The translations under genes and the position numbers were made by a program. Under the pieces are notes generated by a model, which worked only from the letters and a program-made list of their open reading frames with translations, searched no databases and was not told the DNA's origin. This document shows positions 1 to 53,217 of a DNA stretch of 53,217 nucleotides, piece by piece; the stretch's first letter is position 1, and each line of letters opens with the position of its first letter. The DNA comes from Desulfovibrio sp. Its GTDB lineage: Bacteria; Desulfobacterota; Desulfovibrionia; Desulfovibrionales; Desulfovibrionaceae. The DNA is taken from NCBI GenBank assembly GCA_014804965.1, contig JAAUYU010000033.1:1-53217 (forward strand). The letters run 5' to 3'.

Positions 1-1042
1 GCGAACCTTTTACCATATTTTAAAAGGATAAGGCTTCCCCCCCCCCCCCCCCCCCCCCCATAAAACTCTATGGATTCCGGTCATTTGACTATCAGCATTG
101 TTTTTTTGACAATAGACTTTGTGATCGCTTGCGAGATGTACTCTGGCTTACGCAAAGTGAAAAACAAATTTATTTTGCCACAAAATTTTCTCAACCTATC
201 GGTAAAGGTCCCGCATTAACTCTCTCAAGTAAAGTTCCCGACTTGGATTTTTTTTGTAATAGGGGCGCTAAAGACATTTTCCCCCTCTACCGCAACGCAG
301 CCGCCACGGAGCCGAATATCCTCCCCGCCTTGCTCGAGCTGCTTTCCAAGGCATACCAGCGGCCGGTGGGGCCCGAGGATTTGGCTGCCTACGTCTATGC
401 GGTGCTCGCGCCCAGCGCCTTTACGGAAAAATTCCATACCGAGCTGGCAAGCCGCGAAGTGCATGTGCCCCTGACCAGGGATGTGGTGCTCTTCGCCCGC
501 GGCGTGGACCTGGGCAGGCGGCTCATCAGGCTGCACAGCTATGGCGAGCGTATGTTGGCGCAAGGGGACAAAAAGGGGGACGTTCCTCCGGGAAGCGCCA
601 AGTGCCGCAAGGCGGTCCCCGGCGACCCGGAGGGCTATCCCGTGGCCTTTTCCTACAATGAAAGCACGGGCACGCTCCATGTGGCGCTGGGGAGTTCGCG
701 CCTGTGAGCCCGGAGCTGTACCATTTTGAAGTTTCGGGCCTGAAGGTGGTCCAATCCTGGCTGAACTATCGCATGAAAGAAAAATCCGGCCGCAAGTCCT
801 CACCGCTGGACGACATCCGCCCGGAACGCTGGACGGCCGAATATACGGAAGGGCTGCTGCGCCTCTTGTGGGTGCTGGAGGCTACTCTGGAAATCTATCC
901 GGCCCAGAAGGCGCTTCTGGAAGAGATACTGGCAAGGGACATGCTTACGGCTGACGAACTGCCCCCCGTTCCCGAAGCGTCCAGAAAAGCGCCGGACATC
1001 CCAAAAGTGGTGCGCGTCGAGCAACAAAGCCTGTTGGCGTGA
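1..1042 (+). pseudogene. Type ISP restriction-modification enzyme, 3' part, out of frame at two places
   Basis: This is the C-terminal part of a large single-chain methyltransferase/nuclease of the Type ISP family; the 5' end lies outside the window. Before the C tract only frame 1 is open (ANLLPYFKRIRL, then prolines) and it stops at the TAA at 61-63. After the tract frame 3 is open from about base 60 (IKLYGFRSFDYQHCFFDNRL) to the TGA at 705-707. The family's C-terminal block then continues in frame 2 from about 693 (FAPVSPELYHFEVSG) to 1042. The run YGFRSFD, then PDLDFF, then IFPLYR, then VSGLKVVQSWLNYR, then SSPLDDI is the order I recall for this target-recognition region. One extra C or two fewer would repair the first break; one extra G in 689-692 would repair the second. 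The first ~260 bases are A+T-rich, the rest G+C-rich. It is either a phase-variable gene now off, a decaying gene, or a sequencing error. Confidence 0.8.
37..59. repeat. 23-base poly-C homopolymer inside a coding frame
   Basis: There are twenty-three consecutive C residues (37-59), flanked by A+T-rich sequence. The tract lies inside the Type ISP coding region and encodes a proline run. With 23 Cs the incoming frame 1 hits TAA at 61-63; a multiple of three (21 or 24) would join it to the long downstream frame. Homopolymers of this kind mutate by slipped-strand mispairing and are a known phase-variation switch in other restriction-modification genes. The exact length given by an assembly is often unreliable. 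Confidence 0.9.
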
Positions 1043-1060
1043 GGGTGCGCCTCCCGGCCG

Positions 1061-2500
1061 CTAGGCCTCCTTGCGGAAGGGATGGTCGGAGTGGCGCTCG
1101 CGCGCCAGATACCAGCCCACCATCCAGCCGAGCAATGAAAAGGCAAAGCCCACGAAGAAGGGCGGGATGATGCTCGCCTTTTCCCAGAAGATCGGCAATA
1201 TGCTGAAGCTCTTGTTGGCCGTGAGATACCAGAACATGCACACCGTGAAGCCCGCCGTGCAACTCAGCCAGGCGCCCACGGGGCAGCGCTTGCCGAAGCG
1301 CACGAGCGCCACGTAGGGCACCAGCACGGTCGCGCCCACGATGCTCCAGCTTGTTGTGCAGAGCAGGGCGATGAGCTGGCCCTTGATTTGCGCGCAGCCG
1401 CCGGAGAGCAGCACGCAGAAGATGATGCCCGCGAGCCACGCGCCGCGCGAAGCCTTGCGGCCCGGCAGGTCCTCGGCGAGCGCCGAGACGGCGATATGGA
1501 AGATGGCCGTGGCCGTGGAGAGCGACGCCGACACGATGGCGAGCACAAAGAGCTGCAGCCCGGCGTTGGGAAGCAGCAGCCGCACCAGCATGGGCATCAC
1601 TTCGTCCGGCGAGCTCACCTCCGGCAAAATGAGCCGCGAGAGCGAGGCGGCAAAATACGCGCCCCCCACAAGCAGGGTCAGCACCAGCATGGCAAGCGGC
1701 GTGATGCGGTCCACCTGCTTCGGGGAAGCGAGCGCGAAATGCCGCTGGATCATCTGCGGCTGGGCCCACACCGCCACTGAAGTGACGATGACGAGCGAAA
1801 TGATGAACCAGCCCATCTCGCCGCCGGAGAGGGCCGCAAAACCGTTGTTCACCGCGGCCGTCGGCGGAAGCTCGGCCAGCTTCTCGATTCCCGCCGCCGG
1901 GCCGCCCACCTGCACAAACACCGCGCCGACGAGCATACAGATGCCCACCAGCATCACAAAGCCCTGCATGGCCTCGGTATAGAGGACGCCGCGCAGGCCG
2001 CCCACAAACACCGCAAAGCCCACGAGCAGCGCCACGGCCCAGATGAGTATCCAAACAGGCACGGGCACGATCTGCGCGAGCAAAAGCGCCGCGCCCTTGA
2101 TGACAGCCGAGGCATAAACGCCGAGGAATACGGCGAACAGCACGGCCAGCGCCTTGCCGAGCGCGCGGCTCTCGTGGCCCTTGGCGATAAGCTGGGTGGG
2201 CGTGCGCGCGCCGAGGGCCCGCTGGCAGACGCGCGTGGGCCACGCCATGAAGCGGTAGACCATCCAGGTGCCCAGCCACACATTGCCCGCGGCCACGAGC
2301 AGCATTTGCAGGCCATAGGCATAGGCGAGACCGCCGAAGCCCACGAGGGCCACGGCGGAAATATAGGTCGCCACATAGGCGAAAGCCTGGATGCCGAAGC
2401 CCACGCGCCCGGCGGTGAGGGCGTCATGGCCGCGCCCCTTGCGCGCGAGCCACACAAAGACCGCGATATATGCCGCCCAGATGCAGATATTGAAAAACAT
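1061..2500 (-). CDS. Sodium:solute symporter (SSS family)
   Basis: This 479-residue, strongly hydrophobic protein has about a dozen membrane segments, typical of sodium:solute symporters (PanF/PutP-like) of the inner membrane, which couple sodium entry to uptake of a small solute. The substrate cannot be read from the sequence. The N-terminal part shows the usual pattern of a first helix, a short charged loop (WLARKGRGHDALTAGR) and a glycine-rich second helix (YISAVALVGFGG). Its ATG overlaps the TGA of the upstream 43-aa membrane gene by one base (TGATG at 2498-2502), which implies translational coupling. The TetR gene lies just upstream on the same strand and may control the pair. It converges on the Type ISP remnant with an 18-base gap. 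Confidence 0.88.
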   Translation of the reverse strand: MFFNICIWAAYIAVFVWLARKGRGHDALTAGRVGFGIQAFAYVATYISAVALVGFGGLAYAYGLQMLLVAAGNVWLGTWMVYRFMAWPTRVCQRALGARTPTQLIAKGHESRALGKALAVLFAVFLGVYASAVIKGAALLLAQIVPVPVWILIWAVALLVGFAVFVGGLRGVLYTEAMQGFVMLVGICMLVGAVFVQVGGPAAGIEKLAELPPTAAVNNGFAALSGGEMGWFIISLVIVTSVAVWAQPQMIQRHFALASPKQVDRITPLAMLVLTLLVGGAYFAASLSRLILPEVSSPDEVMPMLVRLLLPNAGLQLFVLAIVSASLSTATAIFHIAVSALAEDLPGRKASRGAWLAGIIFCVLLSGGCAQIKGQLIALLCTTSWSIVGATVLVPYVALVRFGKRCPVGAWLSCTAGFTVCMFWYLTANKSFSILPIFWEKASIIPPFFVGFAFSLLGWMVGWYLARERHSDHPFRKEA

Positions 2501-2631
2501 CAGCGTCGGCCCCGGTGTTTGCGGGCCACGGCCGCGAGATTCCAGATGGCCAGCACCAGCGCCCCCGCCAGGGAGAGCACGGCGATCTTGACTGCCATGT
2601 CGGTGAGCATGAGCGCCTTGAAGAAATCCAT
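2500..2631 (-). CDS. Small membrane protein paired with the symporter
   Basis: This is a 43-residue protein starting MDFFKALMLTDMAVKIAV with one membrane helix (about residues 12-34) and a basic tail (ARKHRGRR). The start at 2631 is chosen because AGGAG lies six bases upstream; an in-frame upstream start at 2697 has no such support. Its stop overlaps the symporter start, so the two should be made in equal amounts. Tiny accessory membrane proteins are known next to some SSS symporters (for example YhdT with PanF), so a role in assembly or stability of the transporter is inferred from position and size only. Confidence 0.72.
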   Translation of the reverse strand: MDFFKALMLTDMAVKIAVLSLAGALVLAIWNLAAVARKHRGRR

Positions 2632-2693
2632 GCTGTCTCCTGAAACCGGGGTTTGGGAGGGGGCGCCCTGCGGGCGCGCCGCTCGGGCGGCTG

Positions 2694-3317
2694 TCATTTC
2701 ACGGGAGCGTTGCCTTGGTCGGTCGCCGCATCAGCGCGGCTCCTGATAGAGCGGGAAACAAAGGCCAGGGTCTCCTCATAGAGGCCTTCAGGCGCATAGG
2801 GCGTGAGCACACGGGTGCGGTTGGCCCCGACAAGGAGGGAAATGACCACCTGCGCCGTACCGTCGGCATCCAGCGTGACAAGGCTGCCGTCCTCCACGCC
2901 GCGGACGAGCAGGGCGGCCAGCAATTCGTGGATGCGGGCAAAGCGCGAATCCATGAGGTCCCTGTCCGTCTTGGTCTTCATGTCGCTGTAGGGGGAGCAG
3001 CGCACGAGCACGAGCCAGTTGGAGTGCGGATCGATGGAAAAATCAAGGTAGGCGCGGCAAAAGCGCATCACTGCATCATAGCCCGTGGGCGCGCCCGCCA
3101 CCGCGGCCTTGAGGTGCGCGAGGAACTGTTCCAGCACGTCGAGGCCCGAGGCGAGGAAGAGCTTTTCCTTGTTGCCGTAGTGGTGCGTCAGGAGGCCGAG
3201 GGCAACGCCGGCACGGTCGGAAATCTTCTTGAAGGTCGTCTCCGCATAGCCGTATTCGCCGAAAAGTTCCTTGGCGGCTTGGAGGAGGGCGGCTTTCTTG
3301 CTCGGGTTCCTGTTCAT
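2694..3317 (-). CDS. TetR/AcrR-family transcriptional regulator
   Basis: This 207-residue protein has a typical N-terminal TetR helix-turn-helix at about residues 8-52 (KKAALLQAAKELFGEYGY, then FKKISDRAGVALGLLTHHYG). It is followed by a helical ligand-binding domain without recognisable specificity. Such proteins are dimeric repressors released by a small molecule. The ATG at 3317 has GAGG seven bases upstream. The gene sits between the Lon-like protease (upstream, 15-base gap) and the symporter pair (downstream), all on the minus strand, so the symporter genes are the most likely local target. No operator could be identified with confidence. Confidence 0.9.
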   Translation of the reverse strand: MNRNPSKKAALLQAAKELFGEYGYAETTFKKISDRAGVALGLLTHHYGNKEKLFLASGLDVLEQFLAHLKAAVAGAPTGYDAVMRFCRAYLDFSIDPHSNWLVLVRCSPYSDMKTKTDRDLMDSRFARIHELLAALLVRGVEDGSLVTLDADGTAQVVISLLVGANRTRVLTPYAPEGLYEETLAFVSRSIRSRADAATDQGNAPVK

Positions 3318-3332
3318 GCCGGACCTCGGGGC

Positions 3333-5765
3333 TCAGTTGCCGCGTGTGCGCCGAAAGGCGGTCTGGGCGTAACAGCCAAGGCGCTCGAGACGCCGGTCCA
3401 CAAGGTCATAGAGGCTTCCGGGGGTGAAGCGGCCATTGGCGCGCCGCCTGCCCGCGGGAAGGCCGCTCAGGAGCATGAGGGCCTCCTCCATGCGGCGCAC
3501 GGGATAGATGGCGAAGCGCCCGGCTTCCACGGCTTCGAGCACTTCGGGGGAGAGCATGAGGTGGTCCACATTGTCATGGGGGATGATGACCCCTTGCGTG
3601 CCCGTGAGCCCGCGCCTGCCGCAGACTTTGAAAAAACCCTCCACCTTGCGCGTGGCCCCGCCCACGGCCATAATCTGCCCGGAATGGCTCACCGCCCCCG
3701 TAAAGGCGAGGTCGAGGCGCATGGGCGTCTCGGCCAGCGCCGAGAGCAGGGCGGCGAGCTCCGCGCCGGAGGCGGAATCGCCCTCGATGCCCGCGTAGCT
3801 CTGCTCGAAATAGAGCGAGGCCGAGAGCATGAGGGGCTTGGTGCGGGCGAAAAGATCCGTGAGGTAGCTTTTCAGGATCATCATGGCCTTGGTGTGGATG
3901 GGGCCGCCGAGGTCGGCCTCGCGCTCAAGGTCGATGATGCCGTCCTGGCCCACGCCCACGGTGCAGGAAATGCGGTGCGGCAGGCCGAACTCGTAATTGC
4001 CGTGCCAAGTGACGGAAAGGCCGTTCACCTGCCCGACCGCAGAGCCCGAGGTCTGCACCTTGATGATCTCGCGGTCATATTCCTCCATGAAAATCTCTTC
4101 ATCGAGGTTGGCGCGATAGGTGCGGGCGGCGTAGGCGTCCTCCAGCGTGGCGGCGTTCACATGCGGCAGCCCGCGCAGTTGCGCGAGGGCCGCGGCCTCG
4201 ATCATGAGCTCGCGCAGCAGGGGAAAGCGCAGCGAAAGGCGGCGCTGGTCCTCGCAGAGGTGCGAGCCCAGGTCCACGAGCCACGCCAGGGCGTCCCGCT
4301 CGAAAGGCGGAAGCTCCGCCTCGGCGGCGATGCGCGCGATATGCCCGAGATACGCCCGCACATTGGGGGCCGTGCGCTCGGCCACATCGGTCATGTGGGC
4401 CTTGATGCGGAAGAGCTTGGCAAAGCGCTCGTCCGCCATGAGCAGGCTTTCGTAAAGCTCTTCCCCGCCGATGAGCACCACCTTGAGGTCAAGCTCCAGC
4501 GGCTCCGGCAGGATGCCCTTGGTGCGCAGGGCGGTGTCGGCGGGCTCGCCGCAGTCCTCGATACGGGCCTGGTTGGCGCGCAGGGCGCGGAGCAGGCCCT
4601 CCCACGCGCCGGGATGCTGGAGGATGTCCTCCATGTGCAGCACGAGAAAGCCGCCATTGGCCTTGTGCAGGCTGCCCGCGCGGATAAGGGTGAAATCGGT
4701 GACGAGGGCGCCCATTTCGGACTCGCGCTCCACGCAGCCGAGCAGGTTCACCGCTGTGGGATTGTCCTCCACCACGATGGGCGCGCCCGCAAGCTCCCCG
4801 TTATCCACAAAAAGGTTCACTTCGTAGCGGTAAAAGCAGTCGTCGGCCGGGGGCTGCCCGTGGGAATCGCCGGGCCCTGCGGCATCCCGCGGCAAAAAGG
4901 CCTCGGTATTGCGCAGGATGTCCTCGCGCAGGGCATCGAAATAGCCTTTCAGGGCATCCGAGGGGCAGGCCTTGAGCATCCGCTCGCGCGCCGGGGCGAG
5001 TTCCGCGTCCAGCACCTGCCTCATGGCCGAGAGTTCCAGCTCGTGCTCGTCGTCGCGAAAGGATTCCTCGGCCTTGTTCAGCTGGCGCAGGAAGGCCGCC
5101 ATCTTGCCAGCCAGGCTGTCGCCGCGGCGCTTGAGGTCAAGGCGCAGGGCATTGTCAAGGCGGCCATATTCCTCCTCGCTCAGGCGCTTGCCCTTAACGA
5201 GCGGAAAGAGCGTGAGGCCGCCATTCTCATCCACGTCGAGATTGAAGCCACGGTGGGCGGCCACGTCGTTCATCTTGTGGATAAGGCCGGTGCGCACCTT
5301 CTGGAAGCGCTCCATGAGGCGCGCCCTCTGGCGCACATAGGCCTGGGTCTCGAAGCGGCGCGCCAGCTCGCGGCCGATGGCGTCGATGACATCCTTCAAG
5401 CAGTCCTTGAACTTTTTCCCCTGGCCCGCGGGGAGCGCGATGAGGAGGGGCCTGTCCGGGTCCGCAAAGTTCTGGACATAAACGAGGTCATGCGGCGTCG
5501 CCATGCGTTTGGCCCGCGGCCGAAGATAGTTGAGCAGCATATAGCTGCGGCCGAGGTCCGCCTCGCCCGAAAGATAGACATTGTAGCCCGTGGCCCTGAT
5601 CTGGAGCGCCAGGTCGAGCGCCTGCATGGCCCGCGGCTGGAAAGGATTGGCGCGGCCCGCGCCCTCGCGCGGCAGGGGAATGGCCGAGCTGTCGGCCCAG
5701 GGGATGCGCGCCGGGTCATAGGTGGCATGGAGGCGGGATGCCGGAAGGGGAGCAATGCGTGCCAT
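3333..5765 (-). CDS. Lon-like ATP-dependent serine protease (AAA + S16)
   Basis: This protein is about 810 residues long. It has an N-terminal region, an AAA-type ATPase core and a C-terminal Lon (S16) proteolytic domain, in the arrangement of the bacterial Lon-related family rather than classical LonA. The catalytic serine is in GDSAS (Ser664) and the lysine in TRKVEG (Lys707); the 43-residue gap equals that in E. coli Lon (679/722). The P-loop-like sequence GEADLGRSYM has arginine in place of the usual lysine, and a helical insertion follows it. The start is ambiguous: ATG at 5765 is used, but a TTG at 5774 directly abuts the hemC stop; neither has a good Shine-Dalgarno site. It is probably co-transcribed with hemC upstream and tetR downstream. 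The likely role is removal of damaged or specific regulatory proteins in the cytoplasm. Confidence 0.9.
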   Translation of the reverse strand: MARIAPLPASRLHATYDPARIPWADSSAIPLPREGAGRANPFQPRAMQALDLALQIRATGYNVYLSGEADLGRSYMLLNYLRPRAKRMATPHDLVYVQNFADPDRPLLIALPAGQGKKFKDCLKDVIDAIGRELARRFETQAYVRQRARLMERFQKVRTGLIHKMNDVAAHRGFNLDVDENGGLTLFPLVKGKRLSEEEYGRLDNALRLDLKRRGDSLAGKMAAFLRQLNKAEESFRDDEHELELSAMRQVLDAELAPARERMLKACPSDALKGYFDALREDILRNTEAFLPRDAAGPGDSHGQPPADDCFYRYEVNLFVDNGELAGAPIVVEDNPTAVNLLGCVERESEMGALVTDFTLIRAGSLHKANGGFLVLHMEDILQHPGAWEGLLRALRANQARIEDCGEPADTALRTKGILPEPLELDLKVVLIGGEELYESLLMADERFAKLFRIKAHMTDVAERTAPNVRAYLGHIARIAAEAELPPFERDALAWLVDLGSHLCEDQRRLSLRFPLLRELMIEAAALAQLRGLPHVNAATLEDAYAARTYRANLDEEIFMEEYDREIIKVQTSGSAVGQVNGLSVTWHGNYEFGLPHRISCTVGVGQDGIIDLEREADLGGPIHTKAMMILKSYLTDLFARTKPLMLSASLYFEQSYAGIEGDSASGAELAALLSALAETPMRLDLAFTGAVSHSGQIMAVGGATRKVEGFFKVCGRRGLTGTQGVIIPHDNVDHLMLSPEVLEAVEAGRFAIYPVRRMEEALMLLSGLPAGRRRANGRFTPGSLYDLVDRRLERLGCYAQTAFRRTRGN

Positions 5766-5774
5766 GCGTGACAA

Positions 5775-6707
5775 TTAATGTTTTGGATAAAGTTTTTCGA
5801 GGATGGCGCGCCCGCCGCCGTCGAGCAGTTCCGCTGCAAGGGATTCGCCGATCTGGCGGGAGTCTATGGCGTCGCCGCGCCTTTCGCCGCGCAGGATGAG
5901 GCTGCCGTCCACTTCGGCCACAAGGCCCTCAAGGACGATGTTGTCCTCGTCCACAAAGCGCGCGTGCCCGGCAATGGGCACCTGGCAGCCGCCATCCAGC
6001 CCGGCGAGGAAGGCGCGCTCGGCATCCACACAGACGCGGGTGTCGCGGTCCTCAAGGCTCGCGAGCAGCACGAGCAGGTCATAATTGTCCTCACGGCACT
6101 CGATGCCGAGGGCCCCCTGGCCCACCGCGGGCATGACGCGCTCCGGGTCCAGCGGCAGCATGTAGGGCGCGCGCAGGCCGAGGCGCTGGAGCCCGGCCGT
6201 GGCGAGGAGGATGGCGTCGAAGGCGCCTTCCTCCAGCTTGCGCAGGCGCGTATCCACATTGCCGCGCAGGCTCGTGATGCGCAAATCCGGCCGCAGGGCG
6301 AGCAACTGGGCCTGCCGCCTGAGGCTGCTTGTGCCCACATGAGCCCCCTTGGGCAGCGCCTCAAGATTGGGATAGGTGCAGGAAAGCAGACAATCCGTGG
6401 CGGCCTCGCGCGGGGGCACGCAGCCGAGGAGCAGCCCCTCGGGGAGCTCCATGGGAATGTCCTTGATGCTGTGCACGGCAAGGTCGGCCCGGCCGTCCAG
6501 CAGGGCCTCCTCGATTTCCTTGACGAAGAGGCCCTTGCCGCCCACCTTGGCGAGCGGCACATCCTGGATGACATCGCCCCGCGTCTTGATGACGTTGAGC
6601 GAAATGGAAAGGCCGGGCTCCAGTTCTTCGAGCAGGTGCTTGACGTGGGCCGCCTGCCAGAGTGCGAGCCTGCTGCCGCGCGTGGCGATGACAAGGTGCT
6701 TGCGCAT
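5775..6707 (-). CDS. hemC: Porphobilinogen deaminase (hydroxymethylbilane synthase)
   Basis: This 310-residue enzyme joins four porphobilinogen units into hydroxymethylbilane in tetrapyrrole synthesis (heme, siroheme and cobalamin precursors). The opening LVIATRGSRLALWQA is diagnostic. The cysteine that carries the dipyrromethane cofactor is Cys241 in GGCQVPIAGHA, one position from the E. coli residue 242. DLAVHSIKD is the substrate-binding block. The start at 6707 is chosen because homology begins there; the frame stays open another 79 codons upstream without family resemblance. The stop lies immediately before the Lon-like gene. Sulfate reducers need siroheme for dissimilatory sulfite reductase, which fits the context. 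Confidence 0.97.
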   Translation of the reverse strand: MRKHLVIATRGSRLALWQAAHVKHLLEELEPGLSISLNVIKTRGDVIQDVPLAKVGGKGLFVKEIEEALLDGRADLAVHSIKDIPMELPEGLLLGCVPPREAATDCLLSCTYPNLEALPKGAHVGTSSLRRQAQLLALRPDLRITSLRGNVDTRLRKLEEGAFDAILLATAGLQRLGLRAPYMLPLDPERVMPAVGQGALGIECREDNYDLLVLLASLEDRDTRVCVDAERAFLAGLDGGCQVPIAGHARFVDEDNIVLEGLVAEVDGSLILRGERRGDAIDSRQIGESLAAELLDGGGRAILEKLYPKH

Positions 6708-6793
6708 GGGTGCCGCCCTGGCGGCCGGGCCGCCGATGCCGGATGTGCCCGGCCGGGAAGTTTGCGGATGTGGGGCCGAAAAGCGCCGGGCCT

Positions 6794-7030
6794 TTAGCGG
6801 CCGCAGCTTGCGCAGTTGCCACCGGAACAGCCCGCGCAGCCGCCGCTGGAAGAGGGCGCGGCCATGCTTGCGAAGTCCATGCCGCCGTCGCTCCTGCAAC
6901 GGGCGCAGCGCGACATGAGCTTGTGGGTCTCCGCGGAGCCGCAATAGGGGCAGGCCGGCATTTCGTCGCCGAAAACCAGTTCTTCAAAGTCGCGGCCGCA
7001 TTTTTCGCAGCCATATTCATAGATGGGCAT
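6794..7030 (-). CDS. FmdB-family zinc ribbon protein
   Basis: This 78-residue protein begins MPIYEYGCEKCG, the signature of the FmdB regulatory-protein family. Cys8, Cys11, Cys27 and Cys30 form a zinc ribbon; a glycine/serine-rich cysteine-containing tail follows (SSSGGCAGCSGGNCASCGR). The cellular role of the family is unclear; it was named from a formamidase operon. AAGGA lies six bases before the ATG. The start is two bases downstream of the gmhA stop, so the two are almost certainly one transcript. The extra cysteine-rich tail suggests a second metal site, which is an inference. Confidence 0.9.
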   Translation of the reverse strand: MPIYEYGCEKCGRDFEELVFGDEMPACPYCGSAETHKLMSRCARCRSDGGMDFASMAAPSSSGGCAGCSGGNCASCGR

Positions 7031-7032
7031 GG

Positions 7033-7665
7033 TCAGTCCTTTGCCTCGAGCCGCGCCGCAAGCAGGGGCGCGAGCGCGGCGGCGTTTTCAAACAGATAGT
7101 GGTCCGTGAGCTGGCAGAAAAGATGGCCCGCGGCGATATGCAGCTCCTGCACGAGGGGGGTGGAGGCTTGGGGCGTCTCGAGCAGGATGCGACAGAGCCC
7201 GCGCATCCGGCCGCCGCCCGCGCCCGTGAGGCCCACGGTGAAGAGCCCGGCCCGCGCCGCCCCCTCCAGCGCGCGCACCACATTGGGGCTGTTGCCGGAG
7301 GTGGAGATGGCGACAAGCATGTCCCCGGGCCGGCCGAGCGCCTCCACCTGGCGCGCAAAGACCTCGTCATAGCCCATATCGTTGCCGATGGCCGTGAGCG
7401 CGGAGGTGTCCGTGGTCAGGGCGATAGCCGGGAGGGCAGGGCGGTCCATGAGGAAGCGGTTGACGAACTCCGCGGCCAGGTGCTGCGCATCCGCGGCGCT
7501 GCCGCCATTGCCGCAAAAGAGGAGCTTGCCGCCGCCCGCGATGGCGCAGGCCGCCTCAAGGGCCGCCTGTCTGAGGGCTTCGGCGCGCAGGCGGAAAAAT
7601 TCTTCGCGCAGGCGCGCGCCCTCGGCTGCGTGCCGGGCAATGATTTCGAGTGCGGCATCGCTCAT
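7033..7665 (-). CDS. gmhA: Phosphoheptose isomerase (sedoheptulose-7-phosphate isomerase)
   Basis: This 210-residue SIS-domain protein converts sedoheptulose 7-phosphate to heptose 7-phosphate, the first step to the ADP-heptose of the lipopolysaccharide core. The motifs [20 protein letters not shown] and SGNSPNV are classic for GmhA, and [11 protein letters not shown] holds metal-binding residues near the C terminus. The start at 7665 gives the usual family length. It is followed closely by the FmdB gene and faces nadK across a 169-base divergent region containing a good candidate promoter for each direction. Confidence 0.93.
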
Positions 7666-7720
7666 GGCTGCGTTCCCGGTGGTGGTGCAGGTGGCCTGCC
7701 ATTTCCAGACGAACCGCCCA

Positions 7721-7749
7721 CTTGTATGCCAAAGCGCGCGCCCTGACAA
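7721..7749 (-). promoter_or_regulatory. Candidate sigma-70 promoter for gmhA
   Basis: Reading the minus strand, TTGTCA (7749-7744) is followed after 17 bases by TACAAG (7726-7721), about 55 bases before the gmhA start. Spacing is optimal; the -10 box is moderate. This is a motif match only. Confidence 0.45.
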
Positions 7750-7775
7750 GAGCGGGAGCGCCAGCGGGCACAGGC

Positions 7776-7804
7776 TTGCGGTCAGGCCCCTGATGACGTA
7801 ATCA
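7776..7804 (+). promoter_or_regulatory. Candidate sigma-70 promoter for nadK
   Basis: TTGCGG (7776-7781) is separated by 17 bases from TAATCA (7799-7804), about 30 bases before the nadK start at 7835. It is a weak-to-moderate match in the divergent gmhA/nadK gap. Confidence 0.35.
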
Positions 7805-7834
7805 AGCCGCATGTGTCCGCAGGAGATTCCCGAT

Positions 7835-8725
7835 ATGCTGCCCGATATGCTGGTGGTCTGCAAGGCGCGCCATGCGAAAGCGCGCGCCCTCGGCCAGGAG
7901 GTGCTTGTCTGGCTCAAGAGCCGTGGCCTCGGCGCGCGCCTTTTTGAAGCCGGGGACCCGGCCATCGGCGCGGCAGACGCGCGGCCTTCGCGCTGCGTCA
8001 TCGTGCTCGGCGGCGACGGCACCATTCTCGGGGTTGCGCGGCGTTTCGCCTTCAGCGGTGTGCCGATTTTCGGCATCAATTTCGGGCGCGTGGGCTTTCT
8101 CACGAGCGCCGACCCCGCCAACTGGCGGGAACGCCTTGAGCGCGCGCTCGCGCCCGGTGCCCCGGTGCGGAGCTCCCTTGCCCTGCGCTGGCAGCTCGTC
8201 CGCAGCGGCGGCACGGTGAGCGAAGGGGTTGCCATCAATGATGTGGTGGTGGGTCGGGGGGCGCTGGCGCGTCTCGTGGGCCTCCATGTGAGCCTGGACG
8301 GCTGCCGCATGGGCATCCTGCGCTGTGACGGCCTTGTCTGCGCCACCCCGGTGGGAAGCTCCGGCTATTGCGCGTCCGCCGGGGGCCCGGTTCTGCACCC
8401 GTGCATGGACGCCATCGGCCTCACGCCCATCTGTCCCTGTCCGGGCCCGGTGTCGCCGCTGGTGCTGCCGGGGCGCGTGAGCTGCGCCGTGGGCATCGCC
8501 GCTTCGGCCGAGGCGTGGCTCACCGTGGACGGGCAGGAAGGTCAGGCGCTCATGGGCGGGGACGAAGTGGTGCTGACGGGCGCGCCGGACGGGGTGCGCT
8601 TTTTGGGCGGTGTGCGCTTTTTTGAGCGTTTGCGCGTGCGGGGCTTTGCCCTGGACGCCGAAGATTGCGGGAAGGGCGGCCCCGGAGAAGCGCGCCGCGA
8701 GGGGGAAGAAGATGGGTGCGTATGA
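7835..8725 (+). CDS. nadK: NAD kinase
   Basis: This enzyme of about 296 residues phosphorylates NAD to NADP using ATP. The catalytic GGDGT motif is present (Asp61), followed by [10 protein letters not shown] (usually NxGxLGFLT) and the glycine-rich [15 protein letters not shown] block. The start at 7835 is preferred over an in-frame ATG at 7811 because AGGAG (7821-7825) lies nine bases before it. Its 3' end overlaps the gatB start by 14 bases, so the two are co-translated. The acidic tail ([12 protein letters not shown]) is not part of the conserved fold. Confidence 0.93.
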
Positions 8726-10157
8726 GGCGGTCATCGGCCTGGAAGTGCATGTGCAGCTTGCCACGGATTCCAAGCTGTTCTGTTCCTGCCCCAACAAGTT
8801 CGGGGCTGCGCCCAACACCAATGTGTGCGAGGTCTGCACCGGGATGCCGGGGGCGCTCCCCACGCCCAACCGCCGCGCCATCCAGTATGCGGCAACGGTG
8901 GGGCTGGCCGTCAACTGCACCGTCAACCGCAGTTCGCGCTTCGCCCGCAAGAACTATTTTTATCCCGATCTCCCCGCAGGCTACCAGATCTCCCAGTTCG
9001 AGCTCCCCATCTGCGAGCACGGCTGGCTTGAGGTGGATGCCGGGGAGGGCGCGCGCCGTATCGGCATCACCCGCATCCACATGGAGAACGACGCGGGCAA
9101 GAACATCCACGCCCCGGCCGAGAACGCGAGCTATGTGGACCTGAACCGCGCGGGGACACCTCTTGTGGAGATCGTCTCCGAGCCGGACATGCGCTCGGCG
9201 GCCGAGGCAGCGGCCTACCTCAAGGCCCTGCACGGCATCGTCACCTATCTCGGGGTGAGCGACGGCAACATGGAGGAGGGGAGCTTCCGCTGCGACGCCA
9301 ATGTGTCCATCCGGCCGCGGGGCGAGACGGCGCTCGGCACGCGCACCGAGCTCAAGAACCTCAATTCTTTCCGCAATGTGCAGCGGGCCATCGAGTACGA
9401 GATTTCCCGCCAGGAGGACATCCTCGAGGACGGCGGCACGGTGGTGCAGGAAACGCGGCTCTATGACGCGGCGAAAAACGTCACCGTGGCCATGCGCGGC
9501 AAGGAGGAGGCGCAGGATTACCGCTACTTCCCGGACCCGGACCTCCTGCCCGTAGTGATCGCGGAGGAGGAACTGGCCGCATGGAAGGACGCCCTGCCGG
9601 AGCTCCCGCGGGAGCGCGCGCGCCGCTTCGTGGAAATGACCGGCCTTCCCGCCGCCGAGGTGGAAGTGCTGGTGCAGACGAAGGGCCTCGCCGACTTTTT
9701 TGAGGCAGCCTGCGCCGGGGCCGAGCCGCGCAAGGTGGCGGCCCTCATCCTCGGGCCGCTTTTGCGCGAGTGCAATGCGCGGGGCGTTGCGCCCTCGCCG
9801 GACCTGTGCCTGGACGTGTGGAAGATGAAGCCCGAGGCCCTGGGGGCGCTCGCGCGCGTCATCGACGAGGGGCTCATCAGCGCCAAGATAGCCGCGGACA
9901 TCTTCGGCGACCTCTTCACGAGCGGCGTCATGCCCGAGGACTATGTGAAGGAAAAGGGCCTTGCGCAGATTTCCGATTCCGGCGCGCTGGAGGCGGCCGT
10001 GGATGGCGTCATCGCCGCCAATCCCGCGGAGGTCGAAGCCTATCGCGGCGGCAAGACCAAGCTCATGAGCTTCTTTGTGGGCCAGGTGATGCGGGCCACC
10101 AAGGGCAAGGCCAATCCGGCGCTCGTCAACCAGCTGCTCGCCAAAAAGCTCGCCTGA
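8712..10157 (+). CDS. gatB: Aspartyl/glutamyl-tRNA amidotransferase subunit B
   Basis: This 481-residue subunit of GatCAB amidates misacylated Glu-tRNA(Gln) or Asp-tRNA(Asn). It starts [13 protein letters not shown] and has the zinc cysteines in FCSCPNKF and CEVCTGMPG, then [23 protein letters not shown] and [15 protein letters not shown], all hallmarks of the family. The C-terminal helical and YqeY-like tail (from about residue 330) contacts tRNA. GatA and GatC are not in the window. It converges on the unknown gene at 10168 with only ten bases between stops. Confidence 0.97.
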
Positions 10158-10167
10158 GGGGCGGGCG

Positions 10168-11397
10168 CTACACGCTGAGATTGAGCCCGGAAAGCAGGGA
10201 AAGATTGCCGCCGGAATAGGCCCCGAAATAGGAGCTGGCGCTGCCGGAATCCGCCCACCAGGAGGCCATGGACTCGATCTGGATGCGCTTGCGCATATCC
10301 GAGGGCGCAAGCTGCATGGCCTTGCGGGCGTCGTCGATGCCCGAGAGCGTCTCGATTTGGCGGTATTTTTTGACGAGGTCGGGATTTTCGTCAAAAAAGC
10401 GCTGCACCTTGTCGCGGTCCGGGTGGTCGCTGACCACGGTAAGGCTGCCGTCGTCGCCGATCTGGATGGAAAAGCTGATATTGGGGTCAACGCCCAGGCT
10501 GTCGAGGCCCGTGGCGAGCTTTTTGCCCGTGGCGCTGTTCTGGTCGAGCGCCGTCTGCACCTTGCTGAGCGCACCATTATTGACGCTCACCTGCAGATTG
10601 CCTTCCTTGCCGAGGCGCAGGCTTACGTCCGAGGTCTCCAGATTCCGCTTGCCGAGCTCCTCCTTGAGGGCGTCGGCGAGTTCGGGATTGTCCTGCAACC
10701 ACTGGTTGATGGAGGCCCCAGCATCGGGGCTGCCCTTGACCGCGAGATTCCCCTCCGCATCAAAACCGAATTCCAGGGGCGTCTCGAGGGACACGCCGAG
10801 CTTTTCAATGCCCGCGCGCAGATCCTTCGTCAAATCCGCCTTGCCGTCCAGCGCGGACTGAAGGCCGCTCGCCGCCGTGTTGACCACGCTCATCCGGCCG
10901 CTTGAGCTCAGGCGGAACTCCACGGCAGAGTCGGCATCCACGCCTGCCTCGGTCAGGGAAGCGCGCAAATCCTTGCCGAAGGAGGGATTGGCGTCGAGCC
11001 ACGCCTGGGCGGCCTTGCGGTCCGCGGCATTGGACCCAATCGCCGAAATCTTGCCATCCTTGTCCAGCGAAAAGCTGAGACCTGAAAGGTCGCTGATGCC
11101 CGTTTCGGCGAGGCCTGCCTTGACGGCCTGGCTGAACTCGCTCTGGAGCTGCTCCCTGTAGCGGGTAATCTGGCTGAAGGTCACGCGGCTGTTGGACGAG
11201 ACGCCCATGGCGTCCATGGCATACTTGGTGAGCTCCACCATGCTCGAAATCTGGTTCGTCATGGAGGAACCGCTGAAAAGCGAGCTCAGGCTGTTGGCCG
11301 CGGAGCTCTTGGCCGTTTCGGAGCCGGTGCTTTTCAGTTGCTGGCCCTGCCACTGGAACAGAACGTCACGATAGTTGCCGATGCCGGAAATACTCAT
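10168..11397 (-). CDS. Unknown protein built of five ~50-residue repeats
   Basis: This 409-residue soluble protein has no signal peptide or membrane helix; I do not recognise the family. Residues 1-80 are serine-rich (SISGIGNYRDVLFQWQGQ). From about residue 85 to 345 there are five diverged units. Each has a helix, a G-(V/I)-containing turn, a strand pair around D-x-(D/E/S)-G-x-(L/I/M)-x-(V/I), and a helix often ending LDANP/LQDNPEL/FDENPDL. A tryptophan/glycine/serine-rich tail (SMASWWADSGSASSYFG) ends it. ATG at 11397 has GGAG nearby. A close sigma-54 consensus lies about 90-105 bases upstream. N-terminal style and sigma-54 control suggest a cell-surface or motility-linked role, but that is speculation. 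Confidence 0.8.
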   Translation of the reverse strand: MSISGIGNYRDVLFQWQGQQLKSTGSETAKSSAANSLSSLFSGSSMTNQISSMVELTKYAMDAMGVSSNSRVTFSQITRYREQLQSEFSQAVKAGLAETGISDLSGLSFSLDKDGKISAIGSNAADRKAAQAWLDANPSFGKDLRASLTEAGVDADSAVEFRLSSSGRMSVVNTAASGLQSALDGKADLTKDLRAGIEKLGVSLETPLEFGFDAEGNLAVKGSPDAGASINQWLQDNPELADALKEELGKRNLETSDVSLRLGKEGNLQVSVNNGALSKVQTALDQNSATGKKLATGLDSLGVDPNISFSIQIGDDGSLTVVSDHPDRDKVQRFFDENPDLVKKYRQIETLSGIDDARKAMQLAPSDMRKRIQIESMASWWADSGSASSYFGAYSGGNLSLLSGLNLSV

Positions 11398-11487
11398 GGG
11401 GACTCCAGGAAGTTTTTGCCGCCGCAGGCGCCGGGGCAGGGGAAAAATGCCTCCCCAGCGGCAGGTGCGGTGCTGCACCCGTTTTTA

Positions 11488-11503
11488 TGCAGGTATCGTG
11501 CCA
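11488..11503 (-). promoter_or_regulatory. Sigma-54 (RpoN) promoter for the repeat protein
   Basis: On the minus strand the sequence is TGGCACG, four bases, then CTGCA (11503 down to 11488). This matches the -24/-12 consensus TGGCACG-N4-TTGCA at all but one position, with the required GG-N10-GC spacing. It predicts a start near 11477 and a leader of about 80 bases before the ATG at 11397. Sigma-54 promoters need an enhancer-binding activator, which is not visible here. Confidence 0.75.
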
Positions 11504-11569
11504 TATCGGCAGCCGTCCTTTGCGGGGCTGTGATGGACAGGGCAGGCGAAATAGGCTACATCACGGGAC

Positions 11570-12568
<999 letters not shown>

Positions 12569-14931
12569 CACCCTGGCGCTTATCCGTGCGCTCAAGGCGC
12601 GCCATCACTGCGGCTGGGGCATCTGGGCGCTGGTCGGGACACTGCTCTTTCTTTCGCTCCTCGCGGGGGCGAATTTCGAGACGGCCCACCGCCTCTATGT
12701 GGCCGGTCAGGTGGCGGAAAGCGACGTCATTGCCGACCGGGACCTGCTCGTGGAGGACACCCAGGCCACCAAGGCGCGCAGGAAGCAGGTGCTGTCGCTC
12801 CAGCCGCCTGTCTATGACCTGAGCATCGAACCCTATACGCAATTCCAGAACCGCATTCTGGAGATTCTGCGTGCCCTCAACAGCGGCCCGGAACATAGGA
12901 ACTCCCCCGAGCTCCAGCGACTCATCGAGGAAGTGACGGTCCCGGTGGCCGACGAGGTGCTGCCCGAGCTCTCGCGCCGCGAGGTCCAGACCTATCTTCT
13001 GAAGAAGCTGCTGCCCCAGATACGGGAGCAGCTCGCCGAGGGCCTTGTCTGGGACATCCGCGCGGCCCGCGTGGGACATTCCGGCATCGTCATCCGCAAC
13101 CTGGACGCCAATACCGAAGCCTTGAGGCCGGATGTGCGCTCGCTCCCGGACGCCCAGTCGTTCCTCGCCGAGATTTCCGCCCAGCTTCGTGAAGCACCGG
13201 AGCTCAATCCCCAGTCACGCCGGGCCATCAATATCCTCCTTTCCGCCACCATGCCTGCCTCGCTCACGCTCAACCGCGAGGCCACGCAAAAGCGCAGCGC
13301 GGATGTGGTGGCCTCCGTGGCCCCGGTCTATTACCAGATACAGAAGGGCGAGCTCGTCATGCGCCGTGGCGAGCGCGCGAGCCGCGAGCAGCAGATCAAG
13401 ATGCAGGCCCTTTACAATTCCGCGGCCGCCCCCATGCGCTGGGAGACGGCGGGCGGGGCCTTCCTCTGCTCGCTGCTGCTCGCCGTGGGCTTTTTCGTGG
13501 CCCCCAGCGGGCGCCCGGGCACGCCCTTGCGCAAGAAGGACATGCTGCTCATTTCCCTCGTGCTGCTGCTCTTCGGCATCGGGGCCAAGTGCGTCTGGCT
13601 GCTGGGGCTGCGCCTCGACAGCCCGAACCTTATCAACGCCTTTGCCATCGCCTATCCCGTGGCCGGCTCCGTGGGACTTGTGGCCATGGTTTTCGCGGCG
13701 CGGCGCTACTGCACCATGGGGCTTTTGCTCTCCTTCTTCTGCATGCTCATGTTCCAGGAGGGCATTGCGCTCTTCATCTATTATTTCCTCGGCGGGATGC
13801 TCGCCACCTGGCTTGTGACCAGCGCCCAGAACCGGCAGGACGTGGTGTGGAGCGTGGTCCCGCTCTCGCTGGGGCTGCTCATCGTCTGGGCGGGCATGGC
13901 GCTCCTCGCGCAGACGGCGCCCATTCTCATGCCGGTGCAGATGATTGCCGTGCTCATAAGCTCCCTTCTGTCGCTCATCCTGCTCTTTGCCGTGAGCCCG
14001 GTGCTGGAGATGGCCTTCGGCTACAGCACGCGCTTCCGCCTCATGGAGCTCATGAGCCTCGAGCAGCCCCTGATGCAGGAAATCATGGTCTCCATGCCGG
14101 GAACCTACCACCACTCGCTCGTGGTGGCCAACATGGTGGAGGCCGGGGCCAAGGCCATCGGGGCCAACAGCCTGCTGTGCAAGGTGGCGGCGCTTTACCA
14201 TGACGCGGGCAAGCTCACCTATCCCGACTATTTCATCGAAAACCAGTTCGGCGCGCCCAATAAGCACGACAAGCTCGCGCCCTCCATGAGCGCGCTCGTG
14301 CTGCTCTCGCACGTCAAGAAGGGCACGGAGCTCGCCCAGCGCTACAACCTGGGCCTGGAAATCTGCGACATCATCCGCCAGCACCACGGCACGCGCCTCA
14401 TGCGCTATTTTTACCAGAAGGCGCTGGACCTCGGCGAAAAGCCGCAGGAATCGGACTACAGCTATCCGGGCCCGCGCCCGCAGACCAAGGAGGCGGCCAT
14501 CCTCATGCTGGCCGACTCCGTGGAGGCGAGCAGCCGCACCCTCACGGACCCAACGCCCGCGCGCATCAAGAGCCATATCGATGCCATCATCAAGGGCATC
14601 TTCGCCGAAGGGCAGCTGGATGAATCCGAGCTCACCTTCAAGGACCTGCACTACCTGAGCGAGAATTTCCAGCGCATCCTCACGGGCATCTTCCACCAGC
14701 GCATCACCTATCCGGATGCCAAGAAATCCGGGCAGGACGCCAATCGCAAGCCGGAAGAAAACCATGAGGCGAAGCATGGCGCAGGCGCGGAGACACCCAA
14801 GGCCACGACAAGCCGCGAGAACGCGCGGCCGCCGGAAGGGGCTGCGCCCGCGGCGGAGAAAGCCCCGCCACTGCCCCAGGCGCCAATGGCCGGGGAGAAG
14901 CCCATTGCGCTCTGAGCGCCGGACCGCGGGT

Positions 14932-15390
14932 ATGGCGGAAGCCAAACGCCGGAGCCCGACGCCCCCGGTGACGATCGTGGTGCGGCATGGCGGGGCGGCG
15001 TGGCTCTGCCCGCTGGACAGGCGGGAGCTCAGGCGGGCGCTCTCTGCCATGTGCGCGGCCGCAGGGCCCCTCGGGCATCCTGTGGCGGGCGTGGACCTTT
15101 ACCTCATTACCGACACTGACATGGCCGGGGCCAATGCCCGGCATCTTGGCTCCATGGGGCCCACCAACGTGCTTTCCTTTCCCGGCGCTCCCGGCATGGC
15201 CGGGACGCTCCTGCTCTCGCCGGATACCCTTGAGCGGGAATGTCTCCTCTACGGGCAGGAGCCGGTGGAGCACCTGCTGCGCCTGCTCGCCCACGGCATG
15301 GGCCATCTTGCCGGGCTTGACCACGGGCCGGAAATGGATGCGCTCTGCTCCGCCCTTGAGGCGGCGGCTGAAACCGGGCTTGCCCTGTGA
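14932..15390 (+). CDS. ybeY: Endoribonuclease YbeY, rRNA maturation factor
   Basis: This 152-residue zinc metalloprotein has the family signature as HGMGHLAGLDH (His121, His125, His131), and GPTNVLSFP precedes it. It processes the 3' end of 16S rRNA and takes part in ribosome quality control. The start at 14932 (MAEAKRRSP) is selected because upstream codons in the same frame overlap the pgpH tail and are not family-like. It is the third gene of the ybeZ-pgpH-ybeY-birA run, with a 16-base gap behind pgpH and 11 bases before birA. Confidence 0.92.
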   Translation: MAEAKRRSPTPPVTIVVRHGGAAWLCPLDRRELRRALSAMCAAAGPLGHPVAGVDLYLITDTDMAGANARHLGSMGPTNVLSFPGAPGMAGTLLLSPDTLERECLLYGQEPVEHLLRLLAHGMGHLAGLDHGPEMDALCSALEAAAETGLAL

Positions 15391-15401
15391 CGGGGGGAGC
15401 G

Positions 15402-16172
15402 ATGTCCTCCGAATTGACGGGAGCCCACAGCCCGCGGGTCTTTGCCTTTGCCGAAGTCGCTTCGGCTCTGGATACGGCCTTCGAGCTCGCGCAGGAAGGT
15501 CGCCTCAATACTTGGGACAGCGTGCTTGCTGAGAGCCAGACCGCCGGCCGCGGGCAGTTGCGGCGGCATTGGCACTCGCCCCCCGGCAATATCTACGCCG
15601 CCCTGCGCCTTCCCGTTTCGCCGCCCTTTGACGGCGGGGCCGCGGCCACGGCAGTGGGCGTGCTGGCCGCCGAGGCCCTGGAGGCGCTCGGCTGGGGCGC
15701 GGCCATCAAGTGGCCCAATGACCTCATTCTCGAAAGCGCAGCCGGGCCGCGCAAGGTCGCGGGCATCCTGCTGGAGGAACGGGGCGGCGTCCTGCTCGCG
15801 GGCATCGGCGTCAATGTCGCTTCAAGGCCCCCGCAAGACGCATTACGGGCGGAAGCCGCGCTTGCGGCGACGTGCCTCGCCGAAAACGCTTCCGGCCGCC
15901 CTGTGCCATCGGCGGCGGAGCTGTGGGCGCGCCTTGTAAGTCACATGGTTTCTGCGTACACTGACGCGCGCATTTTCGCGCGCACCTGGCGCGGCCGCGC
16001 CGAGGCGCGCCTCCTCTGGCTGGGGAGACTCGTCACCGTCATCGACGGGGAGGAGGCGCTGGCAGGGCGCCTCGCGGGCCTCTGGCCATCCGGGGGCCTG
16101 CGCCTCGTGACGCAGAAGGGCGCGCTGGAATGCACCGGGGGGAGCCTCCGGCCCCGTGACGGGGCGAAGTGA
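15402..16172 (+). CDS. birA: Biotin-[acetyl-CoA-carboxylase] ligase
   Basis: This protein of about 256 residues joins biotin to acceptor lysines through biotinyl-AMP. Seen motifs are GRGQLRRHWHSPPGNIY (biotin/AMP loop; the usual form is GRGRxGRxW), IKWPNDLIL and KVAGILLEE, with GIGVNV. It lacks the N-terminal helix-turn-helix of E. coli BirA, so it is a ligase without repressor function. ATG at 15402 has GGGGGGAG just upstream; a GTG at 15387 overlapping the ybeY stop is an alternative. It lies 70 bases before pyruvate carboxylase, whose biotin domain is the evident local substrate. Confidence 0.93.
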   Translation: MSSELTGAHSPRVFAFAEVASALDTAFELAQEGRLNTWDSVLAESQTAGRGQLRRHWHSPPGNIYAALRLPVSPPFDGGAAATAVGVLAAEALEALGWGAAIKWPNDLILESAAGPRKVAGILLEERGGVLLAGIGVNVASRPPQDALRAEAALAATCLAENASGRPVPSAAELWARLVSHMVSAYTDARIFARTWRGRAEARLLWLGRLVTVIDGEEALAGRLAGLWPSGGLRLVTQKGALECTGGSLRPRDGAK

Positions 16173-16242
16173 CGCGCAAGGGCCCGCGCCTGCAACGCGC
16201 CCGGCCGGGATACATGGTCCTTACGGAAACAGAGGGAAAGGG

Positions 16243-19200
16243 ATGGGCAGAAAAACATTCGCCGACGTGCAGGAATTTCTCAAGGGCAAGGTCATACTCG
16301 TGGCAAATCGGGGCATCCCTGCCCGGCGTATCTGTCGCTCCATCCGCGAACGCTTTGACGCAGTGGCCGCCATGACCGCCACGGACGTGGACAAGACCGC
16401 CCCCGCGGCCGCCACCGCACAGGAGCTCATCCTGCTCGGCAATGAGCCGCGCGCTTATCTCGACATCGACGCCATCATCGACAAGGCCAAGCGCCGCGGT
16501 GTGGTCGGCATCCATCCCGGCTGGGGCTTCGCCTCCGAGGACACGCGTTTCCCTCAGCGCTGCAAGGAGGCGGGCATCACCTTTATCGGGGCCACCGCCG
16601 AGGCAATGAACCTCCTCGGCAACAAGGTGCAGGCCCGCGCCGTGGCGCGCAAGCTGGGCATCCCGGTGGTTCCCGGCTCCGACGGCGCGGTGGACATTGC
16701 CACGGCCCGCCAGCTCATCAAGGAGATCGGCCTTCCCATCATGCTCAAGGCCGAGGGCGGGGGCGGCGGCCGCGGCATCTTCGCCATCCACAACGAGGCG
16801 GAGCTGGAGGACGCCTTTTTCAAGGCCTCCTCCATGGCCCAGGCCTCCTTCGGCAATCCGCGCCTTTTTGTGGAAAAGTTCCTGGCCGATGTGCGGCATA
16901 TCGAAATCCAGGTCATTGCCGACATGTACGGCAATGTGTTCGCCTTTGACGAGCGCGACTGCACGGTGCAGCGCAACCACCAGAAGCTCATCGAGATCAC
17001 GCCGTCGCCCTGGCCCGGCGTGACGCCGGAATTGCGCGAGCGCCTCAAGGACTATGCGCGCCGCCTCGTGCGCGATGTGGGCTATCATTCGCTCGCCACG
17101 GTGGAATTTCTCATCACGCCTGATGGCGAACCCTACCTTATCGAGGTCAACACCCGCCTGCAGGTGGAGCACGGCATCACCGAATGTCGCTACGGCATCG
17201 ACCTCGTGGAGGAGCAGATCGCCGTGGCCTTCGGCGCGGAGCTGCGCTACCGCGAGTCCGAGCTTCTGCCCACTTACAGCGCCATGCAGGTGCGCATCAA
17301 CTGCGAGAACCCGCAGGACAATTTCGCACCCAATTCGGGCCTCATTTCCCGCTATGTCTCGCCCGGCGGCCCGGGCGTACGGCTCGACTCCAACATCAGC
17401 GCGGGTTACGAGTTCCCGGCCAACTACGATTCTGCGGGTTCGCTGCTCATCGCCTTTTCCCATGACTGGGAAAAGACCCTCGGCATCATGGACCGCGCGC
17501 TCGGCGAATATGTCATCGGCGGCATCAAGACCACCATTCCCTTCTTCCGCAAGGTCATCAAGCAGCCGGAGTTCCGCCGCGGCGAGATCAACACCAACTT
17601 CATCGCCGACCACCCGGAGCTCATGCACTATACGGACATCGCGCCGGAAGGGGAGCGGCTCGCGCGCCTCGTGGCCGAGATTTCGGCCAAAGGCTACAAT
17701 CCCTATGTGCAGCTCGGCGAATACCGCTCCATAACCACCCCGGCCCTCGGGCCTTTCGCCCCGGTGCTGCCGCCCATCAGCCCCTCGGTGCGGCGCAGGC
17801 CCTCCCCCTATCCGCACGGGGACAGGCTCGCCACCCTCGACTATATCCGCGACTCGGACTACATCCACTTTACGGACACCACGCCGCGCGACTTCACGCA
17901 GTCCAATTCCGGCAACCGCTTCCGCCTTGCCGAGGACCGGCTCATCGGCCCCTATCTCGACAATGTGGGCTATTTCTCCATCGAGAACGGCGGCGGCGCC
18001 CACTTCCATGTGGCCATGCTCGGCAACATGACCTATCCCTTCACCGAAGCGCGGGAGTGGAACCAGTTCGCGCCCAAGACCTTCAAGCAGCTTCTCGTGC
18101 GCTCCACCAATGTGCTCGGCTATACGCCGCAGCCGCGCAACCTCATGCGCGCCACGGGCGAGATGATCTGCGACTGCTACCAGGTGGTGCGCTGTTTCGA
18201 CTTCCTCAACCATGTGGAGAACATGCGGCCGCTGGCCGAAGTGGTGCTCTCGCGCAAGGACGTCATCTTCGAGCCCGCCATCTCCCTTTCGTGGACCAAG
18301 GGCTTCGACATCCCGCACTATGTGGACGTGGCCCGGGCCATGATCGACATGTCCGCCGACATCATGGGTGTGGACCGGAAGGTGGCCGTCCGCAACATCA
18401 TCCTCGGCCTCAAGGACATGGCCGGCGTGTGCCCGCCCCGTTTCATGACCGAGCTTGTGACGGCCCTGCGCAAGGAGTGGCCCGAGCTTGTGCTCCACTA
18501 CCACCGCCACTACACGGACGGCCTCTTCGTGCCCGCCGTGGGCGCGGCGGCCAAGGCGGGCGCGCATATCCTCGACGTGGGCCTCGGCGCGGCCGTGCGC
18601 TCCTACGGGCAGGGCGACGTGCTCTCCACCATGGCCTACCTCGAGGACGAGCTGGGCCTCAAGTGTCACTTGAACAAAGAGGCCATCCGCGACGCCAACT
18701 TCGTCTGCAAGCAGATCATGCCCTATTATGACCGCTATTGCGCGCCGTACTTCCAGGGCATCGACCATGACGTCACCCTGCACGGGATGCCCGGCGGGGC
18801 CACTTCCTCCTCGCAGGAAGGGGCCATGAAGCAGGGCTATATCCACCTTTTGCCCTATATGCTCAAGTTCCTCGAGGGCAGCCGCCAGATCGTGCGCTAC
18901 CATGACGTGACGCCGGGCTCGCAAATCACCTGGAATACGGCCTTTCTGGCCGTGACGGGCGCGTGGAAGCGCGGCGGCGAGGAAGAGGTGCGCTACCTTC
19001 TCGAAGTGTTGGGGGAGGTGACGCGCACGCCCGAGGCCGAGCTTTCGCCCGAGATGCGAAAGGCGCGCCTCTCTATCTATCAGGATTGCAACGACGCCTT
19101 CCGCAACCTGCTTTTGGGCAAGTTCGGTAGGCTCCCGCTGGGCTTCCCGGCCGACTGGGTCTATGAAAGCGCTTTCGGCACGGACTGGAAGGCCGCCATT

Positions 19201-19950
19201 GCCGCCCGCACCGAGGCCTCGCCGCTGGAATCCCTGACGGACATCAACCTCGCCGCCGAGGAACGCGCCTGTGCCGACATCCTCAAGCGGCCGCCCAATG
19301 CGGAAGAGTTCATCCTTTACCTGAACCATCCGGCGGATGCGCTCAAGACCATCCAGTTCCGCGCCAAGTACGGCGACCCCAACAACCTGCCGCTGGATGT
19401 CTGGTTCGAGGGCATGAAGGTGGGGCAGGACCTCAACTTCACGGATACGAGCGGCAAGCCCCACCACCTGCTGCTCCTCAGCATCTCGCGGCCCAACGAG
19501 GCGGGCATGGCCATTTGCCGCTATGTGCTCGACTCCGAGTTCATGAGCTGCGAGGTGCAGGTGGCGGAGCCCACCTCCACCAAGGGGCAGGGCGTTCCCA
19601 TGGCCGACCCCAATGACCCTTACGAAGTGGCCTCGCCGAGCAACGGCGACCTCTGGGTCATGTATGTGCATCCGGGGGACGTGGTGAAGGCCGGCGAGGA
19701 ACTCTTCAACGTCTCCATCATGAAGCAGGAGAAGGCGGTGCTGGCCCCGGTGGACGGTATCGTCAAGCGCGTGCTGAAAACCGCGGACTTCAAGGAAAGC
19801 AAGCAGATGGTCTCCGTGCACGAGGGCGAGCTCATTGTGGAGCTCGGGCCGGTGCCGAGATTGTGCCCCAACGAGGCCTGCGGCCAGCCCATCCCGGCGG
19901 AGTCCATGCGTTTCTGCCCGTCCTGCGGCACACGCCTTTCGGCGGACTGA
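16243..19950 (+). CDS. pyc: Pyruvate carboxylase, variant form with C-terminal zinc ribbon
   Basis: This 1235-residue biotin enzyme makes oxaloacetate from pyruvate and bicarbonate with ATP. The biotin carboxylase part (1 to ~480) has KAEGGGGGRG near 169-178 and EVNTRLQVEHGITE near 301-314. The carboxyltransferase barrel has DTTPRD (Asp545), the lysine expected to be carbamylated in LKDMAG (Lys724), and metal ligands in HYH (His752, His754). Their spacing is close to that of classical enzymes, but the barrel is otherwise diverged. The biotin lysine is Lys1161 in IMKQEK, where the family normally has MKM. The last 30 residues form a CxxxxC...CxxC ribbon (Cys1208, 1213, 1225, 1228), absent from textbook enzymes. 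The start at 16243 follows a purine-rich GAGGGAAAGG. A perfect terminator follows at 19963-19991. Confidence 0.93.
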   Translation: MGRKTFADVQEFLKGKVILVANRGIPARRICRSIRERFDAVAAMTATDVDKTAPAAATAQELILLGNEPRAYLDIDAIIDKAKRRGVVGIHPGWGFASEDTRFPQRCKEAGITFIGATAEAMNLLGNKVQARAVARKLGIPVVPGSDGAVDIATARQLIKEIGLPIMLKAEGGGGGRGIFAIHNEAELEDAFFKASSMAQASFGNPRLFVEKFLADVRHIEIQVIADMYGNVFAFDERDCTVQRNHQKLIEITPSPWPGVTPELRERLKDYARRLVRDVGYHSLATVEFLITPDGEPYLIEVNTRLQVEHGITECRYGIDLVEEQIAVAFGAELRYRESELLPTYSAMQVRINCENPQDNFAPNSGLISRYVSPGGPGVRLDSNISAGYEFPANYDSAGSLLIAFSHDWEKTLGIMDRALGEYVIGGIKTTIPFFRKVIKQPEFRRGEINTNFIADHPELMHYTDIAPEGERLARLVAEISAKGYNPYVQLGEYRSITTPALGPFAPVLPPISPSVRRRPSPYPHGDRLATLDYIRDSDYIHFTDTTPRDFTQSNSGNRFRLAEDRLIGPYLDNVGYFSIENGGGAHFHVAMLGNMTYPFTEAREWNQFAPKTFKQLLVRSTNVLGYTPQPRNLMRATGEMICDCYQVVRCFDFLNHVENMRPLAEVVLSRKDVIFEPAISLSWTKGFDIPHYVDVARAMIDMSADIMGVDRKVAVRNIILGLKDMAGVCPPRFMTELVTALRKEWPELVLHYHRHYTDGLFVPAVGAAAKAGAHILDVGLGAAVRSYGQGDVLSTMAYLEDELGLKCHLNKEAIRDANFVCKQIMPYYDRYCAPYFQGIDHDVTLHGMPGGATSSSQEGAMKQGYIHLLPYMLKFLEGSRQIVRYHDVTPGSQITWNTAFLAVTGAWKRGGEEEVRYLLEVLGEVTRTPEAELSPEMRKARLSIYQDCNDAFRNLLLGKFGRLPLGFPADWVYESAFGTDWKAAIAARTEASPLESLTDINLAAEERACADILKRPPNAEEFILYLNHPADALKTIQFRAKYGDPNNLPLDVWFEGMKVGQDLNFTDTSGKPHHLLLLSISRPNEAGMAICRYVLDSEFMSCEVQVAEPTSTKGQGVPMADPNDPYEVASPSNGDLWVMYVHPGDVVKAGEELFNVSIMKQEKAVLAPVDGIVKRVLKTADFKESKQMVSVHEGELIVELGPVPRLCPNEACGQPIPAESMRFCPSCGTRLSAD

Positions 19951-19962
19951 GCCGGTTCCGAA

Positions 19963-19991
19963 ACGCCCACCCCATGAGGGTGGGCGTTTTT
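19963..19991 (+). terminator. Rho-independent terminator after pyc
   Basis: ACGCCCACCC (19963-19972) pairs perfectly with GGGTGGGCGT (19978-19987) around a five-base loop CATGA, and five Ts (19987-19991) follow. It ends the ybeZ-to-pyc transcript just after the pyc stop. Confidence 0.92.
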
Positions 19992-20025
19992 GCGCGGTGC
20001 GGAAAAAGCGGCCCCGGCCGGGTTT

Positions 20026-20055
20026 TTGTGGACAGATTCCGCATCCGCGTATATT
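20026..20055 (+). promoter_or_regulatory. Candidate promoter for the PEP-synthase-like gene
   Basis: TTGTGG (20026-20031), 18 bases, then TATATT (20050-20055). It lies after the pyc terminator and 43 bases before the start codon, which supports independent transcription. The -35 box is weak; TGGACA at 20029 with 15-base spacing is another reading. Confidence 0.5.
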
Positions 20056-20097
20056 CTTGGTTCAATCTCCAGCGCGTTTTCCACCACGGAGGAAGTC

Positions 20098-23000
20098 ATG
20101 GCCAAGACTGCCAAAGCCACGCAATCCAAGTCCAAGAGCCATTCCGGCGATGCGGTCCAAAAAAAGCTCGTCCTCACCGGCGCCGACATCGTTGGGATCG
20201 GCCCGGATGCTGAACTCCTAGTTGGCGGCAAAAACTACAATACCGCGCTCATCAGCGAGATCGACGGCATCCAGGCCCCGCACTTCCGGGCCATTTCGTC
20301 CGTGGCCTTCCACAAGCTGCTCGACGAAACCAAGGTGAACGGCCGCATCGTCCGCTCCGTGGTGGACAAGGAATACGGCCGCATCGACTGGCTTGACCCG
20401 GAAATCAATGGCGACCCGGACTTCCTCCAGAAATTCGTGCGCCAGCTCGGCAAACAGGCCCATGAAGCGGCCAAGGCCTCCGGCGAGGAGGCGCACACCA
20501 AGCTGCGCACCTTCATCAACAATATCGTGGAAGGCTTCGCCACCTCCCCCGAGGGCATCGACCAGCTCCGCAAGCGCTCGGTGCTCGTGCAGGCGGCCAT
20601 CCTTTCGGTGGACCTGCCGCCCGAGGTGGACGAGGCCGTGCGCGGCGCCTACAAGGCCATCTGCGAGGAAAACGGCGACGACATGACGCCCGTGGCCGTG
20701 CGCTCCTCGGCCGCCGGCGAGGATTCGCGCAAGAAAGCCTTCGCGGGTTTGCAGGACACCTACCTCAACATGGTCGGGCCGGACCATGTGGCGGAGGCCT
20801 ACCACTGGGATTGCGCCTCGGCCTATAATCTCCGCTCCATGACCTACCGCCGCGAGGCCATTCTTGACGCCCTCGCCAAGGCCGAGGAAACCGGCGACGA
20901 TTCCATCGCCGAGACCGCCAAGAAAGAGTGGGCCATCGAGAACACCTCCCTTTCCGTCTGCATGATGCAGATGATCAACCCGGTCATTTCCGGCACGGCC
21001 TTTTCCGCAGATACGGCCACGGGCTGCCGCGGCACCAACCGCAAGGACCTCGTCAGCATCGATGCGAGCTACGGCCTCGGCGAGGCCGTGGTGGGCGGCA
21101 AGGTGACGCCCGACAAGCTCTATGTCTTTCAGCGCGATGACGGCAGCGAAGTGGTCATCCGCCAGATGGGCTGCAAGGACATGAAGATCGTCTATGACGA
21201 GAAGGGCGGCACGCGCGAAGTGCCCGTGCCCGAGCTCGAGGCCCTGCGCTGGGCGCTCTCCCTGAGCCAGGCCGAGCGCGTGGCCAAGGGCGTGCGCGCT
21301 GTCAGCCGCGCCTATGGCGGCATGATCATGGATACGGAATTCTGCATCGACGCCAATGACAGGCTCTGGTTCGTGCAGGCCCGCCCGGAGACCCGCTGGA
21401 ATGAGGAGCTGGAGCTGCATCCCACCACCATCTTCATGCGCCGCATGGAGGTTGACCCCAAGGCGGCCGCGCAGGCGGAAATCCTGGTTGAGGGCAACGG
21501 CGCCTCCCGCGGAGCCGGGCAGGGCACGGTGCGCTTCTTGCGCTCCGCCCTGGAGCTCAACAAGGTGAACAAGGGCGATGTGCTCGCCGCCGAGCGCACG
21601 GACCCGGACATGGTGCCGGGGATGCGCGTGGCCTCGGCCATCATGGCGGATGTGGGCGGCGACACGAGCCACGCGGCCATCACCTCGCGCGAGCTCGGTA
21701 TCGCGGCGGTCATCGGTATCCAGCGGGTGGAGGTGCTTCGCGCGCTGGACGGCTCGGACGTCACCGTGGACGGCACGCGCGGTCGCGTCTATCGCGGCCT
21801 TCTGCCCCTGCACCAGATGGGGGGTGAGATGGACATCGCCAAGCTCCCCATCACCAAGACAAAAGTGGGCCTCGTGCTCGCCGATGTGGGGCAGGCGCTC
21901 TTCCTTTCGCGGCTGCGTAACTATCCGCAGTTCGAGGTGGGCCTTTTGCGCGCGGAGTTCATGCTCGGCAATATCGGCATCCACCCGCAGGCGCTGGAGG
22001 CCTTTGACAACGGCGAGCTGGACGTGGTGGTGGAAGCCAAGTCGAAGGAGCTGGAAAACCGCCTTTCCAAGATACTCCGCGAGCAGCTGGCAGCCGGGCT
22101 CATTGTCATCAATTTCAACCTGCGCGAATATGTGGGCGAAATCACAGGCCTTGCCGCCGAGCTCGCCAAGCTGGCGGACTCGGACAAGAACCTGACCTCC
22201 GACGAAGTCCTGCTCCAGCACCGCAAGATGCGCGAGCTCGACCACAAGCTCGACCAGCATATGGAAATGGCCTCGCGCCGCATCGAGGTGCTCAAGACCT
22301 CGGCCAACCTCGCCGACCATGTGCGCATCATCATGGGCTATGACGATGAGCTGGCCCTGCTGTCCTCGACCGACCCCGAAGCGCCCAAGCGCGCCGCGGA
22401 AATCGAGGCCAGTGTGGAGGCGCATGTGGAGCGCGTCAAGGACCTGCCCACCGTCGTCCGCGTGCTTGAGAATATCCGCCACCTGCGCGAGGAGGTGAGC
22501 CTGCGCTCCGGCCTGAAGAAGGAGATGGACGACATCCGCAACCTGCCGGACAAGATCCGCGCCATCATCAAGTCGCGCGGCTTCCGCACCGGCAAGGAGC
22601 ACTATGTCCAGACCCTGGCGCAGAACCTGGCCCTCTTTGCCATGGCCTTTTACGGCAAGCCCATCACCTACCGCACCACGGACTTCAAGAGCAACGAATA
22701 CCGCAACCTTTTGGGCGGCAATCTCTTTGAGCACCAGGAAGCCAACCCCATGCTGGGCTTCCGCGGCGTCTCGCGCAATATCCACGACTGGGAGATCGAG
22801 GCCTTCAAGCTTGCGCGCGGCGTCTATGGCGGGAGCAACCTGCGCATCATGCTGCCCTTTGTGCGCACGCTGGAGGAAGGCCGCTCCATGCGCTGCTACC
22901 TCGACCAGGTGCACAAGCTCAAGAGCGGGCAGGACGGCCTCAAGATTATCCTCATGTCGGAACTGCCGTCCAACGCCATCCTTGCCAAGCAGTTCATCAG

Positions 23001-23667
23001 CGAGTTCGACGGCTTCTCCATCGGCTCCAACGACATGACGCAGATGGTGCTCGCCACGGACCGCGACAATTCGCGCCTGTCGCACATCTATGACGAGGAG
23101 GACCCGGCCGTGGTCTGGGCCATCCTCGTCAGCATCTTCACCGGGCAGAAATACTGCAAGAAGGTGGGCTTCTGCGGGCAGGGCGTTTCCAACAGCGTCA
23201 TTTTGCGCGGGCTCGTGGCCATTGCGGGCATCACGTCGGCCTCGGTGGTGCCGGACACCTATTACCAGACCGTTTTCGACATCAACGCGGTGGAAGAAGA
23301 AAACATCCCCACCTCGCAGCTTGGCCAGTGGCTGACCAGGCAGCACCACAAGCGCCTTTCCGAGCTCATGGAAAATTCGGGCTACGGACATATCCTCAAG
23401 AAGTACACCGAGCCGCAGGACATCCAGGAATGGTACGAAGGCGAGCTCCAGCGCCGCCACGAGCAGCTGCGCGAGCATTTGGACACGCCCAAGGAGGACT
23501 TCTACCGCGCGGAACTGCAAAACTTCCGCGCAACCTTCCACAAGCCCGTCATCTACGCCACCTGGAACTGGGACGATACGGTGCTGGACGCCCTGCACCA
23601 GGCGGGCTTCAAGGACTTTGAGGAGCAGGCCAAGGCCATGGTCAAGGCGCGGGAAATCGAGGCCTGA
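20098..23667 (+). CDS. ppsA: PEP synthase-like pyruvate,water dikinase with large insertion
   Basis: This 1189-residue enzyme interconverts pyruvate and phosphoenolpyruvate with ATP. Order: ATP-grasp/pyruvate-binding part (about 40-440; AVRSSAAGEDS, VDKEYG), the swivelling phosphohistidine domain (GGDTSHAAITSRELGIAAVIG), then the PEP-binding barrel with DFKSNEY, NPMLGFRG, SIGSNDMTQ and the active-site cysteine in FCGQGVSN. E. coli PpsA has 792 residues; much of the excess is a charged, helix-rich insertion at about 640-825 splitting the barrel between the GIHPQAL block and the KPITYRTTDFKSNEY block. A C-terminal extension of some 90 residues is also present. The start at 20098 has GGAGGA five bases upstream; longer frames lack support. 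Next to pyc it forms a pyruvate-node pair. Confidence 0.9.
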   Translation: MAKTAKATQSKSKSHSGDAVQKKLVLTGADIVGIGPDAELLVGGKNYNTALISEIDGIQAPHFRAISSVAFHKLLDETKVNGRIVRSVVDKEYGRIDWLDPEINGDPDFLQKFVRQLGKQAHEAAKASGEEAHTKLRTFINNIVEGFATSPEGIDQLRKRSVLVQAAILSVDLPPEVDEAVRGAYKAICEENGDDMTPVAVRSSAAGEDSRKKAFAGLQDTYLNMVGPDHVAEAYHWDCASAYNLRSMTYRREAILDALAKAEETGDDSIAETAKKEWAIENTSLSVCMMQMINPVISGTAFSADTATGCRGTNRKDLVSIDASYGLGEAVVGGKVTPDKLYVFQRDDGSEVVIRQMGCKDMKIVYDEKGGTREVPVPELEALRWALSLSQAERVAKGVRAVSRAYGGMIMDTEFCIDANDRLWFVQARPETRWNEELELHPTTIFMRRMEVDPKAAAQAEILVEGNGASRGAGQGTVRFLRSALELNKVNKGDVLAAERTDPDMVPGMRVASAIMADVGGDTSHAAITSRELGIAAVIGIQRVEVLRALDGSDVTVDGTRGRVYRGLLPLHQMGGEMDIAKLPITKTKVGLVLADVGQALFLSRLRNYPQFEVGLLRAEFMLGNIGIHPQALEAFDNGELDVVVEAKSKELENRLSKILREQLAAGLIVINFNLREYVGEITGLAAELAKLADSDKNLTSDEVLLQHRKMRELDHKLDQHMEMASRRIEVLKTSANLADHVRIIMGYDDELALLSSTDPEAPKRAAEIEASVEAHVERVKDLPTVVRVLENIRHLREEVSLRSGLKKEMDDIRNLPDKIRAIIKSRGFRTGKEHYVQTLAQNLALFAMAFYGKPITYRTTDFKSNEYRNLLGGNLFEHQEANPMLGFRGVSRNIHDWEIEAFKLARGVYGGSNLRIMLPFVRTLEEGRSMRCYLDQVHKLKSGQDGLKIILMSELPSNAILAKQFISEFDGFSIGSNDMTQMVLATDRDNSRLSHIYDEEDPAVVWAILVSIFTGQKYCKKVGFCGQGVSNSVILRGLVAIAGITSASVVPDTYYQTVFDINAVEEENIPTSQLGQWLTRQHHKRLSELMENSGYGHILKKYTEPQDIQEWYEGELQRRHEQLREHLDTPKEDFYRAELQNFRATFHKPVIYATWNWDDTVLDALHQAGFKDFEEQAKAMVKAREIEA

Positions 23668-23690
23668 GAGCCGATAAATACCTGAACATC

Positions 23691-23718
23691 AAGGCCCCGC
23701 CCGGAAGAGCGGGGCCTT
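23691..23718 (+). terminator. Hairpin after the PEP-synthase-like gene
   Basis: AAGGCCCCGC (23691-23700) pairs perfectly with GCGGGGCCTT (23709-23718) around an eight-base loop. Few Ts follow on the plus strand, so termination may be partial or shared with the next hairpin. Confidence 0.7.
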
Positions 23719-23738
23719 ACGCTGTCATGCGGAAACTG

Positions 23739-23777
23739 AAAGCCCCGGAAACGGACAGATAGCGTTTCCGGGGCTTT
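23739..23777. terminator. Bidirectional terminator between convergent genes
   Basis: The 15-base arm AAAGCCCCGGAAACG (23739-23753) pairs perfectly with CGTTTCCGGGGCTTT (23763-23777) around a nine-base loop. With A and T at the outer ends it can serve both the plus-strand dikinase gene and the minus-strand DUF1992 gene. Confidence 0.85.
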
Positions 23778-23829
23778 CGGGCGTTTGTGCCGCTCAAAAT
23801 GGGGCTTTTGGGCGGCATGATAGCCAGCT

Positions 23830-24237
23830 TCATTTTTCCGGCTTCGCGCCCTTGATGCCACTGTCGAGGAGAGCCAGGAACCTGTCATAATAGGCGTCGT
23901 GTTCCTCCAGGAGGAGGGAGCGGTTGTGTCGCATCCGGGTGCGCAGAATGAGGAAGCGCAGCCGCTCCATCTGGCGCACGCGCTCGCGCTCGTCCTCGCA
24001 ACCCTCCAGCAGGTCGGCGAGCTTCTGGATTTCCTTGCGCTCGGCAAGCTCCGGGGGCAGGCAGTCGGCATTGCGCAGGATGGTATAGGCCATGCGCAAT
24101 TCCGGGGGCACATGGCTCATGTCCTCAAGGTGCAGGGGGCGCCCGGCATCGGGCAGGTCATCAAAATCCCCGCGTTCCTGCGCCTCCTGTATGCGGCGCT
24201 CGGCAATGGCCCCGATGATGGACCACTCGCCGTTCAT
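23830..24237 (-). CDS. DUF1992 (DnaJ-homologue domain) protein
   Basis: This 135-residue protein matches the DUF1992 pattern: IIGAIAERRIQEAQERGDFDDLPDAGRPL, then a helical region rich in glutamate and arginine. Members are small cytoplasmic proteins of unknown function, some annotated as DnaJ homologue subfamily C. No J-domain HPD motif is visible. The ATG overlaps the mutS stop (ATGA, 24234-24237), so it is translationally coupled to mutS. Whether it has any part in mismatch repair is unknown. Confidence 0.88.
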   Translation of the reverse strand: MNGEWSIIGAIAERRIQEAQERGDFDDLPDAGRPLHLEDMSHVPPELRMAYTILRNADCLPPELAERKEIQKLADLLEGCEDERERVRQMERLRFLILRTRMRHNRSLLLEEHDAYYDRFLALLDSGIKGAKPEK

Positions 24238-26963
24238 GCGCTCTCGCCTCCGCCATTGGCCTCATCCTGGCCCCAGCGCTGTTTCCACTCCATGAGCAGC
24301 TTCAGCGCCTCCAAGGGGCTCAATTCCTCGGGGGAGAGCTCGCCAAGCAGCCGCAGCAGGGGGTGGGGCGGGGCAGTCTTGGTGCGGTCATCCTGTGCCT
24401 CGTGGTTGTCGGCGCTCCCGGAAGCGGGGCCAGCCATGTCCACGCCCGGCAGGGTCAGGGACGCGGCCACGAGGTTCTTGCGGCCACTCTCCCGGCTCTT
24501 TTCCAGCGCGCTGAGGATGGCCCGGGCGCGCTGCACCACGGGCACGGGCACGCCGGCAAGCCGCGCCACCTCCACGCCATAGCTGCGGTCAGAGGGGCCG
24601 GGCACGAGCTTATGGAGAAAAAGGATGTCGTTATTGTGCTCCCGGATGGCGATATTCATGGTGAAGACGCCGGGGATGCGCCCTTCGAGCGCCGTGAGCT
24701 CGTGATAATGCGTGGCAAAAAGCGTGCGCAGCTCGCCGCCGCCACGCCCGGCGAGGTCCTCAACCACTGCCCAGGCCAGCGCCATGCCGTCAAAGGTGCT
24801 GGTGCCGCGGCCGATTTCGTCAAGGATGACAAGGCTGCGGCGCGTGGCCTGGCGCAGGATGCGCGCGGTCTCCATCATTTCCACCATGAAGGTGCTCTGG
24901 CCGCGCGCAAGGTCGTCCGAGGCCCCCACCCGCGAGAACAGGCGGTCCACCAGGCCGATGGTGGCCTCCTCGGCCGGGACCAGCGAGCCCATTTGCGCGA
25001 GCAGGCAGATGAGCGCCACCTGCCGGAGGATGGTGGACTTTCCCGCCATGTTAGGCCCGGTGAGCAGGCACAGACGGTGCTGCTTGTCGAGGTGCAGGTC
25101 ATTGGGGACAAAGTTGGCGCTCCCGACCATGGCCTCCACCACGGGATGCCGCCCGCCGCGGATGTCGAGCCCCGTGTCCTCGGTGAGCGTGGGGCGTGTC
25201 CAGCCATTGCGGCGCCCGACTTCGGCAAGGCACTGCCAGTAGTCAAGATGCGCGAGCAGGTCCGCCATATGCACGAGCCGCTCCCGCTGGGCGGCCACAT
25301 GGGCGCGCAGGTCCTGGAATATCTGGTATTCAAGGCTTTTGCGCTTGTCTGCCGCGGAGAGGAGCTCTTCCTCCAGATGCTTGAGCTCTTCGGTGGTGAA
25401 GCGCTCGGCATTGACGAGCGTCTGGCGGCGGATGAAATGCTCCGGCGGAGGGGCCGAGCCGGCCGCCCGTGAAATTTCGTAATAATAGCCGAAAACCCGG
25501 TTGTAACCGAGCTTGAGCCTGTTTATGCCGGTTTTGCGCTGCTCTTCCTCCAGCAGGCGCTGGAGCTTTTGCTCGCCATTTTCCACGAGGTCCAGCAGCG
25601 CGTCGAGCCCCGCATGGAAGCCCTGCCGGAAAAGACCGCCATCGGTGATGACGGCTGGCGGGTCATCCACAAGCGCCGACTGGAGCAGGGCGGCCAGATC
25701 ATCGAGGTCATCCCAGACCTTCAGGAGCTCATAGAGGGGTTCGGGGAGCGTGTCGCCAGTGGCCTCCTTTTCCGTGAGATAGCGCCCCTCCTGCGGGCGG
25801 ATGAGGGCGCAGCGAACCGCGGGGAGCGCCCCCAGGCTTTCGCGCAGGGCAATGAAGTCCTTGGGGGAGCTGCGGTTGAGGCTGATGCGCGTGGAAAGGC
25901 GCTCAAGGTCATAGACCTTGTCCAGAGCCGCGCGCGTGGCGGCCCTGACCTCGTCATTGTCATGGAAATAGGCCACGGCCTCCTGAATGCGGCGAATGGG
26001 CGTAAGCTCCCGCCAGGGATGGTGGAGCATATCCTCCAGAAAGCGGCCGCCCATGGGGGTCATGGTCATGTCGAGGGTGTGGCGCAGTGTGCCCTTGCCC
26101 CTATGCCCGTTGAGGCGGACAAAAATCTCGAGATTGCGCTCGGTTATCTCGTCCACCAGCAGGCGGCGGCCGAGGTTGAGCGGTCGGAAGGGCATGAGAT
26201 GCTCGGGGTCGCGCTTTTGCGTCTGCTCCAGATACGCGAGCAGGCCCCCGCAGGCGCGCATGAGGGTTTCCTTGCCCTCCAGCCCCAGGGCGGCAGCCTC
26301 CTGCACGCCCTGCGCCGTGAGCACCCGCTCCGCAGCGCGCTTCGGCTCGAAATGCTGCACCGGGATGCGCACGAGCCGGATACCCTCCAAAAGGCAGCGC
26401 GGCGGCAGGCTGAGGCCCTCCGGCACGAGGAGCTCCCTGGGCGCGAGCTTCTGCACCCATTGCCAGAGGTCGGCCTCTTTTCTGAACTCCACGCCGGACC
26501 ATTGCCCGGTGGAAACCTCGGCCCAGGCAAAGGCGTAGCGTCCGGCGCTCGCGTTCTCACAGACAGCGCCGAGATAGTTGTGGCTGCGGCCGCCAAGATT
26601 GGCGTCGTCAAGCACCGTTCCCGGGGTGAGGACGCAGGTGACGGCGCGCTTGACGATGCCCTTGGCGTCCCTGGGGTCTTCCACCTGGTCGCAGATGGCG
26701 ACGCTGTAGCCGCGGTCTACCAGTTGCGCCATATAGCTCTGGGCGGCATGCCAGGGCACGCCGCACATGGGGTAGGCGTTGCCGCCATCCTTGCCGCGGC
26801 TCGTGAGGGCGATCTGGAGCTCGCGCGAGGCCGTGGCTGCGTCCTCAAAGAAGAGCTCATAAAAATCGCCCATGCGATACATGAGCAGGGCATCAGGGTA
26901 TTCAGCCTTGATGCCCAGATACTGCTCAAGCATGGGCGTGAGTTTTTGCGGAAGTTCTGGCAT
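24234..26963 (-). CDS. mutS: DNA mismatch repair protein MutS
   Basis: This 909-residue ATPase recognises mispaired and looped-out bases. The mismatch-binding N terminus is intact: YPDALLMYRMGDFYELFFEDA contains the Phe-x-Glu wedge as FYE. The C-terminal ABC ATPase has TGPNMAGKST (Lys642), the signature region, DEIGRGTSTFDG and FATHYHELT. It is somewhat longer than E. coli MutS (853), with a serine/alanine linker near residue 850 before the C-terminal helix. No mutL is nearby. MutS normally restrains slippage at homopolymers, relevant to the C tract at 37-59. A Shine-Dalgarno site is not obvious before the ATG. Confidence 0.98.
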   Translation of the reverse strand: MPELPQKLTPMLEQYLGIKAEYPDALLMYRMGDFYELFFEDAATASRELQIALTSRGKDGGNAYPMCGVPWHAAQSYMAQLVDRGYSVAICDQVEDPRDAKGIVKRAVTCVLTPGTVLDDANLGGRSHNYLGAVCENASAGRYAFAWAEVSTGQWSGVEFRKEADLWQWVQKLAPRELLVPEGLSLPPRCLLEGIRLVRIPVQHFEPKRAAERVLTAQGVQEAAALGLEGKETLMRACGGLLAYLEQTQKRDPEHLMPFRPLNLGRRLLVDEITERNLEIFVRLNGHRGKGTLRHTLDMTMTPMGGRFLEDMLHHPWRELTPIRRIQEAVAYFHDNDEVRAATRAALDKVYDLERLSTRISLNRSSPKDFIALRESLGALPAVRCALIRPQEGRYLTEKEATGDTLPEPLYELLKVWDDLDDLAALLQSALVDDPPAVITDGGLFRQGFHAGLDALLDLVENGEQKLQRLLEEEQRKTGINRLKLGYNRVFGYYYEISRAAGSAPPPEHFIRRQTLVNAERFTTEELKHLEEELLSAADKRKSLEYQIFQDLRAHVAAQRERLVHMADLLAHLDYWQCLAEVGRRNGWTRPTLTEDTGLDIRGGRHPVVEAMVGSANFVPNDLHLDKQHRLCLLTGPNMAGKSTILRQVALICLLAQMGSLVPAEEATIGLVDRLFSRVGASDDLARGQSTFMVEMMETARILRQATRRSLVILDEIGRGTSTFDGMALAWAVVEDLAGRGGGELRTLFATHYHELTALEGRIPGVFTMNIAIREHNNDILFLHKLVPGPSDRSYGVEVARLAGVPVPVVQRARAILSALEKSRESGRKNLVAASLTLPGVDMAGPASGSADNHEAQDDRTKTAPPHPLLRLLGELSPEELSPLEALKLLMEWKQRWGQDEANGGGESA

Positions 26964-27055
26964 GGCCGCAAGCTGCCGGGGATGACGCCCCGTGCTGTGG
27001 GGGACCTGTCCCCGTGGGGCCGGCCACGGGGGCGGCCCGTCACAGGGCAGGAAAA

Positions 27056-27487
27056 CTAGGCGTTGGCGGCGTCGCCGGAATCCTTGGCGGCGGGGGCGTC
27101 AGCCGCGGGAATGGCGGGTGCTGCCGGGGCGGCCTTGTCCTTGCGGTGGAAGAAGGAGGACTTGACGCTTGCGCTCTCGCCCGTGATGTCCTTCTTCAGC
27201 TTGGCGAGTTCCTTTTCCAGAGAGGTGATACGCCAGCGGGACTTGACGAGCTTGGCCGAGGTGTTGCAGCGGTCCCAGAAGAGCAGCGCCAGCGAGAGCA
27301 GGGCGCCCACGAAGAAGGCTGCTATCACCAGGAAATAGAAGGGCAGCGGAATGGACTTCATGGGCGGGATGAAGAAGAGGTTCAGCGACAGCTCAAGCTG
27401 CTGGGAAAGGGCGGTCTGGTTCTGGAAAAAGAACACCAGCGCCAGAAAGATGAGGATGGCGAGCACAAGGGCCTTGAGGTAGCGCAT
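27056..27487 (-). CDS. LapA-domain (DUF1049) inner-membrane protein
   Basis: This 143-residue protein has two membrane helices (about 4-21 and 48-71) separated by a short loop, followed by a predicted coiled coil (SLEKELAKLKKDI) and an alanine/proline-rich tail. This is the lipopolysaccharide assembly protein A (LapA/YciS) domain layout; in E. coli LapA with LapB controls LPS synthesis through FtsH and LpxC. No LapB is adjacent, but FtsH is encoded at 36992-39019. AAGGAG lies seven bases before the ATG. Confidence 0.85.
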   Translation of the reverse strand: MRYLKALVLAILIFLALVFFFQNQTALSQQLELSLNLFFIPPMKSIPLPFYFLVIAAFFVGALLSLALLFWDRCNTSAKLVKSRWRITSLEKELAKLKKDITGESASVKSSFFHRKDKAAPAAPAIPAADAPAAKDSGDAANA

Positions 27488-27579
27488 ACGATTCTCCTTG
27501 CGGCAGGAACTGACTCCGGTTTTTCCGAAGCTCGGCTCCGCGAGGGGCTTGGCCCGCGCGGCTCCCGGCCCCGTCCGTT

Positions 27580-28110
27580 CTATTGGGCGGCCTGTCCCTC
27601 CGGGGAGCCATTCCCCGCGACGGACGGCCCGGAAGCGCGAAAATAGGGCAAAAGCGCGGCATAGGTTTCGCTGAGGTGCTGAGGCATGGTGCGCACCTCG
27701 TCCATGACGGCCATGAAGGAGGAATCCCCGTTCCAGCGGGGAACGAGGTGGAAGTGCAGGTGCTCGCGGATGCCCGCGCCCGCGGCCTCGCCCTGATTAA
27801 GGCCCACATTGATGCCCTGGCAGTTGAAGTGACGCTTGAGGATTTTCGTGCAGCGTTGGAGAAGCACCATGATCTCGCGCGACTCCGCATCCGTCAAATC
27901 TTCCAGCGCCATGACGTGCCGATACGGGCAGACCATGATATGCCCGTTATTGTAGGGAAACTTATTCATGATGACAAAACTGGACGCCCCGCGATGGAGC
28001 ACGAGCCGCTCCGCGTCCTCCTCCGTGCCTTCGGGCAGGCAAAAGACGCACTCATCGGGCTTGGGGCCGAGGATGTAGTCGATACGCCAGGGAGCCCAGA
28101 GTTGTTTCAT
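27580..28110 (-). CDS. HIT-family nucleotide hydrolase/phosphorylase
   Basis: This 176-residue protein has the histidine-triad motif HLHFHLVP (His117, His119, His121) and an N-terminal CVFC pair (Cys21, Cys24) typical of the AP4A-phosphorylase-like branch. Such enzymes split dinucleoside polyphosphates or nucleotide-phosphoramidates; the substrate here is not determined. The C terminus after residue 155 is low-complexity. There is no Shine-Dalgarno sequence before the ATG. A strong promoter lies so close (its -10 box ends eight bases before the ATG) that the mRNA is predicted to be leaderless. Confidence 0.92.
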   Translation of the reverse strand: MKQLWAPWRIDYILGPKPDECVFCLPEGTEEDAERLVLHRGASSFVIMNKFPYNNGHIMVCPYRHVMALEDLTDAESREIMVLLQRCTKILKRHFNCQGINVGLNQGEAAGAGIREHLHFHLVPRWNGDSSFMAVMDEVRTMPQHLSETYAALLPYFRASGPSVAGNGSPEGQAAQ

Positions 28111-28118
28111 AGTTGGGA

Positions 28119-28147
28119 AGTATACACGCTCACCGCAAGCGGGGCAA
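28119..28147 (-). promoter_or_regulatory. Strong sigma-70 promoter for the HIT gene
   Basis: On the minus strand TTGCCC (28147-28142), 17 bases, then TATACT (28124-28119). Only eight bases separate the -10 box from the ATG at 28110, so transcription should begin at or just before the start codon. Confidence 0.7.
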
Positions 28148-28176
28148 GCCTTGAAATGCCCGTGCGCCCGCGGCGT

Positions 28177-30879
28177 CTACGGGGCGTCCTCCTCCGCGGC
28201 GTCCTTTTCCGCCGCGGCCAGCGTGGCTGCGAGCTTAAGCTGGGCCTGGGCCGTCGGGGCCTCCCCGTCCAGCTTGGCGCGCAGGGCGCTCGCCAGAAGG
28301 CGCCCGAAAGCAGGTCCGGGCTCAAGGCCCATGCGGCGCAGGTCCTCCCCGGTGATGTCGGCCTTTTCCCTGCGCCATTGGGTGATGTAGCGCGAGAGCG
28401 TCTTTTCGAGGCGCGCGTCCTCGTCCTCGGCCATGAGATAAAGCAGGAACTCCAGCGGAAGCGGCTGCAAAAGGTCGCAGAGCTCGCTCACCCGGGCGTT
28501 GCCGTTATCTGCAGCCGCCTGCCAGGCCTCGAGCTTTGGCCGCGCCATGCGCATGAGCTCCCGCTGGCGCATGATCTCGCCGCGCCGGGCATGGGGCAGG
28601 CCCAGGCGCGCATAGTTGACCGAGGTATCGGCATAGTTCAAGTGACGGTTTAAGCCGAGGAAATAGAGCAGCCACGGCTGCGCCGCTTCCTCAAAATAGA
28701 GCAGCCGATACCAGGCAAGCACCTCCTTGAGCCTGCGGAGCAGTGCGCGCTTGCCCGGATTGAGCGCCAGATGCGGGGAAAGCGCCTGGAGGATGCCGAG
28801 CTCGTCGAGGCGCACGAAGCAGGCGTCCGCCTCCTCCTCATTGCAGATATGGCGGAATTCATTGAAAATCCTTGCAGGCGAGAGCTTGTCCAGAAGGTGC
28901 ATGGGGAGGATGTTGCGGATGAGCTTTTCCGTGCCCGGCCCGATGCGGAACTGGTAGCGCTGTTCAAAGCGCACGGCGCGCAGGCAGCGGGTCGGGTCCT
29001 CCACAAAGCTCAGGGTGTGGAGCACGCGGATGAGGCGGTCCTTGATGTCGCGGCGCCCCCCGAAAAAATCCACCAGTTGCCCGAAGGGCTCGCTGTCGAG
29101 GCGCACGGCAAGGGAATTGATGCTGAAGTCGCGGCGGAAGAGGTCCATCTTGATGGAGGAAAGCTCTACCGTGGGAAGCGCCGCGGGGTATTCATAATAT
29201 TCCAGCCGGGCCGTGGCGACATCGATGCGCTTTTCCCGCCCCTCGGCATCCTTGAAGATGACCACCGAGGTGAGGAATTTCTGGTGCTCGCGCACGCGGC
29301 CGCCCAGGGTCTCGGCAAGGGCCCGGGCGAAGGCGATGCCGTTGCCCTCCACCACGAGGTCCATATCCTGATTGGGCACATCGAGCAAAAGATCGCGCAC
29401 AAAGCCCCCCACCGCATAGACCGGCAGCCCGAGGCGCTTGCCCGTCTCGCCCGCAAGGTGGAGCAGGTCCTGCGTCTGCTTCGGCAGGCGGTCACGGATG
29501 AGCTTGCTCACATTGTGCGTCTTGCCGTTTTCGCGCGGGGAGGGGAGCCGCCCGGCCTCGCTCGCGAACACATTGATGAGGTCCGTGCGCGTCACCACGC
29601 CCACCACGGCATCGTCCCTGACGATGGGCACGAGCCGCTGGCGCTCGCCCACGATGACATCGGTGAGCTCCTTGATGCCCGCCTCGGGCGGCAGCATATG
29701 GACGCGCCGCTTCATGTACTCGCACACGGGTTCGTCCCCGAGGCCGTGTGCCCGCGCGCGAGAGGCCGTCTGCGCGTCCAGCAGGCCCACGCATGTGCGT
29801 GTCCCGGGCTGGAACACGGGCACGGCCTTGAGCCCGAAGTGGAGCATGAGCTCGTCGGCCTCGCGCAGTGTCGCCTCCGCCTCGATGCCCACCGCGGGGG
29901 AGGACATGTATTCGCCCGCATTTTTTTCGGGATTGGCCTGGTCATAAAGGCGCCGCAGGATGGTCTCGCGCACCTCGGTGATCATCTTGGAGCGCACCGA
30001 GGCCGAGGCGGCGTAGACATGGCCGCCGCCCCCGAGCTCCTTGCAGATGTCGCCCACATTCACGGCGTCGCTGCGGCTGCGCGCGACCACCTGGATACGG
30101 TCGCCCATGAGCCCGATGGCGAAGAGCACCGTGAATTTTTCCATTTCCATGAGCCTGTGGGCGAGGTGCGCAAAATCCCCCAGATAGTGCTCCAGCGAAA
30201 CTTCGGCCAGCACCACGGGCACATTGTTGACAAGATAGGTGCGCGCGGACTCCAGCAGGCTGTTGAGCGCGTGGATGTGCTGGCTCGTGAGCTCATGGGC
30301 CGCCATTTCGTTGATCTGGTTGACATCCATGCCCAGGCTTAAAAGCCACGCGGCGGCCTCGAAATCCTCCCCGGTGGTGGAGGAATAGGTGAAGGAGCCC
30401 GTATCGCCGTAAATGCCCAGCCCGAGGAGCGTCGCTTCCTCCGCGGTGGGGCGCATCCCCCGCTCGCGCAGGGCCAGCGCGAGGCTCGTGGTCACGGCGC
30501 CCGCGTGCGAAAGGTGAACGATGTCCGCCGGGATGTCGTCCGCGGAGTCCGGGTGATGGTCCCAGGCCTCGACGCGGACGCCGGGGCGCTCGAGGAGCTG
30601 CGCCACATGGGGCACGCGGCTCTTCTGGCGCGTATCCACGAGCACGAGGCGGTCATAGTCCTCCCAGTGGATGTCCTCGCTCTCCACGAGGTTGTAGGCC
30701 GCGGGGTCGAGCGAGCCCACGAGCTTTTGCAGCCCGCGCTCCTGCGTGCCCGGAAAGAGCAGGGAGCAGGGCGCATAGAGCCTGCGCGCCGCGAGCATGG
30801 CCGCAAAGGCGTCAAAATCGGCATTGGCATGGCAGGTGATGAGGGTGCGCCCGGAAGTGGGCATGCCGGAAGTTGTCAT
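28177..30879 (-). CDS. tRNA nucleotidyltransferase fused to DHH and CBS domains
   Basis: This 900-residue multidomain protein begins with a DHH/DHHA1 phosphoesterase-like part (HANADFD at 17-23, DTR at 82, DHHPD at 107), with GGGGHVYAA closing DHHA1 near residue 295. Two CBS repeats follow (about 316-435). The class II nucleotidyltransferase head comes next, with VYAVGGFVRDLLL, the metal-binding DMD in NQDMDLVVEG, RRDFSINSLAV and the EDPTRCLRAVRF neck. Fusions of this order are known as CCA- or A-adding tRNA enzymes in deltaproteobacteria, cyanobacteria and Aquifex. Sequence alone does not show whether this one adds CCA or only A. AGGA precedes the ATG. The xerD stop is 15 bases upstream, so the two are likely co-transcribed. 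Confidence 0.92.
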   Translation of the reverse strand: MTTSGMPTSGRTLITCHANADFDAFAAMLAARRLYAPCSLLFPGTQERGLQKLVGSLDPAAYNLVESEDIHWEDYDRLVLVDTRQKSRVPHVAQLLERPGVRVEAWDHHPDSADDIPADIVHLSHAGAVTTSLALALRERGMRPTAEEATLLGLGIYGDTGSFTYSSTTGEDFEAAAWLLSLGMDVNQINEMAAHELTSQHIHALNSLLESARTYLVNNVPVVLAEVSLEHYLGDFAHLAHRLMEMEKFTVLFAIGLMGDRIQVVARSRSDAVNVGDICKELGGGGHVYAASASVRSKMITEVRETILRRLYDQANPEKNAGEYMSSPAVGIEAEATLREADELMLHFGLKAVPVFQPGTRTCVGLLDAQTASRARAHGLGDEPVCEYMKRRVHMLPPEAGIKELTDVIVGERQRLVPIVRDDAVVGVVTRTDLINVFASEAGRLPSPRENGKTHNVSKLIRDRLPKQTQDLLHLAGETGKRLGLPVYAVGGFVRDLLLDVPNQDMDLVVEGNGIAFARALAETLGGRVREHQKFLTSVVIFKDAEGREKRIDVATARLEYYEYPAALPTVELSSIKMDLFRRDFSINSLAVRLDSEPFGQLVDFFGGRRDIKDRLIRVLHTLSFVEDPTRCLRAVRFEQRYQFRIGPGTEKLIRNILPMHLLDKLSPARIFNEFRHICNEEEADACFVRLDELGILQALSPHLALNPGKRALLRRLKEVLAWYRLLYFEEAAQPWLLYFLGLNRHLNYADTSVNYARLGLPHARRGEIMRQRELMRMARPKLEAWQAAADNGNARVSELCDLLQPLPLEFLLYLMAEDEDARLEKTLSRYITQWRREKADITGEDLRRMGLEPGPAFGRLLASALRAKLDGEAPTAQAQLKLAATLAAAEKDAAEEDAP

Positions 30880-30894
30880 GGCTGGTTCCTGCGG

Positions 30895-31845
30895 TTATGA
30901 CACGCTGCGCGGATGGAAGCGGCGATGGATGCCGCGCAGGCGCTCGGCCTGCACATGGGTGTAGATTTCTGTGGCGCTGATGTCCGCATGGCCGAGCAGG
31001 GTCTGCACCGCGCGCAGGTCCGCGCCGCCCTCGAGTAGGTGCGTGGCGAAGGAGTGCCGGAAGGTATGCGGCGAAATGGGCCGCCGGATGCCCGCCTCGA
31101 GTGCCAGCGCCTTGATGCGCTTCCAGATGAACTGGCGGCTCAGGGGCGCGCCCGCCCTGTTGACAAAGAGGTGGTTGCCCGCAGGCCGGAAGAGGGGACG
31201 CCAGGAGCGCAGATACTCGTCGAGGAGACGCACGGCGAGCCCGTGCAGGGGCACGAGGCGCTCCTTGGCGCCCTTGCCGAATACGCGCACAAGCCCGGCC
31301 TGGAGGTCCAGGTCCCCCACGGTGAGGCCGCACAGCTCGGACACGCGCAAACCGGCCGCATAGAGGAGCTCGAGCATACAGCGCTCCCGCCGGCCGTTCT
31401 TGCTCTCCATGTCCGGGAGGGCGAGCAGCCGCTCCATCTCTTCCCGGCTCAGGACTTCGGGCAAGTGCTGCGGAAGATGCGGATTTTCCACCAGCGCTGC
31501 CGGGTTGGCGTCGAGGACGCCTTCCTCCACCGCATAGGCAAAAAAGGCGCGCAAGGCAGAAAGCCGTCGCGCCAGGGTGCGCCCCGTGTTGCCGCGGCCC
31601 CGCATCCACGCGAGATAGAGAAAAAGATCGCGGCTATCGGGGAAGGGGCCTTCGCCCCGGGGCTCACCCTCGTCCTCCGCTTCGGCCGCATAGAGGAAAA
31701 AATTCTCCACGTCCCGGCCATAGGCCTCCACCGTGCGCGGCGAAAGGCCCCGCTGTGCGAGCAGATGGTCCAGCCATTGCGGCAGCAGACGGGCGAGACG
31801 CGACGAGCGCCCTTCGGGATTTGGTCCGGCGGTCATGCGGCACAT
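30895..31845 (-). CDS. xerD: Tyrosine recombinase XerD-like
   Basis: This 316-residue recombinase has a core-binding N-terminal domain (about 15-110) and catalytic domain with the full set: Arg167 (AGLRVSEL), a lysine in the KGAKER beta-hairpin, His260 and Arg263 (SPHTFRHSFATHLL), His286 (LLGHADIS) and Tyr295 (TEIYTHV). XerC/XerD resolve chromosome dimers at dif; no dif-like site was identified here. The start at 31845 is preferred because AGGG lies about ten bases upstream; ATG at 31836 is possible. No neighbouring integrase-type mobile context is present, so this is the housekeeping enzyme. Confidence 0.94.
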   Translation of the reverse strand: MCRMTAGPNPEGRSSRLARLLPQWLDHLLAQRGLSPRTVEAYGRDVENFFLYAAEAEDEGEPRGEGPFPDSRDLFLYLAWMRGRGNTGRTLARRLSALRAFFAYAVEEGVLDANPAALVENPHLPQHLPEVLSREEMERLLALPDMESKNGRRERCMLELLYAAGLRVSELCGLTVGDLDLQAGLVRVFGKGAKERLVPLHGLAVRLLDEYLRSWRPLFRPAGNHLFVNRAGAPLSRQFIWKRIKALALEAGIRRPISPHTFRHSFATHLLEGGADLRAVQTLLGHADISATEIYTHVQAERLRGIHRRFHPRSVS

Positions 31846-31883
31846 GCTAGCCCTGAAGGCTGCCGCGGGCAAGAGGGTGGCCC

Positions 31884-31912
31884 TTGGCGTGGACGGGGGG
31901 ACTGACTATACT
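31884..31912 (+). promoter_or_regulatory. Strong sigma-70 promoter for folK
   Basis: TTGGCG (31884-31889), 17 bases, then TATACT (31907-31912). The -10 box ends eight bases before an ATG at 31921, the same geometry as the HIT promoter at 28119-28147. Confidence 0.7.
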
Positions 31913-31947
31913 CGGGCGCCATGTCGCAAGGGAAAGGAATGACGAGA

Positions 31948-32451
31948 ATGAAGAGTCCGACCATCGCCTATGTGAGCCTGGGCTCTAACTGCGACACCGC
32001 CCGGCAGATGCTGGCCGAAGCGGTGGAGCGTCTGGGACAGCTTCCGGGAATCAAGGTCGCTGCAGCTTCGCCCGTGTACGCCACCGAGCCGCAGGACTAT
32101 GCCGACCAGCCCTGGTTCCTCAATCAGGTCCTGAAACTGGAGCTTGACGCCTCCTGGCGGCCGCGCGCGCTGGTGGCGGCTCTGCTGGCACAGGAGGCCC
32201 ACATGGGCCGCGTGCGCGACCCGGCCTTGCGTTTCGGCCCGCGCGTCATCGACCTTGACCTGCTCATCTTCGGGGAGGAGCGCTGCGACTGGCCGGACTG
32301 CACGCTGCCGCATCCGCGGCTCTTGCGGCGGGCCTTTGTGCTCGTGCCGCTCCTTGACGTGGCTCCGGGGCTCTTGGTGGAGGGCGTCCCCCTCGCCGAG
32401 GCTTTGCGGTCGCTCCCCTACAGGCTATGCGATGGGAAAATTTTCCAATGA
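31948..32451 (+). CDS. folK: HPPK (6-hydroxymethyl-dihydropterin pyrophosphokinase)
   Basis: This enzyme of about 167 residues transfers pyrophosphate from ATP to hydroxymethyl-dihydropterin, the step before FolP in folate synthesis. VSLGSNCDTARQML, then YATEPQDYADQPWFLNQV and FGPRVIDLDLLIF with LPHPRLLRRAFVL are the family signatures. Three starts are possible: ATG 31921 would be leaderless from the promoter just upstream; 31939 has AAGGG six bases before; 31948 has AAGGA nine bases before and gives the usual N terminus, so it is used. The partner enzyme folP is at 36058-36945 in another operon. Confidence 0.93.
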   Translation: MKSPTIAYVSLGSNCDTARQMLAEAVERLGQLPGIKVAAASPVYATEPQDYADQPWFLNQVLKLELDASWRPRALVAALLAQEAHMGRVRDPALRFGPRVIDLDLLIFGEERCDWPDCTLPHPRLLRRAFVLVPLLDVAPGLLVEGVPLAEALRSLPYRLCDGKIFQ

Positions 32452-32533
32452 CGCGCCGCAGGCTGTATGTTAAGGATGAGGTGCCGGGCGGCCAGTCGGC
32501 ATGACGGCCCCCATCCCGTAAAGGAGCAGGACC

Positions 32534-32833
32534 ATGTGGAAATGGCTGATACTCATCGTCGCCGGCTACGCCCTCTATCGGCTTTTCGCCAATGATTTCC
32601 TGAAAAAGAAAAAGGCCGGGGAAGAGGAGGATGCCGCCGACTTGGAGCGCAAGGTGGCTGCCGGGGAAATGGTCAGGGACCCGGAATGCGGCACCTATGT
32701 GGCCGTGGACAGCGCCATCTCGGTGCGCGACGGCGAGAACGTCCGCTATTTTTGCAGCTACGAGTGCCGCGACAAGTATCTCAAGCGGCTGGAGGACGGC
32801 GGCCGGGTTCTGCCGCCCCGCAACGAGGAGTGA
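32534..32833 (+). CDS. PP0621-like small membrane protein with metal ribbon
   Basis: This 99-residue protein has one N-terminal membrane helix (about 3-19), a lysine-rich stop-transfer stretch (DFLKKKKAGEEED) and a cytoplasmic or peripheral C-terminal domain with Cys52 (DPECGTYV), Cys74 and Cys78 (YFCSYEC), resembling TRASH/YHS-type metal-binding fingers. Such proteins are called PP0621 family and have no firm function; metal binding is inferred from the cysteines. AAGGAGCAGG precedes the ATG. It sits 82 bases after folK on the same strand and converges on glmM. Confidence 0.82.
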   Translation: MWKWLILIVAGYALYRLFANDFLKKKKAGEEEDAADLERKVAAGEMVRDPECGTYVAVDSAISVRDGENVRYFCSYECRDKYLKRLEDGGRVLPPRNEE

Positions 32834-32938
32834 GCCGGACGGCCGGCAGTCGTTCAGGGTACATCGGCGCTGCGTCTCCCGGCGGTACCTGTGCGGGATG
32901 AGGCGCCCCCGTCTGGGCCACGCCGCGGAAGCGCCGCC

Positions 32939-34291
32939 CTAGCGCAGTTCCCGTTGCACCACGTCGGCGAGGTCGTGGGCGTACTGGCGCACCTTGTCGG
33001 CGTTTTCCCCCTCCACCATGACCCGGCAGAGGGCTTCCGTCCCCGAATAGCGCAAAAGCACGCGGCCCCGGCCCGCAAGCTCGGCCTCTACCTTGGCGAC
33101 GGCTTCGGCGATGGCGGGCCTTTCCTCAAAGGGCAGCCGCTTTTCCACATGCACGTTGACGAGGCATTGCGGGAAGGGCGTGAGCAGGCCCGCGAGCTCG
33201 GAAAGCGGCTTTTCCTTTTCCCGCATGATGCGCAGTATCTGGAGCGCGGCCAAGAGGCCGTCGCCCGTGGTGCTGTAATGGTGGAAGATGAGGTGTCCCG
33301 ACTGCTCGCCGCCGAGCATGGCCCCCTCGCGGCGCATGGCCTCCACCACATAGCGGTCGCCCACGGGCGCGCGCAGAAGCGTACCGCCATGCTCGCGCAT
33401 GAATATCTCCAGCGCGAGGTTGCTCATCACCGTGGCCACCAGCAGGTTGTTGGGGAGCTCCCCGCGCGCCATCATGGATTGCGCGCACAGCGCCATGAGC
33501 TGGTCGCCGTCGAGGATGGTTCCGCGCTCGTCCACCACGATGAGGCGGTCCGCGTCGCCATCCAGTGCGAGGCCCACGTCGGCCCTGAGCTCGCGCACCT
33601 TGGCGGCCACCACCTCGGGGTAGAGCGAGCCGCAGTGGTCGTTGATATTGGTGCCGTCCGGGGAAGTGCCGATGCGGAACACCTCGGCCCCGAGCTCCTC
33701 CAGCGCCAGCGGCGCCACCTTGTAGCTCGCGCCATTGGCGCAGTCCACCACGATCCGCAGCCCGGAGAGGGTGAGGTGCGTGGGGAAGCAGCTCTTGGTA
33801 TAGACGATGTAGCGGCCCCCGGCGTCCTCGATCTTGGTGGCGCGGCCGATGCTGCGCTCGTCGGGATAGGGCCAGGCAAAGTCCGGGTCCAGCACCATGG
33901 CCGCAATCTCGTTTTCCGTCTGGTCCGGGAGCTTGTAGCCGTCCGCGTCGAAAAACTTGATGCCGTTGTCATAAAAGGGATTGTGCGAGGCGGAGATGAC
34001 CACGCCGAGGTCGGCGCGCATGTTGCGCGTGAGGAAGGAAATAGCCGGCGTGGGGAGCGGCCCGGTCATGATGACGTGCATCCCCGAGGCGCACAGGCCC
34101 GACGTGAGCGCCGACTCGAACATGTAGCCGGAAAGGCGCGTATCCTTGCCGATGACCACCCGGTGCCTGTGCGGTCCGCGCCGGAAGCGCACCCCGGCGG
34201 CAAGCCCGAGGCGCAGGGCCACATCCACCGTCATGGGCCAGGTGTTGACCGTGCCGCGCAGGCCGTCCGTTCCGAAAAGTCGTTGAGCCAT
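32939..34291 (-). CDS. glmM: Phosphoglucosamine mutase
   Basis: This 450-residue enzyme converts glucosamine-6-phosphate to glucosamine-1-phosphate for peptidoglycan and LPS. The catalytic phosphoserine is Ser102 in [16 protein letters not shown], the same number as in E. coli. DGDADRL is the metal loop, GGEQSGH the sugar loop and RYSGTEAL the phosphate loop. The start at 34291 has GGAGG upstream; the GTG at 34306 is less likely. It is the last gene of ftsH-folP-cdaA-cdaR-glmM. In Gram-positive bacteria GlmM binds and inhibits the diadenylate cyclase CdaA, and the same gene order here suggests that control may also exist. Confidence 0.97.
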
Positions 34292-34326
34292 CTCACGCCT
34301 CCGCACACGGGCGCAGCCCGATGCAC

Positions 34327-35283
34327 TTATTTGGTTCGCGTCACCTTAACGTCATCGTTGGCCGGGTTCAAGAGCGTCATGCCCTCGGGCAGCCTGAAGC
34401 GGAGCTTCACCTGCCTGGTTTCGCCCACTTCCATGGCAGGTGGCAGCACGCTCACTGCCATGCCCTGAAGGTATTTGGAGTTCTTGGCGAGCGCCTCGGG
34501 AACCTCCACGAGCACCGTGAGCTCATGCGGGGACACCGAATAGTGGTGGTCGGCGTCGCTGTCCACCACGATGGTGCAGTGCCGCGAGACCACGGTGCGA
34601 CCGCTGGTGATGGTGTAGCGCACGCGCACCGAAGGCGGGTTGGCGGTGACGAGGCTCGGGGTGTCGAGGGTGATGGTCTGCTGCACCGTGGTGCCCGCCG
34701 CCTTGGGGTCGAGCTTGATGGTGAGGGGGAGCCGCGTGATGGTGTTGATCACCTGTTCGGGCCCGCGCAGGATGACCGTTGCGGGCGAAACGCTCAGATT
34801 CTCCACGGTGAGGGCGTCGTTGTGCAGCGGCGACTCCTCCTTGGCCTGAACGGGCACGCTGCGCTCAAGCACGGTATCTGCATGGATGACGATGCGCGGC
34901 GGCTGGATGTCCACCACTTCAAAGGCGCGGAAAGCAGGCCCGAGTTCGTCACGGCCCAGGGGCACGACGGTCTCGCCCTTCTTGATGTCCGAAAGGTCGA
35001 TGCCCTCGGTGAGCCGCTCACGCGGGATGGAGCGGAGCAGTGTCTCAGGCCCGCGCAGGCGCACGATGAGCTTGCTCACGAGGCCGTCGGTCACCACGAG
35101 GTTGGAGGGAATGCCGTAATAGTCGATATTGACTTCCACCTGCGCCTCAAGGCGGTCGCGCACGCTCACCGCATACCACATGACCGTGGCGAGGAGCACC
35201 GCGATGAACATGGAGAGCACATGCGGGGCGCGCTTGAGGCGTCCCTTTTCCCCGGCGGCCTCCGGCTTGTCAAAGGATTTCAT
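34327..35283 (-). CDS. cdaR: YbbR-domain protein, CdaA regulator
   Basis: This 318-residue protein has a single N-terminal membrane helix (about residues 21-38, [20 protein letters not shown]) and three or so YbbR repeats outside the membrane (for example the [16 protein letters not shown] and [10 protein letters not shown] segments). In Firmicutes CdaR binds CdaA and tunes its activity. The start at 35283 overlaps the cdaA stop by 14 bases, so translation is coupled. The longer frame to 35325 lacks support. It sits between cdaA and glmM exactly as in Bacillus. Confidence 0.9.
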
Positions 35284-36007
35284 TGAGCACCTGCCGCAGG
35301 CGTGTGGCGTCCAGCGAACGCACAAGTTCCCCCTTCATGGCCACGGAGATTTCCCCGCGTTCCTCGGAAACGGCAATGGCCACGGCATCGCTTTCCTGAG
35401 TGATGCCGAGGGCCGCCCGATGCCGCGTGCCGAAATTCTGCCCCTTGGCCACGGCCAGCGGCAGGATGCAGCCCGCCGCCATGATCCTGCCCTTGCTGAG
35501 GATGGCCGCCCCGTCGTGCAGCGGGGCCTTGGGATAAAAAATATTCATGAGCAGCTGACGGGAGAGCAGGGCGTCCAGCCGCACGCCCTCCCGCTTGATC
35601 ATGTCCCCGAGGCGCATACTGCGCTCGATGACGATGAGCGCGCCGATGCGCAACCGCGCCATTTCCACGCAGGCCTCCACAAGGTCGTCCACGCCGCTCG
35701 CCAGAAGCTCCTTGCGGCGGAAAAAGCGGTGCGCGCCCATTTCGCCTAGGGCCTGGCGGATGTCGGCTTGGAAGATGACGACGATGAGGATGAAGGCCGA
35801 ACCGAAAATATATTGCAAAAGCCAGGAGAGGGTGTAAAGCCCCAAGGCACGGGACACGAAGTAGAGCACGCCGAGCAGCCCCAGGCCCGTGAGCACGGCG
35901 AGGGCACGGGAGCCGCGGAGGAGCTGGATGACCTGGTAGAGCAGGACGCTGACGAGCGCAATATCCAGCGCGTCCCGCCAGTCAAAGACAAAGTGTTCAA
36001 AGACCAT
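35270..36007 (-). CDS. cdaA: Diadenylate cyclase CdaA (c-di-AMP synthase)
   Basis: This 245-residue membrane enzyme condenses two ATP into c-di-AMP. Three N-terminal membrane helices (about 13-31, 33-52, 58-80) are followed by the DAC domain with both catalytic motifs: DGA at 165-167 (PLHDGAAIL) and RHR at 195-197 (GTRHRAALG). AAGGA lies upstream of the ATG at 36007. Upstream is folP (51-base gap), downstream cdaR (overlap). A matching degrading enzyme, PgpH, is encoded at 12534-14915. Confidence 0.97.
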   Translation of the reverse strand: MVFEHFVFDWRDALDIALVSVLLYQVIQLLRGSRALAVLTGLGLLGVLYFVSRALGLYTLSWLLQYIFGSAFILIVVIFQADIRQALGEMGAHRFFRRKELLASGVDDLVEACVEMARLRIGALIVIERSMRLGDMIKREGVRLDALLSRQLLMNIFYPKAPLHDGAAILSKGRIMAAGCILPLAVAKGQNFGTRHRAALGITQESDAVAIAVSEERGEISVAMKGELVRSLDATRLRQVLNEIL

Positions 36008-36057
36008 GCGTACTTCCTTGTGCGCCCGGGCTGCGGTCGGCTGCCCGGCTCCTTCCA

Positions 36058-36945
36058 TCAGGCTCCGGCAAGGGCGGCGGCGAGCCGCAAGGCCCCCCTG
36101 ACGCCCGCCACATCATGCACCCGGTGCCAGAAGACGCCGCGCTCCCACAGGAGCGCCGACGCCGTTTGCGTGGCCGCGCCGCGCGCCTCCAGCGGAAGGC
36201 CCAGAAGATCGCCGAACAGGGATTTCATGGAAAGCCCCACCAGAAGCGGCCGCCCGAACTCGAGAAAATCCTCCATGTGGGCCAGCAGGGCCAGGTTGTG
36301 CGCCTGCGTCTTGCCGAAGCCGATGCCCGGGTCCAGCACGATATGGTCCTCGGGGAGGCCCGCCTTCACAAGGCGGTCAATCTCACGTGCGAAAAAGCGG
36401 CGCACCTCGAGGCACACATCGGCATAGCTCGGCGCGTCCTGCATCTCCGGCGGCCGTCCCTGGCTGTGCATGAGCACATAGCCCGGCCTGCGCTCCGCGA
36501 GCACGTCAACAAGTTCCGGGTCCACGCCGCAGGCCGAGACATCGTTAATGATGACCGCCCCCCTGTCGAGGGCGGCTGCGGCCGTGGCCGCATGGACCGT
36601 ATCCACGGACAGCGGAATGCCGGGCAGCCTTTCGCGCACGGCATCAAGCACCGGGATGAGCCTTTGCTGCTCCTCACAAGGCGAAAGCGGCCGCGCACCG
36701 GGGCGGCTCGATTCCGCGCCGAGGTCCAGCAAGTCCGCCCCGGCAGCGGAGAGGGCCAGCGCCTTCCGAAGCGCCGCCTCGCCCGTAGTATGTTCGCCGC
36801 CGTCATAGAAGGAGTCGGGCGTCAGGTTGAGGATGCCCATGACCCCGAAGGGCGTGGCTGGCGCGAGGTTCACGCTGCCGGCAACGATCCAGGGGCCGGG
36901 CGCTGGACCCAAGGCCACTCTCTCCGGCGCTGCGCACACCGCCAT
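36058..36945 (-). CDS. folP: Dihydropteroate synthase
   Basis: This 295-residue enzyme joins hydroxymethyl-dihydropterin pyrophosphate with p-aminobenzoate; it is the target of sulfonamides. MGILNLTPDSFYDGG, DLGAESSRPGA, INDVSA and LDPGIGFGKT are the diagnostic blocks in order. The open frame extends 68 codons further upstream into ftsH without family resemblance; ATG at 36945 with AGGGG about eight bases before is chosen. It sits between ftsH and cdaA on one transcript, a common arrangement. Confidence 0.96.
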   Translation of the reverse strand: MAVCAAPERVALGPAPGPWIVAGSVNLAPATPFGVMGILNLTPDSFYDGGEHTTGEAALRKALALSAAGADLLDLGAESSRPGARPLSPCEEQQRLIPVLDAVRERLPGIPLSVDTVHAATAAAALDRGAVIINDVSACGVDPELVDVLAERRPGYVLMHSQGRPPEMQDAPSYADVCLEVRRFFAREIDRLVKAGLPEDHIVLDPGIGFGKTQAHNLALLAHMEDFLEFGRPLLVGLSMKSLFGDLLGLPLEARGAATQTASALLWERGVFWHRVHDVAGVRGALRLAAALAGA

Positions 36946-36991
36946 CAACGGCCCCTGCGCGGCCGGAACGCCGGAGCCTGTCTTGCCCGCG

Positions 36992-39019
<2,028 letters not shown>

Positions 39020-39146
39020 TACTGCCTCCGTTGCCAATTTGGCCGCGCCCACCCGGCGCGCCTGTCCACGCGGAATGTGGCCGCCGCCACGCGCACGCCT
39101 TTTGCGCGCGCAAGCGACGCCCGCCCCCTGGGGGCAAGTCCCTTTC

Positions 39147-39174
39147 CATATAATATTCTTCCGGTTCTTGGCAA
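39147..39174 (-). promoter_or_regulatory. Candidate promoter for the ftsH-glmM operon
   Basis: On the minus strand TTGCCA (39174-39169), 16 bases, then TATATG (39152-39147) within an A+T-rich patch. It lies about 130 bases before the ftsH start. Other -10 readings in the same patch are possible, and no heat-shock consensus was seen. Confidence 0.4.
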
Positions 39175-39193
39175 TGGCTCACAGGTGCGCGTC

Positions 39194-39222
39194 TTGACGC
39201 TCCCATGCGAATGGCATACCGT
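39194..39222 (+). promoter_or_regulatory. Candidate promoter for lysS
   Basis: TTGACG (39194-39199), 17 bases, then TACCGT (39217-39222). A perfect 8-base-pair hairpin follows in the leader (CTTTCCGC at 39229-39236 with GCGGAAAG at 39243-39250), not followed by Ts. Confidence 0.5.
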
Positions 39223-39305
39223 GTCCTACTTTCCGCGAGAAAGCGGAAAGCGGCAGTCTGTGGCCGAGCGCCATCAGGGCAGGGGAGACGGAAGGGGGCT
39301 TGAGC

Positions 39306-40907
39306 GTGGACGATCGGGAACAGAGAAAAAAGAGCGCGAAGCCTGCGGTCAAGCTGGGCACCAAGTCGCCGCATACGGCCTATTTCATGCCCATGCTCGA
39401 GAGCTTCGCCGGCAAGAACGAGCTCAACGAGGTCATCAAGAACCGCGTCACCAAGGCCTGCGACCTTCTGGACAGCGGCACGCCGCTCTTTCCCAACGAT
39501 TTCCGCAAGGAACACTCCGTCGCCTGGGTGCTGGAGAAGTTCGGCGCGCTCGAGGGCGAGGCGCTGGAAGCCACGGAGGATGTGTTCGCCATTGCCGGGC
39601 GCATCGTCTCGCTCAGGTCCTTCGGCAAGGTGGCCTTCTTCCACCTCATGGACCAGAGCGGCAGCATCCAGTGCTATGCCTCGCGCGAATATCTGGACGA
39701 GGCTACTTACAAGGTCGTCAAGAAGCTCGACGTGGGCGACATTGTGGGCGTTTCCGGCCATCTTTTCCGTACGAAGACGGGAGAACTCACCATCGCCTGC
39801 CGCTCCCTGCGCCTGCTGACGCGCTCCATGCGACCGCTGCCCGAAAAGTACCACGGCCTGAAGGACATGGAGACGCGCTACCGCCAGCGCTATGTGGACC
39901 TCATCGTCACGCCGCGCAGCCGCGAGATCTTCCTCAAGCGCAGTCTCATCGTGCGGGAGTTTCGCCGCTTCATGGAGGAGCACGGCTTCATGGAGGTGGA
40001 GACGCCCATCATGCAGCCTATTGCGGGCGGCGCCACGGCCAAGCCCTTCAGGACACATCACAATGCCCTCGACCTGGAGCTGTTTTTGCGCATCGCGCCT
40101 GAGCTCTACCTGAAGCGCCTGCTCGTGGGCGGTTTTGAAAAGGTTTTCGAGCTCAACCGCAATTTCCGCAATGAAGGCATCGACACGCGCCACAACCCGG
40201 AATTCACCATGTGTGAATTCTACTGGGCCTATGCCACCTTTGAAGACCTCATGGACTTCACGGAGCAGCTCTTCGCCCACATTGCGCGCAAGGCCTGCGG
40301 CAGCACGGTCATCACCTATCAGGGCGAGGAAATCGACCTCACGCCGGGCCACTGGCACCGCATGAGCTTTTATGACTCGCTCACGAAGATTGGCGGGCAC
40401 AATCCGGAATTTTACAACGATTACAACAAGGTAAAGGCCTATATCCGCGAGCGGGGCGAAAAGATCCTCGAAAACGAGTGTCTGGAAAAGCTCCAGGCCA
40501 AGCTCTTTGACCTGGATGTGGAAGACAAGCTCATCCAGCCGCACTTCATCTATCATTATCCCACGGCCATCTCGCCGCTCTCGCGTCGCAACGACGCGCG
40601 GCCCGAAATAACGGACCGCTACGAGCTCTTCATCACCGGGCGCGAGCTTGCCAACGCCTTTTCCGAGCTCAACGACCCCGTGGACCAGCGCCTGCGCTTT
40701 GAGGAGCAGAAGCGGGAGCGCGAGGCGGGCGACGACGAGGCGCACAGCATGGACGAGGATTACCTGCGCGCCCTCGAATACGGGATGCCCCCGGCCGCGG
40801 GGCAGGGCGTAGGCATCGACCGCCTGGTCATGCTGCTGACCGATTCCCCCTCCATCCGGGAAGTCATCCTCTTCCCGCTGCTCAGGCCCGAGTTCCAGGC
40901 CTCCTGA
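39306..40907 (+). CDS. lysS: Lysyl-tRNA synthetase, class II
   Basis: This enzyme of about 533 residues has an N-terminal OB-fold anticodon domain (about 85-185, IAGRIVSLRSFGKVAFFHLMDQSG) and class II catalytic core. Motif 1 includes FMEEHGFMEVETPIMQPIAGGATAKPF and motif 2 the FRNEG sequence before HNPEFTM; motif 3 is GVGIDRLVMLLT. The first ~35 residues are a lysine-rich extension. GTG at 39306 is chosen because AAGGGGG ends seven bases before it; TTG at 39300 is the alternative. It is transcribed divergently from ftsH. Confidence 0.97.
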   Translation: MDDREQRKKSAKPAVKLGTKSPHTAYFMPMLESFAGKNELNEVIKNRVTKACDLLDSGTPLFPNDFRKEHSVAWVLEKFGALEGEALEATEDVFAIAGRIVSLRSFGKVAFFHLMDQSGSIQCYASREYLDEATYKVVKKLDVGDIVGVSGHLFRTKTGELTIACRSLRLLTRSMRPLPEKYHGLKDMETRYRQRYVDLIVTPRSREIFLKRSLIVREFRRFMEEHGFMEVETPIMQPIAGGATAKPFRTHHNALDLELFLRIAPELYLKRLLVGGFEKVFELNRNFRNEGIDTRHNPEFTMCEFYWAYATFEDLMDFTEQLFAHIARKACGSTVITYQGEEIDLTPGHWHRMSFYDSLTKIGGHNPEFYNDYNKVKAYIRERGEKILENECLEKLQAKLFDLDVEDKLIQPHFIYHYPTAISPLSRRNDARPEITDRYELFITGRELANAFSELNDPVDQRLRFEEQKREREAGDDEAHSMDEDYLRALEYGMPPAAGQGVGIDRLVMLLTDSPSIREVILFPLLRPEFQAS

Positions 40908-40920
40908 CGCATCACGCAGA

Positions 40921-40951
40921 AAGGGCGCGACGGAGAACCCGCCGCGCCCCG
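40921..40951. terminator. Possible terminator hairpin between lysS and the secreted unknown
   Basis: GGGCGCG near 40923-40929 can pair with CGCGCCC near 40945-40951 across an imperfect inner stem. On the minus strand the stem is followed by TTTCTGC, so it fits the minus-strand gene better than lysS. Confidence 0.45.
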
Positions 40952-40964
40952 GAAACGGCCCCGG

Positions 40965-41513
40965 CTAGAGCTGCGGCAGCAGCTTGGGAAAGTCGGCGCT
41001 CTTGATGGATTGCCGGATGAAGGCCTGCGCGTCCTTGCGGTTGCCTGTGACCGTCGTCACCATGAAGACGTCGCCTTCCGTGCCTACCCAGGCCTGACAG
41101 GGCATCCCCTGCTGCGTGAACGAGAAGGTATATTGCCCGTTCTTTTCCACCGGGGGCTTTTCCGCCTTGAACTGCTCGGCGAACATGCCGGCAATGGTCT
41201 TACCGTCGGCCACACCGCGCGGACCTACCACCATGGTGACAACGGCGCTCCCGGCCGTGCGCGCAAAGATGGCGCTGGTCATGCCCTGATTTTCCGTGGG
41301 CGCCATGATGGCCTTCCAGTCGTCGGGCATGGTGACAGTATAATACTTGCAGTTCAGCTGTTCCGGGCCCTTGGGCGTGGGGGCGGTTTCCGTGGCCTCG
41401 GGGGCCTTGTCCGTGGTCTTGGCGGCCGCAGCGGCATCGTCCGCTTTTTCCGCGGCCAGCGCCGGGGCGGCCAGGCAGAGGGCGAGGCCAATGGCGAGTA
41501 TGTGCTTGAGCAT
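40965..41513 (-). CDS. Secreted or periplasmic protein of unknown function
   Basis: This 182-residue protein has a clear signal peptide (MLKHILAIGLALCLAAPALA, cleavage after residue 20). An alanine/threonine/proline linker to about residue 50 is followed by a compact domain starting NCKYYTVTMPDDWKAI. Two cysteines (NCKYY and PCQAW) could form a disulfide. Motifs such as TMPDDWKA, VTMVVGP and FTQQGMPCQAWVGTEGD recall small periplasmic beta-rich proteins, but I do not recognise a named family. AAGGAG lies six bases before the ATG. The gene is alone between lysS and rel and diverges from rel. Confidence 0.82.
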   Translation of the reverse strand: MLKHILAIGLALCLAAPALAAEKADDAAAAAKTTDKAPEATETAPTPKGPEQLNCKYYTVTMPDDWKAIMAPTENQGMTSAIFARTAGSAVVTMVVGPRGVADGKTIAGMFAEQFKAEKPPVEKNGQYTFSFTQQGMPCQAWVGTEGDVFMVTTVTGNRKDAQAFIRQSIKSADFPKLLPQL

Positions 41514-41647
41514 GGTTTCTCCTTGTGGGGTTTTCGGGCGCGCAAGGGGGCAACGCCGCGCGGGCACCGGGCGCGCCTGCGCCAGAATAGCCGCTGCCTG
41601 CGCCGATGACAAGATTTGCGCGGGATGGCTCCGCGGCCGGAGCGCCG

Positions 41648-41677
41648 TTGACAAGGTGCGCCGTGTCGGAACATAGT
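41648..41677 (+). promoter_or_regulatory. Candidate sigma-70 promoter for rel
   Basis: A perfect TTGACA (41648-41653), 18 bases, then CATAGT (41672-41677), about 100 bases before the rel start. Confidence 0.6.
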
Positions 41678-41777
41678 CGGGAAAAGATGCACACCTGCGC
41701 TCACCACGCGCGGCGGCCGAAAAGGACCTCGGGCCGCCGCTTTGCTGTTGGCGCATCCTCCAGCCTGCGGGGGCTCC

Positions 41778-43940
41778 ATGATCCGCATCCAGGAAGTTCT
41801 GGACAAGGTTTCGGAAAATAACAAGAACGCCAATCTTGAGCTCATCCAGCACGCCTATGTCTATGCGGCCACGGCGCACGCCGGGCAGACGCGGCTTTCG
41901 GGCGAGCCCTATCTGTCACACCCGCTGGCCGTGGCCTCCACTCTGGCGGAAATGGGCTTTGACGAGTCCACAGTGGCCGCGGGACTGCTCCATGACACCG
42001 TGGAGGACACCAAGGCGACCATCGAGGAGATCGACGAGAATTTCGGCGAGGATGTGGCCGACATCGTTGACGGCGTGACCAAGATCAGCATGATCACCTT
42101 TGAAAACAAGGAGGAGGCCCAGGCCGAGAACATCCGCAAGATGATCCTCGCCATGAGCCACGACATGCGCGTGCTCATGGTCAAGCTGGCGGACCGCCTC
42201 CACAACATGCAGACCCTCGACTTCCAGAAGGCCCACAAGCAGCGGCGCATCGCGCAGGAAACCATGGATATTTACGCGCCGCTCGCCAACCGCCTAGGCC
42301 TCAATGTGCTCAAGCGCCGCCTCGAGGACCTGAGCTTCAAATACCTGCGTCCCGACATCTACAACCAGATCGACCACTGGCTCGACACCCACCAGGTGGT
42401 GGAAAAGCACATCATCGACAAGGTGGTCAACCTGCTCCGCGATCTTCTGGCCTCCAACGGCATCCAGGGCGAAGTCTACGGGCGCATCAAGCACAAGTAC
42501 AGCATCTACAAGAAGATGCAGTCCCAGTCCCTCACGCTGGACGAAATGCACGACATCATGGCCTTCCGCGTGCTCGTCAAGGACATCAAGGACTGCTATG
42601 CGGTGCTCGGCCTCGTGCACTCCCAGTGGAAGCCCGTGTACGGGCGCTTCAAGGACTACATCTCCATGCCCAAGGCCAACGGCTACCAGAGCCTGCACAC
42701 CACGGTCATCGGGCCCGAGGGCGAGCGCATCGAAATCCAGATCCGCACCGAGGACATGCACCGCCAGGCCGAGCATGGCGTGGCCGCGCACTGGCTCTAC
42801 AAGGAAAAGGGCCGCGTCAACAGCAAGGACCTTGAGCAATTCTCCTGGCTTCGGGAAATTTTTGAGCGCCAGGGCGAGGAGGCGGACTCGCGGGAGTTCA
42901 TGCACTCCTTGAAGATGGACCTGTTCAAGGACGAGGTCTATGTCTACACCCCCGCGGGCGATGTTAAAGAACTGCCTGAAGGGGCGACCCCGCTCGACTT
43001 CGCCTTCCATATCCACACCAAGGTGGGCCAGCACTGCGCCGGGGCCAAGATCAACGGGCGCCTCATGCCCCTCGGGACCGAGCTCAAGAACGGCGACATC
43101 GTGGAGATCGTCACCGACCCGGCCCGCAATCCCAACCGGGACTGGCTCAAGCTCGTCAAGACCGCACGGGCGCGCAGCCGCATCCAGCGCTACCTGCGCA
43201 CCGAGGAGCGCACCCACGCCGTCACGCTGGGCCGAGAAATGCTGGAAAAGGAAGGCCGCAAGGTCAGCCTCAATGTGAGCAAGGCCCACAAGGAGGGCCA
43301 CCTCGCCATCGTGGCCCAGGACATGAACTTCGACAGCGTGGACGACCTCGTGGCCGCGGTGGGCTATGCCCACATCACGCCGCGCAAGGTGCTCAACCGC
43401 CTTTATGCGGTGCTCCATCCCGAGGCCGTGGCGCCGGCCGCGCCGGAGCCGCCGAGCGTCAAGGAGAGCAAGGAGGCCGCGCGCAAGAAAACCGAGGGCG
43501 TGGGCATTTCCGGCGTGGACGGCGTGCTCATGCGCTTCGCCAAGTGCTGCAACCCGGTGCCGGGCGACCCCATCATCGGCTATATCAGCCGGGGCATGGG
43601 CATCACGGTGCACCGGGCCGACTGCGCCAATGTGGCCAACATGGAGCCCGAGCGGCTCATTTCCGTGCACTGGGAGGGGACAGAGGCCGAGCAGCCCTAC
43701 GAGGCGGGCATCTTCATCATCTCGCAGAACGTGGCGGGCGTACTCGCGCGCGTTGCCGAGGTCATCGCCCATAGCAGCATCAATATCACGGGACTGAGCA
43801 TGGACACCCAGGTGGACGGCCGGGCGCGCCTGCGCTTCACCGTGGAGGTGAAGAGCGCGAACCAGCTCTACCAGCTCATCGAGGACATCCGCGCTTTGCC
43901 GGACATCCTCGAAGTGGTGCGCGACACCGAAGACGCCTGA
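41778..43940 (+). CDS. rel: Bifunctional (p)ppGpp synthetase/hydrolase (Rel/SpoT)
   Basis: This 720-residue enzyme makes and destroys the stringent-response alarmone. The hydrolase HD is intact (LLHDTVEDTK, His72, Asp73), so it should degrade (p)ppGpp. The synthetase domain follows (YGRIKHKYSIYKKM, then ANGYQSLHTTV with VAAHWLYKE), then TGS (VYVYTPAGDVKELPEGATPLDFAF), a zinc-finger region (FAKCCNPVPGD) and a C-terminal ACT domain (from about 650). Length and order match bifunctional Rel/SpoT. The start at 41778 follows a G-rich stretch; the longer frame to 41742 is not family-like. Confidence 0.96.
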   Translation: MIRIQEVLDKVSENNKNANLELIQHAYVYAATAHAGQTRLSGEPYLSHPLAVASTLAEMGFDESTVAAGLLHDTVEDTKATIEEIDENFGEDVADIVDGVTKISMITFENKEEAQAENIRKMILAMSHDMRVLMVKLADRLHNMQTLDFQKAHKQRRIAQETMDIYAPLANRLGLNVLKRRLEDLSFKYLRPDIYNQIDHWLDTHQVVEKHIIDKVVNLLRDLLASNGIQGEVYGRIKHKYSIYKKMQSQSLTLDEMHDIMAFRVLVKDIKDCYAVLGLVHSQWKPVYGRFKDYISMPKANGYQSLHTTVIGPEGERIEIQIRTEDMHRQAEHGVAAHWLYKEKGRVNSKDLEQFSWLREIFERQGEEADSREFMHSLKMDLFKDEVYVYTPAGDVKELPEGATPLDFAFHIHTKVGQHCAGAKINGRLMPLGTELKNGDIVEIVTDPARNPNRDWLKLVKTARARSRIQRYLRTEERTHAVTLGREMLEKEGRKVSLNVSKAHKEGHLAIVAQDMNFDSVDDLVAAVGYAHITPRKVLNRLYAVLHPEAVAPAAPEPPSVKESKEAARKKTEGVGISGVDGVLMRFAKCCNPVPGDPIIGYISRGMGITVHRADCANVANMEPERLISVHWEGTEAEQPYEAGIFIISQNVAGVLARVAEVIAHSSINITGLSMDTQVDGRARLRFTVEVKSANQLYQLIEDIRALPDILEVVRDTEDA

Positions 43941-43966
43941 GGCCCCGGAGCGCGGGAAGGCCGTGC

Positions 43967-44046
43967 GGAGCCCCTGCCGGTGCGGCCCGCGCCCACGCAT
44001 GGCTTGCAAATTCCGCCGGTACAGGCTAAGAGCAGGGGCTCCTTTT
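43967..44046 (+). terminator. Long-loop hairpin with T run after rel
   Basis: GGAGCCCCTGC (43967-43977) pairs perfectly over 11 bases with GCAGGGGCTCC (44032-44042), followed by TTTT. The 54-base loop is G+C-rich and may fold itself. It probably terminates rel transcription, but the large loop leaves room for an attenuator or small RNA. Confidence 0.55.
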
Positions 44047-44057
44047 GTGCAACTTAG

Positions 44058-44101
44058 CTTACGCCGGGGCCTCCCGGCGTAAGACTACACCTCTGGAGGT
44101 G
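44058..44101 (+). promoter_or_regulatory. Two leader hairpins before yajC, second hiding the Shine-Dalgarno
   Basis: CTTACGCCGGG (44058-44068) pairs perfectly with CCCGGCGTAAG (44073-44083) around GCCT. Directly after it, CACCT (44088-44092) can pair with AGGTG (44097-44101), covering most of the GGAGG (44095-44099) that serves the yajC TTG start. No T run follows, so this is not a terminator; translation control of yajC-secDF is an inference. Confidence 0.5.
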
Positions 44102-44105
44102 CGCT

Positions 44106-44456
44106 TTGTTTGAATCCATCGCTTTCGCCATGGGCACGCCCCAGGCCGGGGGCGCGGCCCCCGAGGGCACGGATATGCTCATGCAGTTCCTGCCGCTCAT
44201 CCTCATGTTCGTCATCTTCTGGTTCCTGCTCATCCGGCCGCAGCAAAAGCGGGCCAAGGCGCACAAGCAGATGCTCTCCGAGCTCAAGCGCGGCGACCAT
44301 GTGGTGACCTCCAGCGGCATCATCGGCCGCATCCTCGAAATCGACGACGAGCAGGTGCTGCTCGAAAGCGGCGATTCCAAGCTGCGCATTTCGCGCGCTG
44401 CCGTGGGCGGCCTCATGCAGGCGAGCGCCCCGGCGGCCCCCGCGGAAAAGAAGTAG
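44106..44456 (+). CDS. yajC: Sec translocase accessory subunit YajC
   Basis: This 116-residue protein has one membrane helix (about 24-43, MLMQFLPLILMFVIFWFLLI) followed by RPQQKRAKAHKQML and DHVVTSSGIIGRI, which are diagnostic of YajC. It forms the SecDF-YajC complex that assists protein export and membrane insertion. The start is TTG at 44106, supported by GGAGG at 44095-44099. secD and secF follow on the same strand. Confidence 0.95.
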   Translation: MFESIAFAMGTPQAGGAAPEGTDMLMQFLPLILMFVIFWFLLIRPQQKRAKAHKQMLSELKRGDHVVTSSGIIGRILEIDDEQVLLESGDSKLRISRAAVGGLMQASAPAAPAEKK

Positions 44457-44579
44457 ACGGCTATCCCGTCCGCATCAGGCCGGGCAGGGGCGCGTCATCC
44501 CGCGTGGTGACGCGCGCCGCGCGCCCGGCGTTTCCGTTGTCATTTTCGGCCGTGTGGGCCGTATCCTGGAAGGTGAACG

Positions 44580-46169
44580 ATGGGTCTGCGGTGGCGACTC
44601 GGCATTTCCGTGCTGGTATTCGTGCTCTGCTTGGTCTATGCCCTGCCGAGCATCCCGGGCATAGGGACGGCGCTTGAGCGTATCCTGCCTTCGAGCAAGA
44701 TCAATCTCGGCCTTGACCTCAAGGGCGGCATCCACCTCACCCTGGGCGTGGATGTAGCCAAGGCCGTCAGCAATGCCCTTGCGCTGGCCGGGCAGGATGT
44801 GCGCCGCGTGGCGCAGGATGAAAAAATCGTGGTGCTTCGCCCGCGCGTGGTGGGTGGTACCACCCTGGAATTTGTCCTGCCGCGCTCCGAAAACGAGGCC
44901 AAACTCCAGGAACTGCTGGCCCGGCACTTCCCCCAGCTGGATGTGGAAGCGCCGCAGCGCGGCGACGCCGGGCAGCTGCGCTATGTGGCGCACTTTACCT
45001 CCGATGAGGTCACGCGCCTGGAAAACATGGCGCTGGACCAGGCGCTGCGCACCATCCGCAACCGCATCGACCAGTTCGGCGTGGCCGAGCCCGACATCCG
45101 CAAGCAGGCGGACAACCGCATCCAGGTGCAGCTCCCCGGCATTTCGGACCCGCGCCGCGCCGTGCAGATCATCGGCCAGACCGCGCACCTCGAGTTTCAT
45201 CTGGTGCGCGACGATGTGGACCCCGGCAAGGCCGTGCTGCCCTCGGGCGTGGTGGTGCTGCCCCTGCTGGAATCCGCCTCGGCCCAGGGCAAGGAAGCCC
45301 AGAAGGAAGGCCGCATCGCCGTCGAGAAGGACGCCATGCTCACCGGCGAGGACGTGGCCGACGCCCGCCCCGCCTTTGACCAAATGAATCAGGCCTATGT
45401 GACCCTCAACTTCAATGGCCGCGGCGGCCGCATCTTCGAGCGCGTGACCGGGGAAAACGTGGGCCGGCGCATGGCCATCGTGCTTGACGGCAAGGTCTAT
45501 TCCGCGCCGGTCATCCGCGAGCGCATCGGCGGCGGCAGGGCGAGCATTTCCGGCAACTTCACCACCGCCGAGGCGCAGGACCTCGCCATCGTACTCAGGG
45601 CGGGCTCGCTGCCGGCGCCGGTCTCCGTGCTGGAGGAGCGCAGCGTGGGTCCCTCCCTCGGGCAGGAATCCATCGACAGCGGCGTGCGGGCGGCCTTGGT
45701 GGGCGCGGCGCTCGTCATCATCTTCATGGCCATCTATTACGGCATCAGCGGCATCATCGCCGACCTCATGCTCTGCTTCACCATGCTTATCGTCATGGCG
45801 GGCATGGGGGCCTTCGGCGCCACGCTGACCTTGCCCGGCATTGCGGGCATCGTGCTCACCATCGGTATGGCGGTGGACGCCAACGTGCTCATTTACGAGC
45901 GTATCCGCGAGGAACTGCACCACGGGCTCACGCCGCTCGCCGCGGTGAAGGCGGGCTTTGACCGCGCGGCCATTTCCATCACCGACTCCAACCTCACGAC
46001 CATCATCGCCACGGTGGTGCTCTACCAGTTCGGCACGGGCCCCATCCGCGGTTTTGCGGTCACGCTGTCGCTCGGCATCATTGCTTCCATGTTCACGGCC
46101 ATCTTTGTTTCGCGGGCCATTTTTCAGGAATGGGCCCGCCATTGCGGCCCCAAGGGCATCAGCATCTAG
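44580..46169 (+). CDS. secD: Protein translocase subunit SecD
   Basis: This 529-residue inner-membrane protein uses the proton gradient to pull proteins through SecYEG. An N-terminal helix (7-25) precedes GLDLKGGIHLTLGVD and the large periplasmic domain (to about 340). Six further helices include the FTMLIVMAGMGAFGATLTLPGIAGIVLTIGMAVDANVLIYERIREE region with the conserved DANV and ERIRE. The length is typical for deltaproteobacterial SecD and shorter than E. coli (615). It lies between yajC and secF. Confidence 0.97.
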   Translation: MGLRWRLGISVLVFVLCLVYALPSIPGIGTALERILPSSKINLGLDLKGGIHLTLGVDVAKAVSNALALAGQDVRRVAQDEKIVVLRPRVVGGTTLEFVLPRSENEAKLQELLARHFPQLDVEAPQRGDAGQLRYVAHFTSDEVTRLENMALDQALRTIRNRIDQFGVAEPDIRKQADNRIQVQLPGISDPRRAVQIIGQTAHLEFHLVRDDVDPGKAVLPSGVVVLPLLESASAQGKEAQKEGRIAVEKDAMLTGEDVADARPAFDQMNQAYVTLNFNGRGGRIFERVTGENVGRRMAIVLDGKVYSAPVIRERIGGGRASISGNFTTAEAQDLAIVLRAGSLPAPVSVLEERSVGPSLGQESIDSGVRAALVGAALVIIFMAIYYGISGIIADLMLCFTMLIVMAGMGAFGATLTLPGIAGIVLTIGMAVDANVLIYERIREELHHGLTPLAAVKAGFDRAAISITDSNLTTIIATVVLYQFGTGPIRGFAVTLSLGIIASMFTAIFVSRAIFQEWARHCGPKGISI

Positions 46170-46241
46170 CGCGGCCCCTTTCGGGCCAGAAGCAGGCATC
46201 CACTCCGGGGCGAAAAGCTCCGGGCGCACATGGAGAAACCC

Positions 46242-47342
46242 ATGGGCTTTGCATTCATCAAGCATGACACCCATATCGACTTCATCGGCAAAAGGCGCTG
46301 GGCCTATGCCGTCTCCATCCTCATCCTGCTGGCGGGCCTCGCCTCGGTGCTGTGGGGCAACGGCCTGAGGCTCGGCATCGACTTTGCGGGCGGCGTCATC
46401 GTGCAGGTGCAGTTTGCGCAGCCCGTGGAGGACGAGGCCCTCAAGAAAAGCCTCAACATTCCCGAGCTTCCCGGCATCAGCACCCAGCGCTTCGGCGAAG
46501 GCGGGCGCGACTACCTGCTGCGCTTTTCCAGCTCCGAAAGCGGGGATGCCTCGGTGCTGCGCACCAATGTGCTGAAGGCGCTGGCGCAGGCCTTTCCGGA
46601 CAATCCCGCCGAAATCCAGCGGCTCGAGGTCGTGGGGCCAAAGGTGGGCGACGACCTCACCAACAAGGCACTGAGCGCGCTTTACTATGCCGTGCTGCTC
46701 ATCGCCGTCTATATTTCCGGCAGGTTCGAGCAGCGCTGGATGGCCGGCGCAATCATGGCGGCGGCGCTCTGGGGCGGCATGTACCTCTTCAGCTTCACCC
46801 CGGTGAGCATGGGCTGGCAGGTGCTGCTGGCGCTCGCCATCACCCTGATGGTCTGCTTTGTGCTCAAGCTGAACTTCGCCCTCGGCGCGGTGGTGGGCCT
46901 GTTGCATGACGTGTTCATCACCCTGGGCCTGCTCTCCATCCTCGATGTGGAGATCGACCTCAACGTCATGGCGGCCATCCTGACCATCGTGGGTTATTCG
47001 CTCAACGACACCATCATCGTCTACGACCGCCTGCGCGAAAACCTGCGCGCCCGGCCCGAGCTGGACCTTGCCTCGCTCATCAACCGCAGCGTCAACCAGA
47101 CGCTCTCGCGCACCATCCTCACGAGCGGCACGACCTTTGTGGCCACGCTTTCGCTCTTCCTGCTCGGCGGCGGCGTCATCCATGATTTCGCGCTGACCAT
47201 GCTCATCGGAGTGGTGGTGGGCACGGCCTCGTCCATCTATGTGTCTTCCGCCATACTGCTGGCCCTGGGCGACACGGATTTTTATGTCCGCGCACAGGAA
47301 AAGGAAAAGTACGAGCGCCCGGGAGAGCACGGAATCGTCTAG
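46242..47342 (+). CDS. secF: Protein translocase subunit SecF
   Basis: This protein of about 366 residues is the partner of SecD. FIKHDTHIDFIGKRRWAY leads into the first helix, then LRLGIDFAGGVIVQVQF, a periplasmic domain, and five helices with VVGLLHDVFITLG, VGYSLNDTIIVYDRLRENLR and NQTLSRTILTSGTTF, all conserved. ATG at 46242 has GGAG seven bases before; ATG at 46230 is the other option. A rho-independent terminator follows. Confidence 0.96.
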   Translation: MGFAFIKHDTHIDFIGKRRWAYAVSILILLAGLASVLWGNGLRLGIDFAGGVIVQVQFAQPVEDEALKKSLNIPELPGISTQRFGEGGRDYLLRFSSSESGDASVLRTNVLKALAQAFPDNPAEIQRLEVVGPKVGDDLTNKALSALYYAVLLIAVYISGRFEQRWMAGAIMAAALWGGMYLFSFTPVSMGWQVLLALAITLMVCFVLKLNFALGAVVGLLHDVFITLGLLSILDVEIDLNVMAAILTIVGYSLNDTIIVYDRLRENLRARPELDLASLINRSVNQTLSRTILTSGTTFVATLSLFLLGGGVIHDFALTMLIGVVVGTASSIYVSSAILLALGDTDFYVRAQEKEKYERPGEHGIV

Positions 47343-47364
47343 CCTCTTCCCGCGCACGTTTTCC

Positions 47365-47404
47365 GGCCGCCCTTGTGGAATCCGCAGGGGCGGCCTCGCT
47401 TTTT
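47365..47404 (+). terminator. Rho-independent terminator after secF
   Basis: GGCCGCCC (47365-47372) pairs with GGGCGGCC (47388-47395), the enclosed TGTGGA/TCCGCA extends the stem, and CGCTTTTT follows. Confidence 0.82.
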
Positions 47405-47406
47405 AA

Positions 47407-47422
47407 GGGAATGGTTTTTGCA
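47407..47422 (+). promoter_or_regulatory. Possible sigma-54 promoter for the 100-aa unknown
   Basis: GGGAATG, four bases, TTGCA (47407-47422), with the essential GG-N10-GC spacing, 49 bases before the ATG. The -12 half is perfect and the -24 half weak. It is less convincing than the site at 11488-11503. Confidence 0.35.
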
Positions 47423-47470
47423 GCGATTTAGCTGCGCTGGAAGATATTTCCGGCCGCAAGGTGATACTCT

Positions 47471-47773
47471 ATGCAGGTTTCAGGCAGCTACAGCGCCATC
47501 GGCGCCCTCACAGGGATCGACCCCACGCAGCAGACGCGTCGTGAGCCCCGTCGGAGCGGCGCGAGGGCAGGGGACACGGTTTCCATTTCCGAAGAGGCGA
47601 TGGCGGCGTTCCGCAATTCCACCTTGCAGGTGGATGAAGCCCCTGCAGATGAGGCGCAGGACACAGCTACAAAATTTCGCCGGGCCCTTGAAGACGCCTG
47701 GAATGAAACTGAGCGTGCTGAACCCTCTCTCATGGCGCAGCTGCGTGGGCTTTGGAGCAAGTTCCTTGACTAG
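47471..47773 (+). CDS. Small unknown protein with N-terminal serine motif
   Basis: This 100-residue soluble protein is not recognised. It opens MQVSGSYSAIGALTG, has the segment AGDTVSISEEAMAAF typical in style of small motility-linked or secreted proteins, and ends in amphipathic helices (FRRALEDAWNETERAE, LMAQLRGLWSKFLD). The opening resembles that of the repeat protein at 10168-11397 (short, serine- and glycine-rich), and both have sigma-54-like sites, so they may belong to one regulon. AAGGTG lies about eight bases upstream. Its TAG stop overlaps the stop of the converging peptidase gene. Confidence 0.7.
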   Translation: MQVSGSYSAIGALTGIDPTQQTRREPRRSGARAGDTVSISEEAMAAFRNSTLQVDEAPADEAQDTATKFRRALEDAWNETERAEPSLMAQLRGLWSKFLD

Positions 47774-48423
47774 TCCATGCTCCAGAGCGCCAGTGCCTCG
47801 TCAAAGCTCACTTTGTGCACCCCGCAGATACCGTCCACGAATTGGTAGGGATAGGTGCCACTGAATTGCGGCTCGGGGTAAATAAAGCTGTTCCAGTGGA
47901 TGAAGGAGGGAGCTTCGTAACCCCCCGGGTCAAGGATGAGTATCCTCTGCGGTTTGGGCAACGCTCCGTTTTTTCTGGCACTCCCGCACGTTGCCTCCTC
48001 AAATTCAAGGCCGCAGGCGAGCACGGCATGGGCCACTCCGCCCCGTGCCCTGATGCCGAGGATGACCGGATGCCCGTCTGAGAGATGGCTTACGGTGAAG
48101 CGGATGATACTCTTGTTGTTTCCTTCGTGAAATTCGGTCTTGATCTTGCGCCCATACGCCTTGTCCAGAACCTCCTTCAGGTCCTCGATATAGGAGCCGC
48201 CGCTGAAAAGGGCCGGATAGTCCTCAAACTGCTTGTAGAGCCTGCCCAGTTGGGTGCGGCGGTCCGGCTCATGGGCAAAGGAGGTTTCATCGTCCACATA
48301 GCCGCACAGGTTGAGGCCCATCATCAAGGCGTAGAGACCGCATGCCCCGTCGAGGTCCCCCTGACGAAACAGCACGGGATGTTCCCTGTCCACGACAGCA
48401 TCGGCAATGAGAATTTGACGCAC
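47770..48423 (-). CDS. Predicted papain-like cysteine peptidase (C39-like)
   Basis: This 217-residue protein has residues in papain order: Gln21 and Cys28 in RQGDLDGACGLYALMMGL, His132 in GGVAHAVLACGLEF, and Asp165 in ILILDPGG. The glutamine-cysteine-histidine-aspartate arrangement is that of C39-like or related bacterial cysteine peptidases; catalysis is inferred. There is no signal peptide. The start is GTG at 48423, with AAGGAAGG about eight bases before. Neighbours are a 22-residue-repeat protein upstream on the same strand and a WYL regulator beyond it, suggesting one functional unit. It could be a toxin/effector, a maturation protease, or a stress protein; sequence cannot decide. Confidence 0.7.
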   Translation of the reverse strand: MRQILIADAVVDREHPVLFRQGDLDGACGLYALMMGLNLCGYVDDETSFAHEPDRRTQLGRLYKQFEDYPALFSGGSYIEDLKEVLDKAYGRKIKTEFHEGNNKSIIRFTVSHLSDGHPVILGIRARGGVAHAVLACGLEFEEATCGSARKNGALPKPQRILILDPGGYEAPSFIHWNSFIYPEPQFSGTYPYQFVDGICGVHKVSFDEALALWSMD

Positions 48424-48566
48424 GAGAGCCCTTCCTTTCCATTAAAAGATTTTAAAATAACGCCTATTCGCCCACGGAAAAACCATCTTTGTGCCCCCCC
48501 GGGCGGACCGGCCTGACGCGGCGCGTCCCGGGAGGAGTGTAAAAGACGGCTGGCCCTGCTCCAGAT

Positions 48567-49445
48567 TCACTCCTCCTCATCTTCCTCCTCGTCATCTTCA
48601 TCCATATATCCAATCTCTTCCGCCAACGCATTGCGCAGCGACCTGTCCACTACATAGCGCAAGGCGTCCTCATTATTTTCCAGCGCGAGCTCGCACAGCT
48701 CCCGCGTCTGGTGACGAACATACCTGAGGGTGTTGCCAGCCTGCTCAAGGGCAAGGCGGCAGATATGCTCCGTCTGGAGGTGGACATATTTCAGAGCCTC
48801 CGGATCTTCCTCAATGGCCTTGCAGCACAGGGCTTCGGTCTGGTGCTCCACATATTTCAGAGTCAGGCCGTCGCGGCGGACAGCTGCGCGGCAGAGGTCC
48901 ACCGTCTGTACCTCCACAAAGCGCAAAGCCCTCGGACTCGAGCACACGGCGCGAAAACAAAGACTTGGCGTCTGGTACCGCACAAATTTCAGCGCCTCGC
49001 CGTTTTGCTCAACAGCTGCGTGGCAGACCTCTTCCGTCTGGTTCTGCACATACACGAGGGCACTCCCATCCTTTTGCACGGCAGCAAGGCACAGGTCTTC
49101 CGTCTGTTCGTGGACAAACTGGAGCGCTTCGCCATTGTTCATGACTGCGGCGCGGCAAAGGCCCTCCGTCTGATGCCTCACATACTGCAGAGCCATGCCA
49201 TCCTGCTGCACAGCCGCGCGACAAATCTGCCGAGTCTGGTGATGCACATACTGAAGCGTCAGCCCGTCTTCCTGCACAGCTGCGAGGCAGATGGCATCCG
49301 TCTGGTCGGTGATATACTGGAGCGCGTAGGGGTATTCCCACACGGCAAGCAGGGAGAGTTCTTCCGAAGGTTGCGGGTGAAGGCGGATATTTTCTGGGTC
49401 CGCAACAATCAGTTTCCGCCAGAAGTAGTCGTTAACATTACTCAT
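48567..49445 (-). CDS. DUF4116-like repeat protein, eleven 22-residue units
   Basis: From about residue 31 to 272 this 292-residue protein consists of ten regular and one worn copies of a 22-residue unit: A-V-x-x-(D/N)-G-x-A-L-x-(Y/F)-V-x-x-Q-T-x-x-(L/I)-C-x-A. Each probably forms a helix pair, stacking into a solenoid, with a ladder of cysteines. An acidic tail (MDEDDEEEDEEE) ends it. The pattern resembles DUF4116 repeats, which I recall from intracellular bacteria, amoebal viruses and effector-like proteins; function is usually protein binding. ATG at 49445 is preceded by GGAGG. It lies 143 bases upstream of the cysteine peptidase gene. Confidence 0.8.
   Translation of the reverse strand: MSNVNDYFWRKLIVADPENIRLHPQPSEELSLLAVWEYPYALQYITDQTDAICLAAVQEDGLTLQYVHHQTRQICRAAVQQDGMALQYVRHQTEGLCRAAVMNNGEALQFVHEQTEDLCLAAVQKDGSALVYVQNQTEEVCHAAVEQNGEALKFVRYQTPSLCFRAVCSSPRALRFVEVQTVDLCRAAVRRDGLTLKYVEHQTEALCCKAIEEDPEALKYVHLQTEHICRLALEQAGNTLRYVRHQTRELCELALENNEDALRYVVDRSLRNALAEEIGYMDEDDEEEDEEE
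48636..49351 (-). repeat. Tandem 66-bp coding repeat array (11 units)
   Basis: This is the DNA of the eleven 22-codon units within the DUF4116-like gene. Units differ by many substitutions but keep a 66-base period; the CAGAC of the QT codons (GTCTG on the plus strand) recurs throughout. Divergence suggests selection rather than recent expansion. Confidence 0.7.
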
Positions 49446-49458
49446 GGGCTCCTCCTTT

Positions 49459-49518
49459 ATGACTTAGTGGGTCATGTCGCCCAGAGGATAGACGCTTCCC
49501 GTTTCATTTTCTGAAACG
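49459..49518. promoter_or_regulatory. Two palindromes upstream of the DUF4116-like gene
   Basis: CGTTTCA-TTTTC-TGAAACG (49500-49518) is a perfect 7-base inverted repeat in A+T-rich DNA. ATGAC-N7-GTCAT (49459-49475) lies closer to the gene. Both are candidate operators, for example for the WYL protein encoded immediately beyond. Confidence 0.5.
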
Positions 49519-49608
49519 CAAAACGAAAAATTTTTTAACGAATTTTCCGGGTGCCGGGTCAGGTGGTCTTTGTGTCAGATGAGGGAGAGACAGGGGCAGC
49601 CCGAGAAG

Positions 49609-50613
49609 TCAGGAGGAGGGTATGTCCTCAGGGCCGTCCAGGATGGCACGGGTCTCGTCGCGTACTTGCCGGACAAGTGACGGGGGCTCCAGCACGCGCG
49701 CATGGCGTCCAAGACTCAGCACCCAGGCGAGGAGCTCCTGTTCGCTGCGGGCGAGGAAGGAGAGGATGATGCCGCCATCCTCGCCGTCCTCGATATGCTG
49801 CTCTGGCCCGAAGACGCGCTCGCGCACATAGCCAGCCAATGCGGGCGCGATAGCGAGCCGCACCCGGAATGGCGCGCCGTCCACCACGCCAAAGCCCGGT
49901 TCTTCCACCGGGCTTTGCAGGTCATGGATTCGCCGGGTGAGGTGCACGTCCCTGAGCCGATGGACGGCAAAGAAAAGGGGATGCAGCGCTTCCACGCGCC
50001 CCTTGTCCGTCACCTTCCAGCCGTGGGCGTAGAGGGCACCGTGGCCGCTCACGAGGCGCGTGACGGCCATTTCGTAGATGCGGTCCGGTTTGCGGGCATA
50101 GGTTATTTCACAGACGAGCCGCTGCCCAATGGCGCGCAGGAGCGTTGCCAATATCTCCGCAAAGGGCGCATAATCTATACTGCCGAGCATGGCCGGCTGC
50201 ACCAGCGGGACCGCTGTATCCGCGTGCGGGGGCGCTTCCGCGGAAAGGGCGGCAGCCTGCCGGAGCGTGTCATCAAGTGCTTCACCCATCTCCTCAGAAA
50301 GGAAGGGGGCGGCCAGGTCCCGGCAAAAGGCCAGCAGGCGCATGGCTTGCGCGCTGAACCTGAGGCCCCCGCGCTCGGCGTCCGTGGGGGCGCGGTCGAG
50401 CCAATACCACTTTTGCCAGCGGCCATCCTGAAGGCGCAGCTCCATCCTGAGGGCGACGCCCTCCAGCCGCTCGATGCGGGAAAGCAGCCGCATCATGGTG
50501 GGCTTGCTGCACTGGAAGTGCCCGGCCAGTTCCGTGAGGGACCAGGCGCGGGGACTCAGCAAAAGCAGGGTATAGAGCCCGAGGATTTTTTCCGTCGCTG
50601 TTTTTTCCGGCAT
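49609..50613 (-). CDS. WYL-type HTH transcriptional regulator
   Basis: This 334-residue protein has an N-terminal winged helix (about 8-60, LLLLSPRAWSLTELAGHFQCSKPTMMRLLSRIERLEG) and a WYL-like ligand domain (about 140-240; VCEITYARKP, ALYAHGWKV, LHPLFFAVHRLRDVHL) plus a WCX C terminus with FGPEQHI. The WYL tripeptide itself is replaced by LYAHGW. WYL regulators bind nucleotides or nucleic-acid fragments, and several control phage-defence genes. It is transcribed toward the repeat protein and peptidase on the same strand, after rluB. It may be the local regulator of that pair. Confidence 0.87.
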   Translation of the reverse strand: MPEKTATEKILGLYTLLLLSPRAWSLTELAGHFQCSKPTMMRLLSRIERLEGVALRMELRLQDGRWQKWYWLDRAPTDAERGGLRFSAQAMRLLAFCRDLAAPFLSEEMGEALDDTLRQAAALSAEAPPHADTAVPLVQPAMLGSIDYAPFAEILATLLRAIGQRLVCEITYARKPDRIYEMAVTRLVSGHGALYAHGWKVTDKGRVEALHPLFFAVHRLRDVHLTRRIHDLQSPVEEPGFGVVDGAPFRVRLAIAPALAGYVRERVFGPEQHIEDGEDGGIILSFLARSEQELLAWVLSLGRHARVLEPPSLVRQVRDETRAILDGPEDIPSS

Positions 50614-50670
50614 GAGGTTGTCCCGCTTGAAGGTGCAACGGCACGTCCGGCCGCCAGGGATGCCTGAGCG

Positions 50671-51585
50671 TCAGGGCTTTTCAGGAAGTCCGACGCTCTT
50701 GCGGAGAGACCGGATTTCGGACGCCTCGAGAAAACGCGCTTCACCGGCCTTGAGCGCGCCCAGGGTAAGGCCCCCCTCGGCCACGCGCGTGAGCCGCAGG
50801 ATGGTGAGGCCAAGGTCGTCGCACATCCGGCGGATCTGGCGATTGACGCCCTGCCTAAGGACGAGCCGCAGCAGGGTGCCGCGCCTGTCCTGTGCCTGCA
50901 CGCGGCTGGCCGCAATAGGGAGGAGGGGAGTACCGTCCGAAAGCCGCATCCCGCCGCGCATGATTTCCAGATGTCGCTCGGGAACTTCCCCGCGCACCAG
51001 CACTTCATATACCTTGTCCACATGATGGCGCGGATGGATGAGACGGTTGGCAAGTTCGCCGTCATTGGTGAGCAGGAGCAGCCCTTCGGAAAAATAGTCC
51101 AGCCGCCCCACGGGGAAAAGGCCCAGCCCGCGGGTCTTTTCGGGCAAGAGGTCCATGACCGTGGGACGCCCCTGTGGGTCGCTCAGGGTGCACACCGTGC
51201 CCACGGGTTTGTGCAGGAGGAGATAGATGTGCTCCTGCCGCGCTGGCAGCGGCTCGCCATCCACGGCGACGCGGTCGCCGTGAAGCACCCGGCGCCCGGG
51301 ATTGCTCTCCGGGCTGCCGTTCACGGTGACGCGCCCGGCAAAAATCAGCGCGTCAGCCTTGCGGCGCGCGCACAGACCGGAGGCGGCGATGGCCTTGTTC
51401 AGGCGCAGGCCCTCGGCGGAAGCCTCAGAGGCGGGATCGCCATGATTTGCCTTGTCTGCGACATGCCCGGACCTGTGAGCCCGCGCCCCGGCGCCGGGCT
51501 TATCGGAAGTGCGGTACCGGGCGCCGCGACCGTGGCGGCAATTCGAGATTTTGGAATGTGCAGCCGGTTCTTTTGGATTTTTCAT
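50671..51585 (-). CDS. RluB/RsuA-family rRNA pseudouridine synthase
   Basis: This enzyme of about 304 residues has an N-terminal S4 RNA-binding domain (about 60-105, LRLNKAIAASGLCARRKADALIFAGRVTVNG) and a catalytic domain with the aspartate in VGRLDYFSEGLLLLTNDG. Later blocks are KVYEVLVRG and RQGVNRQIRRMCDDLGL. It converts a specific uridine of rRNA; RluB (23S) is the likelier assignment than RsuA. The first ~55 residues are a low-complexity arginine/glycine/lysine extension. The start at 51585 is a choice; neither it nor 51621 has a clear Shine-Dalgarno site. Confidence 0.9.
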   Translation of the reverse strand: MKNPKEPAAHSKISNCRHGRGARYRTSDKPGAGARAHRSGHVADKANHGDPASEASAEGLRLNKAIAASGLCARRKADALIFAGRVTVNGSPESNPGRRVLHGDRVAVDGEPLPARQEHIYLLLHKPVGTVCTLSDPQGRPTVMDLLPEKTRGLGLFPVGRLDYFSEGLLLLTNDGELANRLIHPRHHVDKVYEVLVRGEVPERHLEIMRGGMRLSDGTPLLPIAASRVQAQDRRGTLLRLVLRQGVNRQIRRMCDDLGLTILRLTRVAEGGLTLGALKAGEARFLEASEIRSLRKSVGLPEKP

Positions 51586-51959
51586 GCAGCATACCGTGGA
51601 CGTTCTTGGGTCTGCCGCCATGCTGCTCGAAAGCGGGGGGAAACGTCAAGCAGGCGGCATCCCGAGGTTTTTGAGGTTTATTAGTTTACATAATTATCAT
51701 TATGGGACAAATAAAGCTGAAAGGCTCACCGTGAGGGGAAACCCCACTCTCGCCATTTTCCAGCCTCATTTTCGAGAGGACTCGCCCCCGCGCTCGGTCC
51801 GCGCCAGTCGCGCCCCTTGCCGTCAGCAAGGCTCTGACGTACAACAGGCGCAAGCCTTTGCAACCGGGCCGCCATCGCTTCCGTCAGCGTGCGCGTGTGC
51901 GCCGGAAGCCATTGGCCTGAAAAAAATTGAATGATCCCCAGATATTAAAAGGATAGTTC
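51586..51959. other. 374-base intergenic region between rluB and rdgC
   Basis: No gene is supported here. It holds an A+T-rich patch with ATAAT-TATC-ATTAT (51690-51703), which resembles two of the three hexamers of a Fur site. There is also a GGGG-AAA-CCCC element (51735-51745), a CCTTGC/GCAAGG hairpin near 51817-51833, and a long hairpin at 51877-51909. The composition is otherwise like the genome. It may carry divergent promoters and leader structure for rdgC. Confidence 0.6.
51877..51909 (+). promoter_or_regulatory. Stable leader hairpin before rdgC
   Basis: GCTTCCG (51877-51883) pairs with CGGAAGC (51903-51909). Inside, GCGTGC (51887-51892) pairs with GTGCGC (51897-51902) with two G-T pairs, and a TCA bulge separates the two stems. 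No T run follows, so it is not a terminator on this strand. Confidence 0.5.
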
Positions 51960-52586
51960 ATGGGTTTTGCCAACGCGAGCACCAGTTTTACCCGCTTCCG
52001 CATCCTCGACCCGGTGACGGACGAGCTCATCCGGGAAGTTCCCGAGCGGCTGCGCAAGCACGCCTTTGTGGATATTGACGAGCTCCCCGAAATGCAGTCC
52101 ACGGGCTGGGTGAGTTTTGAGGATTTCCTTGATGCCGAATGGATGGAGGCCCCGCCGCAAAAAGGCAATTATCTCGTGTTTTCGCTGCGCGTGGACAAGC
52201 GCAAGATACCGGCCGGGGTCATCCGCAAGCATGTGTCCCTTGCCCTGCGCCAGGAAAAGGAGGAGATGCGCGCCCGCAACAAGACCTTCATTTCCCGTGA
52301 AAGAAAGAAGGAAATCAAGGAACAGGTCCTGCTCAGGCTCAGGCAGCGCTTTCTGCCCGTGCCGGGCGAGTTCAATGTCATCTGGCTGCTGGAAAAAAAC
52401 GAGGTCTGGTTCGCCTCCACCCAGAGCGGCATGATCGACCTCTTTATGGAAGAATTTCTCCGGACTTTTGACCTGCGCCTTGACCAGCTCACGCCTTACA
52501 CGCTCGCCGTCACCATGCTGGACGAGGACGCCTTGCTCCGCCTGGACCGGCTCGAAACCACACAATTCGCGTCCGCCGACGCCTAG
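51960..52586 (+). CDS. rdgC: RdgC-like recombination-associated protein
   Basis: This 208-residue protein is of the RdgC type: FTRFRILDPVTDELIREVPERLRKHAF at the start, STGWVSFEDF, LRVDKRKIPAGVIRK and TLAVTMLDE further on. E. coli RdgC (303 residues) forms a ring around DNA and limits RecA activity; this shorter form may lack part of the ring. AAAAGGA lies upstream of the ATG. The next gene starts 9 bases after its stop, so the two are one transcript. Some members are described as exonucleases, which cannot be judged here. Confidence 0.8.
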   Translation: MGFANASTSFTRFRILDPVTDELIREVPERLRKHAFVDIDELPEMQSTGWVSFEDFLDAEWMEAPPQKGNYLVFSLRVDKRKIPAGVIRKHVSLALRQEKEEMRARNKTFISRERKKEIKEQVLLRLRQRFLPVPGEFNVIWLLEKNEVWFASTQSGMIDLFMEEFLRTFDLRLDQLTPYTLAVTMLDEDALLRLDRLETTQFASADA

Positions 52587-52595
52587 GAAAAAGCC

Positions 52596-53120
52596 ATGAG
52601 CCCTGTTTCCTCTGACTCCACGGATGCCATCCTCGGGCAGGAATTTCTCACCTGGCTCTGGTACCGGAGCGACACCGCGCCCGGCGCCTTCACCGACGCG
52701 CACGGCCAGCCCTTTGCCGTTTCCATGGAGCAGCGCATCGTGGTGGCAGGCGGCGAGGGCGAGGCGCGCGAGACGGCCTCGGTTTCCGGCTCCCTTTCGC
52801 CCCTGCGCGAGGCTCGCTTCGGGCTCGGCACGGGCAAGAAGGTCACGCGGGCGCTCATCCGCCTGGAAAAAGATGACATGGCCTTCCAGTTCACCCTCCG
52901 GGCCGAGGATTTTTCCATCGGCAGCCTGCGTACCCCCAAGCTGGACAAGAACGACGCGGATGACGAGCCCGACGCCCTGCTCCTGGAAAAAATCTACCTC
53001 ATGGAAACCTGCCTCGCCCTGCTGGACACGCTCTATGGGCGCTTCCTGAAACTGCGGCTCTCACCGCAGTGGCAGAAAGAAGTGGCCGACATGGGCCAAT
53101 GGATGACCCGCACCGCATGA
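52596..53120 (+). CDS. Unknown protein co-transcribed with rdgC
   Basis: This 174-residue soluble, acidic protein begins with FLTWLWYRSD, a pattern also seen at the start of some RdgC-type proteins. It has a middle domain with VSGSLSPLREARFGLGTGKKVTRALIRL and a helical C terminus (LLLEKIYLMETCLALLDTLYGRFLKLRL). I do not recognise a named family. GGAAAA precedes the ATG. Tight linkage to rdgC suggests a partner, possibly the part missing from the short RdgC. The remaining 97 bases to the window end contain nothing I can support. Confidence 0.78.
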   Translation: MSPVSSDSTDAILGQEFLTWLWYRSDTAPGAFTDAHGQPFAVSMEQRIVVAGGEGEARETASVSGSLSPLREARFGLGTGKKVTRALIRLEKDDMAFQFTLRAEDFSIGSLRTPKLDKNDADDEPDALLLEKIYLMETCLALLDTLYGRFLKLRLSPQWQKEVADMGQWMTRTA

Positions 53121-53217
53121 GCGGACGGTCGCCCTTCCCCATGGCAGCCGCATGACCGCCTCCTGACAGCCACATGGACGGACCTCTCTCCCCTGCCCTC
53201 ACTCCTGCCGCCCTGCC

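Follow-up and report, generated by a model that had tools for sequence, protein, structure and literature searches.

Does a long run of cytosines at the very start of a contig switch a restriction-modification gene by slippage? The window analysed here (the whole stretch of 53,217 bases) lies at the start of contig C33 in draft genome G000 (39 contigs, 2,544,990 bases, 93% complete) and carries 23 consecutive C at positions 37–59 of the plus strand, the sole run of at least nine of any base in this stretch. The original prediction held that this tract may be a phase-variation switch: a Type ISP gene would be silent at 23 C and become one open gene when the tract gains one C or loses two (+1 or −2). 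The tract is real in the assembly and the frames on which that idea was built were both reproduced, frame 1 running without a stop from base 1 to within the tract, before which frames 2 and 3 contain stops, and frame 3 being open 3′ of the tract up to a stop at 705–707. The prediction had also hung on the existence of a 5′ part of the gene, and this is present in the same genome, on contig C27.

The 5′ half lies at the start of C27 on the minus strand as an open frame of 718 residues ending in TGA, past which the same frame carries on as family sequence up to a C tract (C16 A CCC) that also forms the end of that contig. Along PADLOC profile PDLC03631, C27 covers positions 14–753 and C33:51–692 covers positions 753–959, so that the two halves abut at the tract. 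The frame 3 coding sequence 3′ of the tract (60–707, plus strand) matches positions 77–282 of the Pfam family Type_ISP_C (E 2.2e-42), the recognisable family sequence that had been predicted there, and the C-terminal end of the same gene follows in frame 2 (704–1042, plus strand; Type_ISP_C positions 292–342, E 1.2e-8 over 704–1039). The nearest ortholog, in the sister species G026, is a stop-free open frame of 1107 residues along which the G000 pieces tile with 79% (C27), 68% (60–707) and 86% (704–1042) identity. Bases 1–35 of C33 form a gap-free alignment with the C27 end in which 28 of the 35 match, a score reached in none of 5000 shuffles. No second place for the recognition domain was found in G000 (all four candidates scored), and for a second 5′ half two of the seven whole-profile PDLC03631 candidates were scored. 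Synteny was considered as proof of the C27–C33 join and set aside, as the G026 stretch that was fetched aligns with nothing on C27 outside the gene; window positions 69–4905 align to G026 at 86%.

The domains and PADLOC support the predicted single-chain restriction-modification gene, and they place it in another class. PADLOC assigned the C27 half to REase_MTase_IIG (E 1.5e-246) and the G026 protein likewise (E 0). In Pfam, N6_Mtase was above cut-off in both, Eco57I was above its cut-off of 25.3 bits on C27 (27.5 bits) and below it in G026 (19.7 bits), and HSDR_N stayed under cut-off on both, which leaves the nuclease with weak backing from Pfam. The recognition domain typical of Type ISP enzymes, Type_ISP_C (PF18135), was found both 3′ of the tract and in the G026 protein (239 bits), and no helicase family was matched at E up to 0.01 in the C27 half or the whole G026 protein. 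The only NCBIfam match was a MADS methyltransferase, far under cut-off. Solved chains found by sequence were LlaBIII, LlaGI and 7lo5 (an adenine-specific DNA methyltransferase). The likeness to the Type ISP enzymes LlaBIII and LlaGI extends to the methyltransferase part (PDB 4xqk, E 6.4e-24; 5ffj, E 2.4e-20) and the Type_ISP_C recognition family, whereas those enzymes are of 1578 and 1406 residues and the G000 gene is of about 1100, without a helicase family match. Nuclease, adenine methyltransferase and recognition domain thus lie in one chain of about 1000–1100 residues lacking a helicase, and we conclude from these profile matches that the predicted architecture is that of a Type IIG enzyme, with a nuclease-like N terminus, an N6-adenine methyltransferase and an ISP-like recognition domain; since no helicase was matched, the gene is not Type ISP proper, and that label is not supported. 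Type_ISP_C was matched in 33 of 288 genomes of the family, mostly in genes of about 1600 or about 1100 residues, and the gene with the C tract belongs to the short class.

Which frame is coding before the tract was read from the alignment to C27. The first 36 bases of C33 (1–36, plus strand) are coding sequence homologous to the C27 end, and their homologous frame is frame 3 (EPFTIF*KDKASPPPPPPPIKLYGF), which is also the frame 3′ of the tract, so that 23 C is in register in C33; in this frame the tract encodes Pro residues. Frame 1 amounts here to 12 codons outside the family sequence which, judged from that alignment, are chance codons. The proposed arithmetic does reproduce, tract lengths of 18, 21, 24 and 27 joining frame 1 to the downstream frame (24 and 21 being the +1 and −2 cases), but it sets out from a frame that is not homologous, and no length change is called for to make one gene where the homologous frame already lies on both sides. 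The joined product, moreover, would not be a whole gene, as it would stop at 707, short of the end of the family domain, whose final portion is read in frame 2 from 704. With no helicase match and a TGA in the 5′ half besides, the model in its original form (Type ISP, silent at 23 C, restored by +1 or −2 C) is barely credible even though its frame arithmetic can be reproduced.

Two lesions lie apart from the tract. One is the in-frame TGA on C27; the other is a frame break at about 684–703 (plus strand), where the family match runs in frame 3 to 683 and in frame 2 from 686 and where the G026 gene reads straight through. That this break is another slippage switch, in the manner of Helicobacter pylori, was considered and rejected, the longest homopolymer at 684–703 being GGGG. 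Neither the TGA nor the frame break depends on the tract, so no tract length by itself gives a full-length gene in this assembly. The gene does contain a long homopolymer within coding sequence, far above the run lengths usual in the genome. Either the assembled copy is off for reasons other than the tract or the bases at these two lesions are consensus errors, and the function of this copy is, from its sequence, uncertain.

These lesions, along with a TAA that interrupts the homologous frame at the start of C33, are what a fixed pseudogene would display. On that view the TGA and the break at about 684–703 have killed the gene, and its C tract is either left over from an earlier state or expanded neutrally, without acting as a switch today. 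We consider this unlikely, though it deserves serious weight. Against G026, dN/dS was 0.10 before the TGA, 0.15 for 60–683 and 0.13 for 704–1039, most pieces being close to saturated at synonymous sites; such low values in the three main pieces suggest that any loss of the gene is recent, although the value of 0.47 over the 46 codons directly before the tract is weaker in this respect. Decay of this one gene would also leave the in-frame tracts in two other G000 genes, described below, unexplained.

The position of the tract raises the further question of whether poly-G read errors, arising where a contig ends, added to its length or even created part of it. Only 36 bases separate it from the start of C33, and the C27 and C33 ends disagree there at seven of 35 bases, for which reason the figure of 23 C is soft. 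All seven mismatches alter a residue or create a stop (codons read by eye), and errors or decay would fit them better than a conserved second allele. Read phasing was also considered as their origin, four of the seven bases equalling the preceding base in read direction (tallied by eye) with about one third expected by chance, which is not decisive. That consensus indels are possible in the G000 assembly follows from a second MBOAT gene (C23:46419–47533, within L201:844–2316, C23 ~46340–47820), which is frame-split without a long homopolymer and is itself either a pseudogene or a consensus error. An artefact of this kind is nonetheless improbable, given that a run of at least 16 C was assembled independently in both contigs at the same point of the gene and that runs of 14 and 16 inside other contigs have intact flanking frames. 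Those two runs were assembled through, while the assembly broke at the tract of the restriction-modification gene, as would fit a tract that is longer than they are or mixed in length.

Long runs of this kind are rare in G000. Among its 27 C/G runs of at least eight, four are of at least 11 and all four of these are of at least 14; 20 of the 23 shorter runs were measured, at lengths of 8 (n = 17), 9 (n = 2) and 10 (n = 1), the remaining three being below 11. The four long runs represent three loci, all coding: the restriction-modification gene (both contig ends), a Methyltransf_25 gene with a tract of 16 nt (G000:C13:19271–19286; L039:5272–5287) and an MBOAT acyltransferase gene with a tract of 14 nt (G000:C23:28331–28344; L040:4832–4845), each of the latter two being in frame on both sides. 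The 14-nt MBOAT tract adjoins an AG/CT dinucleotide repeat. The G026 ortholog of the Methyltransf_25 protein, 72% identical over most of its length, has a tract of 12 that is out of frame, as against 16 and in frame in G000; other matches to this protein in the genus are distant (24–32%).

Two further G026 genes are split between frames at a homopolymer, an N6_N4_Mtase gene at 13 G (C4, L072:477–489) and, at 16 G (C7, L073:2021–2036), a gene whose weak likeness to AlgX falls under the Pfam cut-off and directly downstream of which lies an MBOAT gene. The short upstream frame of the N6_N4_Mtase gene gave no Pfam match and contains what we take to be a DPPF motif. Across the genus, a run of at least 12 is present in 34 of 79 genomes (146 matches in all), and the 20 stretches opened contained 23 runs of at least 11. 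Among these, the clear coding cases were only the three G026 tracts and an in-frame radical-SAM gene of genome G019 (12 G); the remaining opened runs, being non-coding, ambiguous, at contig ends or N-bearing, were left out of the argument. A pattern of long tracts within genes is thus shown for G000 and G026 only.

Taken together, these results modestly favour, at somewhat above an even chance, the reading that the tract is a homopolymer prone to slippage, located within a single-chain Type IIG restriction-modification gene and one of few long poly-C/G tracts in the lineage. The tract would sit between the predicted methyltransferase part and the Type-ISP-like recognition domain, and other tracts of the lineage appear to lie in genes of methyltransferase and surface-modification type. 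Changes in its length may switch the gene between longer and truncated forms, and such switching could leave some cells of the population with altered methylation and phage restriction. This reading draws support from the two halves that abut on PDLC03631 and tile the G026 protein, from the rarity and coding location of long runs in G000 with a shared gene differing 16/12 between species, from the two additional genes split at tracts in G026, and from the published precedent of a C repeat read as PPPP in H. pylori Type IIG genes. It is weakened by the two lesions beside the tract, by the other genomes of the genus, in which most of the long runs that were opened offered no clear coding switch, and by the relatives: a C tract is absent from the matching place in the G026 ortholog, the longest open reading frames of 29 Type_ISP_C loci, some of which hold only part of the gene, contain no C/G run of at least eight, and the same is true of 29 of 30 Type IIG loci, the thirtieth being the C-tract gene itself.

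The tract is probably a contingency tract by origin, within a Type IIG copy that is broken elsewhere as assembled, and phase variation of the restriction-modification gene is plausible on these comparisons. Of the original prediction, the observation was partly confirmed, and the interpretation is partly supported by long tracts lying, in G000 and G026, in genes of kinds known to vary in phase and by one shared gene that differs in frame; its frame logic and its Type ISP label are not supported, and the two other lesions of this copy stand on the opposing side.

Close published counterparts are the Type IIG genes JHP1272 (Hpy99XIV) and HP1353–HP1354 (HpyAXVI) of H. pylori, which are described as switching at a C repeat read as PPPP and as having a second repeat that changes specificity (PMC3936762). 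In those genes a second homopolymer alters specificity, whereas the second break of the G000 gene has none; their recognition regions are compared with that of MmeI, whereas that of the G000 gene belongs to Type_ISP_C; and their switching is demonstrated, where that of the G000 gene is inferred. The same source describes a Type ISP gene cluster whose frameshifts do not stem from repeats (PMC3936762). Cj0031 of Campylobacter jejuni is a phase-variable Type IIG enzyme, like the G000 gene in class but from another host group, and its phase variation alters methylation and phage restriction (PMC4889913, PMC6321876). Excerpts of the literature on Type ISP enzymes and phase variation mention no homopolymer switching of a Type ISP gene, and in that on the Desulfovibrio group, judged mostly from listings (including PMC12579266), no homopolymer switching in that group was seen. 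As the gene is Type IIG in architecture and not Type ISP, phase variation in it would be of a kind already known, C-tract switching of Type IIG genes having been published for H. pylori.

The organism, which we take to be Desulfovibrio-like, is a dissimilatory sulfite reducer, dsrA being above cut-off in G000. We tentatively suggest, at a little under an even chance, that this lineage of sulfite reducers possesses a small set of poly-C/G switches varying DNA restriction and surface acylation or methylation, which would yield populations of mixed phage defences and surfaces; the restriction switches would be the Type IIG gene in G000 and the N6_N4 methyltransferase in the sister species. Homopolymer switching of restriction-modification and surface genes is best known in host-adapted bacteria, such as Campylobacter and Helicobacter. 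If the suggestion is true, such switching would extend to sulfite and sulfate reducers (dsrA-bearing relatives) and would account for strains differing in methylation or phage resistance in ways that a consensus genome masks, and the contig ends of draft genomes can flag such switches.

Searched against viral contigs, the post-tract protein gave no match, and in the genome contig collection it had one distant relative, from Salinibacterium (40%). Inside the recognition domain, G+C content rises from 38% (window 60–290) to 65% (291–683), and synonymous divergence from G026 is 0.58 in 704–1039 compared with 1.4–1.7 in the larger preceding pieces. The jump in G+C and the falling divergence suggest a mosaic gene.
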